From an uncultured Bacteroidales bacterium (GTDB taxonomy: Bacteria > Bacteroidota > Bacteroidia > Bacteroidales > UBA932): a stretch of DNA of 64,000 nucleotides. The notes under the pieces were generated by a model. The model saw only the letters and a program-made list of their open reading frames with translations, searched no databases and was not told the DNA's origin. A program made the translations under genes and the position numbers. The stretch is taken from assembly GCA_905234285.1 (NCBI GenBank), contig CAJOHK010000005.1:1-64000 (forward strand), given 5' to 3'. This document shows, piece after piece, positions 1 through 64,000 of the stretch; within the stretch, counting starts at the first letter, position 1, and every line of letters starts with the position of its first letter.

Positions 1-135
1 CGCTGCCCCCGAGTAGCCGCCGCTGCCACCCAGATGCCCCACCACCGCAATATCCACCATCCCCACCAGGGGCACGGTGATATTGGCCAGGATACTGGGC
101 CCGGCCAGACGGAGGATTTCGCGGCTGAGTTTCAT
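1..135 (-). CDS. MATE-family efflux/transport protein, N-terminal part (truncated by window edge)
   Basis: Reverse strand reads MKLSREILRLAGPSILANITVPLVGMVDIAVVGHLGGSGGYSGAA, typical MATE/DinF N-terminus. Confidence 0.75.
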   Translation of the reverse strand, partial: MKLSREILRLAGPSILANITVPLVGMVDIAVVGHLGGSGGYSGAA

Positions 136-1061
136 CGGAATTTCTTATCTTCTTCCAGCATCCCCAGGTAGGAGTTGTACCGCTCCGGGGAGATGAGACC
201 GGCATCCACGGCAGCCTTTACGGCGCAACCGGGTTCGTGGGTGTGGGTGCAGGGGGTGAATCGGCAATCGGCGCCAACGCGTAGCATCTCGGGGAAGTAT
301 CGGGCGATTTCCTCCTTCTCCAGGTCCACCAGGCCGAAGCCGCGCAGGCCGGGGGAATCAATCACGTAGCCGCCCGAAGCCAGCGGATACATCTCGTACA
401 GCGAAGTAGTGTGCTTCCCCTGCAGATGGGCGGCCGATATAACGCCGATCTTGGGATCCAGCGAAGGGTCCAGCGCCTTTATGAGGGACGACTTTCCCAC
501 GCCGGACTCCCCGGAGAAGAGGTTCACACAGCCCTTGCAGGCCTCCCGGATGGCGTCGATGCCCTCTCCGGTGCGCACGGATGTCTCGATAACTTGGTAG
601 CCGGCACCCTCATAGATAGCACGGAAGTGCGCCAACTCCTCGGCCGCAGGTTCCCGGTAAAGGTCCGTTTTACTCAAGACGATGGTGGCGGGAATGCCGT
701 AAACCTCGCAAGTGACCAGCAGGCGGTCCAGGAACGGGAGCTTGACCTCCGGGAAATAGAGGGAGACAATCAGATAGGCCCGATCTACGTTGGCAGCAAT
801 GATATGCGCCTGCCGGGAAAGATTGGTGGAACGGCGGATGACGTAGTTGCTGCGGGGCAGGATTTCGGTGATGACCGTGGTGCCATCGGCGCCGGTTTCA
901 TAGTGCACATGGTCCCCGACGGCGATGGGATTGGTAATTTCGCTGGCCTTGAGGCGCACCTTTCCCCGCAGTACCGCCGGGAAGGGCTTCCACGCCGGCA
1001 GGGCCGACAGCAGATAATGGCTGCCCGCATTCTTTACCACCGTTGCTTCACCTTGCATCAT
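132..1061 (-). CDS. rsgA: Ribosome small subunit-dependent GTPase A
   Basis: 309 aa; circularly permuted GTPase motifs (SKTDL, GESGVGKSSLIKAL, DSPGLRGFG) and C-terminal zinc motif (CRFTPCTHTHEPGC). Confidence 0.95.
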   Translation of the reverse strand: MMQGEATVVKNAGSHYLLSALPAWKPFPAVLRGKVRLKASEITNPIAVGDHVHYETGADGTTVITEILPRSNYVIRRSTNLSRQAHIIAANVDRAYLIVSLYFPEVKLPFLDRLLVTCEVYGIPATIVLSKTDLYREPAAEELAHFRAIYEGAGYQVIETSVRTGEGIDAIREACKGCVNLFSGESGVGKSSLIKALDPSLDPKIGVISAAHLQGKHTTSLYEMYPLASGGYVIDSPGLRGFGLVDLEKEEIARYFPEMLRVGADCRFTPCTHTHEPGCAVKAAVDAGLISPERYNSYLGMLEEDKKFR

Positions 1062-1134
1062 GCTACAAAGATAGCAAATTAAACTGACACGCTACAGCGT
1101 GAAATGGAAGCTGTTGATTATTAATGTGTTATGA

Positions 1135-1167
1135 AAAATCAGTCCGGCGTTTAGCCGGACTGATTTT
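1135..1167. repeat. Hairpin repeat copy 1 (AAAATCAGTCCGGC-GTTTA-GCCGGACTGATTTT), terminator-like, 3' of malQ
   Basis: 14-bp perfect stem, 5-nt loop; same core as 43079-43127 and 45392-45424. Confidence 0.85.
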
Positions 1168-1224
1168 CTGTAACACGCTGACAGTGAGCGCTTTGCGTTT
1201 TACAGTAACGCCAGCGTCAACGCA

Positions 1225-3651
1225 CTAACCCCGGCCGGCTGCAGCGACCAGCATGCGCAGGTGGGCGTTGAGTTTGTCGTTGGCCAGCAGGCTCTCCAGT
1301 GTGCAGTGCATGCGGTAGCGCCAGTAGTGGCGGGGGATAGCCGGGATGTTGATGCGTTCGTCGGCGGGGTTGCCCTGGTAGCGTACATCGCCGTCGGTGG
1401 CCAGCCAGTCCTGCAGGGGGAGGATAGCCAGCATGGCCGGGGACTTCATGTGCTGGGCCACAATGAGATCGGCCACCCAAGGTTCGCAGAAATACGGGGC
1501 GTCGCCCTCGCAGCCCAGCATTTGGTTGTAGAAGCGCTGGGTGGCGGCACGGTCCTCTTCCCACCAGGCCCGCAGCGGCGAGGTGTCGTGGGTGCCGGTG
1601 GCGCAGACGCACCAGTACGGGTAGCGGTCCGGATGGGCGAAGGCATCCTTGGGATCCTTGGGCATGCGCTGAATCTCCAGCGACAGGATGTTGAGCTGGT
1701 CCATGACCGAAGCCACGCAGCCGGGGATCATGCCCAGATCCTCGCCGCAGGCCAGCATGCCGGTAGAACGTAGCAGAGCCGGGAGTTTGCGCATGGCCGT
1801 TTCCCGCCAGAAGTCGTCGTGCCTGTGCCAGAAGAAGTCCTGGTACAGCTCGTTGAAGCGGTTTTTCTGCCACTCCGGCAGGCTGGCGTACAGTTCGGTC
1901 TTTTCGGCCGAAATACGCGGGTGCCAGAAGCCGGGCTTGCGGGGATCCTCCACAAAGAGGACGTTGGTTCCGGATCCCAGATGCGGGTCGAAGCCCAGGC
2001 CCCTCAGTTCGCTCTCGGCGTAGGGGAGTGCCGGGCTGAAGTGCCCCATGAGGCCGCTCTTGTGCGGAATGGGGATTTCCCAGATGCGGAAGAAGCCCAG
2101 GATGTGGTCAATTCTGAACGCGTCAAAATACTGGGACATCTTGCCCATGCGGGCCTTCCACCAGGCATAGCCGTCCCCCGCCATCTCTTCCCAGTTGTAG
2201 GTGGGGAAGCCCCAGTTTTGGCCGTCTTCGGCAAAGGCATCCGGCGGAGCACCGGCCTGGCTGTCCATGTGGAAGAGGTGCGGGTGCTGCCAGGCGTCCA
2301 CGCTGCAGCGGCTCACACCGATAGGGAGGTCTCCCTTGATGGCGATGCCTCTGAGGTGGGCATACTGTACGGCATCTTTGAGCTGCTGGTCCAGGAGGAA
2401 CTGGAGGTAGCAGTAGAAGCCTACCTCGGCGGGATGCTCCTGTTCAATGGTATCGGCCTTTTGGGCGCTGTAACTGGCATATTTGCCCCAGGTGCCGAAG
2501 TCCGGCGTCCCATGGATGTCCCGGAGCACGCTAAAGACGGCATAAGGCTTGAGCCATTCCTTATTCTCCTCTACGAAGGCCTTATACTCGGGCGTACTGC
2601 ACACCTCTGCGCCAACCTTGTTGTAGCGCTTGCGCAGCATCTCCAGCTTGGCGCTGTTTACGGCCTCATAGTCGATGGCCGGCAATGCCTCCAGCTCGGC
2701 CTGCTTGGCCTTATAGGCTGCGTCCTTGCGGATACCGGCGTCCGGCAGATGGATGAACTGCGGATGCAGGGCGAAGGAACTCACCGCGTTGTAGGGGTAG
2801 GAATCCTGCCAGCTGTGGGTCATGGTGGTATCGTTCACCGGCAGCAGCTGAATGACGTTTTGCCCCGCGGCCACGGCCCAATCGGCCAGCTTCTTAATGT
2901 CGTTGAATTCGCCCACGCCGAAGCTGTCCTCGGTCTTGAGGGAGAAAACGGGAACGGCCACGCCGGAACCGCGCCAGGGACGGGTGGGGAATACGGGGTG
3001 GAGGTCCGAGATGATGAGCTGGGTATGGGACGGGGGAATCTCGGCCAGGAAGTGGTTGGGACCTTCTTCCCAGAGCCGGATTTCCTTGGTTTTGGTGTCT
3101 ACAATCACAAACTTATACTCCATGGGCTCGGTCACGTCCATGGTGATGAACCACCAGGGGAAGGAGGCGTCCGACATCAGGTGGACCTTTTTCCAGTCCC
3201 CCAGTTTTTTACCGGAACCCACAATGGCCACCGATTCATTGCTGCGAACCTCTGCGGCGGGGATGCGGATGCAGATATTGCCCAGGTCTGGCCCCTCGTC
3301 CCTGTGATGGCGGAAGGACGAGCCGTCGGGCCGACGGAAAATGACATCGCTGAAAGCCGATGCATAAAAGGCCGAATTGGACGGCCGGTCTCTCCAGCGG
3401 GACCGTACAATGATGTTCTTTTGGGCGACGGGAGCCTTAAAATGGTGCTGGCGCCACTCCCGGCGGATCACCTTTCCGTCTTTGACGACCTCGAAGGTGA
3501 AAAAGTCTCCGTCGTGCAGGTCTTTGCCCGTAATCACGATTTGCCAAAGACCGCCGAAGGAAAACTCCATGGGAATGCGCCGCTTGCCAACGCGAAGCTG
3601 GACACTCTCGCCCCAATTGGTATGGTACTGTAACTGAATGTTAATGCTCAT
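1225..3651 (-). CDS. malQ: 4-alpha-glucanotransferase with N-terminal starch-binding (CBM20-like) modules
   Basis: 808 aa; MalQ motifs (FRIDHILGFFRIWEIP, ACGEDLGMIP, TGTHDTSPLRAWWEED). Confidence 0.93.
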   Translation of the reverse strand: MSINIQLQYHTNWGESVQLRVGKRRIPMEFSFGGLWQIVITGKDLHDGDFFTFEVVKDGKVIRREWRQHHFKAPVAQKNIIVRSRWRDRPSNSAFYASAFSDVIFRRPDGSSFRHHRDEGPDLGNICIRIPAAEVRSNESVAIVGSGKKLGDWKKVHLMSDASFPWWFITMDVTEPMEYKFVIVDTKTKEIRLWEEGPNHFLAEIPPSHTQLIISDLHPVFPTRPWRGSGVAVPVFSLKTEDSFGVGEFNDIKKLADWAVAAGQNVIQLLPVNDTTMTHSWQDSYPYNAVSSFALHPQFIHLPDAGIRKDAAYKAKQAELEALPAIDYEAVNSAKLEMLRKRYNKVGAEVCSTPEYKAFVEENKEWLKPYAVFSVLRDIHGTPDFGTWGKYASYSAQKADTIEQEHPAEVGFYCYLQFLLDQQLKDAVQYAHLRGIAIKGDLPIGVSRCSVDAWQHPHLFHMDSQAGAPPDAFAEDGQNWGFPTYNWEEMAGDGYAWWKARMGKMSQYFDAFRIDHILGFFRIWEIPIPHKSGLMGHFSPALPYAESELRGLGFDPHLGSGTNVLFVEDPRKPGFWHPRISAEKTELYASLPEWQKNRFNELYQDFFWHRHDDFWRETAMRKLPALLRSTGMLACGEDLGMIPGCVASVMDQLNILSLEIQRMPKDPKDAFAHPDRYPYWCVCATGTHDTSPLRAWWEEDRAATQRFYNQMLGCEGDAPYFCEPWVADLIVAQHMKSPAMLAILPLQDWLATDGDVRYQGNPADERINIPAIPRHYWRYRMHCTLESLLANDKLNAHLRMLVAAAGRG

Positions 3652-3775
3652 GATTATGCGGTTTACGAAATAAAGATACCTATAATAATAGGGAAAACCA
3701 AGGGGCGGCCGAAGTTTGTCGCCGAACAGGCCGATTATTGCGACGAATGAAAAAAAACGCTAATTTTGCGGTACT

Positions 3776-4120
3776 ATGGCAGAGAATGATTGGAAAAGCA
3801 GATTGGGTGTAGTGTATTCCACCAACCCGGACTTTCAGTATACCACAGAGCAGGCGCAGGAAGCGCAGACGCTGCCCCCGGAAAAGCAGCGGCTTATTGT
3901 GGGCATTGACCGCAGAAACCGCGGAGGCAAGCAGGTGACGCTCATCACCGGCTTTGTGGGCGGGGCCGACGACCTCAAGGAACTGGGACGCGCGCTTAAG
4001 ACCAAACTGGGCGTGGGCGGCAGCGCCAAGGACGGGGAAATCACCATCCAGGGCGATTTCAGGGACAAGGTGACCGAGCTGCTCAAAGGCATGGGATATA
4101 ACGCCAAAAGGGGAAATTAA
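3776..4120 (+). CDS. SUI1/eIF1-like translation initiation factor family protein
   Basis: 114 aa; RRNRGGKQVTLITGFVG...LGVGGSAKDGEITIQGD signature. Confidence 0.9.
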   Translation: MAENDWKSRLGVVYSTNPDFQYTTEQAQEAQTLPPEKQRLIVGIDRRNRGGKQVTLITGFVGGADDLKELGRALKTKLGVGGSAKDGEITIQGDFRDKVTELLKGMGYNAKRGN

Positions 4121-4825
4121 ATGCTGGAGGAGGCCTTCAAGAGCGGAGAGTTGCTCCTGCCCGCCACCCCGGGAGAGGTAGTGGCGCAGGCATCGGAAGG
4201 GACGCCTCTTCTGATGTCGGTGCTGGTGGTGGTGTTCGTCCTATGTACCATCGCCATGCTGCCCTCTTTCCTGTATCTGCTGCCCGCCCTGGCCGACAGC
4301 GTCTTCCGCGCCCGCGGCAGTTCCTCCCTGGAGCACAGTGTCCGCCTGAACCGGGACCGTACCCTGATAGCGCTCATGAACATGATTCCGGCCGTCCTGC
4401 TCGTCTACCGGTACCGGCTGTACAATCCCTCTTTTCTCTGTGATCTGGCGCCTACTGGGCGGCTGCTGGCCATAGCTGCCGTGTTTTTGGGCTACCTGTT
4501 GTTGCGCGGCCTGTTGTACCAGTTAGGCAAACCCCGCCGGCGCTCCGATTATTATCGGCAGGCGCATCGTGGCGGTTTTACCTTTTTCATCCTCCTGATG
4601 TTCGCCGAGCTGGTTACGGTGGGCATCCTCTTTCTGTTTGGGTGTAACGATGTCATTATCAGGCACTCCATATACGTCGAACTCCTCATCGCCTACGCCT
4701 TCTACCTGTTCCGCAGAACACAAATTTTGTCACTTTCTTGCAATCCTTTGACAACTTTTTTGTACCTTTGCACCCTTGAAATTTTACCCACTGCTTTGCT
4801 CATCATTTCAGCGGTTATTTTGTAG
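4121..4825 (+). CDS. DUF4271-type integral membrane protein
   Basis: 234 aa, multiple TM segments; position upstream of hemD as seen in Bacteroidota. Confidence 0.75.
   Translation: MLEEAFKSGELLLPATPGEVVAQASEGTPLLMSVLVVVFVLCTIAMLPSFLYLLPALADSVFRARGSSSLEHSVRLNRDRTLIALMNMIPAVLLVYRYRLYNPSFLCDLAPTGRLLAIAAVFLGYLLLRGLLYQLGKPRRRSDYYRQAHRGGFTFFILLMFAELVTVGILFLFGCNDVIIRHSIYVELLIAYAFYLFRRTQILSLSCNPLTTFLYLCTLEILPTALLIISAVIL
4763..4770 (+). promoter_or_regulatory. Putative Bacteroidota -7 box TACCTTTG inside the 3' end of the DUF4271 gene, upstream of hemD
   Basis: TTTGACAA...TACCTTTG arrangement. Confidence 0.55.
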
Positions 4826-4843
4826 TGTAGAGAGAAAACAAAA

Positions 4844-5584
4844 ATGAGTGTCAAGAATATCTTGGTTTCCCAGAACGCTCCCCGCGTTCTAACGCAGTAT
4901 CAGGCCGTAACAGACAAATACGGTGTTCAGTTCACCTTCCATCCTTTCTTTAGAGTAGAACCCCTGACATCCCGGGAATTCCGTGCCCAGCGTATCAACC
5001 TGCTGGATTACACCGCCATCGTGTTCTCTTCCCGGCACGTGATCGATGCCTTCTTCTCTCTGGCCGAGGAACTGCGCGCCAAGATTCCCGAGACCATGAA
5101 GTATTTCTGCTCTACGGAGGCTGTTGCCATGTATCTGCAAAAGCACATCGTGTACCGCAAGCGCAAAATTTTCTACGGTACCGGCACGCCCGAGAGCATC
5201 GTGGCCCTCATCGGCCCCAAGCATAAGGGGGAAAAATTCCTCATTGCCACCAGCGATTCTTCATCGGCCGCTGCTATGTCCGCGCTTCTGCAGGCCCATC
5301 AGCTGGAATGCAATATCGGTGTGTTTGTAAAGTCCGTGAGCCAGGATTTAAAGGACCTGGACCTCAAGGCTTACGACATGATTGTATTCTACAATCCCGC
5401 CGACGTCAAGTCCCTTCAGGAGAACTTCCCGGATTTCCAGCAGGGCGATACCAAAATGGTCTCCTATGGCCGCTCCATCGTCAAGTCCATGGAAGAGGCC
5501 GGCCTTCGCATCGACGTTAAGGCTCCCTCCCCGGAGGCTCCTTCCGTAGCGCGCGCCATCGAACTGTATCTGGAAAGCCTCTGA
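4844..5584 (+). CDS. hemD: Uroporphyrinogen-III synthase family protein
   Basis: 246 aa HemD-like translation (VFSSRHVIDAFF, DMIVFYNPADVKSL). Confidence 0.82.
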   Translation: MSVKNILVSQNAPRVLTQYQAVTDKYGVQFTFHPFFRVEPLTSREFRAQRINLLDYTAIVFSSRHVIDAFFSLAEELRAKIPETMKYFCSTEAVAMYLQKHIVYRKRKIFYGTGTPESIVALIGPKHKGEKFLIATSDSSSAAAMSALLQAHQLECNIGVFVKSVSQDLKDLDLKAYDMIVFYNPADVKSLQENFPDFQQGDTKMVSYGRSIVKSMEEAGLRIDVKAPSPEAPSVARAIELYLESL

Positions 5585-5961
5585 TGGATGCCTCGTTCCC
5601 AAAGTCTGAGCGGCTCTGCGGCAAAACTGCCGTGGCGGCTTTGTTCGGGCAGGGAAAGAGCCTGACGGGCGGTTGTCTGCGCTGCCGTTTCCTCCATCGC
5701 GCCGATGATGCCCCTTCCCGCATTGTGGTTTCTGTGCCCAAGCGCTACTTCAAGCGCGCCGTCAAGCGCAATCTCCTCAAGCGCCGTATCCGCGAGAGCT
5801 ACCGTCGGCAAAAAGACCTCCTAGGTCCCGGCCTTGATGTGCTTTTTGTCTATTCATCGGCCGAAGTGCTGCCCTACGAGGCTATCTATGCCGATATGAC
5901 CGCCTTGCTAACCCGCTGTGCCCAATCGGCCCGTTGCACTCAATCTGCTGATAATCAATAA
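5584..5961 (+). CDS. rnpA: Ribonuclease P protein component
   Basis: 125 aa; VSVPKRYFKRAVKRNLLKRRIRESYR signature. Confidence 0.93.
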   Translation: MDASFPKSERLCGKTAVAALFGQGKSLTGGCLRCRFLHRADDAPSRIVVSVPKRYFKRAVKRNLLKRRIRESYRRQKDLLGPGLDVLFVYSSAEVLPYEAIYADMTALLTRCAQSARCTQSADNQ

Positions 5962-5966
5962 AATAA

Positions 5967-6004
5967 GCAAAAGTGATTATATAAAAATGCCCAATCACTT
6001 TTGC
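5967..6004 (+). other. Intergenic inverted repeat GCAAAAGTGATT...AATCACTTTTGC between rnpA and yidD
   Basis: 12-bp perfect stem, 14-nt loop, 14 nt before the yidD ATG. Confidence 0.7.
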
Positions 6005-6018
6005 ATAAGGAGTTAGTA

Positions 6019-6315
6019 ATGAACGGCTTAGGTGCTGCACTGAAAAAGGTCCTGATTTTCCCTTTTGTGCTGCTGATCAAATTCTATCAGCTGTGCATCA
6101 GCCCCTTTACGCCGCCCAGCTGCCGCTTTACGCCCACCTGTTCCCAATATGGGCTGGAGGCTTTCCGCAAGCACGGGCCCATCAAAGGCCTGTACCTTAC
6201 CACGCGCCGCATTCTCAGGTGCCATCCCTGGGGCGGCAGCGGCTATGATCCCGTTCCCGAGGAGTTTCATTTCTTCCGTAAAAACACCCATGCCCCAGAA
6301 AGAGAAAATCCGTGA
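6019..6315 (+). CDS. yidD: Membrane protein insertion efficiency factor YidD
   Basis: [32 protein letters not shown]...[17 protein letters not shown] signature. Confidence 0.95.
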
Positions 6316-6988
6316 CATGTTTGACGGCATTGCTCCGTCCTATGACCGGCTCAACCACCTCATGTCCCTGAACGTGGACAAGTTGTGGCGGCGCCGGGCC
6401 ATGCGTGAGATTGTGGACGGTACCCAGCAGCAGCTGCTGGATGTGGCTTGTGGAACGGGGGACAGTACCATCGCCATGGCCCGCAAGGCCGCACTGGGCA
6501 GTCGGGTTACCGGTGTGGATATATCGGAGGGCATGATGGCGCTCATCATGCGCAAGGCCGCCCGCGAAGGCGTGCACGACCGCATCAATCTGCAAGCGGC
6601 CGACGGGGAAAACCTGCCCTTTGCCGAGTCCAGTTTCCACCGGGTATTCTGCGCCTTCGGCATTCGCAATTTCGAGCACCGGGACAAGGGGCTGCAGGAA
6701 TTCTATCGGGTCCTCAAGCCCGGCGGCAAAGTGGTTATCCTGGAACTTTCCGAACCCCGCAAACGCTGGTTCAGGATGCTGTACGATTTGTATTTCCAGC
6801 ACATTCTGCCCGTCATCGGCGGCCTGATCTCGGGCCAAAAAGCCGCTTACAAGTACCTCCCGGCCTCGGTCAAGGCTTTTCCTGTTCCGGTAAAGTTCTG
6901 TGCCATGATGCAGGACGCCGGCTTCACCCGCGTTCGCGCCATTTCCCTCTCTGGCGGGTTGTGCCAGATGTTTGTGGGGGAAAAGTGA
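6290..6988 (+). CDS. menG: Demethylmenaquinone methyltransferase (UbiE/MenG)
   Basis: [36 protein letters not shown]...[14 protein letters not shown]...[23 protein letters not shown]. Confidence 0.93.
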
Positions 6989-6993
6989 ATCGC

Positions 6994-7233
6994 TTACTTA
7001 GCGGCCAGGACGGCGTCGCACACCTCGCCCACGGTGGTGGGGGCGTCGGCGTCGGCGGGGAAGCGTATCTGGAACTTTTCCTCCACGGCCAGCGAGAGCA
7101 GCATCATGGACAGGGAGTCGATGCCCAAGTCACGTACCAGCTGGGTGTCAAAGTTCACATGGGAAAGCTCCGTACTGGGACGGATGATGCCGATTACCTC
7201 CTTGAGGCCGGCAAAAACTTCTTCTTTGGTCAT
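6994..7233 (-). CDS. Acyl carrier protein
   Basis: 79 aa with DLGIDSLSMMLL phosphopantetheine site; start overlaps upstream ligase stop. Confidence 0.9.
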   Translation of the reverse strand: MTKEEVFAGLKEVIGIIRPSTELSHVNFDTQLVRDLGIDSLSMMLLSLAVEEKFQIRFPADADAPTTVGEVCDAVLAAK

Positions 7234-8717
7234 ACGCGGGCTACTTTCATGCTGCCGGTGCGCTTGAAGTCCTCGGTGCGCACGGTTACTTTTCTGATCT
7301 GATGGGTAGTGGGAAGCGTAGCGTTAATCTTGGCTACCAGGTTGTTTACATAGGCTTCCACTTCCTCGAAAGGCTTGCCTTCGAAGGCGGGCATCAGGGG
7401 AAGTACCTCTACGGCAATCACGGGCTGGCCGTTCACTTCCTCTTCCTTGACCATGGCGTCGCGTACGCAAGAATCGGCGTAGAAGGGCTCTTCCAGGGCC
7501 TCGGGGCTCACATTCTCGCCGTTGGGCAGGATGATGAGGTTCTTGATGCGGCCGGTGATGTAAAGGAATCCATCCTCGTCAAAGCGGCAGAGGTCGCCGG
7601 TGCGCAGCCAGCCGTCGGGGGTAAGTACTTCGGCGGTCTTCTCGGGATCCTTATAGTAGCCGCTGAAGAGGTTATCGCCCTTGACCCACAGCTCGCCGTC
7701 CACAATCTTGGCCTCTTGCTCGGGATAGATCTTGCCGATGGAGGTGGGGTGTGTAATGGCGTCGGCGTTGGCCGATGTGAGGTTGGCGGTTTCCGTAAGG
7801 CCGTAGCCGAAGGTGAAGGTAACGCCCATCTTGGAGAAGACTTCGGTGAGGCGCGGCGGCACGTTGGCGGCACCGGAGATGATCATCTTGAGGCTGCCCA
7901 GGAACTGGGGGCCGTACATCTTGCACAGGCCGGCCAGGATGTCGCAGATACCGGGAACAATTACCAGCAGGGTGGGACGGATCACAGGCAGCTTGCCGAT
8001 GGTGGCCTTCATATCCTCGCAGGTGAACATGAGGTTGCCGGAGTAGAAGCAGCCGCACAGGCCGGCGATGGCGCCAAACACATGGCTCAGCGGCAGCAGG
8101 GCAATGTAGCGGTGCTGGCCGATGATGGGGCCGGGTTTGAAGATGGTATTGTAGTTGCCGCGCATGAGGGCACGGTGGGTCAGGACGGCACCTTTGGGCT
8201 GACCGGTAGTACCACCGGTGAAGAAGATGGCGGCGGTGCTGTCGGGGTCGATATCGGCGCTGGGAGCCTCGGTATCGGCGATGCTGGCGGCGGGGAGCAC
8301 CTTCACATTCTGCAGTTTGGCGGTGAGGGGCATGAACTCCTCGCGCACAAAGATAGCGGCAATGTCAAACTTCATGCAGGAGCCGATGAGGGCCATCTCG
8401 GGCAGCTGGGCCGGAAGCATCATCACCACATATCCGGCGCTGGTGATGGCAAGGTACAGCTCGATGGCATCCTGGCTGTTACGGTCAAAAACGGCAATGT
8501 GGGAGCCCTTGGGCAGGCCCAGTCCGTTGATAAAAGCGCGACGGCGGGCTACTCTCTGGCCTAATTCCTTGTAAGTGATGGTGTTGGTCTGGTCGCTCAG
8601 GGCCGGGCTGTCGGCGTATTCTTTGGTGAACCAGTCAACGAATTTTCCCATAGTGGGAAGATAAGGAAGGCGCTCAAGCTCTTCCTTGGGGAGCATGTCG
8701 TAAAAGTAATTGGACAT
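7230..8717 (-). CDS. AMP-binding acyl-CoA/acyl-ACP synthetase
   Basis: 495 aa; FFTGGTTGQPKGAVLTH, FTFGYGLTETANLTSA, GWLRTGDLCRFDEDGFLYITGRIKNLIILPNGENVSPEALE. Confidence 0.92.
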   Translation of the reverse strand: MSNYFYDMLPKEELERLPYLPTMGKFVDWFTKEYADSPALSDQTNTITYKELGQRVARRRAFINGLGLPKGSHIAVFDRNSQDAIELYLAITSAGYVVMMLPAQLPEMALIGSCMKFDIAAIFVREEFMPLTAKLQNVKVLPAASIADTEAPSADIDPDSTAAIFFTGGTTGQPKGAVLTHRALMRGNYNTIFKPGPIIGQHRYIALLPLSHVFGAIAGLCGCFYSGNLMFTCEDMKATIGKLPVIRPTLLVIVPGICDILAGLCKMYGPQFLGSLKMIISGAANVPPRLTEVFSKMGVTFTFGYGLTETANLTSANADAITHPTSIGKIYPEQEAKIVDGELWVKGDNLFSGYYKDPEKTAEVLTPDGWLRTGDLCRFDEDGFLYITGRIKNLIILPNGENVSPEALEEPFYADSCVRDAMVKEEEVNGQPVIAVEVLPLMPAFEGKPFEEVEAYVNNLVAKINATLPTTHQIRKVTVRTEDFKRTGSMKVARV

Positions 8718-8730
8718 AAGGTATTGGTTA

Positions 8731-9867
8731 TTAGATATTTTTCACGTAACTGCGGCGGCGCTGGTATTCCTGCGGGTTGTACTCTTCGCCGAAGAGGGTT
8801 TGCACCTTGTGGTTGTCTTCCAGCTGCGGATTCAGGAGCATGCGCTTGATGCCCAGTTTCTGGAAGTTCTGCAGCAGGTATTTGAACATGAGCAGCGCAG
8901 CGCCCTTGGCCTGATACTCGGGGAGAATGCCGATGAGCAGGGCCTCGGCGGTATCGTTGCGCTTGGGGTTGAGGGCGGGCAGCAGGTGTATCCAGCCGAA
9001 GGGGAGGATCTTGCCCTTGGCCTTGCGCACGGCCTCGGAGATGTGCGGCATGGTTACGGTGAATCCCACCAGCTCGTCCTGCTCGTTCACTACAAACGCC
9101 ACCATGTCCTTGTTGAGCACGGGGACATACTGCTTTACATAGCCGTCGATCTGCTCCTCGGAGAGCTTGCTATACTCGTACAGGCCGGCAAAGGCGGCGT
9201 TGAGCACGTGGAACATCTCCCGGCCGCGGCGGGCCATCTGCTTGAGGGTGCGCGCCGTGTAGATGTGGATGCCGAAGCGGCTCTCGATGATATCGGCATA
9301 TTTGAACATTGCGGGGAGCGTGTCCGGGATGGTGACCACCTTCTGGGTCCAGTCGGTATCCTTGATGAAGCCCATGCGCTCCAGGAACTGCGGATAGTAG
9401 GGATGGTTGTAGATGACGGTGAAGGGGCTCTCGTTCTCGAAGCCTTCTACCAGCAGGCCTTCGCGGTCCATGTCGGTAAAGCCCAGGGGGCCTTTGATCT
9501 TGGTGGCGCCGCGGGCCTTACCCCACTCGACAACAGCGCCGATGAGCGCCTCGGCCACGTCAAAATCGTCCACCAAATCCCACCAGCCGAAGCGGACGGT
9601 ATTCTCGTTCCACTTCTTGTTGGCGTTGTGGTTGATGATGGCGGCTACGCGGCCCACGATTTTCCCGTCCTTGTAGGCCAGGTACAACTCGCGTTCGCAG
9701 AATTCCAGGGAGGGGTTCTTGTCCCCTAAAGAATTGTATTCATCGTCTTCAAATGCGGGAACCCACTTGTCGCTGCCTTTATACAGCTTGAGCGGGAAAT
9801 CGATGAAGCTTTTGAGCATACGGCGTCCTTGTACGGGGACGACCGCAATGGAGGTTTCAGGTTTCAT
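8731..9867 (-). CDS. GNAT-superfamily N-acyltransferase-like protein (~378 aa)
   Basis: MKPETSIAVVPVQGRRMLKSFIDFPLKLY...KDGKIVGRVAAIINHNAN...; start moved from non-ATG 9888 to ATG at 9867. Confidence 0.75.
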   Translation of the reverse strand: MKPETSIAVVPVQGRRMLKSFIDFPLKLYKGSDKWVPAFEDDEYNSLGDKNPSLEFCERELYLAYKDGKIVGRVAAIINHNANKKWNENTVRFGWWDLVDDFDVAEALIGAVVEWGKARGATKIKGPLGFTDMDREGLLVEGFENESPFTVIYNHPYYPQFLERMGFIKDTDWTQKVVTIPDTLPAMFKYADIIESRFGIHIYTARTLKQMARRGREMFHVLNAAFAGLYEYSKLSEEQIDGYVKQYVPVLNKDMVAFVVNEQDELVGFTVTMPHISEAVRKAKGKILPFGWIHLLPALNPKRNDTAEALLIGILPEYQAKGAALLMFKYLLQNFQKLGIKRMLLNPQLEDNHKVQTLFGEEYNPQEYQRRRSYVKNI

Positions 9868-9910
9868 TACACTAGGTTTGACTTGCAAATATACTATTTT
9901 TTACGAAAGG

Positions 9911-10120
9911 TCACAATCCGGCCATCAGGGACTTTCTTACGGAGAGCCGGTAATCGGAGGGCGACATGCCCACCAGCCGCCTGAAGTAGCGTCCGAACAG
10001 GGACTGGGAGGGGAAGTTAAGGTCGTACGCGATTTGCTGTACCGTGTTCGCGGTAGTGTTGCTTCACCAGTTGCAGAAATTGCATCATCACTTCATTGGA
10101 GCGGTGCTGCGCATCGTTTC
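9911..10120 (-). pseudogene. Decayed AraC-family regulator C-terminal HTH fragment
   Basis: Reverse strand reads NDAQHRSNEVMMQFLQLVKQHYREH, frameshift, then TVQQIAYDLNFPSQSLFGRYFRRLVGMSPSDYRLSVRKSLMAGL*. Confidence 0.75.
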
Positions 10121-10210
10121 CAGCGGTGCTGCATACCTACCAGGACTATGAGTGGACCATTACCGCCTCGCAGCCTATTGATCGCTATGTGCAGTGCATC
10201 GACGCTTATT

Positions 10211-10248
10211 GTAAGCCTGCGAAGTTTTTGCTAACTTTGCAGGCTTAC
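10211..10248. other. 16-bp inverted repeat (GTAAGCCTGCGAAGTT-TTTGCT-AACTTTGCAGGCTTAC) overlapping a TAACTTTG -7-like box
   Basis: One mismatch (G.T) in the stem; 11 nt upstream of the DUF2723 ATG. Confidence 0.75.
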
Positions 10249-10259
10249 TGTAATAAGAT

Positions 10260-13200
10260 ATGGATCGGAAATCTTTCAATAAGTGGAATTGGATAGTGGC
10301 GCTGGCCGTATTTGTGATTTCGGCCTGCACCTATCTTTCCACCATAGAGCCCACGGCGTCCTTCTGGGACTGCGGCGAGTTCATTGCATCGTCCTATAAA
10401 CTGGAAGTGGGCCACCCTCCGGGAAACCCCGTGTTCCAGCTCATCGCCCGCTTCTTTACCATTCCGGTAGCGCCGGAACATGCTGCCGTGGCCGTAAATG
10501 CCATGAATGCCCTCCTGAGCGCCCTCACCATCTTCTTCCTGTACCTCACCATCGTGTTCTTTGCCAAACGGCTGGTGTTGGGCCGGGGAGAGGAGACTAT
10601 CGGCCTGGGAAAGGCAATTTCCATCTTCGGCGCTGGTGCTGTGGGTGCTTTGGCCTATTGCTTTAGCGACACCTTCTGGTTCAGTGCGGTAGAGGGCGAG
10701 GTGTATGCCATGAGCTCGCTGTTCACGGCGCTGGTGTTCTGGGCCATGTGCCGCTGGTACGAGACCGCCGATGAGCCTCATGCCAACCGCTGGATTGTGC
10801 TTATAGCCTTCCTCATGGGCCTGAGTATCGGCGTCCATCTGCTGAACCTCCTTACCATCCCGGCCTTCGTGTTCATGTACTACTATCGCATGAACGAGGA
10901 TAAAAAGCTGCCCTTCGCGAAGCTGGCGGGCATTTTTGCTATCGGCGTGGTCATCGAGTTCCTGCTGGTGTACCTGTTCATCCCGTATCTTCCCAAGCTG
11001 GCCGCCTTCTTCGACCGTGTGTTCGTGAACGGCTTCGGCCTGCCGTATAACAGCGGCGCCCTGTTCTTCATGGTGGCCCTGCTGGGTCTGTGCTTCTGGG
11101 CGCTGTTTGTCACTCTCCGGAAGGGGAAAGTGTTCTGGAATACCGTGCTGCTGTGCGTTACCACGCTGGTTATCGGCTTTTCGCTCTTCTCTATCGTGAT
11201 TATCCGTTCCAGCGTAAAAACGCCCACCAACGAGTATCAGCCCGATAACCCCTACACCCTGGTGCGCTACCTCAGCCGTGAGCAATACGGCAGCACGCCG
11301 CTCATCTACGGCCAGTACTTTGACGCTCCCTACGACCTCAAGATGGACAAATACTGGGCACCCCTGGACGGCAAATACATCAAGGCCGATTCTCCGGCCG
11401 ATGCCGCCTACAAGCCCGAGGGCAAGATGCTGTTCCCGCGCATGTGGTCGGCGGCCGATTCCCGCTATATAGACTTCTACAACCAGTATACAGAAGGCAA
11501 GGGAACGCGGGTGCGTGGAGCCACATACCGCAAGCCCACTTTTGCCGCCAATATGGCCTACTTCTTTGACTATCAGCTCAATTGGATGTATTGGCGCTAC
11601 TTTATGTGGAACTTTGTGGGCCGCCAGAACGAGATTCACAGCCCGGTGCCGGGCAACGTGTTCTACGGCAACTGGGAGAGCGGTATCACCATCCTGGACC
11701 AGATCAGGCTGGGGGACCAGTCCGACGCCCCGGCTCCGCTGCGGGACAACAAGGGCAAGAATCACTATTACTTCCTGCCCCTGCTGCTGGGCCTGCTGGG
11801 TCTTATTGTCCAGTTCGACCGCGACAAACGCGGCAGCTGGCTGGTGTTCCTCATGTTCTTCATGACCGGCATCGCCATTGTGCTGTACCTTAACCAGCCG
11901 CCTTATCAGGTGCGCGAGCGGGATTACGCCTATGCGGGTTCCTTCTATATGTTTGCCATCTGGATTGGCCTGGGCGTGGTGGCCATTTATCAATGGCTGA
12001 CCGATGTCCTCAAGGGGCGGCAGCAGGTGGTATCGGCCTCGGCCGTGACGCTGCTGTGCCTGGGTGTGCCGGCCCTCATGGCCGCGCAAAACTGGGACGA
12101 CCACGACCGCTCCCATCGCTATACGGCTCCCGAAATGGCTGCCAACTACCTCAATTCGGTGGGGCCGAACGGCTTTCTGGTAACCCACGGTGACAACGAT
12201 ACCTTCCCGCTCTGGTATGCCCAGGAGATCGGGGGCGTGCGCACCGACGTTCGCGTTGTGAACACCTCCCTGCTGGGCACCGACTGGTACATCGACCAGA
12301 TGAAGTGGGCCTGCAACGAGAGTGCTCCGCTGCCGCTCACCGTCCCGGCCTCGCAATACCTCTATGGTACCAACGAGTTCGTTTACATTGCCTACGACGA
12401 CGGTTCGCCCATGTTCATCAAGGATGTGATGGACGTGTTCAAGGATCCCAAGATGAAGGTGGCGCTGGAGGGCGGCCGAAAGCTGGACTTCATTTGCGCC
12501 CGCAACATCGTGCTTCCCGTGAACAAGGAGAACTGCATCAAATACGGCATTGTTCCGGCCCGGTTTGCCGACGAGATTCCGGACCAGATCATGCTCACCA
12601 TGTCCAAGGACAAGAACTACCTCTCCAAGCCGGAACTGTTCATGCTGGACCTGCTGTCGGGCTATGAGTGGGACCGTCCGCTCCATGTGCTCAACATGGG
12701 CGGGGACATCAATGTGGGCATCAAGGACTATCTGATGTACGACGGTTTTTCCTACCGCTTTACACCCATCAAGAACAAGCCCGCCTCTACCGATGCAGGA
12801 AAGGTGGACGCCCTGGCACTCTATGACCGCATGAAGAACCTGTACAAATGGGATGCCCTCAAGCGTACAGATTACTTTGTAGACTACCAGAATATGTACA
12901 CCTTCCTGGGTGTGCTGTCCCAGCGGCAGATGTTCACCACGGTGGCCAATGCGCTCATCGATGCCAACGAGGACCAGAAGGCCCTGGAAATCATGGATCT
13001 TTGTCAGGAGAACTTCCCGGAAGCCAACTTCCCGCTGGAAAGCATTCCCATTGGCTTTGCCGGCAATGACTACATGGTGGCTCAGATGATAGAGAATTAC
13101 TACTATCTGGGTGCTACGGAGAAAGCCCACGACCTGGCCGCTCGCATGGGAGAGCAGTTATTGGAAACCGCTACCTTCTACGTGGAATGGGGCTCCCTGG

Positions 13201-13367
13201 GCCAGAACGAGTTCGAGACCGCCGGCCGCGTACTCCTGTACATAGCCGATGTAGCCAAACAGTACGGTGACAAGGAGCTGGCAAAAGACTTGACCGACCG
13301 CTTTGAAGACCTCCTCCATGCCGTAACCGGCAGTTACGGGCAGGAAGAAGGAGCCCCGGCCGAGTAG
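10260..13367 (+). CDS. DUF2723/GT117-like multi-pass membrane glycosyltransferase
   Basis: 1035 aa; YLSTIEPTASFWDCGEFIASSYKLEVGHPPGNPVFQLIARFF signature, many TM helices. Confidence 0.9.
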   Translation: MDRKSFNKWNWIVALAVFVISACTYLSTIEPTASFWDCGEFIASSYKLEVGHPPGNPVFQLIARFFTIPVAPEHAAVAVNAMNALLSALTIFFLYLTIVFFAKRLVLGRGEETIGLGKAISIFGAGAVGALAYCFSDTFWFSAVEGEVYAMSSLFTALVFWAMCRWYETADEPHANRWIVLIAFLMGLSIGVHLLNLLTIPAFVFMYYYRMNEDKKLPFAKLAGIFAIGVVIEFLLVYLFIPYLPKLAAFFDRVFVNGFGLPYNSGALFFMVALLGLCFWALFVTLRKGKVFWNTVLLCVTTLVIGFSLFSIVIIRSSVKTPTNEYQPDNPYTLVRYLSREQYGSTPLIYGQYFDAPYDLKMDKYWAPLDGKYIKADSPADAAYKPEGKMLFPRMWSAADSRYIDFYNQYTEGKGTRVRGATYRKPTFAANMAYFFDYQLNWMYWRYFMWNFVGRQNEIHSPVPGNVFYGNWESGITILDQIRLGDQSDAPAPLRDNKGKNHYYFLPLLLGLLGLIVQFDRDKRGSWLVFLMFFMTGIAIVLYLNQPPYQVRERDYAYAGSFYMFAIWIGLGVVAIYQWLTDVLKGRQQVVSASAVTLLCLGVPALMAAQNWDDHDRSHRYTAPEMAANYLNSVGPNGFLVTHGDNDTFPLWYAQEIGGVRTDVRVVNTSLLGTDWYIDQMKWACNESAPLPLTVPASQYLYGTNEFVYIAYDDGSPMFIKDVMDVFKDPKMKVALEGGRKLDFICARNIVLPVNKENCIKYGIVPARFADEIPDQIMLTMSKDKNYLSKPELFMLDLLSGYEWDRPLHVLNMGGDINVGIKDYLMYDGFSYRFTPIKNKPASTDAGKVDALALYDRMKNLYKWDALKRTDYFVDYQNMYTFLGVLSQRQMFTTVANALIDANEDQKALEIMDLCQENFPEANFPLESIPIGFAGNDYMVAQMIENYYYLGATEKAHDLAARMGEQLLETATFYVEWGSLGQNEFETAGRVLLYIADVAKQYGDKELAKDLTDRFEDLLHAVTGSYGQEEGAPAE

Positions 13368-13395
13368 CGCTTGGGGCGTAAGGATCGGCCCTAAT

Positions 13396-14340
13396 TTACC
13401 GCTTGAGCCGTACGTAGATGCTGAGCGGCAGGACTTTACCGAAAGAATCGTTGAAAGCCAGTTCCCCGGAAGTCATTTCGCGGAACTGGTTTTTAAATGC
13501 CTCCTTCACCACTGTCTCGCCCAGGGCGGCGCTGTAGCCGTTGGAGTACAAGTTCAAGACCATGAAGGCATCTCGTTCCGAAAGGATGGCGGCCACATTC
13601 TGCAGCAGGCCAAACAACAGCTCGTCCAGCTTCCATTTTTCGCCGTCCGGACCATGGCCATAGGCCGGCGGGTCCAGGATGATGCCGTCGTACTTATTGC
13701 CGCGTTTGGCCTCACGCTTGGCAAATTTGAGGGCGTCCTCCACCACCCAGCGAATGCCGTCCAGGCCGCTGCGCTCCATGTTTTCACGGGCCCAGGTAAC
13801 TACCTGACGCACACTGTCCAGGTGGGTGACATCGGCCCCGGCGCAGCGGGCGGCCAGGGAGGCGGCACCCGTATAGGCAAAGAGATTGAGCACGCGCGGT
13901 GCGGGCAGGCCGTTGGCCTTGTGGATGCGCACCAGGCGGGACGTCTCACGATAGATAAATTCCCAGTTGGGCGCCTGTTCGGGGAACACGCCCACATGTT
14001 TGAAGGAAGTGAGTCCCAGGCGCAGGGAAAGATGCAGATCGCTGGCAGCATGGGTCTCCGGGTCCGGGGCGCCATTGTAGGCAATGCCCCACTGGTCCTC
14101 CATGCGGCCGGTGCGCTCCCAGGTGCCGCTGTCTTCTTTCCCGGCCTTGCCAAAGCCGGCACCCGGCTTGAACACCACGTTGGCACGGCGACGCCAGTCG
14201 CTTTCCGGCAAGGACGGCGTCCACAGAGCCTTGGGCTCGGGACGCCGTAGTACATACTTGCCGAATCGCTCCAGCTTTTCTCCGTTGCCGGAGTCCAGGA
14301 GCTCGTAATCTTTCCAGTAGGATGCGGGAAACTCTACCAT
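13396..14340 (-). CDS. Class I SAM-dependent (rRNA-type) methyltransferase
   Basis: 314 aa; VLNLFAYTGAASLAARCAGADVTHLDSVRQVVTWARENMERSGL...DGIILDPPAYGHG. Confidence 0.88.
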   Translation of the reverse strand: MVEFPASYWKDYELLDSGNGEKLERFGKYVLRRPEPKALWTPSLPESDWRRRANVVFKPGAGFGKAGKEDSGTWERTGRMEDQWGIAYNGAPDPETHAASDLHLSLRLGLTSFKHVGVFPEQAPNWEFIYRETSRLVRIHKANGLPAPRVLNLFAYTGAASLAARCAGADVTHLDSVRQVVTWARENMERSGLDGIRWVVEDALKFAKREAKRGNKYDGIILDPPAYGHGPDGEKWKLDELLFGLLQNVAAILSERDAFMVLNLYSNGYSAALGETVVKEAFKNQFREMTSGELAFNDSFGKVLPLSIYVRLKR

Positions 14341-15593
14341 TAGTCCTGAATGGCAGCGATGCCGGGGAGGGTCTTGCCCTCGATGGCTTCCAGCATGGCG
14401 CCACCGCCGGTGGAAACGTAGCTCACCTTGTCGGCGTAACCCATCTGGGTAACAGCGGCCACGGAGTCACCGCCACCCACCAGGGTGTAGGCGCCGTTCT
14501 TGGTGGCCTCGGCCAGGTCTTCGGCGATTTGGAGGGTACCTTTGGCAAAGTTAGGCAGCTCGAACACACCCACGGGACCGTTCCAGAGGATGGTCTTGGA
14601 GCTCAGGATGATCTTCTTCCAGTTCTCCAGGCTCTCCGGGGCGGCATCCATGCCTTCCCAGTCTTCGGGAATCTGGTTGATGGGGAAAATCTTGCGGGGC
14701 GTATCGTTGTCGAAAGCCTGACCGCAAACGGTAGCAACGCTCAGGGAAAGGTTCACGCCCTTCTCCTTGGCTTCCTTCATGATTTCCAGTGCATCGGGAA
14801 TGAGCTCGTCCTCGTGCAGGGAGTTGCCGATCTGGCCACCCTGGGCCTTGATGAAGGTGTAACCCATGCCGCCGCCGATGATGAGGTTGTCCACTTTGCC
14901 CACCAAGTTCTTGAGAACGGCGAGTTTGGAGCTTACCTTGGAACCGCCGATGATGGCAGTGAGGGGACGCTGGGCGTTCTTGAGCACGTTGTCGATGGCC
15001 TTGATCTCGCCTTCCATGAGGTAGCCGAACATCTTGTCATTGGGGAAGTACTCGGCGATGAGGGCGGTAGAACCGTGTGCGCGGTGAGCGGTGCCGAAAG
15101 CGTCGTTGATGTAGCAGTCGGCGTAGCTGGCGAGCTTCTTGACGAACTCTTTCTGGGAGGCCTTCACGGCAGCCTTGGCGGCTTTCTTTTCCTCGTCGGA
15201 GGCATCCTCGGCCAGGCCGCGGGGTTTGCCTTCTTCCTCGGCGTAGTAGCGCAGGTTCTCCAGCAGCAGGGCCTGTCCGGGCTTAAGGGCGGCAGCCTCG
15301 GCATCGGCCTTCTGGCAATCCTCGGCGAACTGTACGGGAACGCCCAGGCACTCGCTCACATGAGCCACGATGTGCTTGAGGGAGAATTTGGGATCTACCT
15401 TCTTGGGACGGCCCAGGTGAGACATGATAATGACGGAACCGCCGCCGGCGAGCACCTTTTTGAGGGTGGGCATGGCCCTGCGGATACGGGTATCATCGGT
15501 AATCTCGAAGTTTTCGTTCAGGGGAACGTTGAAGTCTACGCGTACGATGGCACGTTTGCCGGTAAAGTCGTACTTGTCAATGAATTGTTGCAT
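14340..15593 (-). CDS. pgk: Phosphoglycerate kinase
   Basis: 417 aa; [54 protein letters not shown]. Confidence 0.98.
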
Positions 15594-15653
15594 AGTTATG
15601 ATAGATGTTGAATATTTTTCCAGCCTGCAAATTTACGCATCTTTGCGCATAAA

Positions 15654-16967
15654 TCAAAGCGACTTGTCGGTGCAGAGCGTCAGCAGGTAGGGGCGCAGTT
15701 CCTCCCAGTCGTAGTAGGGCGCGGGGGCCGATGACGCCAGGGCGGGGATGGTGGTCTCCTGCTCGTTGTACAGGAATTTGACCAGCACGCTACCGGCTTT
15801 GTTCTTGTAAAAAGCCATCTGGAGATTGCTGCCCATGCACAGGTATTTCCACAGATACATATTGCTCTCCGAGGCCTTCCCGGCAGGAATTTCGGTCCCC
15901 ATGGGATCCAGGCCGATGAGGCTGGCCAGCGGGAAGAGGGCGCTGTCGTGGCCGAATCGGAGGTCGGCGGCCACATTGCCGGCGGCAAGGGCGGCATCGG
16001 CCCGGTTCACCACGTCTTCCAGCAGCCATTTGGCCTGCCAGCGCAGGTACTTGCCGAATTCGACCGTGTTGCCGAAGGTCTGGTAATACTTTTCATTGAA
16101 GAACTTGCTCAGCGCCAGCAGTTCTTCCCGGGTGAAATAGCGGAATACATCCACCGGGCCGGCTTCCAGGAGCAGGTCCTGGGCATCGGCGGCAATGTAA
16201 AAGAGGTATTTGGCAAAGCGGTACGGGTCCGGAACCACGGCTGCCGTTTGGGGACCGGGGAGGAAGAAGGCTTCCATCATGTGCTGCGGGTTCACCAGGG
16301 CATGGAGTACGGAGTCCTCCAGCGCGACGCTGCGGTTCAGGGTGGCCTCATCGTACTCGTAGTAATCGTGCATGATGACGGTTTGCGTAGGGTCTCCGGT
16401 GATGAAATCCATTTCCAGTTCAGGTGCCTGGCTCCAGAGCGCACCGGTAAAGTTGGACATGCTTATGAGGCAGCGGCGGATCTTGCTGGACTGGCAGTGC
16501 ACCTTGCCGCCTTTGTCAAAAGCCGGCTGGAAGCGCTTGTACATGCGCCGGGCGATGCCCTGATGCTCCTGCCCGCCCCGCAAGGTGAGCTCGCCGTCCA
16601 TGCCCACGTGCTGGTCATACAGCCTGGAGACGTCCTGGAAGAGGGAATCGCCCTTGGGGGTGAGGATGCCGGCCTGGGAGGCTTCGTTCAGGAGGGTCCA
16701 GGCAACGGTGCCGCCGCCGCCAATCTGCCGGCGGGAGCCGTGACGGCCGTAGTGGCTCACATAAAAGGGTTCATAGCCTTTGGGCGCTGCGGTTTGCGGG
16801 CCAGGGATGCCCTCGTAGCTGTGGAAAAGACCGGCGGTGCGGTCCCATTGGCCCTGCAAATCGGCCTCATAGTCACCGGTGAGAACCTGAGGAACGGGTT
16901 CCTGATTCTTCGGTCCCTGGCAGGAGGCGAACAGAAGCCCGGCAAGGAGGAGTAACAATACCAGCAT
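15654..16967 (-). CDS. Lipoprotein, histidine-type acid phosphatase family
   Basis: Start at MLVLLLLLAGLLFASC (lipobox); YVSHYGRHGSR (RHGxR) and FGHDSALFPL (HD) motifs. Confidence 0.82.
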   Translation of the reverse strand: MLVLLLLLAGLLFASCQGPKNQEPVPQVLTGDYEADLQGQWDRTAGLFHSYEGIPGPQTAAPKGYEPFYVSHYGRHGSRRQIGGGGTVAWTLLNEASQAGILTPKGDSLFQDVSRLYDQHVGMDGELTLRGGQEHQGIARRMYKRFQPAFDKGGKVHCQSSKIRRCLISMSNFTGALWSQAPELEMDFITGDPTQTVIMHDYYEYDEATLNRSVALEDSVLHALVNPQHMMEAFFLPGPQTAAVVPDPYRFAKYLFYIAADAQDLLLEAGPVDVFRYFTREELLALSKFFNEKYYQTFGNTVEFGKYLRWQAKWLLEDVVNRADAALAAGNVAADLRFGHDSALFPLASLIGLDPMGTEIPAGKASESNMYLWKYLCMGSNLQMAFYKNKAGSVLVKFLYNEQETTIPALASSAPAPYYDWEELRPYLLTLCTDKSL

Positions 16968-17043
16968 AATCTTCTTTTTAAAGCGGCTGCAATTTACGAT
17001 TTTTTGGACAACCGGCCATAAAAAATCACTACCTTTGTGTATT

Positions 17044-18108
17044 ATGAAAAGAATTGCACTGCTCCTCTTTCTGGTGAGCGCCCTCGCAGGTGCGCAAACC
17101 CGCTGGTATCCGGGCTGTGAAATGGGCCTGGGCGGCAAGTTGCTGCAAACCGGGAATCCCTATCACCGGGCCGACACCTCCCGCTACGCCTTTGTGGGCG
17201 CCGAACGCAACCTGGTGATGTGTTCGGCCGGCCTCACCCTGCATTTCAAGACCAACTCCAAGTTCATCAAGCTGCAGGCCGGGTACGGCTATATCTATGG
17301 TGGCCGCACCACTAACCAGTTGTCGGTGATGGGCTTCGACCTGTACATCCGGCAGGACGGCCGGTGGCTGTGGGCCTCGGCGGCCGTGCCATCGAAAGGC
17401 AAAGAGGATCAGGCCTTTACCCTCCTGGCCGATATGGACGGCAGCGAGCATGAGTGCCTGCTGTATCTTCCCATGTACAGTGAGCTTCGCAGCCTGCAGG
17501 TGGGCCTGGAGGAAGGTGCCACGCTGGCTATAGTGCCAGAAGCATCGGCCTTTAAGCTGGCGGTACACGGCTCCAGCTTTACCATGGGGGTGTCCACTAG
17601 CCGGCCGGGCATGAGCTACCCCGTGCAACTGGCCCGCCGCACCGGCCTCACCGTGCTGCCTTTCGGCATGAGCGGCAACTGCAAACTGCAGCCAGCCTAT
17701 GCCCAAGCCCTCTCCGACGCCCAGTTTGACGCACTGCTTCTGGACACCTTCTCCAATCCCTCCATCGAACAAATCAAGGAGCGCCTGTTCCCCTTTATTG
17801 AGCAGGTACAGGCGGCCCATCCGGGCGTTCCGCTCATCTTCCAGCGCACCATTTACCGGGAATACCGAAACTTTAACACGGTTAAAGATGCCTTTGAGGC
17901 CCGCCGGATAGAGGTGACCGATTCACTCATGTCCATCGCCTGTGAAAAGTACCCGGACGTGTATTACCTGCACCCCTGTGCTACGCCCAAGTCCCACGAG
18001 AGCTCCGTAGACGGAACCCATCCCGGCGATTACGGCTACACCCTCTGGGAACAGTCCATCGAAAAGCCCCTGCTAAAGATTCTGCGGAAGTACGGGTATA
18101 AGCGCTAG
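17044..18108 (+). CDS. Secreted SGNH/GDSL-type hydrolase
   Basis: Signal peptide; VHGSSFTMGVSTSRPGMSYP, SVDGTHPGDYGYTLW (DGxH...). Confidence 0.8.
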   Translation: MKRIALLLFLVSALAGAQTRWYPGCEMGLGGKLLQTGNPYHRADTSRYAFVGAERNLVMCSAGLTLHFKTNSKFIKLQAGYGYIYGGRTTNQLSVMGFDLYIRQDGRWLWASAAVPSKGKEDQAFTLLADMDGSEHECLLYLPMYSELRSLQVGLEEGATLAIVPEASAFKLAVHGSSFTMGVSTSRPGMSYPVQLARRTGLTVLPFGMSGNCKLQPAYAQALSDAQFDALLLDTFSNPSIEQIKERLFPFIEQVQAAHPGVPLIFQRTIYREYRNFNTVKDAFEARRIEVTDSLMSIACEKYPDVYYLHPCATPKSHESSVDGTHPGDYGYTLWEQSIEKPLLKILRKYGYKR

Positions 18109-18171
18109 GCCGCAGCTTAACACCCCCAGAACTTAGCAACGGCCAGCCCGTCCGCATGCCCCCCCGGCGTC

Positions 18172-19056
18172 TTAGCGCCCGGTGGGCTTGGCGAAGTGCG
18201 TGGGCTCCTTCTTTTTGGGAAGGGGCTCGGGGTGCTGTGCCATGGCGGGATGCTTGGTTACGTAGGCGTACACCAGGAAACCAATGCCCAGCAGCACAAA
18301 GGGAATACTGAGCAGCTGGCCCATGTTCAGGGCCATGTTGGCCTCGAAGTCCACTTGGTCGTTCTTGATGAACTCAATGAGGAAGCGGCTGCCAAAGCAT
18401 ACAATGAAGAAAATGCCGAAGAAAGTGCCCCGGTACAGTTTTTCCAGTTTGTGGTTGTAAAGCCACAGCAGGCCAAGGCCCAGCAGCAGGTAAGTGCCGG
18501 CCTCGTACAGCTGGGTGGGGTGGCAGGGGACGGTTTCCCCGTTGCGCTCGAAGATGAATCCCCAGGGGAGACTGGTAGGACCGCCGTAAATCTCGGAATT
18601 GAATAGATTGCCCAGCCGGATAAAACAGGCGGCGAAGGCAATGGGAATGACCACGTGGTCTACAATCCAGAAGAAGTCAAAGCCGTTCTTGGGGCCGTAT
18701 TTGCGGGCATACCACCACATGCCCAGAATGAGTGCGATGGTGCCGCCGTGGCTGGCCAGACCTCCTTTCCAGGGCATGAAGATTTCCCAGAAACCGGCCC
18801 AGCTGCCAAAGTAGTAGTCGGGCTGGTAGAAGATGCAATGCCCCAGCCGGGCGCCCACGATGGTGCAGATGAGCATGGTATAGAGCAGGGGATCCAGCAG
18901 ATTGACATCTATCTTTTCCCGCTGGAAGAAATGCTTCATGATGAACCATCCCAGAATGAACCCGCCCACAAACAGGAGCGAGTACCAGCGCAATTCGAAT
19001 CCGCCCAGACGAAGGATGGCAGGATCGATATTCCAGTGAACAACCAAATATTCCAT
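18172..19056 (-). CDS. lgt: Prolipoprotein diacylglyceryl transferase
   Basis: VGARLGHCIFYQPDYY, WKGGLASHGG, FIRLGNLFNSEIYG signatures; ATG at 19056. Confidence 0.95.
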   Translation of the reverse strand: MEYLVVHWNIDPAILRLGGFELRWYSLLFVGGFILGWFIMKHFFQREKIDVNLLDPLLYTMLICTIVGARLGHCIFYQPDYYFGSWAGFWEIFMPWKGGLASHGGTIALILGMWWYARKYGPKNGFDFFWIVDHVVIPIAFAACFIRLGNLFNSEIYGGPTSLPWGFIFERNGETVPCHPTQLYEAGTYLLLGLGLLWLYNHKLEKLYRGTFFGIFFIVCFGSRFLIEFIKNDQVDFEANMALNMGQLLSIPFVLLGIGFLVYAYVTKHPAMAQHPEPLPKKKEPTHFAKPTGR

Positions 19057-19187
19057 AGCAGCCACAAAGATAATAAAAAATGCCGACAGTCATTCTGCCT
19101 TCTTCTGTCATTCTGAGCCAAGCGAAGAATCTATTTTATCAGGTGCGATTTTTGTAGTATATTTGCAACTTAATTTTGTAGTAGTGT

Positions 19188-20693
19188 ATGAAGATAAAAA
19201 AACTGATCCTGACCCTTGCGCTGCTGGTACCTGTTGCGGCGCAGGCGCAGTTTCAAGGCGATGAGCGGCCGGCCGCCGGGGATACGGTTCTGCTTTCCCT
19301 GGACGATGCCATCAAAATAGCCCTGTCGGAGAATACATCCGTAAAAGTGGCCGATATGGAAGTGCAGCGCACCAAGTATGCGCAGCGGGGCTCCTATGGC
19401 GCCCTTTTCCCGCAAATCAGCGCATCGGGCATGTACAGCTATGCTATTCAAAAGCAAAAGGTGTACTTCGGCTCGGACGACGACAGCGGCTCTTCCAGCT
19501 CCGGCGGCATGGCCTCCATGATGACCAGCGCCTTTGAGCCCATTATGTATTACATCAATCAGCTGTACGAGGCTACCAATACGCCCTTTGTTCCCTATGT
19601 GGCCCCTAAGCAGGAAGAGACTGCCTCCAGCGGCGGTGACGCCATAGAGATGGGCCGGCGCAACCAGGTAACCCTGGGGCTGTCGGCCGCCATGCCCATC
19701 GTAAATGTCCAGCTGTGGGAGAGCCTGCGCCTGACCGGCGACCAGGTGGAGCTGGCCGTGGAGCAGGCCCGCGAATCCCGCCTGGGAACGGTGTCTTCGG
19801 TCAAACAGGCCTATTACGCCGTGCTCATGGCCAAAGCCTCCTACGATGTGTATAACGCCGTATTTGAGAACGCCGTCCAAAACTGCAAGCTCACCGAGAT
19901 GCGGTATAACGCCCAAAAGGCCTCCGACATGGATCTGGCCCGTGCGCAAAGCTCGCTGGCGGCCGCCATCCCCAACGTGTACAACGCCGAGAATGCCATC
20001 TACCTGGCCCTGTGGCAGCTTAAGGCTGTGATGGGCGTAGACCTGGATATGGCAGTGGACGTGAGGGGCCGTCTGGAAGACTATGCCGCCCAGATGTTTT
20101 ACGACATCAATGAGGGCAGCGAGGCCACCCTGGACCGCAACAGCCAGATGCGCCAGCTCGCCACCCAGGCCGAGATGCTGGCCAAGCAAATCCGCATGCA
20201 GACATATGCCTGCCTGCCCACCCTGTCCATGCAGCTGAGCTACAATTACTACACCCAGAGCGACAAATTCAATCTGAGCCAGTGGAAATGGCTGCCGTCC
20301 AGCACCCTGGTGTTCAACCTCAGCATTCCCATCTTCACCGGCGGGCAGCGCTATCACGCCATCAAGCAAGCGCGCGTGCAGGCCAATGAGCTGGAACTCC
20401 AGCGCCAGAACGCCGAGCGCCAGCTCCGTATCGGCATCCGGCAGAGCCTTTCCACCATGGAAACATCCATGAAAACCTACGACGCCTCCAAGGAGGCCCT
20501 CAGGAGTGCCGAGAAAGCCTACGACATAGCTGCCAAGAGCTATCAGGTGGGCAAGAGCACCCTCACCGACCTCAACAACACCGAGCTCACCCTCACGCAA
20601 ACCCGTTTGCAGGTGGCCCAGGCCGTTTATAGTTTTGTGGTGGCCAAAGCAGGGCTGGAGCAGACCCTGGGCTACGATTTTTCCCAAGAATAA
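19188..20693 (+). CDS. TolC-family outer membrane efflux protein
   Basis: 501 aa; signal peptide, OEP repeat pattern, first gene of RND operon. Confidence 0.92.
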   Translation: MKIKKLILTLALLVPVAAQAQFQGDERPAAGDTVLLSLDDAIKIALSENTSVKVADMEVQRTKYAQRGSYGALFPQISASGMYSYAIQKQKVYFGSDDDSGSSSSGGMASMMTSAFEPIMYYINQLYEATNTPFVPYVAPKQEETASSGGDAIEMGRRNQVTLGLSAAMPIVNVQLWESLRLTGDQVELAVEQARESRLGTVSSVKQAYYAVLMAKASYDVYNAVFENAVQNCKLTEMRYNAQKASDMDLARAQSSLAAAIPNVYNAENAIYLALWQLKAVMGVDLDMAVDVRGRLEDYAAQMFYDINEGSEATLDRNSQMRQLATQAEMLAKQIRMQTYACLPTLSMQLSYNYYTQSDKFNLSQWKWLPSSTLVFNLSIPIFTGGQRYHAIKQARVQANELELQRQNAERQLRIGIRQSLSTMETSMKTYDASKEALRSAEKAYDIAAKSYQVGKSTLTDLNNTELTLTQTRLQVAQAVYSFVVAKAGLEQTLGYDFSQE

Positions 20694-20706
20694 ATAGAGA
20701 ACAAAT

Positions 20707-21726
20707 ATGAAGATTCAAGTTGCCATTCTTCCCGCCCTGCTGGCCTTGTGGGCCTGCGGAAACAGCGGTGCCAATCAATCCCAGACCCAGGGCCCGGCTC
20801 AGGTGCCCAATGTGGAGGTCGTAACGGCCCAGGTCCAGACCGTGGCGCAGGAGAGCACCTACGCCTCCACGGTCCAGGCCTATGCCGTGAACAACATCAT
20901 GCCCCAGAGCGGCGGCCGTATCCGCAAAATAAATGTAGAAGTAGGGGACTACGTCCAAAAAGGACAGGTCCTGGCCGAAATGGACCGCCTGCAGCTGGAG
21001 CAGCTGGAACTGCAAGTGAAGAACGACGAGGTGGAATACGAGCGCCTGAAGCAGCTCTATGCCCAGGGCGGCGTATCCCAGAGCGATTTCGAGACCGCCG
21101 AACTGGGTTACAAGGTGCGCAAGACCAATTACGAGAACGTAAAGGAAAACACCATCCTCAAGAGCCCGGTAACCGGCTATGTCACCGCCCGCAATTTTGA
21201 CGCCGGCGACATGTTCTCCATGAGCGCCCCGCTGTTTGTGGTACAGCAGGTGGTGCCCGTGAAGCTGCTGGTGGGCATCTCCGAGAGCGATTATACCAAA
21301 GTGAAAAAGGGCGATTCCGTCAAGATCACGGCCGATGCCATCCCTGGCCGCAGCTTCACCGGCAAGGTGGAACGCCTGTATCCTACCGTAGATGCCGCTA
21401 CGCACACCGTCAAGGTGGAACTGACGGTGTCCAACGCCGACAAAGCCTTGCGCCCCGGCATGTATGCCCGCGTGAGCGTGAACTTCGGCAATCTGAAAAG
21501 AGTGGTCATTCCCGACCAGGCCGTGGTGCGCATGGAGGGAACCGGCCAGCGCTTTGTCTATCTGCTGGGCGCCGACAACACCGTTTCCTTTACTCCTGTC
21601 ACCCTGGGCCGCCACCTCGGCAACACCTATGAAATCACCGAAGGCATCCCTGAGGGGAGCCAGGTGGTGGTGAAGGGTCAGTCGGCCCTCAAAGACGGTG
21701 TGAGCGTGCAGGTTCTTAATAAGTAG
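20707..21726 (+). CDS. RND efflux periplasmic adaptor subunit (lipoprotein)
   Basis: 339 aa; lipobox LLALWAC, RIRKINVEVGDYVQKGQVLAEMD, HlyD/MFP fold pattern. Confidence 0.93.
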   Translation: MKIQVAILPALLALWACGNSGANQSQTQGPAQVPNVEVVTAQVQTVAQESTYASTVQAYAVNNIMPQSGGRIRKINVEVGDYVQKGQVLAEMDRLQLEQLELQVKNDEVEYERLKQLYAQGGVSQSDFETAELGYKVRKTNYENVKENTILKSPVTGYVTARNFDAGDMFSMSAPLFVVQQVVPVKLLVGISESDYTKVKKGDSVKITADAIPGRSFTGKVERLYPTVDAATHTVKVELTVSNADKALRPGMYARVSVNFGNLKRVVIPDQAVVRMEGTGQRFVYLLGADNTVSFTPVTLGRHLGNTYEITEGIPEGSQVVVKGQSALKDGVSVQVLNK

Positions 21727-21732
21727 CCGGCC

Positions 21733-24700
21733 ATGAGCATTTACAGAACAGCCGTCAATAAACCGGTTACCACCGCCCTGGTGTTCCTGGCCTTTGCCAT
21801 CCTGGGTGTCTTCGCCCTGGTGCAACTGCCGGTAGACAACTTCCCGGACATCGAATCCAATACCATCATGGTCATGAGTTCCTATCCGGGCGCCAGCGCC
21901 GAAGACGTGGAGACCAACCTGACCAAACTGCTGGAGAACTCCCTCAACTCGGTAGCCAACCTGAAGGATGTCACCTCCTCTTCCCGCGAGAATGTCTCGC
22001 TCCTTACCCTGCAATTCCAGTACGGGACCGATATAGAGGTGGCCACCAACGATGTGCGCGACAAGCTGGACATGATCAAGTCCCAGCTGCCGGACGGCGC
22101 CTCCAACCCCACCATCTTCAAGTTCAGCGCCGACGACATGCCCATCATGATCCTGGCCTGCACGGCCAGTCAGAGCGTGAGCGCCCTGGACAAAATCCTG
22201 GAAGACCGCCTGGCTACGCCGCTGGCCCGCGTTTCCGGTGTGGGTACGGTGTCGGTGAGCGGTGCCCCCAACCGTGAAATCAAGGTGTACTGCGACCCTT
22301 CCAAGCTGGAAGCCTATGGCCTCACCATTACCGGCATTTCCGGCATCATTGCGGCCGAAAACCGGAATGTGCCCTCGGGCAGCATCGACATCGGCTCCAA
22401 TACCTACTCGCTGCGCATCAAGAAGGAATTCTCCGATCCCCAGGAACTGATGGACGTGGTGGTGGGTTACCGGGGCGGCGCTGCCGTCTATCTGCGGGAT
22501 GTGGCCCGCGTAGAGGATGGCATGGAGGAAAAGTCGCAGGAGTCCTATACCAACGGTATCCGCGGCGCCCAGATTATTATCCAGAAGCAGTCGGGATACA
22601 ATACGGTAAACGTTATCAAGGATGTGAAGAAGGCGCTCAAAAAGATTGAGCCCAACCTGCCCTCGGACATCAAGATCAATACGGTGGTAGACTCTTCTAC
22701 CAACATTCTCAACACCATCCACTCCCTGCTGGAAACCATCCTCATTACCTTCCTGGTGGTGATGTTGGTGGTGTTCCTGTTCCTGGGCCGGTGGAGAGGT
22801 ACCCTCATTGTGGTGCTCTCCATCCCTATCGCCCTGCTGGCATCCCTGATGTATCTGTTCTTTACGGGCAACACCCTCAACATCATCTCCATGAGCGCCC
22901 TGGCCATTGCCGTGGGTATGGTGGTAGACGATGCCATTGTGGTGCTGGAGAATGTCTCGTCCCACATCGAGCGCGGCGAGAAACCCCGGGAGGCGGCCGT
23001 TCACGGCACCGCCGAGGTAGGTATCTCCGTGATTGCGTCCACCCTCACCATGCTGTGCGTGTTCCTGCCGCTTACCATGATCAACGGCATGGCGGGTATC
23101 ATGTTCCGTCAGCTGGGCTGGATTGTGAGCATCATCATGATTGTGTCCACCACCGCGGCCCTCACGCTGGTTCCCATGCTGTGTTCCCGGCTGCTCACGC
23201 CCGGCCGCAAAACCGGCAAGTTCCACAACCTCCTGTTCACGCCCGTGAACAAGTTCCTGGACGGTTTGTCGGCCGGTTATTCCCGTTTCATTGCCTGGTG
23301 CATGAATCACAAAAAGCTGGTGCTGCTGCTGTCCTTTGTGGTGTTTGCCGTGGTGCTGACCATCTACGGTCCCCGCATGAAGACGGAGTACTTCCCCACG
23401 CAGGACCAGGGGCGCTTGACCATATCGGCCGAGCTGCCCATCGGCACGGCGCAGGACGTTACCCGCGAAGTGGCGGCCGCCATTTATGAGCAAATCCTGG
23501 CCGATGTCCCCGAGATCAAGATCATGAGCTACAACTTTGGCCAGGCCGACGCCGACAACACCTGGGCCAACATGCGCTCCAACGGCACCTACATCATTTC
23601 CTATAACATCAATGTGCACACGGCCACCGAGCGTAAGGTGCTGGCCCGTGAGAAGGGCATTCCCTTCCGCACCACCTCCGAGATCTCCGATATCATCCGC
23701 GCCGACCTTCGCATGTTCCCCGAACTCAAGAAGGCCAACGTGACCGAGGGCGGCATGGGCATGGGCGGTGCCTCGCGCGTAGTACTGGAGATCTACGGCT
23801 ACGACTTTGACGAGACCGAGCAGGCCGCCAAGCAGTATCGTGACCAAATGATGGCCAGCGGCAAATTCTCGCAGGTCCTGCTGGGCCGAGACGATTATAC
23901 GCCCGAATATGAGGTAGACTTCGACCGCGAAAAACTGGCCCTGAACGGCCTGTCTTCCACTACCGCCGCGGCTGCGGTATCGGCCGCCATGAGCGGCTCG
24001 GTGGGCTCCTTCTACCGGGAGGACGGCGACGAGTACAACATCCGGGTGCGCTATGCACCGGAGTTCCGCCAGAGCATGGACGACATCGAGAACATTCTGG
24101 TGTATAACACGGCAGGCCAGGCCATCCGGGTTCGCGACCTGGGCCGTGTGGTGGAATCCAAGGTGCCTCCTACCATCCAGCGCAAGAACCGGGAACGGTA
24201 TATCTCGGCAACCGGCCTGGTGGCCCGCGGAACGGCTTTGTCCGAGGCCGTAGATGCCGTTAACGAAATCCTGAATGCCAATCCGCTGCCGCAGGAACTG
24301 TCCTATGCCATCAGCGGCGACTATGAAGAGCAACAGGAGATGTTCGGCTCGCTGCTCCTGCTGGTGGCCCTCATCATTATCCTGGTGTACATGGTCATGG
24401 CGTCCCAGTTCGAATCTTTCATGGGACCCTTCGTCATTATGTTCTCTATTCCGTTTGCCTTTACCGGTGTAGCTCTGGGGAACATGATCAGCGATCTGGC
24501 CATCGGCATGATGGGTATGGTCGGTATCATTATCCTGCTGGGCATTGTGGTTAAGAACGGTATCGTGCTCATCGACTACACCATCCTGTGCCAGGAAAGG
24601 GGCATGAGCGTACGGGAATCCTCGGTTACGGCCGCCCGAAGCCGCCTGCGCCCCATTCTCATGACCACCCTCACCACGGTCCTGGGTATGCTGCCCATGG

Positions 24701-24861
24701 CCCTGGGTACCGGCGAAGGCTCCGAGATGTGGCGCGGCCTGGGTGTTACGGTGGCCTGGGGTCTGAGTGTCTCTACCATTATCACCCTGGTCATTATCCC
24801 GGTCCTGTACTGCGGCCTCACCGAACACCGTGCAAGACGTAAAGCTAAGAAAGCTAAGTAG
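21733..24861 (+). CDS. RND efflux transporter permease (AcrB/HAE1 type)
   Basis: 1042 aa; PVDNFPDIESNTIMV, AIAVGMVVDDAIVVLENV, GMVGIIILLGIVVKNGIVLIDY. Confidence 0.96.
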   Translation: MSIYRTAVNKPVTTALVFLAFAILGVFALVQLPVDNFPDIESNTIMVMSSYPGASAEDVETNLTKLLENSLNSVANLKDVTSSSRENVSLLTLQFQYGTDIEVATNDVRDKLDMIKSQLPDGASNPTIFKFSADDMPIMILACTASQSVSALDKILEDRLATPLARVSGVGTVSVSGAPNREIKVYCDPSKLEAYGLTITGISGIIAAENRNVPSGSIDIGSNTYSLRIKKEFSDPQELMDVVVGYRGGAAVYLRDVARVEDGMEEKSQESYTNGIRGAQIIIQKQSGYNTVNVIKDVKKALKKIEPNLPSDIKINTVVDSSTNILNTIHSLLETILITFLVVMLVVFLFLGRWRGTLIVVLSIPIALLASLMYLFFTGNTLNIISMSALAIAVGMVVDDAIVVLENVSSHIERGEKPREAAVHGTAEVGISVIASTLTMLCVFLPLTMINGMAGIMFRQLGWIVSIIMIVSTTAALTLVPMLCSRLLTPGRKTGKFHNLLFTPVNKFLDGLSAGYSRFIAWCMNHKKLVLLLSFVVFAVVLTIYGPRMKTEYFPTQDQGRLTISAELPIGTAQDVTREVAAAIYEQILADVPEIKIMSYNFGQADADNTWANMRSNGTYIISYNINVHTATERKVLAREKGIPFRTTSEISDIIRADLRMFPELKKANVTEGGMGMGGASRVVLEIYGYDFDETEQAAKQYRDQMMASGKFSQVLLGRDDYTPEYEVDFDREKLALNGLSSTTAAAAVSAAMSGSVGSFYREDGDEYNIRVRYAPEFRQSMDDIENILVYNTAGQAIRVRDLGRVVESKVPPTIQRKNRERYISATGLVARGTALSEAVDAVNEILNANPLPQELSYAISGDYEEQQEMFGSLLLLVALIIILVYMVMASQFESFMGPFVIMFSIPFAFTGVALGNMISDLAIGMMGMVGIIILLGIVVKNGIVLIDYTILCQERGMSVRESSVTAARSRLRPILMTTLTTVLGMLPMALGTGEGSEMWRGLGVTVAWGLSVSTIITLVIIPVLYCGLTEHRARRKAKKAK

Positions 24862-24867
24862 TCATGA

Positions 24868-24909
24868 GCCCCCGGCAGTGTTGTTTTGCAAAACAATACT
24901 GCCGGGGGC
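24868..24909. other. 42-nt near-perfect palindrome (GCCCCCGGCAGTGTTGTTTTGCAAAACAATACTGCCGGGGGC) within the RND operon
   Basis: 21-bp arms, single G.T mismatch; no T-tract follows. Confidence 0.85.
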
Positions 24910-24932
24910 GTAATCATTTAAGATTATTAGGT

Positions 24933-25226
24933 ATGAAAGCGATATTTGTAGCATATAATCAGGCATACAATCAGGAGATTGTCAACCTGCTGGAAGGTCT
25001 GGGCCAGCGGGGATATACCGTTTGGGAAGAGATTGGCGGCCGCGGGTCGGTAGACGGCGAGCCGCATCTGGGCTCGCATGCCTGGCCCACGCAGAACCAT
25101 GCCCTGTTGTCGGTGGTGGAGGACGCCCTAGTGCCCGCCATCATGAACCATTTACGGGATACCGACGCAGCCAACAAGGACCTGGGCCTACGGGCCTACG
25201 TCCTGCCTGTAGAACAGGCGTTGTAA
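24933..25226 (+). CDS. Small PG0541-like transporter-associated protein
   Basis: 97 aa MKAIFVAYNQAYNQEIVNLLEGLGQRGYTVWEEIGGRGS...; position directly after RND genes. Confidence 0.65.
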   Translation: MKAIFVAYNQAYNQEIVNLLEGLGQRGYTVWEEIGGRGSVDGEPHLGSHAWPTQNHALLSVVEDALVPAIMNHLRDTDAANKDLGLRAYVLPVEQAL

Positions 25227-25263
25227 AAAATGCTTATATTTGTAGAATTAAAGAACAAACCTT

Positions 25264-25578
25264 ATGGCAAAAGTAGCAACCAATAGCAATTTCAACGAGC
25301 TGCTGCAGGACAGCAAGCTGGTTGTGGTAGATTTCTGGGCAACCTGGTGCGGTCCCTGCCGCATGCTTTCTCCCATCCTGGATGAGGTGGAGGCCGAGAT
25401 GTCCAGCCAAATTACCGTGGTAAAAGTGAACGTGGACGACGCCGATGAAATTGCGGCCCAGTTCCGTATCATGAGCATTCCCACCCTGCTCTTCTTCAAG
25501 GGCGGCCAGGTGGTAGATAAAACCGTGGGTGCCATGCCCAAGCCGGCGCTGGTAGAAAAGATTAAAGCTAACCTCTAG
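25264..25578 (+). CDS. trxA: Thioredoxin
   Basis: 104 aa; VVDFWATWCGPCRM (WCGPC). Confidence 0.97.
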   Translation: MAKVATNSNFNELLQDSKLVVVDFWATWCGPCRMLSPILDEVEAEMSSQITVVKVNVDDADEIAAQFRIMSIPTLLFFKGGQVVDKTVGAMPKPALVEKIKANL

Positions 25579-25582
25579 TCCC

Positions 25583-26290
25583 ATGAAACGATTACTTGCC
25601 GTTCTGGCCCTGAGCCTGACCACGGTGGTGGCCGCTCATGCCCAGTTTGGTGTTATTGGCGGTTTTACCTCTTCGGCCTCCTTTGTGGACACGCAGAACG
25701 CCATGGAAAACCTCAAGAATGTGAGCCTGTTCCATGCGGGTGTAGCCTACAAGATTAAAATGGGCCCCATGTTTGTCCTGGAGCCGGCCCTCATGTATCA
25801 GGTAAAGGGGGCCAACCTGCATCAGACCGTGGCCAATATCAAGTCCGGTGAACAAACCCTCGCCGACTTCTCGGGCAGTTTTGAGTCTAAGACCGGTTAC
25901 GTAGAGCTGGCCCTGGGTGCCCAGCTGGGCATCGACCTGCTGGCCTTTCGCCCGTATCTGCTCTTCGAGCCCTTCGTGGGCGTAAAGGTGTACGACGCCG
26001 AGAACTATGCTTCGACCTATCGGCTTGGGGCAGCTCAGAAGACCATTGGCAGCGAGGAAATCAACAAAGCCCTCTCCGGAGCCAAGAACTTGATAGAAGG
26101 CGGCTTTGGCGTAGGTGCCGGCGTAGAGCTGGTGAACCACGTGCAAATCTCTGTCCAATGGTTCATGAACCTGGGCAAGCTGTACAACGAGGATAAGCTC
26201 AACCAGGATGTCCTGGCCGAAGTCCAAGCCAGCTACAAGGACATCCAGAACTATCAGGGCGTCAAAATCACCCTTGGCATTTTCTTCTGA
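25583..26290 (+). CDS. Outer membrane beta-barrel (PorT-like) protein
   Basis: 235 aa, signal peptide, beta-rich, terminal F. Confidence 0.65.
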   Translation: MKRLLAVLALSLTTVVAAHAQFGVIGGFTSSASFVDTQNAMENLKNVSLFHAGVAYKIKMGPMFVLEPALMYQVKGANLHQTVANIKSGEQTLADFSGSFESKTGYVELALGAQLGIDLLAFRPYLLFEPFVGVKVYDAENYASTYRLGAAQKTIGSEEINKALSGAKNLIEGGFGVGAGVELVNHVQISVQWFMNLGKLYNEDKLNQDVLAEVQASYKDIQNYQGVKITLGIFF

Positions 26291-26823
26291 TGAATCCGGG
26301 CAAAGTAGTTATCTTTTGCGCATCCAGCGACCAGATAGACCCGGCCTTCAACCAGGCGGCGCGGGCCTTGGTCCGTGCGCTTCATGAGCTGGACTATTCC
26401 TTTGTGAGCGGCGGTGGCAACCGCGGCACCATGGGCGCCATAGCCCGTGAAGCAGATGCATGCGGCGCCTTCCATACGGGGGTGCTGCCGCGTTTTATGA
26501 AGGGGCTGGAGTATCCGCACCTTTCGGCCGTTGAATGGACCGAAACCATGAGCGAACGCAAGGAGCTTATGCGCAAGGATACCTGCGCCGCCATTGCGCT
26601 TCCTGGCGGGATCGGCACGTTGGACGAATTTGCCGAAACCCATACGCTTCGCAAGCTGGGCCGCTATCATGGAGAGCTGTTTGTGCTCAATATCAAGGGC
26701 TTTTACAATCCTTTCAAAGCGTTGCTGGACCATTATGTGGCCACGGGCATGCTCTCTGTCCAGGACAAGGATCTGGTTCACTTCCCGGAATCGGTAGAAG
26801 AACTGGTAAGCTATTTCAAGTAA
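26290..26823 (+). CDS. LOG family / TIGR00730 Rossmann-fold protein
   Basis: GGGNRGTMGAIA and PGGIGTLDEFAE motifs. Confidence 0.92.
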   Translation: MNPGKVVIFCASSDQIDPAFNQAARALVRALHELDYSFVSGGGNRGTMGAIAREADACGAFHTGVLPRFMKGLEYPHLSAVEWTETMSERKELMRKDTCAAIALPGGIGTLDEFAETHTLRKLGRYHGELFVLNIKGFYNPFKALLDHYVATGMLSVQDKDLVHFPESVEELVSYFK

Positions 26824-27803
26824 TGGACATCAGGGAAATCAAGATATTCCTGGCTTCACAGCTGGAGGAAGTGGAGGCGCAGATCGATGCGGCCCTTAGG
26901 AGCGACATTGCCCTTTTGGACGCCACCAACCGCCTGCTGCGGGAGCATCCCGGCAAGATGATGCGCCCCATGCTGTCGCTGCTGGTAGCCGGTGCCTGCG
27001 GGGAGGTTAACAACGCCACATGCCGCTACGCCGCCGCCACCGAGCTTTTGCACAACGCTACCCTCATGCACGACGACGTGGTGGACGAGGCCCGGGAGCG
27101 TCGCGGCCAGCCTACCGTGAGCGCCTTGCTCAACAACTCGGCCGCCGTACTGGTGGGGGATTATTGGCTGGTGCGTTGCATGATAACGGTTCTGGACACC
27201 CCCAGCAAGGATAACCGCGTCCTGCGGCTGTATGCCCAAACGCTGGGTGCCCTGGCGCAGGGCGAGCTGCTCCAGATGCAAAAAGCGCAGTCGGGCGACA
27301 CCACCCAGGAGGATTACCTGCGCATCGTGTACTGCAAGACGGCCTCCCTCTTCGAGACTGCGGCGCTGTCGGCCGCCATTTCGGTGGCCCCGCCCGAGGA
27401 TACCATTGTCTCCATGGGCGCCTTTGCCCGCAACCTGGGCATCGCCTTCCAGATTAAGGACGATATCTTTGATTATCGGGAAGACCTGGCGGCGCTGGGA
27501 AAGCCTGTGGGCATCGACCTCAAGGAGCAAAAGATTACCCAGCCGCTGCTGTGCGCACTGGAAGGTCTGTCCCCGGAGGAGGCGTCCGTCATCCGTGATA
27601 AGGTAACGCGCATCGCAGACCATCCGGATCTAGCCCGCGAAGTCAAAACCTTCGTACATGCCCGCAAGGGCGTAGAAAAGGCCACAGATGTGATGGCGGA
27701 CTTCATCCAGAAGGCCATTGACTGCTTGTCCTGCCTGCCCGAGTCGGCCAGCAAACAGTATTTAAAACAACTCGCACTTTTTGTGGGAGAACGCAACTGG
27801 TAA
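26823..27803 (+). CDS. Polyprenyl synthetase family protein
   Basis: ATELLHNATLMHDDVVDEARERRGQPT and IAFQIKDDIFDY (DDxxD motifs). Confidence 0.94.
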   Translation: MDIREIKIFLASQLEEVEAQIDAALRSDIALLDATNRLLREHPGKMMRPMLSLLVAGACGEVNNATCRYAAATELLHNATLMHDDVVDEARERRGQPTVSALLNNSAAVLVGDYWLVRCMITVLDTPSKDNRVLRLYAQTLGALAQGELLQMQKAQSGDTTQEDYLRIVYCKTASLFETAALSAAISVAPPEDTIVSMGAFARNLGIAFQIKDDIFDYREDLAALGKPVGIDLKEQKITQPLLCALEGLSPEEASVIRDKVTRIADHPDLAREVKTFVHARKGVEKATDVMADFIQKAIDCLSCLPESASKQYLKQLALFVGERNW

Positions 27804-28777
27804 TGAAAGTGTACGGGAATACGGACGTTCAGGCCGCGCTGTTCCAGATGGTTCGGAGCGCGCACGTTCCGCATGCCCTGCTGCTGCACGAGGATGATGG
27901 CGGTGGCGCCCTGCCCCTGGCCCTTTCTTTCCTTACCGAGCTATACGGCGGCAGCCCCCGCGTAGAGAAACTCATCCACCCGGACATCCACTTTGTTTTC
28001 CCCGTAGCAGGGCCCGACAAACCGGTGTCGTTGCAGTTCATCGGCCCTTTCCGGGAGCTGGTGCTGGAGAATCCCTATTTCTTTGAGAATGAGCTCTATG
28101 AGGCCATCGGAATAGAGGGGAAGCAGAGCAATATCTCGGTGAATGAGGCCCGCAGCATCCTGGACCGGCTGTCCCTTTCGGCCGTGGAAGGCGGTTACCG
28201 GACAGTGGTCCTGTACCTGCCCGAGAAAATGAATGCGCAGGCGGCCAATGCCCTCCTCAAGATGGTAGAGGAACCGCCGCTCAAAACGCTTTTCATCTTC
28301 ATCACCCATGCGCCCGAAAAGGTGCTGGTTACCATCTCTTCCCGTTGCCTGCACCTGCGCGTGCAGCCGCTCAGCCTGGAGGCCGATGAAGAAGTCCATG
28401 CCAAGGAAGCCGCCGGCAATGCCGTCCTCCGGGACCTGTTCCACGATTTACTGGAAGCGGTAGTGGCCCGGGACCTCCTGAAGGCGCTGGAAACCGGCGA
28501 GGCCGTGGCCGACCTGAAAGTCCGCGAGCAGCAGAAGCTGTTCTGCAAACTGGCCTCGGAAGACCTTCGGCGGGTGTTTTTGCTGCAAAAAATGCCGCAG
28601 CTTTCCCGCGTGCCGGCAGGGGAGGACGCCTTCTTTTCCCGCATGGCCGCCAGCCTCAAACCCACGTTCCCCCGCAGGGGTATGCTCTGTCTGGACAGGG
28701 CCCTCCTCCTGGTGGAACGCAATGTAAACCAGAAAATTCTCTTCACCGACTTGGTGAATCAATTATATAACCTATGA
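27803..28777 (+). CDS. holB: DNA polymerase III delta'-type clamp-loader ATPase
   Basis: 324 aa; AQAANALLKMVEEPPLKTLFIFITHAPEKVLVTISSRC. Confidence 0.85.
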   Translation: MKVYGNTDVQAALFQMVRSAHVPHALLLHEDDGGGALPLALSFLTELYGGSPRVEKLIHPDIHFVFPVAGPDKPVSLQFIGPFRELVLENPYFFENELYEAIGIEGKQSNISVNEARSILDRLSLSAVEGGYRTVVLYLPEKMNAQAANALLKMVEEPPLKTLFIFITHAPEKVLVTISSRCLHLRVQPLSLEADEEVHAKEAAGNAVLRDLFHDLLEAVVARDLLKALETGEAVADLKVREQQKLFCKLASEDLRRVFLLQKMPQLSRVPAGEDAFFSRMAASLKPTFPRRGMLCLDRALLLVERNVNQKILFTDLVNQLYNL

Positions 28778-29922
28778 CCGAATATTCCAACGAGTCCATT
28801 CAGTTTGACTGTTTCCGGGGCTGCACTGTGGTTACCGACGAACAGTCCGGCGAGAAGGACATCAAATACAGGCAGGGATGCTGCAAGCTGGAGGTGTACG
28901 ATACCCTCAAGGGAATTGGCCAGGAGCAGTTTGACAGCTACTACGAGGTGCGTTTCAAGAACACTCGCAAGGGAATTTACCAGAACGCGTCGGGCCAGAG
29001 CATCAAAACCGGTGACTTGGTGGTGGTAGAGGCCGCCACAGGCCACGATTTGGGCATTGTGACGCTGGAAGGCGCCATTGTGGGCCGTCAGATGAAATGC
29101 AAGGGCGTGGACCCGTCCAAGCAGGAAATCAAGAAGATATACCGCAAGGCCCGTCCCTTCGATATCCAGCGTTGGCAGGAGGCCATTGCCCGGGAACAGG
29201 AAACCATGATCCGCGCCCGTGTACTGGCCAATAACCTGGGCCTGGAGATGAAAATCGGCGACGTGGAATTCCAGGGCGACGGCACCAAGGCCATCTTCTA
29301 CTACATTGCCGACGGCCGCGTGGACTTCCGCCAGCTCATCAAGGACTTTGCCGATGAATTCCACATCCGCGTGGAGATGAAGCAGATAGGCGCCCGCCAG
29401 GAAGCCGGCCTCATCGGCGGTCTGGGCGTTTGTGGCCGGGAGCTCTGCTGCGCCAACTATATCACGGAGTTCAAGTCCATCACCACTTCGGCCGCCCGCA
29501 CGCAGGACCTTTCCCTGAATCCGCAGAAACTGGCCGGACAGTGCGGCAAGCTCAAATGCTGCCTCAACTACGAGGTGGCGGCCTATATGGACGCCCATTC
29601 CCGCATCCCCCGCGTGGTGGAGCCGCTGGAGTTCCAGGACGGACAGGCCTGGCTGGTAAAGACCGACATCCTGGCCGAGACGCTGTACTTCTCCTACGAG
29701 AAAGGCTCTCTGGCACAGATCTATCCGCTTAGCGCCGATGCAGTGCGCGACATCATCTCCATGAACCGCCGCGGCGAGAAACCCGTGACGCTCCTGCCCG
29801 AGAAGGTGGCAGCCATGCCGGAGTTCGTGTCGGCAGTAGGCGATGATGCCATCAACCGGTTCGACCCCGAAAAACGCAAAAAACGCCATAAGAATAAGAA
29901 CCGGGGCAAAAAGAATGCGTAA
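28774..29922 (+). CDS. ricT: PSP1/RicT (YaaT)-family regulatory iron-sulfur complex subunit
   Basis: 382 aa; GRELCCANYI..., QKLAGQCGKLKCCLNYE cysteine motifs. Confidence 0.9.
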   Translation: MTEYSNESIQFDCFRGCTVVTDEQSGEKDIKYRQGCCKLEVYDTLKGIGQEQFDSYYEVRFKNTRKGIYQNASGQSIKTGDLVVVEAATGHDLGIVTLEGAIVGRQMKCKGVDPSKQEIKKIYRKARPFDIQRWQEAIAREQETMIRARVLANNLGLEMKIGDVEFQGDGTKAIFYYIADGRVDFRQLIKDFADEFHIRVEMKQIGARQEAGLIGGLGVCGRELCCANYITEFKSITTSAARTQDLSLNPQKLAGQCGKLKCCLNYEVAAYMDAHSRIPRVVEPLEFQDGQAWLVKTDILAETLYFSYEKGSLAQIYPLSADAVRDIISMNRRGEKPVTLLPEKVAAMPEFVSAVGDDAINRFDPEKRKKRHKNKNRGKKNA

Positions 29923-30307
29923 GTACCTGATCATCCTACTTTGCCTGCTGGCTACGGCCTGCCATGAGCCCGGTTCCCAGGAGCGTTTCATAAAGGGAAC
30001 GGGGCCCTTTGTGTTCACCGTAGATATGAGCGATACCACCGCCACCTACGATTTTGACCTGTATACCCGCCTGGAAGGGGATGTTTTTCCGCCGGAACTG
30101 GAACTGTTGATGCGCTGGAGTTCGCCTTCCGATTCCGTGTATCAGGAAACGGTCTTCCTGCCCCTTTCCAACCAGGTTTATGCGCCCTACCGGTCCGGCG
30201 TGGCCCCTTCGGAGCCCGGCATCTGGATGCTCACCATCTCGGCTCCCTCTTGCCACCTCATTCCCGATTTCAGAGGCTTGGGGCTGGTAGTTGAGAAAAA
30301 GAAGTAA
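29915..30307 (+). CDS. gldH: GldH-like gliding motility lipoprotein
   Basis: MRKYLIILLCLLATAC lipoprotein, GldH-like size and context after ricT. Confidence 0.72.
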   Translation: MRKYLIILLCLLATACHEPGSQERFIKGTGPFVFTVDMSDTTATYDFDLYTRLEGDVFPPELELLMRWSSPSDSVYQETVFLPLSNQVYAPYRSGVAPSEPGIWMLTISAPSCHLIPDFRGLGLVVEKKK

Positions 30308-30309
30308 TT

Positions 30310-31131
30310 ATGGGTCACGGAAAACTGAAAAAATTTGCCGAGAACGAGACGTTCCGCTGCCTGCTGCAGCCTTCTGCGGCCGAGGTGCTCAGTGTCAAGG
30401 AGCCTGGGAGCAAGGCGCTGCGTTTAAAGGACCATGCCATCAAGGGGCACTGGGGGCAGGAGATGTTTGGCAATGACCATCCCATTGTGCTGGAACTGGG
30501 ATGTGGGAAAGGGGACTATACCATAGCCCTGGCCAAGCGGAATCCGGATATCAACTACATTGGCGTGGATATCAAGGGCGCCCGCCTGTGGAAGGGCGCC
30601 AAAGAAGCCACCGAAACGGCCATGCCCAATGCGGCTTTTTTGCGCACCCGCATCGAGTTCATCGAGGCGTTCTTCGGCCCCGGAGAGGTGTCCGAAATCT
30701 GGCTCACCTTCAGTGACCCCCAGCTTCGCGGATCCGAGAACAGCCGCCTCTCCTCTCCGCTCTTCCTGGAGCGTTACCGCAAATTCCTCCAGCCCGGCGG
30801 TATTGTTCACCTAAAAACCGACTCCCGCTACCTCTACGAATACACCCAGGCCGTTTGCCAGGTGAACCATTTGGAAGTACTGGCTTTTGGTACTGACATT
30901 TATCGGGAGGGGATATATTCCCTCCCGATGGATTTTGAGGCAGTGACACAGGTCCAGACCTTCTATGAACGGATGTTCCTGGACATGGGCTTTCCTATCA
31001 CCTATATGGCGTTCTGCATAGACCATGAGGGGGCGTATGCGTTCCCCGGAGAGGTCTTTGACCATGAAAAGTGGCTGGAGGCCGAAGGTCCCCGCCGCAG
31101 TTTTTCGCACCAACCTACCAAAAAGGCCTGA
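30310..31131 (+). CDS. trmB: tRNA (guanosine(46)-N7)-methyltransferase
   Basis: PIVLELGCGKGDYTIALAKRNPDINYIGVDIKGARLW...EIWLTFSDPQ. Confidence 0.93.
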   Translation: MGHGKLKKFAENETFRCLLQPSAAEVLSVKEPGSKALRLKDHAIKGHWGQEMFGNDHPIVLELGCGKGDYTIALAKRNPDINYIGVDIKGARLWKGAKEATETAMPNAAFLRTRIEFIEAFFGPGEVSEIWLTFSDPQLRGSENSRLSSPLFLERYRKFLQPGGIVHLKTDSRYLYEYTQAVCQVNHLEVLAFGTDIYREGIYSLPMDFEAVTQVQTFYERMFLDMGFPITYMAFCIDHEGAYAFPGEVFDHEKWLEAEGPRRSFSHQPTKKA

Positions 31132-31153
31132 TTTTTATTATCTTTGCATTACT

Positions 31154-31471
31154 ATGGCAAAGATGATTTATACAATGGGCGAGGTGGCGCAGCTGCTGGG
31201 GGAGCAAACCTCGGCCGTGCGCTACTGGAGCAACTATTTTGACAAGTTCGTGAAGCCCCGGCGCAACGCCAAGGGCAACCGCATGTATCACCCCGAGGAT
31301 GTGGAGACGCTGCAGCAAATTCAGTTTCTCCTTAAGAACCAGGGTCTTACGCTGGAAGGCGCCAAGCAGCGTCTCACGGAGAACCGCCGCAGCGTAGACA
31401 GGCGGGTAAAGGCCCTCAATGAACTCAAGGAAATCAGGGCACAGCTGGTGGCCGTTCGCAAAACCCTATGA
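31154..31471 (+). CDS. MerR-family transcriptional regulator
   Basis: YTMGEVAQLLGEQTSAVRYWSNYF...NRMYHPEDVETLQQIQFLL. Confidence 0.9.
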   Translation: MAKMIYTMGEVAQLLGEQTSAVRYWSNYFDKFVKPRRNAKGNRMYHPEDVETLQQIQFLLKNQGLTLEGAKQRLTENRRSVDRRVKALNELKEIRAQLVAVRKTL

Positions 31472-32256
31472 AAGTAAAGGACATTACAGCAGCGCTGGAG
31501 TCGCTTGCTCCGCTCTGTATCCAGGAGCGCTGGGACAACAGCGGCCTCCTTATCGGCAGCCCGGAGGACGAGGTTCACGGGGTGCTGGTGGGCTTTGACT
31601 GCACGCCGGAACTCATAGACGAAGCCATAGCAAGCGGCTGCGACATGGTGGTTACGCACCATCCGCTCATTTTTAACGGCATCAAGCACATCAATGCCCT
31701 GGATCCGGTGGGAGCGGCCGTGATGAAGGCCGTGAAAGGTGGCGTGGCAGTTTATGCCGCGCACACGTCGGCCGACAAAGTACCGCAGGGCGTGAGCGGG
31801 GCCATGGCCAAAAGGCTGGGGCTGCAGGATATCGAAATCCTGCTCCCGGACCCGGATGCCTCTACCGGCCTGGGCTGCATCGGCTATCTTCCCATTCCCA
31901 TGACGGGGGAGGAGGTGCTGGCCTACGTAAAGGAGAAGTTCGGCCTGCAGGTCATCCGTTCGTCCAAGCCCCTGGAAACGCCCATCCAGAAAGTGGCGCT
32001 CCTGGGCGGCAGCGGCGCCTCGGAGATGGAAGCGGCCCTTCAAAAGGGAGCCCAGCTCTATATCACCGCCGATGTCTCCTATCACCATTTCTTTGTCCCG
32101 GAGGGGTTCATGGTCATGGACATCGGCCATTTTGAGAGCGAAGTGGAGATTGTAGACATTTTCTTGGCTCAGATACGGAAAAATTTTCCTACCTTTGCAA
32201 GCTACAAAAGTGCCGCGCTGGACAGGAGCAATCCGGTCCACTATTTTGTGATGTAA
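31468..32256 (+). CDS. Nif3-like dinuclear metal center protein
   Basis: ERWDNSGLLIG, VVTHHPLIF, AAHTSADKVPQGVS, DIGHFESE. Confidence 0.93.
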   Translation: MKVKDITAALESLAPLCIQERWDNSGLLIGSPEDEVHGVLVGFDCTPELIDEAIASGCDMVVTHHPLIFNGIKHINALDPVGAAVMKAVKGGVAVYAAHTSADKVPQGVSGAMAKRLGLQDIEILLPDPDASTGLGCIGYLPIPMTGEEVLAYVKEKFGLQVIRSSKPLETPIQKVALLGGSGASEMEAALQKGAQLYITADVSYHHFFVPEGFMVMDIGHFESEVEIVDIFLAQIRKNFPTFASYKSAALDRSNPVHYFVM

Positions 32257-32281
32257 ATACATAAATCGATTTATAATTTTT

Positions 32282-33109
32282 ATGGCAAGTACCAAGAAAA
32301 CAACCGCCGCCGCTGTGAAAGTGGAGGCCCCTATCGATCAGAGGGAAACTTTTGTGTCGCTGCAGAAGAATTTCGCCGACTCCGACATGCCCGTAGAGGA
32401 AAAACTCAAGGTCCTCTATCAGCTTCAGGCCGCCGATTCCGAGATTGATAAAATCATCCAGCTCCGCGGAGAACTTCCCGCCGAGGTGGCCGCCCTGGAG
32501 GAGGAAATCGCTGGCCTAAAGGAGCGCAGCGCTTCCATCTCGGCCCTCATCGACCAGATGAACCGCAATATCGCCGATGCCAAGTTGTCCATCTCAGAGC
32601 ACGAGAGCATCATCGAGAAATACCAGCACCAGCTGGAGAGCATCGCCAACTCCCGCGAGTACGACTCCCTGAACAAGGAAATCGAGAACCAGGAGCTCCT
32701 GCGTCAGATCGACGAGAAAACCATCAACGACACCCGCGTAGAGATTGCCAGTCAAAAGGCCGAGTTGGACGAGCTCAAGGACCGTCTCACCATCCGCACG
32801 GAGGACCTCAAGGCCAAGAAGGCCGAGCTGGAGACCATCGTGGAAGAGACCGCCAAGGAAGAAGCCGTGCTGCGTGAGCGCCGCGAGGCCTGCGCCGCCA
32901 AGATTGACGCCCGCACCATGAGCGCCTACGAGCGCATCCGCGCCAGCGTACACAACCACCTGGCCGTGGTAGGCATCTACAACGGCGACTCCTGCGGAGG
33001 TTGCTTCAACACCATCACCCCCCAGCGTCGCGTAGAGATTGCCTCCAATCGCAAGCTCATCATCTGCGAGCACTGCGGCCGCATTATCATCAACCCGGAT
33101 TTCGAATAG
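32282..33109 (+). CDS. Coiled-coil C4-type zinc-ribbon protein
   Basis: 275 aa coiled coil ending CGGCFNTITPQRRVEIASNRKLIICEHCGRII. Confidence 0.9.
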   Translation: MASTKKTTAAAVKVEAPIDQRETFVSLQKNFADSDMPVEEKLKVLYQLQAADSEIDKIIQLRGELPAEVAALEEEIAGLKERSASISALIDQMNRNIADAKLSISEHESIIEKYQHQLESIANSREYDSLNKEIENQELLRQIDEKTINDTRVEIASQKAELDELKDRLTIRTEDLKAKKAELETIVEETAKEEAVLRERREACAAKIDARTMSAYERIRASVHNHLAVVGIYNGDSCGGCFNTITPQRRVEIASNRKLIICEHCGRIIINPDFE

Positions 33110-33113
33110 CCGT

Positions 33114-34601
33114 ATGCCGGACGCCTCCCGCAAGAAAAACAGACCGGAGCAGCCCCTCAATCTGGACACCCTTATGGGGAACAAACCCCCGCAGGCGCTG
33201 GATGTAGAAGAGGCTGTACTGGGTGCCATGCTGGTAGAGCCTGCCACCATAGACGAGTCTATGGAGGAGCTCAGCGCCAACTGCTTCTATGACCCGCAGC
33301 ATCGTATGATCTTCGAGGCCATGAGCGAGCTGGTGAACGAGCATGTGAGCATCGACCTGGTCACCGTGAGCGAGAAACTCCGCTCCAAGGGCAACCTGGA
33401 GGCGGTAGGCGGTCCCGTGGTGCTGGCGCGCCTTTCCCAAAACATCGGCGCCGCCGCCCACATCGAATACTACATCAAAATCCTCAAGCAGAAGACCATC
33501 CAGCGGGATCTTATTACGGCTTCGTACGAGATTCTCAAGCAGTCTTTTGACGAGTCCACCAACGTGGACGACCTCATCGACAATGCCCAGACCAAGGTCT
33601 TCGCCGCCATCCAGAACAACGTAAAGCGGGATGTGCAGGATATCGGCTCCATCATCAACTCGGTGCTGGACAACCTGCAGGAACTGCAAAACACCACCGG
33701 TCTGTCGGGTGTGCCCTCCGGTTTCCCCACCATAGACCGCATTACCCAGGGCTGGCAAAAGAGCGACCTCATTATCCTGGCGGCCCGTCCGTCGGTGGGT
33801 AAAACCGCCTTTGCCCTCAATATTGCCCGCAATGCGGCCGTTGAGGCCAACATGCCCGTGGCGGTGTTCTCACTGGAAATGAGCGCCGACCAACTGGGCA
33901 AGCGCCTCATTACCACGGAGTCGGGCTTGTCCGGAGAAAAGATCAAAGGCGGTATCAAGCTGGAACCTTATGAGTGGATCCAACTGGAAGATACGCTCAA
34001 GCGCCTGTCCAAGGCTCCGCTCTATATTGACGATACGCCCGGTATTCCCATCATGGAATTCCGTACCAAGGCCAAGCGTCTGGTCAAGCAAAAGGGCGTT
34101 CGTCTCATTGTGGTAGACTATCTCCAGCTCATGCAGGGCCCCGTAGAACTCCGCGGCCTGCGCGAGCAGGAGGTGGCAGCCATCTCCCGTACGCTAAAGG
34201 CTACGGCCAAGGAACTCAACATCCCCATCATTGCGCTTTCCCAGCTGTCCCGTAACGCCGTGCAGCGCACTGGCGGCACCGGCAAACCGCAGCTCAGCGA
34301 CCTCCGCGAATCCGGTTCCATCGAGCAGGACGCCGATATGGTCATCTTCATCCATCGCCCGGACTTTGTGGGCATGAGCGACAACCCGGAGGACAAGGAG
34401 AAAGCCATCATCGTCATAGCCAAGCACCGCAACGGCGAGGTCTGCGATATTGAGATGAAGTACAAAGCCGGCCAGGTGAAGTTTGTAGAGCCGGACCAGA
34501 GCCTTGACGTGTATGCCTCCCGTGGCCCCGTAGCCAGCGCTGTCAATGACACGCCTCCAGCTGCCGCACCGTACGATTTCGAGAATCAGGAAGCCTTCTA
34601 G
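33114..34601 (+). CDS. dnaB: Replicative DNA helicase
   Basis: LAARPSVGKTAFALNIARNAA, VVDYLQLM, LSQLSRNAVQ, DLRESGSIEQDADMV. Confidence 0.97.
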   Translation: MPDASRKKNRPEQPLNLDTLMGNKPPQALDVEEAVLGAMLVEPATIDESMEELSANCFYDPQHRMIFEAMSELVNEHVSIDLVTVSEKLRSKGNLEAVGGPVVLARLSQNIGAAAHIEYYIKILKQKTIQRDLITASYEILKQSFDESTNVDDLIDNAQTKVFAAIQNNVKRDVQDIGSIINSVLDNLQELQNTTGLSGVPSGFPTIDRITQGWQKSDLIILAARPSVGKTAFALNIARNAAVEANMPVAVFSLEMSADQLGKRLITTESGLSGEKIKGGIKLEPYEWIQLEDTLKRLSKAPLYIDDTPGIPIMEFRTKAKRLVKQKGVRLIVVDYLQLMQGPVELRGLREQEVAAISRTLKATAKELNIPIIALSQLSRNAVQRTGGTGKPQLSDLRESGSIEQDADMVIFIHRPDFVGMSDNPEDKEKAIIVIAKHRNGEVCDIEMKYKAGQVKFVEPDQSLDVYASRGPVASAVNDTPPAAAPYDFENQEAF

Positions 34602-34603
34602 CC

Positions 34604-35422
34604 ATGCGCCGCTTTTGTTGCCTCTGCTTGCTGTTCGTTTCCCTGACTGCATGGGCTCAGGTGAGCGCATGCCTCCCCACTCAGCAGGAAAAACCTTTCC
34701 GGAGCGGGGAGCAGTTTATTATGAGCATCATGTTCAAGTGGGGTGCCGTGAACCCCGAGGTTGCCAAGGTTTCGGTTTCCCTGGATTCCCTCCAGTATTT
34801 GGGAAAACCCTGCTATCATACAGCCCTCAAAGTGAAGAGCGCCTCTTTCTTTGACGCCTTCTTTAAAATGCGGGAGCATTTCCAAAGCTGGTTCGACGCA
34901 TCTACCATCAGGCCCTATAAATTCAGCCGGGAAACGCTGGAAGGCAACTATACGGCCACCAACCTGTATCTCTACGATTGGGAGGCCGGGAAGATTCATG
35001 CCGATGTAGAGTTTGACGGCAAGGATCCCAAAACGCTGGAGATTCCCCTCCGCGACGGCGTCTACGATCTTCCGTCCCTCATCTATTATGTGCGTTCCCT
35101 GGACTATTCCAAATTCCGCAAAGGACAGGTAATGACGCTTACCTTCGCCATTGACGATGATGTGTATGACGTCCGTCTCACCTATTATGGCACGGAGCGT
35201 ATCAAGGTGCGCAAGATGGGACAGGTGCAGGCCCATCGCTTTTCCTGTTCGGTGGTGTCGGGTGCCATGTTCGAGGGAAACCAGGAACTGCAGTTCTGGC
35301 TGTCCAGTGACAGAAACCGCATTCCGGTAGCCATCAAGGTCCCGTTGCGCTTCGGCTCGGTCCAGTGTTGGCTGTCCAATACATCCAACCTCAAGTATCC
35401 CTTCACGGCTCTGGGGAAATGA
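34604..35422 (+). CDS. Secreted DUF3108-like protein
   Basis: 272 aa, signal peptide, FRSGEQFIMSIMFKWGAVNPEVAKVSV. Confidence 0.8.
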   Translation: MRRFCCLCLLFVSLTAWAQVSACLPTQQEKPFRSGEQFIMSIMFKWGAVNPEVAKVSVSLDSLQYLGKPCYHTALKVKSASFFDAFFKMREHFQSWFDASTIRPYKFSRETLEGNYTATNLYLYDWEAGKIHADVEFDGKDPKTLEIPLRDGVYDLPSLIYYVRSLDYSKFRKGQVMTLTFAIDDDVYDVRLTYYGTERIKVRKMGQVQAHRFSCSVVSGAMFEGNQELQFWLSSDRNRIPVAIKVPLRFGSVQCWLSNTSNLKYPFTALGK

Positions 35423-35844
35423 GCAAGGATGTGAGTCATATAGGGAAAGTCCTGCGCATGACGCCGCAGGTAACAACCGTATCCATCCAGCAACATTCGG
35501 CCTGCGGCGCCTGCCATGCCGCCGGGCTGTGCAGCATGAGCGAAATGGCCGAGAAGATTGTAGAAGTGCCCACCAGTCCCTATGCGTCCTATGGCGTAGG
35601 AGACCAGGTAGAAGTTGTGCTCAAGGCCTCCATGGGCATGAAAGCCGTATGGCTGGCCTATTGCATTCCGCTGGTGGTGCTGCTGGCCGTCATCCTTGGG
35701 CTCATGGCCCTGGGCCTGGCCGAGGTCCCTGCCGGCCTGGCCGGCATTGCCGCCGTAGCCTTGTATTATCTGGTGCTATGGCTGCTGCGCGACCGCTTAA
35801 AAAACGAGTATATCTTTACCATAAAAGATGCTTTGTCATCCTGA
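35419..35844 (+). CDS. rseC: RseC/MucC-like (SoxR-reducing system) protein
   Basis: Two TM segments, CGACHAAGLCS motif, directly upstream of rnfB. Confidence 0.85.
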   Translation: MSKDVSHIGKVLRMTPQVTTVSIQQHSACGACHAAGLCSMSEMAEKIVEVPTSPYASYGVGDQVEVVLKASMGMKAVWLAYCIPLVVLLAVILGLMALGLAEVPAGLAGIAAVALYYLVLWLLRDRLKNEYIFTIKDALSS

Positions 35845-35884
35845 CCGATATTGAAGATAATTAGTATACAATAAAAGGATAATT

Positions 35885-36778
35885 ATGGTTAATCTGATCA
35901 TTTGGACAATCGCAGTGGTTACCGTCCTGGGCCTCCTGCTTGCGCTGGTCCTCTACTTGGTCGCTCAAAAGTTCAAGGTAGAGGAAGACCCGCGCATCGA
36001 CGAGGTAGAGAAGGCCATGCCCGGTGCCAACTGCGGCGGTTGCGGCTTTGCCGGCTGCCGTGCTTTTGCCGAGGCTGCGGTGAAGGCCCCCAACCTGGAC
36101 AACAATTATTGTCCGGTGGGCGGGAACGACACCATGGCCAAGGTGGCGGCCATCCTGGGTTATGAGATCCAGGAGAAGGCGCCCATGGTGGCGGTGGTCC
36201 GCTGCAACGGCACGTGCGAGGCCCGTCCCCGCGTAAACGAGTATGACGGTTATGCGTCCTGCTATGTGAAGTCGCTCCTGTACACCGGCGATACAGGCTG
36301 CTCTTTCGGCTGTCTGGGTTGCGGCGACTGCGTGGCCGCCTGTCAGTTCGGCGCCCTTTCCATGGATCCTGCCACCGGCATGCCGGTCGTGGACCAGGAG
36401 AAGTGCACCGCCTGCGGCGCCTGCGTCAAGGCCTGCCCCAAGCGCATCATCGAGCTCAGGCCCAAGGGCCCCCGCGGTATGCGCATGTATGTGTCCTGCA
36501 TCAACAAGGACAAGGGACCCGTGGCCAAGAAGGCCTGCGCCAATGCCTGCATCGGTTGCGGCATTTGCGCCAAGACCTGCACCCACGACGCCATTGTAGT
36601 GGAAGGCAATGTGGCCTACATCGATGCGTCCAAGTGCAAGTTGTGCCGCGAGTGCGAGGCCATGTGCCCCACCGGCGCCATCCACGGCGTGAACTTCCCC
36701 AAGCCCCTGGACAAGGATGCCGTAAAAGAGCGTATCAAGATTAGAAATCAAAAAGCAAAGGAGGCCGCAAATGAGTAA
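35885..36778 (+). CDS. rnfB: Rnf electron transport complex subunit B
   Basis: PGANCGGCGFAGCRAFAEA and multiple 4Fe-4S CxxCxxCxxxC motifs. Confidence 0.96.
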   Translation: MVNLIIWTIAVVTVLGLLLALVLYLVAQKFKVEEDPRIDEVEKAMPGANCGGCGFAGCRAFAEAAVKAPNLDNNYCPVGGNDTMAKVAAILGYEIQEKAPMVAVVRCNGTCEARPRVNEYDGYASCYVKSLLYTGDTGCSFGCLGCGDCVAACQFGALSMDPATGMPVVDQEKCTACGACVKACPKRIIELRPKGPRGMRMYVSCINKDKGPVAKKACANACIGCGICAKTCTHDAIVVEGNVAYIDASKCKLCRECEAMCPTGAIHGVNFPKPLDKDAVKERIKIRNQKAKEAANE

Positions 36779-38144
36779 GCATACATTCTCCATGGGCGGA
36801 GTTCATCCGCACGACAGCAAGATTTCCAGGGAATGCGCCATTGAGCAGCTTCCGCTGGCTCCTACCGTCTATCTTTCCGTGGCCCAGCACATCGGCGCCC
36901 CCTCCGTGCCCTGCGTGGCCGTGGGCGACAAAGTGAAGGTGGGCCAGGTAATTGCCGAACCTGGCGGTTTCGTGGGCGCTTTTATCCATTCCTCCGTGAG
37001 CGGCACCGTCAAGTCCGTCGGCCCCCGCGCCGATTTGGCCGGCCGCATGTCTACCCACATCGAGATTGCCGTAGAGGGCGATGAGTGGCTGGAGGGCATT
37101 GACACCTCCGATACGCTCGTTACCGCTATCCCCGATGACCCCAAGGCCATTATCGACAAGGTTCGCCTGGGCGGTGTCGTCGGCCTGGGGGGTGCCACCT
37201 TCCCCACGCACGTGAAACTTTCCCCGCCTCCGGGTTCCAAGTGCGAGCGCGTAATTATCAATGGCTGCGAATGCGAGCCGTACCTTACCTCCGACTTCCG
37301 CACCCTCCTGGAAAAGGGTGAGCAGGTAGTGGTGGGTGCCGCCCTCCTCCAAAAGGCCATGGGTGGCGTTCCCTGCACTATAGCCATCGAGGAAAACAAG
37401 CCCGAGGCCATTGCCCATATCAAGGAAGTGATTGCCAAGCTGGGCTACAAGGATATGGAAGTGATGGTGATGAAGATGATGTATCCGCAGGGCGGTGAAA
37501 AGCAGCTCATCGATGCTGTGATGCACCGTCAGGTGGGTTCCGGCGCCCTCCCCATCAGCGTGGGTGCCGTAGTGCAGAACGTAGCCACCGCGCTGGCCGT
37601 GTACGATGCCGTCCAAAAGAACAAGCCCATTGTGGATAATTCGGTTACCGTAACGGGCGAGTGCTTCCCCAAGCAGGCCAACCTGCTGGTGCGCGTAGGC
37701 ACACCCCTGCGTTACATCGTAGATTATCTGGGTGGCGTTCCCGCCGATGCGGCCAAGATCATCAGCGGCGGTCCCATGATGGGCCGTGCCGTTGCCAACC
37801 TGGATGCCGCCACGGTGAAGGGTACCGGCGCCCTGCTCTTCCTCACCGAGAAGCAGACCCGCCGCGCCCCCGAGACCAACTGCATCCGCTGCGGCAAATG
37901 TGCCGATGCCTGCCCCATGGGCCTGGAGCCGTTCCTCCTGAACAAACTGTCCAAGGCCAAGGACTGGGACGCCTGCGAGGCCAATGCCGCCCAGGACTGC
38001 ATCGAGTGCGGCTGCTGCCTGTATTCCTGCCCCGCCCATATTCCGCTGCTGGATAACATCCGCGTAGGGAAGGGCTTTGTTTTGAGTGCTATCCGTGCCC
38101 GTGCCGCAGCTGCCAAGGCTGCCGCCGAAGCCGCCAAAAAGTAA
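36771..38144 (+). CDS. rnfC: Rnf electron transport complex subunit C
   Basis: FSMGGVHPHDSK, GLGGATFPTHVKL, NCIRCGKCADACPMGL. Confidence 0.96.
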   Translation: MSKHTFSMGGVHPHDSKISRECAIEQLPLAPTVYLSVAQHIGAPSVPCVAVGDKVKVGQVIAEPGGFVGAFIHSSVSGTVKSVGPRADLAGRMSTHIEIAVEGDEWLEGIDTSDTLVTAIPDDPKAIIDKVRLGGVVGLGGATFPTHVKLSPPPGSKCERVIINGCECEPYLTSDFRTLLEKGEQVVVGAALLQKAMGGVPCTIAIEENKPEAIAHIKEVIAKLGYKDMEVMVMKMMYPQGGEKQLIDAVMHRQVGSGALPISVGAVVQNVATALAVYDAVQKNKPIVDNSVTVTGECFPKQANLLVRVGTPLRYIVDYLGGVPADAAKIISGGPMMGRAVANLDAATVKGTGALLFLTEKQTRRAPETNCIRCGKCADACPMGLEPFLLNKLSKAKDWDACEANAAQDCIECGCCLYSCPAHIPLLDNIRVGKGFVLSAIRARAAAAKAAAEAAKK

Positions 38145-38150
38145 CCGTGT

Positions 38151-39134
38151 ATGAGTAAGTTATTAGTTTCACCTTCTCCCCATATTCACAGCAAGGACTC
38201 TACCAAGCGTCTGATGCTGGATGTGGTGATTGCGCTCATCCCGGCCGTCATCTGTTCGGTCGTGTTCTATGGCTGGCAGGAGCTGCTGGTACTGGGCGTG
38301 AGCGTAGCCTCCTGCGTACTGCTGGAATGGGCCATTACCAAGTATATGCTCAAGCAGCCCTCTACGGTGGGCGATCTTTCGGCAGTTATCACGGGTATCC
38401 TGCTGGCTCTGAACCTGCCCTACACCACGCCCTGGTGGGTGGTGTTCATTGGCGCAGTGGTGGCCATCGGCATTGCCAAGATGACCTTCGGCGGCCTGGG
38501 CCAGAACATTTGGAATCCCGCCCTGGTGGGCCGTGTGTTCCTGCTGGTTTCCTTCCCCACGTACATGACGTCCTGGAGCGCCCCCAAGGGCCTCTTCGGC
38601 GTAGATGCCGTCTCTGGAGCCACCCCGCTGGGTGCTGTCCAGGAAGGCCTCATGCAGGGTTCTACCATCCAGGAAATCATGACGTCCGGTGGTTATGACT
38701 ACGGTCACATGCTGCTGGCCAACCTGGGCGGAAGTGCCGGTGAGGTGTGCGCCCTGGCTCTCCTGGCCGGTTTTGTGTACCTGTGCGTCCGCAAAGTCAT
38801 CAAGCCTTGGATTACCCTCAGCATCTTTGCTACGGTGGCACTGACGTCCCTGGTATTCTGGCTGGCCGATCCTTCCCGCTTCACGGATCCGCTGTTCAAC
38901 CTCCTTACCGGTGGTCTGGTGCTGGGGGCCTGCTTCATGGCTACGGACTACGTTACCTCGCCCATGTCCCTGTGGGGTGGCGTGGTGTTCGGCGTAGGCA
39001 TCGGCTTCCTTACCATGATGATCCGTTACTTCGGCTCCTATCCCGAAGGTGTTTCCTTTGCCATTTTGATTATGAACTCTGTGGTACCGCTGCTCAATAT
39101 GTGGTTCAAACAGAAAAAATTCGGGAGGAAGTAA
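38151..39134 (+). CDS. rnfD: Rnf electron transport complex subunit D
   Basis: VSPSPHIHSKDSTKRLMLDV; flavin motif VSGATPLG. Confidence 0.96.
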   Translation: MSKLLVSPSPHIHSKDSTKRLMLDVVIALIPAVICSVVFYGWQELLVLGVSVASCVLLEWAITKYMLKQPSTVGDLSAVITGILLALNLPYTTPWWVVFIGAVVAIGIAKMTFGGLGQNIWNPALVGRVFLLVSFPTYMTSWSAPKGLFGVDAVSGATPLGAVQEGLMQGSTIQEIMTSGGYDYGHMLLANLGGSAGEVCALALLAGFVYLCVRKVIKPWITLSIFATVALTSLVFWLADPSRFTDPLFNLLTGGLVLGACFMATDYVTSPMSLWGGVVFGVGIGFLTMMIRYFGSYPEGVSFAILIMNSVVPLLNMWFKQKKFGRK

Positions 39135-39135
39135 T

Positions 39136-39759
39136 ATGGCTGCAAAATCCAATTTGACCAATATGGTGCTGGTGCTGGGCCTTACCTGTCTCTTTGCCTC
39201 GGCTTTGCTGGGCGGAGCGTATGCCCTCACTAAAGAGCCCATTCAGGCGGCTGCCGTTGCCAAGACGCAGCAGGCCATTGCCCAGGTGCTCCCTCATTTC
39301 ACCGACCTGTCCTACGACGCCGAAGGAAAGTTCTACACGGCTACCGACGGTGACGCTGTGGTAGGGTACGCCTTCGAGACCATGGCCGTGGGCTTTGGCG
39401 GCCCCTTGGAGATGATTGTGGGTGTTACCCCGGACGGCGTCATTTACAATACTGCCGTTCTTTCCCACGCCGAAACTCCCGGCCTGGGTGCCAAGTGCAC
39501 CTCGGATGCCAAGTTCATGGACCAGTGGCGCGGTTTTAATCCTTCGGTAAAGAAACTGTCCGTGACCAAGGACGGCGGTGACGTGGATGCCATCACGGCC
39601 TCTACCATCACTTCCCGCGCCTATACGCAGGCAGTAGCCGTTGCCCTGGAGGTATTTGCTCAGGTTCAGAGCGGCGAAGGGCTGCAAGAGCCCGATTTCG
39701 TACCCGGCGGCGAGATTGAAGTAACCAATGAAACCGATGGAGGACAAGACAATGAGTAA
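39136..39759 (+). CDS. rnfG: Rnf electron transport complex subunit G (covalent FMN)
   Basis: DAITASTITSRA flavinylation-type motif and operon position. Confidence 0.94.
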   Translation: MAAKSNLTNMVLVLGLTCLFASALLGGAYALTKEPIQAAAVAKTQQAIAQVLPHFTDLSYDAEGKFYTATDGDAVVGYAFETMAVGFGGPLEMIVGVTPDGVIYNTAVLSHAETPGLGAKCTSDAKFMDQWRGFNPSVKKLSVTKDGGDVDAITASTITSRAYTQAVAVALEVFAQVQSGEGLQEPDFVPGGEIEVTNETDGGQDNE

Positions 39760-40339
39760 GTTCAAACTGATTACCGACGGTCTGGTTAAGAATAACCCCA
39801 CCTTCGTCCTGTTGCTGGGCATGTGCCCTACGCTGGCCACTACCACATCGGCCATCAACGGCCTTTCCATGGGGCTGGCCACGCTCTTTGTGCTGGTTCT
39901 GAGCAACATAGCCATATCGGCCATTGCCCCGGTGGTTCCCGACAAGGTGCATATTCCTGTTTATATTGTGGTGATTGCCACTTTTGTAACGCTGCTTCAG
40001 CTGCTCATGCAGGCCTATACCCCGGCCATTTATGAGACCCTGGGTCTGTTTATCCCGCTCATCGTGGTGAACTGCATTGTGCTGGGTCGTGCCGAAGCTT
40101 TTGCCAACAAGCATGGCGTAGGGGAGAGCGCACTGGACGGTATCGGCGTGGGCCTGGGTTTCACCTGCTCGCTCACCGTGCTGGGCCTCGTGCGTGAGAT
40201 CCTGGGTTCCGGCAGTGCTTTCGGCTGGAACTTCATTGGTGGCCACGACGGCATGCTGGCCTTTGTCATGGCCCCTGGCGCTTTCCTGTGCCTGGGTTAC
40301 CTGATGGTGCTTTTCAACAAATTCCTTAAAAAGAACTAG
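39752..40339 (+). CDS. rnfE: Rnf electron transport complex subunit E
   Basis: LLGMCPTLATTTSAINGLSMG; operon position. Confidence 0.95.
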   Translation: MSKFKLITDGLVKNNPTFVLLLGMCPTLATTTSAINGLSMGLATLFVLVLSNIAISAIAPVVPDKVHIPVYIVVIATFVTLLQLLMQAYTPAIYETLGLFIPLIVVNCIVLGRAEAFANKHGVGESALDGIGVGLGFTCSLTVLGLVREILGSGSAFGWNFIGGHDGMLAFVMAPGAFLCLGYLMVLFNKFLKKN

Positions 40340-40342
40340 GCT

Positions 40343-40939
40343 ATGGAGTACTTTCTGATTATCATTTCGGCGATTTTCGTCAACAATATCGTCCTGGCCC
40401 AGTTCCTGGGAATCTGCCCTTTCCTGGGCGTGTCCAACAAGCTTTCCACCGCCAGCGGCATGAGCATGGCCGTGTGCTTTGTGATTACCCTTGCCACGTT
40501 GGTTACCTACTTGATTAACCAGTATCTGCTGATTCCGCTGGGGATTACCTATCTACAGACCATTGCTTTTATCCTTGTTATCGCTGCCCTGGTGCAGATG
40601 GTAGAGATTGTGCTCAAGAAGGTTTCCCCCAGCCTGTATCAGGCCCTGGGTATCTTCCTGCCCCTCATTACCACCAACTGCGCCGTGCTGGGTGTGGCCA
40701 TCAATGTGGTCACCAAGGAGTTCTCCTTCGCAGGCGGTGCCCTTAATCTGGGGCAGGCCCTTGTGTATGCCTTTGCCACCTCACTGGGTTACGGCCTGGC
40801 CATGGTTATCTTTGCGGGTATCCGTGAGCACCTGGCCCTGAACAATGTGCCCAAGGCTTTCAAGGGCGTGCCCATCGCCATTATTTCCGTGGGTATCCTG
40901 GCCCTGGCCTTCATGGGCTTCAGCGGCATGGTGAAATAG
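40343..40939 (+). CDS. rnfA: Rnf electron transport complex subunit A
   Basis: [26 protein letters not shown]. Confidence 0.96.
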
Positions 40940-40975
40940 TCTGGGCAATAAGTCCCCGACTAATAATTAGATGCG

Positions 40976-41012
40976 AAAAGAAGGATGCACTCCCAGGTGC
41001 ACCCTTTCTTTT
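40976..41012 (+). terminator. Probable intrinsic terminator of the rnf operon
   Basis: AAAAGAAGGATGCAC-TCCCAG-GTGCACCCTTTCTTTT hairpin shortly after rnfA. Confidence 0.75.
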
Positions 41013-41071
41013 GTAATTAGCTGAATAATAGCCGTTTGCGTCCCACCTGGTGGACCGTTGGCTAATGGTTT

Positions 41072-41147
41072 GGACACCAAAACGACCAAATGGTGTCCTG
41101 AAGGTCCTTTTTTGACAACGCCGACACCAAAATGGCCGTATGGTGTC
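41072..41147. repeat. Two tandem inverted repeats (GGACACCA...TGGTGTCC; GACACCA...TGGTGTC) upstream of the DUF296-like gene
   Basis: 41072-41098 and 41123-41147 share arm sequence and spacing (11 nt). Confidence 0.75.
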
Positions 41148-41196
41148 CAGACAAGAATAAAAATTCGTATATTTACCAAACTAATCACATTCTAGC

Positions 41197-41658
41197 ATGT
41201 ATCAGTATACCCAAGTGAAGGAGCAGCCTGTGCTCAATGCCGGCACTAAAGGTGTCCGGCGTTATATCCTTAGTCTGGACAATCATGTGAGCATCCAGGA
41301 GGCGCTCACGGCGTTCTGCAAGGAAAAGGAGATTTATTGCGGCAAGGTGACCGGCCTGGGCGCCGTTAACAGCGCCACGTTCCGTTTTCTGGATCCGGCT
41401 ACCCTGCAATACGTAGACAAGACCTTCGAGGAGCAGATGGAAATCACCAATCTGACGGGCAATATTTCCCAGAAGGACAATCAGGTGTATCTGCATATCC
41501 ATATCACGGCCAGCCGCCGGGACTATACCTGCATCGGCGGGCATCTCCTGGATGCGCGCATCAATGGCGCCTGTGAGCTCTTTGTAGAGGATTATTACCT
41601 TACCTCGGCCGGACGCCGTGCCGATGAAGAAACCGGCCTGAACATGTATAAATTCTAG
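41197..41658 (+). CDS. PPC/DUF296 domain protein (predicted DNA-binding)
   Basis: GVRRYILSLDNHVSIQEALTAFCKEKEIYCGKVTGLGAVNSATF...HIHITASRRDYTCIGGHLLDARI. Confidence 0.88.
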   Translation: MYQYTQVKEQPVLNAGTKGVRRYILSLDNHVSIQEALTAFCKEKEIYCGKVTGLGAVNSATFRFLDPATLQYVDKTFEEQMEITNLTGNISQKDNQVYLHIHITASRRDYTCIGGHLLDARINGACELFVEDYYLTSAGRRADEETGLNMYKF

Positions 41659-41663
41659 GACTT

Positions 41664-43040
41664 ATGACCGTTACCATGATCATTGAGCTGCTCATTGTTC
41701 TGGCAGCACTGTATGTGGGTTCCCGCTACGGATCCCTGGCGCTGGGTGCCATCAGCGGCATCGGCCTGGCCATCCTGGTTTTCGGCTTCGGCCTCAAACC
41801 CGGTACGCCTCCCACGGATGTTATCTACATCATCATCGCCGCGGTCACCTGCGCAGGCACGCTACAGGCCTCGGGCGGTATGGACTGGATGATCCAGATT
41901 GCCGAGAAGATGCTTCGCAAGCACCCGGAGCACATCACTTTCCTGGGTCCGCTGGTGACCTTCTTCCTTACTGTGCTGGTGGGTACCGGTCACGTGGTTT
42001 ACACCATCATGCCCATCATCTGCGACATAGCGCTCAAGAAGAATATCCGTCCGGAGCGTCCCTGCGGTGTGGCTTCCGTGGCTTCCCAGGTGGGTATCAC
42101 TTGTTCGCCCATTGCCGCGGCTGTGGTGGCCTTTGTGACCATCTCCAATGCCAATGGGTACATGGTTTCGATTCCCCAGGTGCTCATGGTTACCATCCCG
42201 GCCTGCCTCACTGGCCTCATGTGCGCCGCCGCCGCTTCTTACAAGCGCGGCAAGGACCTGGACAAGGACCCCGAGTTCCTCAAGAGGAAGGCCGATCCCG
42301 AAACCTTCCAGTTCATGTACGGTCATTCGGCCACTACCCTGGACAAGGAGATTTCCAAGGAAGCCAAGGCTTCTGTGTTTGTGTTCCTGGGTTCCCTGCT
42401 CATTATTGTGACCTTTGCTTTCTGCCAGATGATTCATGTGGAGGACGGCCAAACCCTGGCCAAGGCCATCAACCTGCCCAAGATGAACATCTGCATCCAG
42501 ATTATCATGCTCATGGCCGCCGCCTGCAACATCATGTTCTGCAAAGCCTCTCCCAAGAAAGCCGTGGCCGGCGCCGTGTGGCAGAGCGGTATGGTGGCTG
42601 TGGTGGCCATTTATGGCATTGCCTGGCTGGCCGATACCTACTTCGGCAACTATATGGACGAGATGAAGGTCATGCTCACCGACCTGGTGACCAACTACCC
42701 CTGGAGCATTGCGCTGGTGTTCTTCCTGGTGTCGGTGCTCATTAACTCCCAGGGTGCTGTGGTGGTGGCCATGCTGCCGTTGGCCTACGAACTGGGCATT
42801 GCAGGTCCCGTGCTCCTGGGTGTACTCCCCAGTGTATACGGTTACTTCTTTATCCCCAACTATCCCTCCGACATTGCCACGGTGAACTTTGACCGTTCTG
42901 GCACTACCGTCATCGGCAAGTATCTCTTGAACCACAGTTTCATGATGCCGGGCCTCATCAGCGTCATTGTGGCCACGATGGTAGGCTACCTCATGACCAA
43001 CGTGCTGTTTGCCGGCTATTTCGCCAGCTTTATCCAGTAA
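41664..43040 (+). CDS. Anaerobic C4-dicarboxylate transporter (Dcu family)
   Basis: 458 aa; GTGHVVYTIMPIICDIALKKNIRPERP, NYPSDIATVNFDRSGTTVIGKYLLNHSFMMPG. Confidence 0.92.
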   Translation: MTVTMIIELLIVLAALYVGSRYGSLALGAISGIGLAILVFGFGLKPGTPPTDVIYIIIAAVTCAGTLQASGGMDWMIQIAEKMLRKHPEHITFLGPLVTFFLTVLVGTGHVVYTIMPIICDIALKKNIRPERPCGVASVASQVGITCSPIAAAVVAFVTISNANGYMVSIPQVLMVTIPACLTGLMCAAAASYKRGKDLDKDPEFLKRKADPETFQFMYGHSATTLDKEISKEAKASVFVFLGSLLIIVTFAFCQMIHVEDGQTLAKAINLPKMNICIQIIMLMAAACNIMFCKASPKKAVAGAVWQSGMVAVVAIYGIAWLADTYFGNYMDEMKVMLTDLVTNYPWSIALVFFLVSVLINSQGAVVVAMLPLAYELGIAGPVLLGVLPSVYGYFFIPNYPSDIATVNFDRSGTTVIGKYLLNHSFMMPGLISVIVATMVGYLMTNVLFAGYFASFIQ

Positions 43041-43078
43041 GCGTGGCCCGCGGTCGCTTAACCTTCTGATTCACAGTT

Positions 43079-43127
43079 ATTTACAGAAATTCAGTCCGGC
43101 TATTTGCCGGACTGAATTTCTGTAAAT
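43079..43127. repeat. Hairpin repeat copy 2 (22-bp perfect stem ATTTACAGAAATTCAGTCCGGC, TATTT loop)
   Basis: Direct reading; between convergent dcu and tnaA 3' ends. Confidence 0.9.
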
Positions 43128-43170
43128 GGCTCTGTGATAATTACTTAGGTGAACGCCTGGCTGGGCGTGA

Positions 43171-44619
43171 TTACAACGAATCACCAAAGTCCTGGCGGAA
43201 CTTCTTTACCAGGTCTTCCTGCCAATAGCCAATTTCCTCCAATCGGCCAAAGAAGAAGCGCAGCACCTTTGGTTCTGATACCCACTGGAGACCGCCGATG
43301 AGTTCACGGTTGTCCCAGAGCCACTTTACGCGGTCGGCGCAGTACTTGACCTGTGACAAGGTAAACACGCGGCGGGGCATGGCCAGACGCAGGAGTTCCA
43401 GCTCGGCAAAGCGCTCGGTGCCATCGGGCTCACGCTGCTCGCTGAGGGTACCGCGCTCCATGCCACGGATACCGCCGGCAAGGTAGAGGGCCGCGCCCAC
43501 GGCGGCGGCAGGATATTGGTCGTGCGGGATACCAGGAACAATCTCCGAGCAGTTCAGGTGGGCACCCAGACCGCCAGCAGGTTTGATCACGGGTACGCCG
43601 TAATCGTCCAGTTCCTTTACCAAATAGGCAATGAATTCCGGCCCCTGACTGATGTATTCCATGTCCAGGGACTCGTACAGGCCCACGGCCATGGCTTCCA
43701 TGGAACGTACTTCCATGCCGCCATAGGTGAGGAATCCTTCATAGAGCGGCACAAACTCCATCATTTCGTCGGTGAACTTCTTGTTGTGGGCCGTGATGAT
43801 ACCGCCACGGGAGAAGCCCAGCTTACGGGCGCTGAAGTAGATGATGTCAAAGCGGTCTGCCAGGGTATGGTAGATCTCTTTGGTGGTCATGTACTTGCAG
43901 CGGGGCTCGCGGGTTTTCATGAAGTACACGTTGTCCTGCAGCAGGGAGGCATCCAGCACGCTCTTTACGCAGAACTCATGGCAGATATCGGTTACCGCCA
44001 GCATATTCTCCAGGCTTACCGGCTGGCCGCCGATAAGGTTGGTACCGGCCTCTACCCGTACAAAGGCAATCTTCTCAGGACCCAGGTCCTTGATGGTCTT
44101 GCGCAGAGCCTTGAGGTCGAAGTCTCCTTTGAAGGGATCGTCGCTCTGGGGGATGAGGCCTTTTTTGTCTACCAGCTCAATTACCTCGCCGCCCAGGCGC
44201 GTAATATGGGCCTTGGTGGTGGTGAAGTGGAAGTTCATGAGGGTGTACATGCCGGGCTTTACGTAGGCCTCGGCCAGGATGTTCTCGGCCGCACGGCCCT
44301 GGTGGGCGGGCAGCACATTCTCGGTACCAAAGACAGCCTTTACGGCTTCCTTGACACGGTTAAAGGTTTCGGAGCCAGCATAGGCGTCATCGGCAATGCT
44401 CATGGACGCCACTTGCTCGTCGGACATGCCGTTTACACCGGAGTCGGTGAGCATATCCATATAGATGTCCTTATTTTGAAGGAGGAACGTGTTGTTCCCT
44501 GCCTCTTGAATACGTTTGAGACGCTCTTCTACGGGGAGGAGCGAGAGTTTCTGGACGACGCGCACTTTGTGCATCTCCAGGGGGACCTGATTTTGGGGGT
44601 GGTAAAATTTGACTGCCAT
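43171..44619 (-). CDS. tnaA: Tryptophanase
   Basis: Start MAVKFYHPQNQVPLEMHKVRVVQK; NFHFTTTKAHI, PLP-lysine region YFSARKLGFSRGG. Confidence 0.88.
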   Translation of the reverse strand: MAVKFYHPQNQVPLEMHKVRVVQKLSLLPVEERLKRIQEAGNNTFLLQNKDIYMDMLTDSGVNGMSDEQVASMSIADDAYAGSETFNRVKEAVKAVFGTENVLPAHQGRAAENILAEAYVKPGMYTLMNFHFTTTKAHITRLGGEVIELVDKKGLIPQSDDPFKGDFDLKALRKTIKDLGPEKIAFVRVEAGTNLIGGQPVSLENMLAVTDICHEFCVKSVLDASLLQDNVYFMKTREPRCKYMTTKEIYHTLADRFDIIYFSARKLGFSRGGIITAHNKKFTDEMMEFVPLYEGFLTYGGMEVRSMEAMAVGLYESLDMEYISQGPEFIAYLVKELDDYGVPVIKPAGGLGAHLNCSEIVPGIPHDQYPAAAVGAALYLAGGIRGMERGTLSEQREPDGTERFAELELLRLAMPRRVFTLSQVKYCADRVKWLWDNRELIGGLQWVSEPKVLRFFFGRLEEIGYWQEDLVKKFRQDFGDSL

Positions 44620-44673
44620 AGCAATGGGGTTTGAACCGCTAAGATACAAAGTTTTTTTGGTATATTTGCATCC

Positions 44674-45354
44674 ATGCTGGGTACCATTGTCAATACAGGA
44701 TGCATTATTGTGGGCTCCCTTGTGGGAAGCCTCATCAAGAAAGGTTTGGGAGAGAAATACCAGACCGTTCTCTATTACGCTATGGGCCTGGCCGCCATGG
44801 CTCTGGGCTTCAATACCTTTGTGCAGAACATGCCCAAGAGCGAGTTTCCCGTGCTGTTTATCCTTAGCTTGGCGCTGGGCGGGATTATAGGAACCGCCCT
44901 GGATTTGGACGGCCGCACCAAGGCGCTCATCGCCAAACGCGGCGGCGAGGGGCTGGCCAGCGGACTTATCACCGCCTGCCTGCTGTTCTGCGTGGGCACT
45001 TTTTCCATTGTGGGTCCCATCTTGAGCGCCACCACGGGAGACAATACGTTCCTGTACACCAATGCCACGCTGGACCTCGTGACCTCCATGGTGTTTGCGG
45101 CTACCTACGGGATCGGCATTATTGTATCGGCCGCTGTGCTGTTTTGCTGGCAGGGTATGTTCTATTTGCTGGGCAAGCTCCTGGCTGGCTCGTTCCTCAT
45201 GCAAAGCACCCTGGTGAACGAACTTTCCATCGTGGGAGGCGTGCTCATTGTGGCTTCCGGCCTGTCCCTGCTCAATGTCAAAGACTGCAAACCCCTGAAT
45301 TACCTCCCCGCCCTGCTGGTTCCGGTCCTCTGGTTCCTAATCAAAGCCTTATAG
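44674..45354 (+). CDS. DUF554 family membrane protein
   Basis: 226 aa; MLGTIVNTGCIIVGSLVGSLIKKGL...CVGTFSIVGPI. Confidence 0.92.
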   Translation: MLGTIVNTGCIIVGSLVGSLIKKGLGEKYQTVLYYAMGLAAMALGFNTFVQNMPKSEFPVLFILSLALGGIIGTALDLDGRTKALIAKRGGEGLASGLITACLLFCVGTFSIVGPILSATTGDNTFLYTNATLDLVTSMVFAATYGIGIIVSAAVLFCWQGMFYLLGKLLAGSFLMQSTLVNELSIVGGVLIVASGLSLLNVKDCKPLNYLPALLVPVLWFLIKAL

Positions 45355-45391
45355 GTAATCACCCAGGTCATTGATGCTGAACCATTTACAA

Positions 45392-45424
45392 ATATTCAGT
45401 CCGGCAAATAGCCGGACTGAATAT
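45392..45424. repeat. Hairpin repeat copy 3 (ATATTCAGTCCGGC-AAATA-GCCGGACTGAATAT), inverted relative to copy 2
   Basis: Reverse complement aligns with copy 2 including loop and TGTAAATGG flank. Confidence 0.88.
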
Positions 45425-45538
45425 CTATATTCCGCTCAAAATCAATCAGTTAAGTGATCGGCAAAAGACAAAAAACCTTTCGGGATTTGGCCCTGCGGGC
45501 CACTTCCCTTCCCCTGCGGGGGGCTCATCACGAGCATA

Positions 45539-45654
45539 GCATGGACGCCAACCTGCGATGCAGGTCTGACATTCGTCATAAAGATAGGCTCTCAAGCAAG
45601 CTTGGAGCCTATCTTTATGCCAAACGCCACAGTCTCCGACCGTGGCGTCCATGC
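45539..45654. repeat. ~116-bp imperfect inverted repeat/multi-hairpin element adjacent to tRNA-Arg
   Basis: Outer 12-bp arms GCATGGACGCCA/TGGCGTCCATGC; inner 15-bp arms CATAAAGATAGGCTC/GAGCCTATCTTTATG; extra hairpins at 45551-45565 and 45624-45648. Confidence 0.85.
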
Positions 45655-45660
45655 CTTTTG

Positions 45661-45734
45661 TGATTCCGTCGGGATTCGAACCCGAGACCCACAGCTTAGA
45701 AGGCTGTTGCTCTATCCAGCTGAGCTACGGAACC
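45661..45734 (-). tRNA. tRNA-Arg (anticodon UCU)
   Basis: GGTTCCG acceptor, ACAGC-CTTCTAA-GCTGT anticodon arm, TCGGG-TTCGAAT-CCCGA T-arm. Confidence 0.95.
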
Positions 45735-45782
45735 ATCCGTTAAGGGCTGCAAAGTTAGTTATTTTTCCCGAAATGGCAAAAG

Positions 45783-46784
45783 TTACCTGGGACTCAGGGA
45801 AAGCAGCAACTGCGTCTCTTGCGTTACGGCATCGGAGAAGCCGTCATGTGCATCGGAGGCGGGGAAACTGTCTTCCAGGGTACCGTTTTCATGGTCTATG
45901 GACAGGCTCTCAATACCCACGGCCATTATTTTGTAGATATCGTCCATGGTGGGATAGACGTACACGAAGTTTTCGTCGTCCCGGGCCTGCAGCAGGCTGA
46001 TTACCGTTCCGTCCCTAAGGGTAAAGCGCACGCCGGCATCGTAGGGGATATGGTACTTCACCTGCTCTTTGGTGCCGATAGCAAAGGCCAGGTCCATGTC
46101 TTCTCCGTTGGTATTCTTATAATAGAGGTGCGAGAGGAGGATGTTGTAGTCGAAGTTGGTTCCGTGGGCCATGCGGGGATTGGCGTCGGTCATGACGCTG
46201 TTCTGGTTCTCGCTGTGGCTGGCCAGCGTGGCATCCAGGTCTATGGTCTGTTCCGAGGCTTTGAGAATGGCCTGGCAATGGTGGAGCAGCAGGTCTCCCA
46301 GCTCATTGTCGGCAAAATGCACCTGCAGGTAATCTTCCGGGTTCCATCCGGTAACAATGTCTATGCTCTTGATGCCTTTAACCATGGCTTCCATATCCTT
46401 GCTTTCGGCGGCATACTTGAGCCGGTTGAGGAAAGTGCCATCCTCCAGCCTGCGTTTGGTGGCCGAATCCGTGCCGATTTGCTCTACGCGCACAATCTTG
46501 CCGTTTTTGAGGGTGACGCCCATCTTGACGCCCTTGGGCACTACCGTGGCATTTTTCTCGATGAGGTTTACATAGAGCAGGTAGAGGGTGGAACCGTCGG
46601 GGAAGCCTGCCAGCTCTACCCGGATATCGGCCGGCGTGGTGCCCAGGCTGATGGATTCATAATCGGTAGAGATGTGCGTCATGCCGCCCGAACGGAAGTT
46701 GGTTCGGACCGACTGGGCCCCGGCCGAAAGGCTTAGCAGGATGGCGAGGGCAAAAAGGACCGTTCTTTTCATTGCTTCATTCAT
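45783..46784 (-). CDS. Secreted hypothetical protein
   Basis: MKRTVLFALAILLSLSAGAQ signal peptide; no family recognised. Confidence 0.6.
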   Translation of the reverse strand: MNEAMKRTVLFALAILLSLSAGAQSVRTNFRSGGMTHISTDYESISLGTTPADIRVELAGFPDGSTLYLLYVNLIEKNATVVPKGVKMGVTLKNGKIVRVEQIGTDSATKRRLEDGTFLNRLKYAAESKDMEAMVKGIKSIDIVTGWNPEDYLQVHFADNELGDLLLHHCQAILKASEQTIDLDATLASHSENQNSVMTDANPRMAHGTNFDYNILLSHLYYKNTNGEDMDLAFAIGTKEQVKYHIPYDAGVRFTLRDGTVISLLQARDDENFVYVYPTMDDIYKIMAVGIESLSIDHENGTLEDSFPASDAHDGFSDAVTQETQLLLSLSPR

Positions 46785-46856
46785 TGTGAATACAAATGTA
46801 CATAAAATCGCGAGAATTTGTGTACATTTGCATGTTTGAACTACCGTTTTGAGATG

Positions 46857-47723
46857 ATGAAGAAAGTCTTGTCTTATGTGCTTGCCGCCATGGCTGCCAT
46901 GCTATTGGCCGGCTCCTGCAAAAAAGACGCCCTCTATATCCAGATGACCGATCGCGTATGGGAGTATTCCTCGTCGGCCCAGTTTGCCCGTATTACCTTC
47001 TGCGGGGAAAACAATGCCAGCGTACTCCAGACCAATCTTAGCACCGGCTATACCCAGGCCTACAATGGATCTTATACCACCGACGGCCATTCCGTAGACA
47101 TACTAAGTGAAACCAACACCCATCTGGTGCGCACCTTCTCCCATCTCAAGCATTCCACCACCAACAAGAACCTCACAGAGTTGCAGCCCCAGTCCTGGTC
47201 CTCGCTCAACAAGAGCGTCTGGACAACCATCGTGGACGGGAATGTCTATCTTGCCTTTTTTAACAAATACGGCAAGTGCGTACAGGGTTTATACCGCAAT
47301 ATTATCCAAAAGGAAGGGTATCCGTTTGGTTGGGAGTGGTCTCTCCAGGATTATTCCCTAAACGGGAGTTCCGTCAGCTGCAAGGGGACTACGGGCATTT
47401 TGTATAAGGATGTCATGCGTCTGCCCAAATATGGTGTCCTGTGCAGTGCTTTCCCTGTAGAGGAAACAGCCACTTCGTCTTTGGAGGGAACCCTCTGGAC
47501 CCTGGAGAGTACGGGTTATCCCGGCGTTTTCATCTTCAACTCGGCCAGTCATTTTACGCGCGTCATCATTATGTCCCCGCTCATTTGGGAAGTGAAGAAC
47601 GGCACCTATTCCATAGAGACCGATGGCATCCATCTCCAGCTGGCCGAATTAAAAGAAACCTGCCCCATTACGGAAGGCAGGTTCACATTCTTGAATAAGA
47701 CCTATGTCTTGGTAAAAGACTAA
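46857..47723 (+). CDS. Lipoprotein of unknown function
   Basis: MKKVLSYVLAAMAAMLLAGSC lipobox; TACATTTG box upstream (46823-46830). Confidence 0.65.
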   Translation: MKKVLSYVLAAMAAMLLAGSCKKDALYIQMTDRVWEYSSSAQFARITFCGENNASVLQTNLSTGYTQAYNGSYTTDGHSVDILSETNTHLVRTFSHLKHSTTNKNLTELQPQSWSSLNKSVWTTIVDGNVYLAFFNKYGKCVQGLYRNIIQKEGYPFGWEWSLQDYSLNGSSVSCKGTTGILYKDVMRLPKYGVLCSAFPVEETATSSLEGTLWTLESTGYPGVFIFNSASHFTRVIIMSPLIWEVKNGTYSIETDGIHLQLAELKETCPITEGRFTFLNKTYVLVKD

Positions 47724-48859
47724 GCGGCTTTTTCTTCCTCTTCTTTTTTGAACATGGCTTTAACCTTGGGAAGGTATTCCTTGCCCAGGACGATGCCGCA
47801 TCCCAGAATCACGCCAAAGAAAGTCCATACGAAGAGCGTCTTGGCCCGGCTGTTGGAAGGCTGGCGAGGAACGGTGATGGGCTGGATGACGGCGAGGACA
47901 GGCGTGTCCCGCTTTACCTGCATTTTAACCTGCTCCAGCTGCTTGGCCATCTCGGCGTAGATGGAACTGGATACCGTATACTTGGTCTGGATGCGCTCCT
48001 GCTCAATGAGGGAGCGGGAAGTGGGCATGTTCTTGGAACGGTCCCGCACGGTGGCCAGCTGGGTCTGATAGGCCTCGGTTTCGGCCTTGATTTCGTTGTA
48101 GCGGGCCTGAACATAGTCCAGCTGTTGCTTGGCTTTCTCTGTGCGGAAGCGGGTAACTTCTGTTTGCAGCAACTGCTGGGCCTTGAGGGCCAGTTCGGCC
48201 GTCATGACGGGCTCTGAGCCGATGACGGTGAGGGTGAGGTATCCTTCCTTTTTGTCTACGGCGAGGGAAACGCTGTGGGCGATGCTCTTAATGAGCTTGT
48301 CCTCATCCTTGGTAAGGACCAGGGGCTTGGGTGAATTGTCTCCTTCTTTGGAAACCACAATATCTGTCTCCGGCTTTTCCTTGCGCAGGGCGTTCAGGAT
48401 GGTGAACGGCAGGCCGATGGTATACTTCATCACCTTGCTCATGACGGAAGGCTTAGCGTATTCCTTGGCGTAGGTATAGATGCTCACCGCGGTGTCGGCC
48501 TTCTCAAAGTGGAGTGGCGTATAAAGCAGCTCCAGGCGATAGGGGACGCTGTTCACGATTTGCGGATAAACCAGCGGGGACAGATCGGAGCTTGACAGAT
48601 TGGTGGCGCCGATGTCAAAGCCGGCCAGGGAGGCCAGGCTGGAGAGGGAAGAGTTGGACCGGGAGCCCACCTGGGGCACCATGACACTGCTCACCGTGTA
48701 GGTGCGCTTCATGGTGATTGCGGCAAAAAGACCCAGCACTATGAAAACGCAGGTGCAGATGATGATGGTCTTGCGGCCGTCCCAAAGGCTCTTGACAAGG
48801 GCGATGATGTCCAGCCCTTCTTCCTCTTCGGGGTACTGATAGTTGCGGTTCTCTTCCAT
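47720..48859 (-). CDS. Wzz/chain-length determinant-like protein
   Basis: 379 aa, N- and C-terminal TM helices, coiled coil, EEGLDIIALVKSLWDGRKTII start. Confidence 0.88.
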   Translation of the reverse strand: MEENRNYQYPEEEEGLDIIALVKSLWDGRKTIIICTCVFIVLGLFAAITMKRTYTVSSVMVPQVGSRSNSSLSSLASLAGFDIGATNLSSSDLSPLVYPQIVNSVPYRLELLYTPLHFEKADTAVSIYTYAKEYAKPSVMSKVMKYTIGLPFTILNALRKEKPETDIVVSKEGDNSPKPLVLTKDEDKLIKSIAHSVSLAVDKKEGYLTLTVIGSEPVMTAELALKAQQLLQTEVTRFRTEKAKQQLDYVQARYNEIKAETEAYQTQLATVRDRSKNMPTSRSLIEQERIQTKYTVSSSIYAEMAKQLEQVKMQVKRDTPVLAVIQPITVPRQPSNSRAKTLFVWTFFGVILGCGIVLGKEYLPKVKAMFKKEEEEKAA

Positions 48860-48860
48860 G

Positions 48861-51560
48861 TTAATTGAGTCTTTCGATGAGCAGGATCATGGACACGATG
48901 GAGGTGAGGGCGCTCAGGGAACCTGCGGCGATTCTATCCCACTCAATCTTTTCCTTAGGCTTCTCGCTCTTTTCTATCTTCTTTTGGTCCATGGACAGGG
49001 TAATGACACAGTCGGGCGTCACCTTAGGATAGAAACGCATCCACAGGAATTTGGAGGTGCTTTTGCTCTCGTTGTTGGGAGTGGTCACTGTCACGCTATT
49101 GCGGTCGGCAAACTTATGGAAGCCGCCGGCGCAGTGCTTGATGTACCATTTGGCACTGTGAGGTCCCTGGTAAACGATGGTTTTTTGTACCGACGAATAA
49201 TCTTCCGGCACGTACTGGGCCATGCGGGTGCCCATTTCGAAAATGGTCACGGTATTCTCCAGACGCGTCACATTGATAACGTCGCCGTCCATGAGGATGG
49301 GATCATAACGGGTGTTGCCGCTGTGGCGCCTGGCTTCCTTGAGGTTGATGCCGATGCTGCCGCGTCCTTTGAAGGTACGGAACAGGGTGCTGTTGGGGTT
49401 GGCATCGTCCAGCAGCCCGCCGGCCATCTTGATAATCTCGGACAGCTGCGTGCGGCCGTCTTCCAGGACATAAACGCCCGGATACTTCACGCGGCCATTC
49501 AGCTCTACGGTGCGGCCCTGGGTAAAGTTGGGCGTGAGGCGCACCACAATGTGGTCGTAGGGGTGCAGCTGGAAATCTCCGTTTACAGGATAGTAGTTCT
49601 CGTCTACCGCCAGCGTAATGGTGTCGAACTTTACCTCGTCCTTTTTGGATACAGACATGCGGAACACCTGTACGTTATCAAAGGAAGCGCCCAGTTCAAA
49701 GCCGCCGGCCATAGTAAGGAGGTCGTGAACGGTGAGCGAAGTGTCAAAGGCAGTTTTCACAGGGTTCTTGACGGCGCCGCTTACCCTGATTTCGCCGATA
49801 TTGGTGTAGGTGCTGTTGTCGTAGACGTTGAGGTCGTCACCGGGCTGCAGGAGCACATCGGATTCTTTCTCCAGATTAACGGCAATGTACTGCATCTTGT
49901 CCGGGTTGGTGATGTCCTTCCTGAAGATGTAGGCAACGGGGTATACGCTGGGCTTGAGGCCGCCGGCATACTCGATGGCCTGGCCTACGGTCATGCGGTC
50001 ATTCACGCCGAACTCGCGGGAGAAAGGCTTGCGGACCTGTCCGTTTACCGACAAGGTGGCCACGTCACTGTAACTGGCCAGTTCCAGGATGGTTACCAGG
50101 TCTTTGGCTTCCAGGGTGAAGTCCGGGTTGCCGCCAACGCCGGGGAAGGGAACGGTGAGCACCTCTACGGTCTGGTCCGGTTTGGTGCGCTCTACAAACA
50201 GATAGTCGGTGCGGGCGGTGTAGCGGGGTTTGGCAATGTCCAGCAGGTTCTTCAGGCTGCGGTTATTGGCCAGGTTGAAGCGGCCGCCGAAGTAAACATC
50301 GCCATCTACGTCTACGTATTCCTCTACGGGGACATGGGACCGTTTGATGCGCACGGAGTCGCCGGGAGCCAGGGGAACAATCTGGCCGCCTTCCAGGACA
50401 TTGTGCAGGTTATACTCCAGCAATTCCGGGAATCCATTCTTATAGCGCTGGATTTGCAGGTAATCTGTATAGGCGTCATCGGTGAGGCCGCCGGCATACT
50501 CGAGGAGGTCTTTGAGGTCTTCCCCGTCCAGGAGTTCATAGCTCATGGGGCGCCGTACGGCTCCCTGGATGGCAACTACCTTGGTGGCCATGGGAACAAA
50601 GATGACATCGTTGTTCTGGATGTCGTAGTAGGAACCGTCGGTGGGGTTCTTCATGTATTTGTACAGGTCCAGGGCGCGGGTTTTGCCGGCGCGGGAAAGC
50701 TGGATGTTACGCACTGAGCCCTTTTCTGTAGGGCCACCGGCGGCCGACAGGGCGTTGAAGGCCGTGTTGAGGGCGCTGATGGTAAAGCCGCCCTGTACGC
50801 CCACCTCACCGTAGATGTTTACAGTAAGGGTGCGGGCCGTGCTGATGGTGACGGCAATCTGGTCGGGTCTGAAGGAATAGTGCTGAGCCAACTTGGTGCG
50901 GATGGCCTGGCGTCCCTGGGCCAGGGTAAGGCCTTTGAGGAAAATCTTGGTGGCGCCGGTGGGCTGGATAGAGCCGTCCGGGCTGATGCGCTGATGAATC
51001 TCGGTTTGTGACGAGCCGAAGATGGAGATGTGCACTTCGTCGCCTTCGGCCAGGATGTAAGTGTCCGGGGCCTGGGCGCCGTCCGTGGTACGGAAGACAT
51101 CCAGCGACTTGCCGGTGAAGAAGGAGTGCCCGTAAATGTCGTTACCGGCAGTAGGGGATACATTATTCTGGGCCAGTGTTTTTTCCAGGGCCTGCTCTGC
51201 GGCAGATTCTCCCTCGGTGGTCTGGGCAAAGTCGGACGGTGTTACCGTGGGAGCTACAACGGGGGCGTCAAAATTTCCCTGGCCCACGGCGGTGCTGTCG
51301 GCACCCATCTTATTCTGGCCATTTTTCTCGGCCTGCATCTTATTGATGATGGTCATTACGCGTCCCTGGTAGTTGGCGTACTCGGACGGTGGAATAACGT
51401 CTACGTTAATGCCTTCCTGCATGAGTCGGGCGCGGACCTCGGTCTCGGTGAGGCCTCTCTTCTCCAATTCTGCGCGGGCCATGGACAGCATGGTGGCAGA
51501 CTGGGCGAAGGCCACAACGGAGAGGAGGCATAGTGCTAAAACAGTGAGAAACTTCTTCAT
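48861..51560 (-). CDS. SLBB-domain polysaccharide export (Wza-like) outer membrane protein
   Basis: ~899 aa; DTYILAEGDEVHISIFGSSQTEIHQRISPDGSIQPTGATKIFLKGLTLAQ, repeated SLBB motifs. Confidence 0.9.
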   Translation of the reverse strand: MKKFLTVLALCLLSVVAFAQSATMLSMARAELEKRGLTETEVRARLMQEGINVDVIPPSEYANYQGRVMTIINKMQAEKNGQNKMGADSTAVGQGNFDAPVVAPTVTPSDFAQTTEGESAAEQALEKTLAQNNVSPTAGNDIYGHSFFTGKSLDVFRTTDGAQAPDTYILAEGDEVHISIFGSSQTEIHQRISPDGSIQPTGATKIFLKGLTLAQGRQAIRTKLAQHYSFRPDQIAVTISTARTLTVNIYGEVGVQGGFTISALNTAFNALSAAGGPTEKGSVRNIQLSRAGKTRALDLYKYMKNPTDGSYYDIQNNDVIFVPMATKVVAIQGAVRRPMSYELLDGEDLKDLLEYAGGLTDDAYTDYLQIQRYKNGFPELLEYNLHNVLEGGQIVPLAPGDSVRIKRSHVPVEEYVDVDGDVYFGGRFNLANNRSLKNLLDIAKPRYTARTDYLFVERTKPDQTVEVLTVPFPGVGGNPDFTLEAKDLVTILELASYSDVATLSVNGQVRKPFSREFGVNDRMTVGQAIEYAGGLKPSVYPVAYIFRKDITNPDKMQYIAVNLEKESDVLLQPGDDLNVYDNSTYTNIGEIRVSGAVKNPVKTAFDTSLTVHDLLTMAGGFELGASFDNVQVFRMSVSKKDEVKFDTITLAVDENYYPVNGDFQLHPYDHIVVRLTPNFTQGRTVELNGRVKYPGVYVLEDGRTQLSEIIKMAGGLLDDANPNSTLFRTFKGRGSIGINLKEARRHSGNTRYDPILMDGDVINVTRLENTVTIFEMGTRMAQYVPEDYSSVQKTIVYQGPHSAKWYIKHCAGGFHKFADRNSVTVTTPNNESKSTSKFLWMRFYPKVTPDCVITLSMDQKKIEKSEKPKEKIEWDRIAAGSLSALTSIVSMILLIERLN

Positions 51561-51648
51561 ATCTGTTGGCAATTTTTAATGCGTATTTGGGAATTTAAGC
51601 CTACAAATTTACAATTTTTTCTCTATATTTGCGTGTTAAGCCAAACAA

Positions 51649-52713
51649 ATGTCTCAAATGATTCAGTTGGATGCCCACGCAGAGATGATTCTGGACGAAT
51701 ATCGGGAGCATGTGTCCCAATTTGCAGAGATGTCCGTCACAATCAAAAACCGACTCAATGAAATCCTTTCATCGGCCGGCATTGTGGTGGCGTCCGTAGA
51801 GAGTCGCGTCAAATCGGAATCTTCCCTGGCCGGCAAGCTGGAACTCAAGGGCGCCAAGTATAAGAGCCTGGCCGATATCACCGATATCGTGGGCCTTCGC
51901 GTCATCACGTTTTATCTGGACGACGTAGATAAGGTGGCCTCGGTGCTGGAACGCCATTTCCAGGTGGACTGGGAGAACTCCATCGACAAACGCAAAATCC
52001 ACGAGCTGGACAGCTTCGGCTATCTGTCGCTGCATTATGTGTGTTCTACGGATGACTTTCCCTACCGCTTCGAAATCCAGATGCGCACCCTGCTGCAGCA
52101 TGCCTGGGCCAACATGAACCACGATACAGGCTATAAGTCGGGCGTAGAGATTCCCCGTGAATATGTGCGCACCATGAACCGCCTGGCCGGCATGCTGGAA
52201 CTGGCCGACGATGAATTCAGCCGCATCCGGGCCAGCCTTACCGACTATCGGCGCCGCATGCAGGCGCTGGTGGCCTCCGGCAACCTGGACGATGTTCCGC
52301 TGGACGGCGATACCTTCCGCAGCTACCTCAACCTGGATCCCTTCGAGCTGCTCAACCGCCGTATCGCCTCGGTGAACCAGGCCGAGATTCACGAGGTGCC
52401 CCTCATGCCCTACCTGGCTGTATTCAAGGGGCTTGGCTGCAAGACCCTGGGCGATATCAACCGCCTCATCAAAGAATACTCCGATGCCGCCTACCAGATT
52501 GCCTGCTACCAAATCAGCCTCACCGATTTGGATATCATAGCCTCTTCGGTGGCTCCTCAGGACATCTGCATTGCCTACATTCTAAAAAGCGGTGGCGGCA
52601 AAGCCGGGATCCGCCGCCTCTTCGACGAGCTCAACGGCCCGTCCGAAGGCCACGAAATCATCGCTTCCATGCTTTTGGAGCAAGCCAAGGATCTTCCCTT
52701 CATGAACCAATAG
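51649..52713 (+). CDS. RelA/SpoT-domain (p)ppGpp synthetase, stand-alone
   Basis: KYKSLADITDIVGLRVITFYLDDVDKV...FGYLSLHYV...FEIQMRTLLQHAWANMNHDTGYK; no HD domain. Confidence 0.9.
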   Translation: MSQMIQLDAHAEMILDEYREHVSQFAEMSVTIKNRLNEILSSAGIVVASVESRVKSESSLAGKLELKGAKYKSLADITDIVGLRVITFYLDDVDKVASVLERHFQVDWENSIDKRKIHELDSFGYLSLHYVCSTDDFPYRFEIQMRTLLQHAWANMNHDTGYKSGVEIPREYVRTMNRLAGMLELADDEFSRIRASLTDYRRRMQALVASGNLDDVPLDGDTFRSYLNLDPFELLNRRIASVNQAEIHEVPLMPYLAVFKGLGCKTLGDINRLIKEYSDAAYQIACYQISLTDLDIIASSVAPQDICIAYILKSGGGKAGIRRLFDELNGPSEGHEIIASMLLEQAKDLPFMNQ

Positions 52714-52716
52714 ATT

Positions 52717-53292
52717 ATGCCCAATCAATCCCTGGATACCCAACTACTGGACCGCGCCATCATTTTTGCGGTAAAAGCCCACGCCGGCACGGAGCGCCGC
52801 GGAAAGGGTTTCCCCTACATAGTTCACCCCATGGAAGCCATGGAGATTGTAGCCACCATGACCCCGGACCAGGAACTGCTGGCCGCCGCCGCCCTCCACG
52901 ACACAGTAGAAGATACCGATGTTACGGTGGAGCAGCTAAGGGCCGAATTCGGTAACAGAATTGCCTCCCTGGTGGCAGATGAAAGCGACGAGATGCACGC
53001 CGGAATACCCGAGTCGGCCAGCTGGCATGCGCGCAAGCAGGCGGCCATCGACCGTCTGGCCAAAGCCTCCCGCGATGCCAAAATGGTGGCGCTGGGAGAC
53101 AAGCTTTCCAACATGCGGGCCATCGCTAGGGACTATGCCGTGCAGGGCGATGCCCTCTGGTCGCTCTTCCACGTAAAGGACCGCAAGGACCATGAGTGGC
53201 ATTACAGGGGCCTTGCCGATTCTCTCCGCGACTTGGAGGGAACGCCCGCTTTCCAGGAATTCGAATCATTGATCAATCAAGTCTTTGCCTGA
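52717..53292 (+). CDS. HD-domain protein, ppGpp hydrolase-like (MESH1/SpoT-HD type)
   Basis: RRGKGFPYIVHPMEAMEIVATM...AALHDTVEDTDVT...ALGDKLSNMRAI. Confidence 0.9.
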   Translation: MPNQSLDTQLLDRAIIFAVKAHAGTERRGKGFPYIVHPMEAMEIVATMTPDQELLAAAALHDTVEDTDVTVEQLRAEFGNRIASLVADESDEMHAGIPESASWHARKQAAIDRLAKASRDAKMVALGDKLSNMRAIARDYAVQGDALWSLFHVKDRKDHEWHYRGLADSLRDLEGTPAFQEFESLINQVFA

Positions 53293-54122
53293 TGGAGCCT
53301 GTTAAAATTTCCCTCAACGATTACGTACTTTCCGGTGGCGGTGCCAACGGAGAGAGTTTCGATCATAAAACAGATCCTTCCGTGATGCTTAAGCTCTACT
53401 TTCCCGGTAAAATCCAGCAGCCCCTGGACGAGATGTGCCTGGCAAGGAAAGTATATGAAATTGGCATCCCTACGCCAGAACCCGGCGAATATGTGGTTAC
53501 GGAGGAAGGTCGTTATGGCATCCGTTTCAAGCGTATCCTGGGCAAGAAATCCTTCTCCCGTGCCACGGCCGACGAGCCCGAGAAAGTGGCCGAATATGCA
53601 ACTGTCTTTGCGCAAATGTGCAAGAAACTGCATGCCACTCACGTGGATATCACTCAGTTCGAGAACGTGAAGGACCGCTACTACAGGCTCCTGACCCAGA
53701 ATCCCTTCTTTACGGCAGCCGAAAAGGACAAACTGGCCCGTTTTATAGCCGATACCCCGGACGAGGATACGGCCGTCCACGGGGATCTTCAGTACAGCAA
53801 CGCCATTTTTGTGGGAGACCAGCGCTATTTCATAGACCTGGGCGATTTCTGCTATGGTAATCATCTCTTCGATGTGGCTATGGTGTACCTTTGCTGCTAT
53901 TTGAGCGATGATATCTTTATCCGGGAGACTTTCCATATGCCCAAGTCGCTGGCCATGAAGTTTTGGGATCACTTTGCCCCCGAATACTTCGGCGCCGATA
54001 TCCCGCTCAAAGAGATTGAAGCCCTGGTCAAGCCTTATGCCGGTCTCAAGACCCTCATTATTGAACGGGACACCAACTGTCCCATGCCGGAATTCCGTGC
54101 AGCCTTATCCTCCATTTTATGA
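53292..54122 (+). CDS. TIGR02172-like aminoglycoside phosphotransferase/kinase-fold protein
   Basis: AVHGDLQYSNAIFV...YFIDLGDFCYGNHLFDVAM catalytic motifs; ATGA overlap with HD gene. Confidence 0.8.
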   Translation: MEPVKISLNDYVLSGGGANGESFDHKTDPSVMLKLYFPGKIQQPLDEMCLARKVYEIGIPTPEPGEYVVTEEGRYGIRFKRILGKKSFSRATADEPEKVAEYATVFAQMCKKLHATHVDITQFENVKDRYYRLLTQNPFFTAAEKDKLARFIADTPDEDTAVHGDLQYSNAIFVGDQRYFIDLGDFCYGNHLFDVAMVYLCCYLSDDIFIRETFHMPKSLAMKFWDHFAPEYFGADIPLKEIEALVKPYAGLKTLIIERDTNCPMPEFRAALSSIL

Positions 54123-56305
54123 AACAGGATTCAAAGCTCGCAAATAAACAGATGAGTCTGTCCATACGGGCGGGATTGCTTATCGTGGTGATGGCCGCCC
54201 TCTTTCTGGAAACCACCAATGTCCTGCAATACGTATTTGCCCGCAGGGTACTCAGAAATGAGGCCTCCCTCCGGGCTGAGGGAGAACTGGAAAAAGCCCA
54301 GATTCACATTCAGAGTATTGTCAATCAGGCCGAAGTCGCCGTCCACAACAGTATTTGGATAGCCCAGTGGTGCCTGACTCATAAAGACAGCCTGTATCGG
54401 GTACCGGAGCGTTTGGTGCGGGAGAACCCCATCATCGAGGGCTCTACGCTTGCCCTGGTCCCGTCCAGGGGAGGACTCATGGCTCCGTATGTGTTCCAGG
54501 AGGGGGGGGCCGGTGAAATCAAGCATCTTTCCCTGGCCACCGAAGCCTATGACTATCCCTCCAAGGAGTGGTTTACCAAACCCATAGAGTTGGGCGAGGG
54601 TTATTGGTCGGAGCCTTATCTGGACGTAGGGGGTGGAGATGTGGTCATGACTACGTATTCCATGCCGGTTAGGGATGCAGACGGGAATATCTGCGCCGTT
54701 CTTACGGCCGATATTTCCCTGGACTGGCTTTCCGGCCTGATGGGGAAGAATAGCGTCTATCCCCATGCTTTTAACCTGGTGGTGAGCCGTGGCGGCCAAA
54801 TAATGGTAAGCCCCATCCAGGATTTTATCATGCGAAAAACTACGGATGAGGTAGCTGCCTCATCCGGCGATTCGGCCAGTTTCATGCGGGTAAACCGGGC
54901 CCTGCGCTCGGGAGAATCAGGTGAGGTGAGCCTGAAGATTAACGGGAAGGGCAATATCGTTTATTACGCTCCCGTAGCAAAAACCGGTTGGGCCATGGCC
55001 GTAGTCCTTCCAGAGGATGAAGTGTACGCCGGAATCCACCGGGTGGGCATCTATGTCAAACTCATGCAAATACTGGCCATCATCCTCCTTGCGCTCATTC
55101 TCCGCTCTGCGGCCAAAAGCACCGCCGGATTCGAGGTCCTTAACAAGCAAAAAGAGCGCATGGAAGGAGAGTTGCACGTGGGCCACGAGATACAGATGTC
55201 CATGATTCCCAAGACTTTCCCTCCTTTCCCGGACCGGAAAGACCTGGATTTTGCCGCTTCCATCACGCCGGCCAAGGAGGTGGGCGGAGACCTTTACGAC
55301 TACTATCTCCGCGACGGGAAGCTCCTCTTTTGCATAGGGGATGTTTCCGGTAAAGGTGTGCCGGCGGCGCTGGTGATGGCCGTAACCCGAAGCCTCTTCC
55401 GGGCGGCATCGGCCCATGAATTCAGCCCGCAGCGCATAGTGACGTACATGAACGATTCCATGGCCGAGACCAACGAGAATGACATGTTTGTGACCTTCTT
55501 CTGCGGCACGCTGGACCTTACCACCGGGCATTTGAGATATTGCAATGCCGGCCATAATCCTCCGTTCATGCTCACCGATGCCATTCGCCCTTTGCAGGTA
55601 GATGCCAATATCCCGCTGGGCGTGATGTCCGGGTTCGCCTTTACGGAGCAGGAGGTAGACATGTATTACGACGATGCCCTGTTCCTGTTCACCGACGGCC
55701 TCACCGAAGCCGAGAATGCACAGGCCGAACAGTTTGGCCTGGAACGTACAGAGACCGTACTGCACGCCCGCCGTTCCTCCCAGGGCCATCTGGAGGCCCT
55801 CAAGTCGGCCGTAGATGAATTTGTGGGTGACGCGCCCCAGAGCGACGATCTTACCATGCTGTTTATCCATTATCTGGGGACGGCAGATCCCGAACAGTCG
55901 GAGCGGCATCTTCTCCTGCATAACGATATCCAGCAAATCCCCCAGCTGGCCGATTTCGTGGGAACCATCGCCCATGACATGAAACTCAGCCAGAGTTTGG
56001 CCATGGGCCTGAATCTGGCCTTGGAGGAGGCGGTAACCAACGTCATCCTCTATGCCTATCCCAAAGGCTCGGACGGCCTGGTGGACATAGAGGCCATCCT
56101 TCGGCAGAACTCCCTGGAGTTTATCATCAGCGACAGCGGCATTCCTTTCGACCCCACGGCGGCTCCGGAGGCCGATGTTACCCTTTCGGCCGAAGAACGT
56201 CCCATCGGCGGTCTGGGTATCTTCCTGGTGCGTCAGATAATGGATGAGGTCCATTATGAGCACAGGGACAATAAGAATTTCCTTTCCATGATTAAAAACA
56301 TATAG
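54119..56305 (+). CDS. Membrane sensor with SpoIIE/PP2C phosphatase plus C-terminal RsbW-like HATPase
   Basis: 728 aa; TM helix, Cache-like region, KEVGGDLYDYYLRDGKLLFCIGDVSGKGVPAALVMA, LNLALEEAVTNVILYAYP. Confidence 0.9.
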   Translation: MKQDSKLANKQMSLSIRAGLLIVVMAALFLETTNVLQYVFARRVLRNEASLRAEGELEKAQIHIQSIVNQAEVAVHNSIWIAQWCLTHKDSLYRVPERLVRENPIIEGSTLALVPSRGGLMAPYVFQEGGAGEIKHLSLATEAYDYPSKEWFTKPIELGEGYWSEPYLDVGGGDVVMTTYSMPVRDADGNICAVLTADISLDWLSGLMGKNSVYPHAFNLVVSRGGQIMVSPIQDFIMRKTTDEVAASSGDSASFMRVNRALRSGESGEVSLKINGKGNIVYYAPVAKTGWAMAVVLPEDEVYAGIHRVGIYVKLMQILAIILLALILRSAAKSTAGFEVLNKQKERMEGELHVGHEIQMSMIPKTFPPFPDRKDLDFAASITPAKEVGGDLYDYYLRDGKLLFCIGDVSGKGVPAALVMAVTRSLFRAASAHEFSPQRIVTYMNDSMAETNENDMFVTFFCGTLDLTTGHLRYCNAGHNPPFMLTDAIRPLQVDANIPLGVMSGFAFTEQEVDMYYDDALFLFTDGLTEAENAQAEQFGLERTETVLHARRSSQGHLEALKSAVDEFVGDAPQSDDLTMLFIHYLGTADPEQSERHLLLHNDIQQIPQLADFVGTIAHDMKLSQSLAMGLNLALEEAVTNVILYAYPKGSDGLVDIEAILRQNSLEFIISDSGIPFDPTAAPEADVTLSAEERPIGGLGIFLVRQIMDEVHYEHRDNKNFLSMIKNI

Positions 56306-56309
56306 AACC

Positions 56310-56615
56310 ATGAATATAGACATCGCAAAAGACAACGGCGTTGTGACGGCCCGCCTGGAAGGCCGTCTGGATACGGCTGCATCCATGGAGGTGGCCCCCA
56401 TTTTTGAATCGCTCAATCAGGAGGCCGATAAAACTGTCGTTTTAGATTGCAAGGCGCTCAGCTATATTTCCAGCTCGGGACTCCGTCTCTTCCTGGGCCT
56501 GCGCAAGGCTTCCACCGTCAAGGGAGGAAAGGTGATTGTGAGTGGTATGTCGGATGATATCCGTCAGGTGTTCATGATGACCGGTTTCCTGAATCTTTTC
56601 CAGATCGAGGACTAA
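56310..56615 (+). CDS. STAS-domain anti-sigma factor antagonist
   Basis: VVLDCKALSYISSSGLRLFLGLRKA signature. Confidence 0.94.
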   Translation: MNIDIAKDNGVVTARLEGRLDTAASMEVAPIFESLNQEADKTVVLDCKALSYISSSGLRLFLGLRKASTVKGGKVIVSGMSDDIRQVFMMTGFLNLFQIED

Positions 56616-56627
56616 CTTTTCCTCGCC

Positions 56628-56968
56628 ATGCGAAGGCTTTTAGCGGTGGCATTGCTGTGCCTGGGCATCTTTTGTCAGGCCCAGGAGCGGCCATCCGCCT
56701 CATGGAGAACCCCGAGCTTCCCGACACCAAGATTGCTTCCACGGACGGCAACAGCGTGGTGCGTGACCTTTTGGGCGTGGTAAACAGCAATTCCCTTTAT
56801 CACATCTCGGGCACCTATACGGGCCACGATGTGGATGGTTCCCCCCTTCGACTCTCAGGGAAACTGCTCATCCCCAAGAACGGGGAAATCAACACCCCGG
56901 TCTATACCGCCAAGTTCTCCAAAACCAATGGCAAGATTACCGTAGGGCCCCTGCAGCCCGCCCAGTGA
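56628..56968 (+). pseudogene. Small secreted protein whose signal peptide and mature part lie in different frames
   Basis: Frame at 56628: MRRLLAVALLCLGIFCQAQE, closing at a TAA near 56781; other frame: AAIRLMENPELPDTKIASTDGNSVVRDLLGVVNSNSLYHISGTY... to 56968. Confidence 0.65.
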
Positions 56969-56974
56969 CGGCTT

Positions 56975-58780
56975 CTAGAAATTCCACTTTGCGCCGAGGA
57001 TAACCATTCGGCGGTTGCTGCGCACAACTTCTACCCAGTACTCCTGCGACTCGGCCGATTCATAGCTGGTTTCCATTGGCTGGTCCAGAAGATCCTTGCC
57101 CTCCAGGAAGAGGGTAAACTTCTTGAACTCCTTAGTAATGCGGGCGTTTAGCTCACAGTACTGGTCGAACATGGTGAAGAAGGTTTTAACCTTACTCTGA
57201 TACTTGACGTTGGTTCCCACGCTCCAGCCTTTGCCAAGAAGGGCCGAGATGTCTCCCTTGAGGCACCAGTCGTAGCTGTCCTTTGTGTTGCCGTTGTCCT
57301 TGGACACCCTGCGGGACCGGTTGTATTTAATCTCTGCGTTGGCATTGATGATTCGCCCGTGCCAGCCCACCGTCTGTAAAAGTCCCAGGGAACGGCTGTC
57401 GGCCGAATTGATCCAGTGGAACACCTTGTACATACGGCCGTCAATCTCCTCGTTGGTCCATGTCTGGTCAATCTCGTCCATGACATGTTTATAGGATATG
57501 CCGGTCTTTGCCACGAAGCGCTTGTATTTGAACTGGTAATCAAGCCCGTAGAGCATTGTGTGCGGGGAACGCAGATTCTCATTTCCCCTATACAGTTGGT
57601 CCAGGTATCCGGCGGTGCGGTCGTACCAGCATATCTTGAGGTATTCGGGGTGCTTCACCGTCATCTCGTTCTTGAAATTGATGGAGTGACCGGAAGAGAT
57701 GGTCCATTTGATATTGGCCTTTCCTACAGGATAGACCCCTTTGATTTTGAAGGGCTGCTGGTGCGTCTCGTTATTCAGGCGACGGCCGTAAATCTGGGTG
57801 GCGATGTCGGCGTGGGCCTCTACGTTTTTCCATACAAAATCGGCGGCAATGAAAGATTCTGCCCTGAGGCTCAGGAAGTTGAAAGTTTCCCTAAGGGAGG
57901 TTGAATCCTTCCACTGTTCCTCTACCTGATCTGTGGTGAAGTTGATGCGGGTGGCGCCGCTGTTCTGGTCCAGCGAATGCTGGATAGAGAGGCGCGCTCC
58001 CGGAATAAGGTTAAGGGAGATGTCGTCGTCAATCAGCTTCATCTTGAAGTTGACATCGGCATCCAGCTTGAAGTCTGTGCTGTTGGGCGTTATGCGGTAT
58101 TTCCAGATGTAGCCCTTTATGTCTTCATCCAGGTCAATCTGGGTGCTTCCCTTGCCGTCGTCAGTTGTTTTGACTGCGGTCCAGGTGTTGTATTTCTTGC
58201 TGTTGACGGCCTGGAACTTGAGGCTGGCGTTGAGGATTTTCCGGCCCCCATCGAACTCGGTATGGCCGGATAGCCCCGTTTCTATCTTATGGTCGTTCTT
58301 AGAGGGAACCTCGTAGTAGTAAGACATGTCCCCAACGGCTTCTTCGGTGCCTTTGATGTTCAGGGAGTGATTGGTGGCCTTGTCATGGTCGTACTGGTAC
58401 AGGATCCATGCTCCGTAATTGCTCCTTTGGGTGGGCATCCACTGGAAGTCCTGCTTGATGCTTAAGGTGAGTGGTCTTGTAGATGCGGCCTTTTGGACAG
58501 CCGCCACATTCGCCTGCTTCATGGACAGGCGGGCGTTATCCGTTGTCTTGGGCTCCCACTTACCCTTGAGGGTAGATTTCCAGACAAACTTATCGGTCTT
58601 ATGGCCCAGCAGGAACTCTCCGCGCGCCAGGGCGTGGACCATCAGTTCTCCGTCGTCCGTAATTTCGTTGCCTTCAATGGCACCGAACCCGCCAGCCAGG
58701 TCTACCGCCCCAAACCACTGAGCGTGCATCGGAACGCCCAGCAGCAAAAGTATAAAGCAAAGGACAAGTCTATTCTTCAT
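56975..58780 (-). CDS. Outer membrane beta-barrel protein (TonB-receptor barrel-like, no plug seen)
   Basis: Signal peptide MKNRLVLCFILLLLGVPMHAQ, beta-rich, C-terminal ...ILGAKWNF. Confidence 0.65.
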   Translation of the reverse strand: MKNRLVLCFILLLLGVPMHAQWFGAVDLAGGFGAIEGNEITDDGELMVHALARGEFLLGHKTDKFVWKSTLKGKWEPKTTDNARLSMKQANVAAVQKAASTRPLTLSIKQDFQWMPTQRSNYGAWILYQYDHDKATNHSLNIKGTEEAVGDMSYYYEVPSKNDHKIETGLSGHTEFDGGRKILNASLKFQAVNSKKYNTWTAVKTTDDGKGSTQIDLDEDIKGYIWKYRITPNSTDFKLDADVNFKMKLIDDDISLNLIPGARLSIQHSLDQNSGATRINFTTDQVEEQWKDSTSLRETFNFLSLRAESFIAADFVWKNVEAHADIATQIYGRRLNNETHQQPFKIKGVYPVGKANIKWTISSGHSINFKNEMTVKHPEYLKICWYDRTAGYLDQLYRGNENLRSPHTMLYGLDYQFKYKRFVAKTGISYKHVMDEIDQTWTNEEIDGRMYKVFHWINSADSRSLGLLQTVGWHGRIINANAEIKYNRSRRVSKDNGNTKDSYDWCLKGDISALLGKGWSVGTNVKYQSKVKTFFTMFDQYCELNARITKEFKKFTLFLEGKDLLDQPMETSYESAESQEYWVEVVRSNRRMVILGAKWNF

Positions 58781-58904
58781 TATTTTGCAAAGGTACAAAA
58801 AAACAGGAATAGCCTAGTTTTTCTACGGCGCGATTAATGAAGTTCGTTGCCGGATAGTATGAACCCGAGATTCCGTCGGCCTGCGGCCGCCGCCATTTCG
58901 CTTT

Positions 58905-58930
58905 GCGGAGAGACAGAGATTTGAACTCGC
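58905..58930. repeat. Degenerate direct repeat of tRNA-Ser 3' end (putative att remnant)
   Basis: gcggagagacagagatttgaactcgc vs gcggagagaccgagattcgaactcgg at 62708; 23/25 identical over the first 25 nt. Confidence 0.7.
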
Positions 58931-58932
58931 CA

Positions 58933-59148
58933 TTATGCTGCCAGGTATTCTTGGTACAGAGCCACAGGACCATAATGCCACAGTTTGGTGCTTTCTTGCT
59001 CCAAGCGTTTGTAGGTGCTGGAGGCGTAGAACTTGGTCAAAGCATCGACAAGACTTAAATGCTCGTCTTCTGCTATAAAAGCGGCTACGGCAGCCACTTT
59101 GCCCGCAATAATCAAATAAAGATTTTGCTGGGTGATTTCGGCTCTCAT
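58933..59148 (-). CDS. DUF3791-like small protein (distal cassette member)
   Basis: 71 aa MRAEITQQNLYLIIAGKVAAVAAFIAEDEHLSLVDALTKFYASSTYKRLEQESTKLWHYG; ATGA overlap with preceding gene. Confidence 0.65.
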   Translation of the reverse strand: MRAEITQQNLYLIIAGKVAAVAAFIAEDEHLSLVDALTKFYASSTYKRLEQESTKLWHYGPVALYQEYLAA

Positions 59149-59627
59149 ACGCGCACCTCCTTCACTTGTGACAATGTCAATGTTTGCAGTGCTTTTTCTG
59201 TATGGAAAAGCATCTGGTCTATAAGCTTGTACGTTTTAAGTTCGGCAATCAGTTCTTGCTTGCTCAGAAGACCTTGTTCATAAAGCGCGAAAGCGGCATA
59301 AACGCGATCGTTGGCTACAGGTCCATAAACCAAATCGTGATTGTGCGTGAAGCCTCGTTGCGTACGGTTTGCATGCACAAAGTCCACCCAGTCTTCTCCG
59401 GGCGGGTTGTCAAATGAAAGCCTATCCAGGGCCAACGCTTTTTGCTCATCAAAAACATAGACGTTAATATACCCGATGTCTGAATTGGAAAGTTTCCTTA
59501 GAACCCATTCACGTGCTTGCTGCTCGGAAGTAGTAGTATAAAAACCGGAACCATAGTCCAACGTTCGGGTGGGAACCAAGATTCTTGGCTCTCTTACAAT
59601 TTGCAAACTTCCGTGAAAGAGTATCAT
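59145..59627 (-). CDS. DUF3990-like protein, ADP-ribosyltransferase-like putative toxin
   Basis: 160 aa; ILFHGS...LDYGSGFYTTTSEQQAREWVLRK...DLVYGPVANDRVYAAF...DQMLFHTEKALQTL. Confidence 0.82.
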   Translation of the reverse strand: MILFHGSLQIVREPRILVPTRTLDYGSGFYTTTSEQQAREWVLRKLSNSDIGYINVYVFDEQKALALDRLSFDNPPGEDWVDFVHANRTQRGFTHNHDLVYGPVANDRVYAAFALYEQGLLSKQELIAELKTYKLIDQMLFHTEKALQTLTLSQVKEVRV

Positions 59628-59830
59628 AAGCCCATCATTTCATCAATTTCTTCCAATAACCATGGCATACCCTGAGTGTGGAGTATATCGTAGTTTTTGA
59701 CAAGGTACTGCTTCACTCCAAATTTGTCAAACATTTCTGAAGCCTCTTCTCCGCGAATCCCATGCTTGTTCTTGAAGGATTCCATGCAGAAAGCAACAAA
59801 ATAGAGTATGTCTTGATCGTTCTGGCTCAT
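59624..59830 (-). CDS. DUF3791-like small protein (proximal cassette member)
   Basis: MSQNDQDILYFVAFCMESFKNKHGIRGEEASEMFDKFGVKQYLVKNYDILHTQGMPWLLEEIDEMMGL; ATGA overlap with DUF3990-like gene. Confidence 0.75.
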   Translation of the reverse strand: MSQNDQDILYFVAFCMESFKNKHGIRGEEASEMFDKFGVKQYLVKNYDILHTQGMPWLLEEIDEMMGL

Positions 59831-59972
59831 ACTGCAAAAATAAGCATTTTTGTCAATAACTGTGCAATTAGAAAATGTTAACCACAAGATTTAAACATTT
59901 GTGCAAAGCTAGCAAATATATGTATTCTTGTTGGATTATTCGCAAGTTGAATCTATTTCATCCCCAGACTAT

Positions 59973-60070
59973 CACTTCGCCGCGCAATGAACACAGTACC
60001 GATAGTTCTATTCCGGTGAGATATTCCCGCCATTGGGGAACCTCAGCGTGCTAGCGCGTTCAATAGCAGG
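59973..60070 (-). pseudogene. Possible relic of a coding 3' end
   Basis: Reverse strand reads AIERASTLRFPNGGNISPE*NYRYCVHCAAK* with one internal TAG. Confidence 0.35.
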
Positions 60071-60149
60071 TTTCCGTAAATCTGTAAATCAGTAATAGTG
60101 TAATTCAACTCAAAATCACTATCTTTACGAAATAACGAAGTAATAATAG

Positions 60150-61016
60150 ATGAGAATTCTCTATTATATCGGTTTGGCAGTCGTTGGTGCACTCATTATA
60201 TACCTGTTAGTCAAGGCTATAGCAGAGGGCATAGAGCATTATCGGTTTTGGAGAAAGAATCATGATGCTCAGTTTTGCGGCAGTGCCAAAACCCGTTCAA
60301 AGAGGAAATCATACGAAGAATCCATAGGAGATTATGGCGAAAAGAGGGTATCTTCGTATTTAGGTGAATTACCTTGCGAAGAGTATCAGGTATTCAACGA
60401 CCTTCTGGTCCGTAACGGTAAGTACACCACTCAAATAGACCACATTATTATTTCTCGGTTCGGCGTCTTTGTTCTGGAGACAAAGAACATACACGGAAAA
60501 GTATACGGCAGCGAAAACGCCGAGTTCTGGAAACAATACCTGCCCGATACTGGTTATAGGCGCTATGGAACCACGCAAGAGCACGAGTTAAGGAACCCAA
60601 TTTGGCAGAATGACGGGCATATTAAATTCCTTCGTCGGCTTGTGTTTGGCGATGATGTTCCTATTCATGGAATCGTGGTGTTCCCTGGTGATACTGACGT
60701 CAACGTTACCGCAAATAAGCCTGTATTGTCACGGTGGGAGTTAGTGTCTTACATCAAAGGGTTTCATAGTGTTGTGATGTCCGCAGAGCAGGTGAACGGT
60801 TTTAGAAGACGCCTGCTTGAGGTCATCTCAACTGACGAAGCAGACCGTGAACATCACCTTGATAATGTTGGACGCAGTAAAGCACGCCGTGACGAGGCGG
60901 TTGCCAACGGCAAATGTCCACGCTGTGGCGGGAATCTCGTTCTGCGAAACGGAAAGTACGGCCAGTTCTACGGGTGTTCCAATTACCCCAAGTGCAATTA
61001 CATCCTCAACAGGTAA
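60150..61016 (+). CDS. Membrane-anchored NERD nuclease-related protein with C-terminal topoisomerase-type zinc finger
   Basis: N-terminal TM; YEESIGDYGEKRVSSYLGEL, TQIDHIIISRFGVFVLETKNIHGKVYGSE; CPRCGGNLVLRNGKYGQFYGCSNYPKCNYI. Confidence 0.9.
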   Translation: MRILYYIGLAVVGALIIYLLVKAIAEGIEHYRFWRKNHDAQFCGSAKTRSKRKSYEESIGDYGEKRVSSYLGELPCEEYQVFNDLLVRNGKYTTQIDHIIISRFGVFVLETKNIHGKVYGSENAEFWKQYLPDTGYRRYGTTQEHELRNPIWQNDGHIKFLRRLVFGDDVPIHGIVVFPGDTDVNVTANKPVLSRWELVSYIKGFHSVVMSAEQVNGFRRRLLEVISTDEADREHHLDNVGRSKARRDEAVANGKCPRCGGNLVLRNGKYGQFYGCSNYPKCNYILNR

Positions 61017-61017
61017 A

Positions 61018-61197
61018 ATGTCTTCCACTGTTCAGTATCCATGCGCTCTTGATGAGAACAATAATCTTGTTTTCATTGACGACGTCATACGCGAGACTCG
61101 CCACGAGCACTCTTTCCGTTGTCCTAACTGCGGACATTTGATGCGCCCACTACAAGCCCGGGCACGAAAATGCAGGGAAACGTGGAAAGCCGAATAA
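61018..61197 (+). pseudogene. CoiA-like N-terminal zinc-ribbon fragment, frameshifted/truncated
   Basis: MSSTVQYPCALDENNNLVFIDDVIRETRHEHSFRCPNCGHLMR...; the +1 frame continues AHYKPGHENAGKRGKPNK. Confidence 0.55.
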
Positions 61198-61215
61198 GAT
61201 TAATAATTTAAAACC

Positions 61216-62589
61216 ATGCTTTTAGTCCGCTTGTTAACGACGTTAATACTTGCGTTCATGTTTCTGCCTTGTATGGCACAGTTACATGAGCATAAGCCAC
61301 TGATGTCTGATATTCTGATGTATCTCACCAAGGAGCATAGCCCGTCTGACACGCTATTACTGCAGGACAATCCGTGGATGGCCTCAAATAAAACCGTCAT
61401 ATGGAGCCTGTCAGAGAATCGAATGGACATAGAACAGATTTCTTCCGACGCGGCTGTCCAAAACGGAGCGGGAGGGATTATCTCGGTTTCCATATCGCCG
61501 AATGATTTCTGGACGCTGGCCTCGGACGCGCCATGGCTGAAGGTTTCGACCACCTCCGGCAAGAAGGGACGCCGCAAGTTCACCGTCACCACCTATGCTA
61601 ACATGACAGACACTGTCCGGACGGGTGCAGTTTCACTATCTTCCGGGGGCTCTTCGTCTACGCTGGTAATCCGGCAAAGGCCATATATCTTCTACAGGAG
61701 GGAAATGGCCGAAGCGGACATCGTCAACGCCTTGAGGTTGCGGAGCGAAGGAACGGAATTCACTAGAGTGTACTCCATACTGCCAATCCCTGTATCTAAT
61801 CTTTATCAAGACATCTCCAACATATCTGCAATCAAAAAAGGAAGGGAATTCATTTGTCCCGACGGGGTTAATCATTATTTGGTTACCGACATCGACGAGC
61901 GCGACATCCCCCAGACCGGTGGCGAAGCGGCCGCCGAGTATTTCCACATTAAGGTTTATGAGGTGGCTGCTAATCTGAGCCATATAAAGGACATTCCTGC
62001 CTACGACCCAGATTCGGAAGAATGCCGGCTCTATCTTGGAAAGGAGGACGGTGATTATGTGGACCCTTTCTATCCCGAAATAGCAGAGTTGGCAGACAGA
62101 CTTTGGAACGAGACCTCCGGCAAACTGATAGCCTATGCCAGGGCATGCTTCGACTGGACGGCTCAAAACCTTACGTACGGGAACGCCGCCCATATGGGCC
62201 TTCAGAAAATGGACTTTGTGATGAGAAACAAGATTACCGATTGCAGCAACTTCGCCTCGGTCTTCATCTCCCTTCTGCGGGCGAAGGGTATTCCTGCGAG
62301 GCATGTCTCAGTAATCTCACCTTGGTTAAAAAAAGACATCGATAGGGAGCACTCAAGGGCGGAGTTCTATATTCCTGCCTACGGCTGGATACCCGCCGAT
62401 CCTACACATCAGAACGGTAATCCAAATGGTGAGCACTTCGCCTTGTTCAACGGACGTTATGTGGTAATGACCAGAGGCATAAACCTCATCCTCCGTGGGC
62501 CGGACAAGACCGACGACAAGGTCAATAGCCTGAGTTGTCGTTATTGGTATTGGTATTCTACCGGAGGGAGAGGAGTCAAGGAGCATTAA
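61216..62589 (+). CDS. Secreted BACON-like domain plus transglutaminase-like domain protein
   Basis: SPNDFWTLASDAPWLKVSTTSGKKG...VIRQRP (BACON); DCSNFASVFISLLRAKGIPARHVSV...HSRAEFYIPAYGWIPADPT (Cys-His-Asp). Confidence 0.85.
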   Translation: MLLVRLLTTLILAFMFLPCMAQLHEHKPLMSDILMYLTKEHSPSDTLLLQDNPWMASNKTVIWSLSENRMDIEQISSDAAVQNGAGGIISVSISPNDFWTLASDAPWLKVSTTSGKKGRRKFTVTTYANMTDTVRTGAVSLSSGGSSSTLVIRQRPYIFYRREMAEADIVNALRLRSEGTEFTRVYSILPIPVSNLYQDISNISAIKKGREFICPDGVNHYLVTDIDERDIPQTGGEAAAEYFHIKVYEVAANLSHIKDIPAYDPDSEECRLYLGKEDGDYVDPFYPEIAELADRLWNETSGKLIAYARACFDWTAQNLTYGNAAHMGLQKMDFVMRNKITDCSNFASVFISLLRAKGIPARHVSVISPWLKKDIDREHSRAEFYIPAYGWIPADPTHQNGNPNGEHFALFNGRYVVMTRGINLILRGPDKTDDKVNSLSCRYWYWYSTGGRGVKEH

Positions 62590-62681
62590 AATGAGCGATG
62601 AGAATGCAAAAAAGCCGATGTCACGCCAGGCCACAATAACACGGAAAAACGTGGCCGCAGATGAATACAGATACACAAAAA

Positions 62682-62698
62682 CCCGCCGAAAAGGCGGG
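62682..62698 (-). terminator. Intrinsic terminator of tRNA-Ser
   Basis: Minus strand CCCGCC-TTTTC-GGCGGG followed by TTTTT. Confidence 0.8.
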
Positions 62699-62708
62699 CT
62701 TTTAGGGG

Positions 62709-62796
62709 CGGAGAGACCGAGATTCGAACTCGGGATACCCTTTTGGAGTATACACGCTTTCCAGGCGTGCCTCTTAAGCCACTCGAGCATCTCTCC
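62709..62796 (-). tRNA. tRNA-Ser (anticodon GGA)
   Basis: GGAGAGA acceptor, CACGC-CTGGAAA-GCGTG anticodon arm, long variable arm, CCGAG-TTCGAAT-CTCGG T-arm. Confidence 0.96.
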
Positions 62797-62898
62797 AGGA
62801 TGGCTTTCCCGAAAACGGGACTGCAAAGATATAAATAATTTTTGAAATACGAAGGGGATTCCCTAAATTTGTGCGTTTTTACACCCAAAGAGGACGCT

Positions 62899-63822
62899 AT
62901 GAGAAAACTTTTTGCAGTTATTGGACTTTCTTTTTTGACTGTCATCCCCGTGCTGGCACAGGATGCACAGGCTTTGTTGTTTACCCGTTTTGAGCGCAAT
63001 CCCCGCACGGCGGCCTTCGCCGGGGCCGGTACCGCTTCGGTAAACGGGATGTCCTACTCTGCTTTCCGTCAGGCTGCCGTGCTCCCTCTGAGCGGCAAAA
63101 AATTTGACGCCGGCTTCAATTTCCAAATGTGGAGGCCCGGTGACACTTTTGATAAAACCAACAGTTTCAACCTGGGCGCCGCTCTCCATCTGGGCCGCTT
63201 CGGCTTTTCTTTGGGCGGTGCGCTTCAGAGAGGCGTAACGGAAGATAACTTCACCCCCTCCCAGAAAATGTTAGGCCTGGGTCTCGGCTTTGCCATTATT
63301 CCCGGCAAACTGAGCATCGGCCTCAATGCCCGCCTGGCCAAGGAGTCCATCTTCAAAGATGCCGAAACCGGGAATGAAGTGGCCCTTAATGGCTTCAGCG
63401 CCGATTTCAGTGCCCTCTATTGCATCAATAACGCCTTCAGCGCCACGCTGGGTGTGGCCACGCTGGGTAATTCCGTGAAGGGCTCCGAGGGGACCGATCC
63501 CATGCCGCAGCCGGCATCGGCCTACCTGGGCGGCTCCTGGCATCCCACCTTTGACCAGCACTCCCTGGAACTCATGCTGGACGGTGAGTTCTACTTTGCC
63601 GGCTCTGCTACCATGGCATTGGGTGCCGAATATGGTTTTAAGAATATGCTGTTTGCCCGTGCGGGTTATCGGCTCGCCGGCCGATATGGCGTTCCTTCCC
63701 ACCTGGCCCTTGGTCTGGGCTTCCAGTTTGCCGGCTTCCGCCTGGATGCCAGCTACATCACCCTTTCCCAGAACAAAGTGCTTAACAACAGCTTTAGCGT
63801 AGGACTGGGCTACAGTTTCTAA
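62899..63822 (+). CDS. PorV/PorQ-like outer membrane beta-barrel protein
   Basis: Signal peptide MRKLFAVIGLSFLTVIPVLAQ; FERNPRTAAFAGAGTASVNG; repeated beta-hairpins. Confidence 0.72.
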   Translation: MRKLFAVIGLSFLTVIPVLAQDAQALLFTRFERNPRTAAFAGAGTASVNGMSYSAFRQAAVLPLSGKKFDAGFNFQMWRPGDTFDKTNSFNLGAALHLGRFGFSLGGALQRGVTEDNFTPSQKMLGLGLGFAIIPGKLSIGLNARLAKESIFKDAETGNEVALNGFSADFSALYCINNAFSATLGVATLGNSVKGSEGTDPMPQPASAYLGGSWHPTFDQHSLELMLDGEFYFAGSATMALGAEYGFKNMLFARAGYRLAGRYGVPSHLALGLGFQFAGFRLDASYITLSQNKVLNNSFSVGLGYSF

Positions 63823-64000
63823 GCAGCATCCAACTGGCTGCGCCGTATAGGCCAATCAAACCAGTATTGACGACGAGTCGCCCCCAGATGGGACCCACAT
63901 GGCCCAGACTGAGGGCGATTCCCGCATAACATACCCCCATGAACACAAAATACAGCAAGATCCGCTTCCATTTATAGGGGATGGGATAATACTTGGCACC
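63794..64000 (-). CDS. Polysaccharide flippase/oligosaccharide transporter-like C-terminus (truncated by window edge)
   Basis: Reverse strand reads GAKYYPIPYKWKRILLYFVFMGVCYAGIALSLGHVGPIWGRLVVNTGLIGLYGAASWMLLRNCSPVLR*. Confidence 0.7.
   Translation of the reverse strand, partial: GAKYYPIPYKWKRILLYFVFMGVCYAGIALSLGHVGPIWGRLVVNTGLIGLYGAASWMLLRNCSPVLR

Follow-up and report, generated by a model that had tools for sequence, protein, structure and literature searches.

A conserved five-gene cluster of uncultured Bacteroidales joins partner-switching proteins to a small alarmone synthetase

The window, a 64,000-nt stretch of contig CAJOHK010000005.1 from an uncultured Bacteroidales bacterium, contains five tightly packed, catalytically intact ORFs on the + strand. 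SAS (51649..52713, 354 aa) consists of a RelA_SpoT domain and a C-terminal domain; SAH (52717..53292, 191 aa), an HD_4 protein, starts after a 3-nt gap; KIN (53292..54122, 276 aa), with an APH/TIGR02172-like kinase fold, overlaps SAH by 1 nt (TGATG); PSW (54119..56305, 728 aa), a dCache-SpoIIE-HATPase membrane protein, overlaps KIN by 4 nt (ATGA); and STAS (56310..56615, 101 aa), a protein of the antagonist type, follows PSW after 4 nt. Their spacing suggests that the five genes are co-transcribed, and the upstream neighbour of SAS is divergently oriented. A probable Bacteroidetes-type promoter -7 box (TATATTTG, 51624..51631, + strand) lies 17 nt before the SAS ATG; it is likened to TAnnTTTG, which we take to be the consensus of this element, and no sigma-70 signal above chance was found. 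The same genes recur in dozens of genomes with median intergenic gaps of -4 to +4 nt, which places the operon far beyond chance, and the catalytic motifs of its proteins are nearly invariant across 66 relatives. An earlier note, made from this DNA alone, had proposed the five gene identities and a layout of short gaps and overlaps; the Pfam and TIGRFAM-type profile scores bear out the identities, with KIN just under the TIGR02172 cut-off, and the ORF coordinates agree with the layout. Also in line with that note, synthesis and hydrolysis are divided between the adjoining genes SAS and SAH, and the catalytic residues of both proteins, on whose integrity its reading depended, are intact rather than degenerate.

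SAS is a small alarmone synthetase in its domain content, with a RelA_SpoT domain (Pfam, 1.1e-19), catalytic residues that are intact and invariant among its relatives, and no HD, TGS or ACT domains; its product is predicted from sequence to be (p)ppGpp. Its PDB matches are RelQ/RelP-type synthetases, and the structural model (pLDDT 86) gives Bacillus subtilis SAS1 as the best Foldseek matches, with CapRel also among the matches. The helical C-terminal domain (52279..52710, + strand, 144 aa; motifs NQAE, Q..TD.DI and GGG..G) looks novel. Its model is a confident fold (pLDDT 95, pTM 0.90) with no fold match in the PDB (best E 0.94), no Pfam match, no PDB sequence match and no match to viral models. 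The domain was seen only in this genus and was not found in 395 other Bacteroidota genomes, and its conservation nearly equals that of the catalytic domain; related SAS genes elsewhere in Bacteroidota are orphans, and their C-terminus is a different one. The idea that this region mimics a sigma factor or STAS was rejected, since Foldseek gave nothing. Rosetta-stone fusions of SAS to STAS or HATPase were not recognised either; three long SAS frames (L085, L107 and L129) carry no second module domain.

SAH is a small alarmone hydrolase by its HD_4 domain (Pfam, 1.2e-20) and intact H..HD..ED..N motif, in which H37, H61-D62, E65-D66 and N132 are invariant, and it matches the small HD hydrolases 4yf1, 7qoe and 7qoc as well as MESH1 in the PDB. 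A full-length Rel/SpoT, whose presence the earlier note had raised, does exist: a Rel-type protein is encoded elsewhere in the same genome, so the operon is an accessory alarmone pathway. In the single long Rel found in this genome the HD motif is degenerate (LHEASRMT), and nearly all of 60 congeners possess, in addition, another long Rel whose HD domain is strong; the absence of this second protein here is therefore best ascribed to the 78%-complete assembly, and the idea that SAH is the sole hydrolase of the genome was rejected. KIN contains an APH domain (Pfam, 6.9e-12) with invariant HGD...N and D182-x-GD motifs, and scores 2.3e-66 and 223.9 bits against TIGR02172, slightly under the cut-off of 228.2, so that it is filed as a near member, TIGR02172-like. 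TIGR02172 as a general gene of Bacteroidota was dismissed, as a search at E 1e-30 found it in none of 296 further genomes from the phylum.

PSW is a membrane protein in which a dCache sensor (dCache_1, 1.4e-17), a SpoIIE (PP2C) phosphatase (3.6e-49) and an RsbW-like HATPase kinase (HATPase_c_2, 4.9e-25) are joined, with PDB matches to the sensor 3lic, Rv1364c (3ke6) and RsbW (6m36). Kinase and phosphatase thus lie in one polypeptide, as the earlier note had read it. The SpoIIE residues D391, D408, D526 and D576/D577 are invariant, as are the N-box (E637/N641), the G1 box (D672-x-G674) and the G2 box (GGLG) of the HATPase. The STAS protein has a Pfam STAS domain (9e-17) and exceeds the TIGR00377 cut-off (68.0 against 53.45 bits); S54, S55 and G57 are invariant even when the divergent YTSSQGLR class is included, and S55 (YISSSGLR) is the candidate phospho-serine. 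The parts of an RsbUVW-type system are accordingly present, namely the SpoIIE metal aspartates, the N, G1 and G2 boxes and a STAS protein with a conserved phospho-acceptor serine; a sigma-factor target was not found. The lack of an adjacent sigma factor, already remarked on before, holds for this operon and for all the clusters, and no SigB/F/G above cut-off was found in the 78%-complete genome. None of the five operon proteins has a GGDEF match. Paralogous PSW-STAS modules adjoin NRPS-like genes with no SAS beside them, so that outputs other than SAS are open to the module.

As a unit, the five genes are conserved in a single large genus of uncultured Bacteroidales from rumen and gut. Conservation across Bacteroidales, for which the earlier note had proposed a test, was rejected: the unit is kept together and not scattered within the genus, whereas it is missing from all 24 genomes that represent other families of the order. 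Of 121 genomes in the genus, 67 have SAS and 79 have an RsbW-type HATPase, the latter occurring in 66 of 67 genomes with SAS versus 13 of 54 without it (Fisher p 1.2e-19, with no phylogenetic correction), and the two genes are at most 5 kb apart in 56 genomes. Among genomes at least 90% complete, the HATPase occurs in 31/31 with SAS versus 2/22 without; in the one region inspected from these two exceptions no module component was seen. Inheritance of a single operon partly accounts for this co-occurrence. All five genes are found in 49 of 59 untruncated clusters, with PSW in 56, STAS and KIN in 55 each and SAH in 54; in the five clusters with no adjacent SAH, one genome (G019) has it elsewhere on the contig. 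The SAS tree implies seven or more changes of gene order, and none of 102 loci has a match to the flanking genes of the window. Two genomes (G470 and G473) have SAS and PSW or STAS on separate contigs, all retained, and SAS also occurs together with another kind of HATPase/SpoIIE/STAS module, which is split. In a mirror-tree comparison of these non-independent loci, STAS distances correlate with those of SAS (r 0.66) more than with those of HATPase (0.51) or KIN (0.42), and for KIN the lowest correlation is that with HATPase (r 0.16). With canonical-order loci only, where SAS is the gene farthest from STAS, the STAS-SAS value is 0.61 versus 0.44 for KIN and 0.46 for HATPase, and is not clearly different from the SAH and SpoIIE values. 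This suggests a modest co-evolution signal between STAS and SAS.

The partner switch is thus genomically linked to SAS, and we consider it an even prospect that the operon is a partner-switching cassette with its own alarmone synthetase as effector. STAS-type partners bind and control the diguanylate cyclases HsbD, BgrR and SiaD (PMC8457831, PMC5085249), and in line with this precedent in HsbR/HsbA/HsbD and SiaABCD it is proposed that the switch acts directly on the synthetase itself. The dCache domain would read an extracytoplasmic signal, which would tip PSW towards its SpoIIE phosphatase or its RsbW-like kinase activity and hence set the phosphorylation of STAS at Ser55, a switching presumed from what is known of the family. 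STAS in one of its phosphorylation states, or the HATPase domain released by STAS, may then bind SAS, most likely via the genus-specific C-terminal domain, and turn (p)ppGpp synthesis on or off. SAH would reset the alarmone signal, and KIN may be an accessory or a second regulator. We put forward with rather less than even confidence the specific form of this proposal, in which phospho-state-specific binding of STAS to the new C-terminal domain lets the dCache sensor control (p)ppGpp without the ribosome or transcription; the domain could instead serve oligomerisation, or small-molecule or RNA binding.

The switch might also control an unlinked target, such as a sigma factor, an anti-sigma factor or another protein, with the alarmone enzymes as co-expressed stress genes that make no contact with it. 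Classical partner switches do target sigma factors, and the PSW-STAS paralogue pairs beside NRPS-like genes manage with no SAS; we nevertheless hold this to be unlikely, though a serious contender, given that no SigB/F/G exceeds the cut-off in the 78%-complete genome and no cluster has a sigma gene, that SAS anchors clusters whose content survives rearrangement and stays with the module even when unlinked, and that its C-terminal domain is specific to the cassette context.

It is improbable that SAS and SAH form a toxin-antitoxin or defence pair like FaRel/ATfaRel, with the partner switch as trigger or safety catch. The closest matches of SAS by sequence and fold are GTP-dependent RelQ/RelP-type synthetases, the operon has no type II antitoxin-like gene, an adjacent SAH is missing from 5/59 clusters, and SAH is no better conserved than PSW and STAS, all of which weighs against the adjacency of the pair (median gap 3 nt), the neutralisation of FaRel by an adjoining SAH (PMC11782079), the CapRel match and the match of the synthetase domain to the PADLOC candidate PDC-S33 (9e-17). 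The earlier note had suggested a two-input stress integrator, which the analysis does not support: the dCache domain is the one sensory input in view, and the alarmone enzymes resemble an output more than an input. The reading nearest to that suggestion makes the alarmone or the GTP/ATP level an input read by the HATPase or KIN, with the cassette as a feedback loop upstream of some output. HATPase and kinase-fold proteins use nucleotides, and most clusters have SAS, SAH and KIN side by side; against this, no alarmone-binding site was recognised, a single sensory domain is evident and the KIN-HATPase distance correlation is the lowest among those of KIN, so that we regard such a loop as highly improbable.

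Starved ribosomes and the transcription of small synthetases are established routes to alarmone synthesis; other routes for extracellular signals are, to our knowledge, much less well defined. The cassette, as proposed here, points to a previously undescribed means by which a signal from outside could turn the (p)ppGpp starvation alarm on or off; no report of partner switching on an alarmone synthetase was found in the open-licence literature searched. Control by partner switching, which is known to act on sigma factors and c-di-GMP, would then extend to (p)ppGpp. The genus-wide association of a sensor phosphatase/kinase and STAS with their own synthetase and hydrolase makes this a specific, testable proposal; the cassette occurs in many uncultured Bacteroidales of rumen and gut, and its synthetase carries a conserved domain that has no known structural relative.

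The catalytic domains and residues of SAS and SAH are those of RelQ/SAS1 and the small HD hydrolases (4yf1, 7qoe, 7qoc), which are stand-alone genes or otherwise regulated, whereas here the two form a fixed pair tied to partner switching. RsbU/RsbW/RsbV of the sigma-B system and Rv1364c share the SpoIIE phosphatase, the RsbW-like HATPase and the phospho-serine STAS, and Rv1364c likewise fuses partner-switch domains; in the present operon alarmone enzymes replace the sigma factor, none being adjacent or above the SigBFG cut-off. The toxSAS pair FaRel-ATfaRel also places a synthetase next to a small alarmone hydrolase (PMC11782079), whereas our synthetase is RelQ/RelP-like, has an unmatched C-terminal domain and is surrounded by a signalling cassette with no type II antitoxin. 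SiaABCD of Pseudomonas aeruginosa is an operon of a phosphatase, a HATPase kinase, a phosphoprotein and a second-messenger synthetase, in which the phosphoprotein activates the synthetase via a non-catalytic region (PMC8457831); it differs in that the kinase is separate (SiaB), SiaC is a DUF1987 protein and no canonical STAS, and SiaD is a diguanylate cyclase. In HsbR-HsbA-HsbD of the same species, a single bifunctional kinase/phosphatase has a STAS protein as its substrate, and the phosphorylation state of that protein decides whether it binds and activates a nucleotide second-messenger synthetase (PMC5085249). As HsbR has both activities (PMC5085249), the fused phosphatase/kinase of PSW is by itself no novelty; HsbR differs in being a response regulator with no dCache domain, and its outputs are c-di-GMP (HsbD) and FlgM, whereas the present operon, with no GGDEF protein, carries an alarmone synthetase, a hydrolase and an APH-fold protein.

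The five ORFs of the operon lie on the forward strand at the positions proposed in the earlier note, and Pfam and NCBIfam assign them to RelA_SpoT (SAS, small alarmone synthetase, 51649-52713), HD_4 (SAH, small alarmone hydrolase, 52717-53292), an APH/TIGR02172-like kinase fold (KIN, 53292-54122), a dCache-SpoIIE-HATPase_c_2 membrane protein (PSW, 54119-56305) and STAS (56310-56615). SAS-SAH and PSW-STAS are spaced by 3 and 4 nt; SAH-KIN and KIN-PSW overlap by 1 nt (TGATG) and 4 nt (ATGA). In PDB comparisons SAS is similar to small GTP pyrophosphokinases, among them B. subtilis YjbM/SAS1, which is also the best structural match of its AlphaFold model (pLDDT 86). SAH matches small HD hydrolases and MESH1, and the structures similar to PSW are those of a sensor, the Rv1364c phosphatase and RsbW. 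Degenerate catalytic residues in SAS or SAH, named in the earlier note as refuting its reading, are absent: SAS R53, K55, D79, Y125, H129, E142 and Q144, SAH H37, H61, D62, E65, D66 and N132, the PP2C aspartates and HATPase N, G1 and G2 boxes of PSW, HGD...N of KIN and S54/S55 of STAS are all at least 97% conserved in 66 relatives. The synthetase domain of SAS (gene at 51649-52713) is also similar to PDC-S33, a candidate defence family of PADLOC (9e-17), probably through the common RelA_SpoT domain.

A divergent gene (48861-51572) lies 76 nt upstream of SAS, and this gap contains TATATTTG (51624-51631), which we take to be a putative element similar to the Bacteroidetes -7 promoter element; a sigma-70 scan gave no signal exceeding chance. 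Immediately 3' of STAS, 56629-56968 combines a signal-peptide-like start (MRRLLAVALLCLGIFCQAQE) with a 103-aa ORF in a different frame, possibly a frameshifted small secreted protein. Further on, a DUF3990 gene (59145-59887, reverse strand, 1.4e-42) overlaps a small upstream ORF in a layout resembling a toxin-antitoxin pair.

Scanning genome contigs returned 569 relatives, of which the best 80 were used, all from Bacteroidales MAGs with titles pointing to rumen or gut. Of 59 untruncated SAS clusters, 49 contain all four partner genes; taken singly, PSW is present in 56, STAS in 55, KIN in 55 and SAH in 54. Gene content persists longer than gene order: variants include KIN-PSW-antiporter-STAS-SAS-SAH and SAS-PSW-antiporter-STAS-SAH-KIN, and at least seven order changes are required on the SAS tree. 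One genome (G473) carries SAS and SAH-KIN-PSW-STAS on different contigs and another (G470) has PSW apart from SAS-SAH-STAS-KIN, each keeping all parts, and in some loci the same SAS is paired with a different, split HATPase/SpoIIE/STAS module. The genes flanking the operon in the window have no match in any of 102 loci.

Conservation across Bacteroidales, a check suggested in the earlier note, holds within the genus (SAS in 67/121 genomes) and fails in other families of the order (0/24 in the first sample, where the 22 SAS-bearing genomes among 61 relatives are all congeneric). Genus-wide, an RsbW-type HATPase occurs in 79/121 genomes and together with SAS in 66/121 (Fisher p 1.2e-19, uncorrected for phylogeny; the MAGs are incomplete and the relatives not independent), the two lying at most 5 kb apart in 56 genomes. 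At 90% completeness or more, the HATPase is found in 31/31 genomes with SAS versus 2/22 without; of the latter two (G474 and G522), G474 shows no component of the cassette in its region.

Additional genes accompany some clusters; the operon in the window has no recognised example of them. A K+/H+-antiporter-like protein (Na_H_Exchanger and TrkA_C; e.g. L058:8172-9665) lies inside or beside the cassette in 26/59 clusters, with 11 state changes on the SAS tree. A cytidylate-kinase-like protein (PF13189) occurs in 7/59, in some between SAS and SAH (L054:11063-11707, L046:8908-9564, L092:11049-11696). An NMT1/THI5-like substrate-binding protein, also in 7/59, directly precedes longer PSW variants of about 780-790 aa (L065:4832-5791, L087:7545-8483, L099:5331-6287) and is possibly a ligand-delivery partner of the PSW sensor. 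At five loci (L171, L174, L175, L176 and L177), paralogous PSW-STAS modules without SAS adjoin NRPS-like genes of very large size (about 1960-2270 aa); other outputs may be under the control of this type of switch. Two more adjacent TIGR02172 kinase-fold genes lie at G000:C37:13804-15269 (L180), and the family was not found at E 1e-30 in 296 other genomes of the phylum.

The full-length Rel/SpoT sought elsewhere in the genome is present as a long Rel (L051:4631-6733, reverse strand, contig C7), the sole one among the contigs examined, with intact synthetase motifs and a degenerate HD hydrolase motif (LHEASRMT) that has lost HD...ED. In congeners, HD_4 scores divide the long Rel proteins into two classes, the second, strong-HD Rel usually being present too; the cassette is therefore an accessory alarmone pathway.

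Other Bacteroidota families have more remote SAS relatives, which are similarly long, solitary and without partner-switch genes, and differ from the genus SAS in the C-terminal third. Within the genus this region is conserved nearly as much as the catalytic domain. A model of the region alone is confident (pLDDT 95, pTM 0.90); the region has no match in viral models, Pfam or PDB sequences and none in a PDB fold search (best E 0.94), and 395 other Bacteroidota genomes lack it. The simplest reading is a putative regulatory domain that may have been acquired with the partner switch. For STAS, the pairwise distances show their highest correlation (0.66) with those of the catalytic part of SAS, above the values for HATPase (0.51), KIN (0.42) and sensor (0.20). 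In canonical-order loci, where SAS is the gene farthest from STAS, the values are 0.61 for SAS, 0.46 for HATPase, 0.44 for KIN and 0.31 for sensor, and those for SAH (0.55) and SpoIIE (0.58) are not clearly below that for SAS; as a sign of co-evolution the STAS-SAS correlation is suggestive only.

The clusters contain no sigma factor gene, in keeping with the earlier observation that none is adjacent, and no SigB/F/G match exceeds the cut-off in the genome (78% complete assembly). Because of this, and since STAS-type control of the diguanylate cyclases HsbD, BgrR and SiaD is established (PMC8457831, PMC5085249), SAS as the effector of the partner switch appears to be the best explanation. PSW, as judged from its sequence, is like HsbR in holding kinase and phosphatase in one protein. 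The sign of the proposed STAS action on SAS could go either way, the precedents being opposite: HsbA binds HsbD when phosphorylated, and phosphorylation of SiaC blocks its binding to SiaD.
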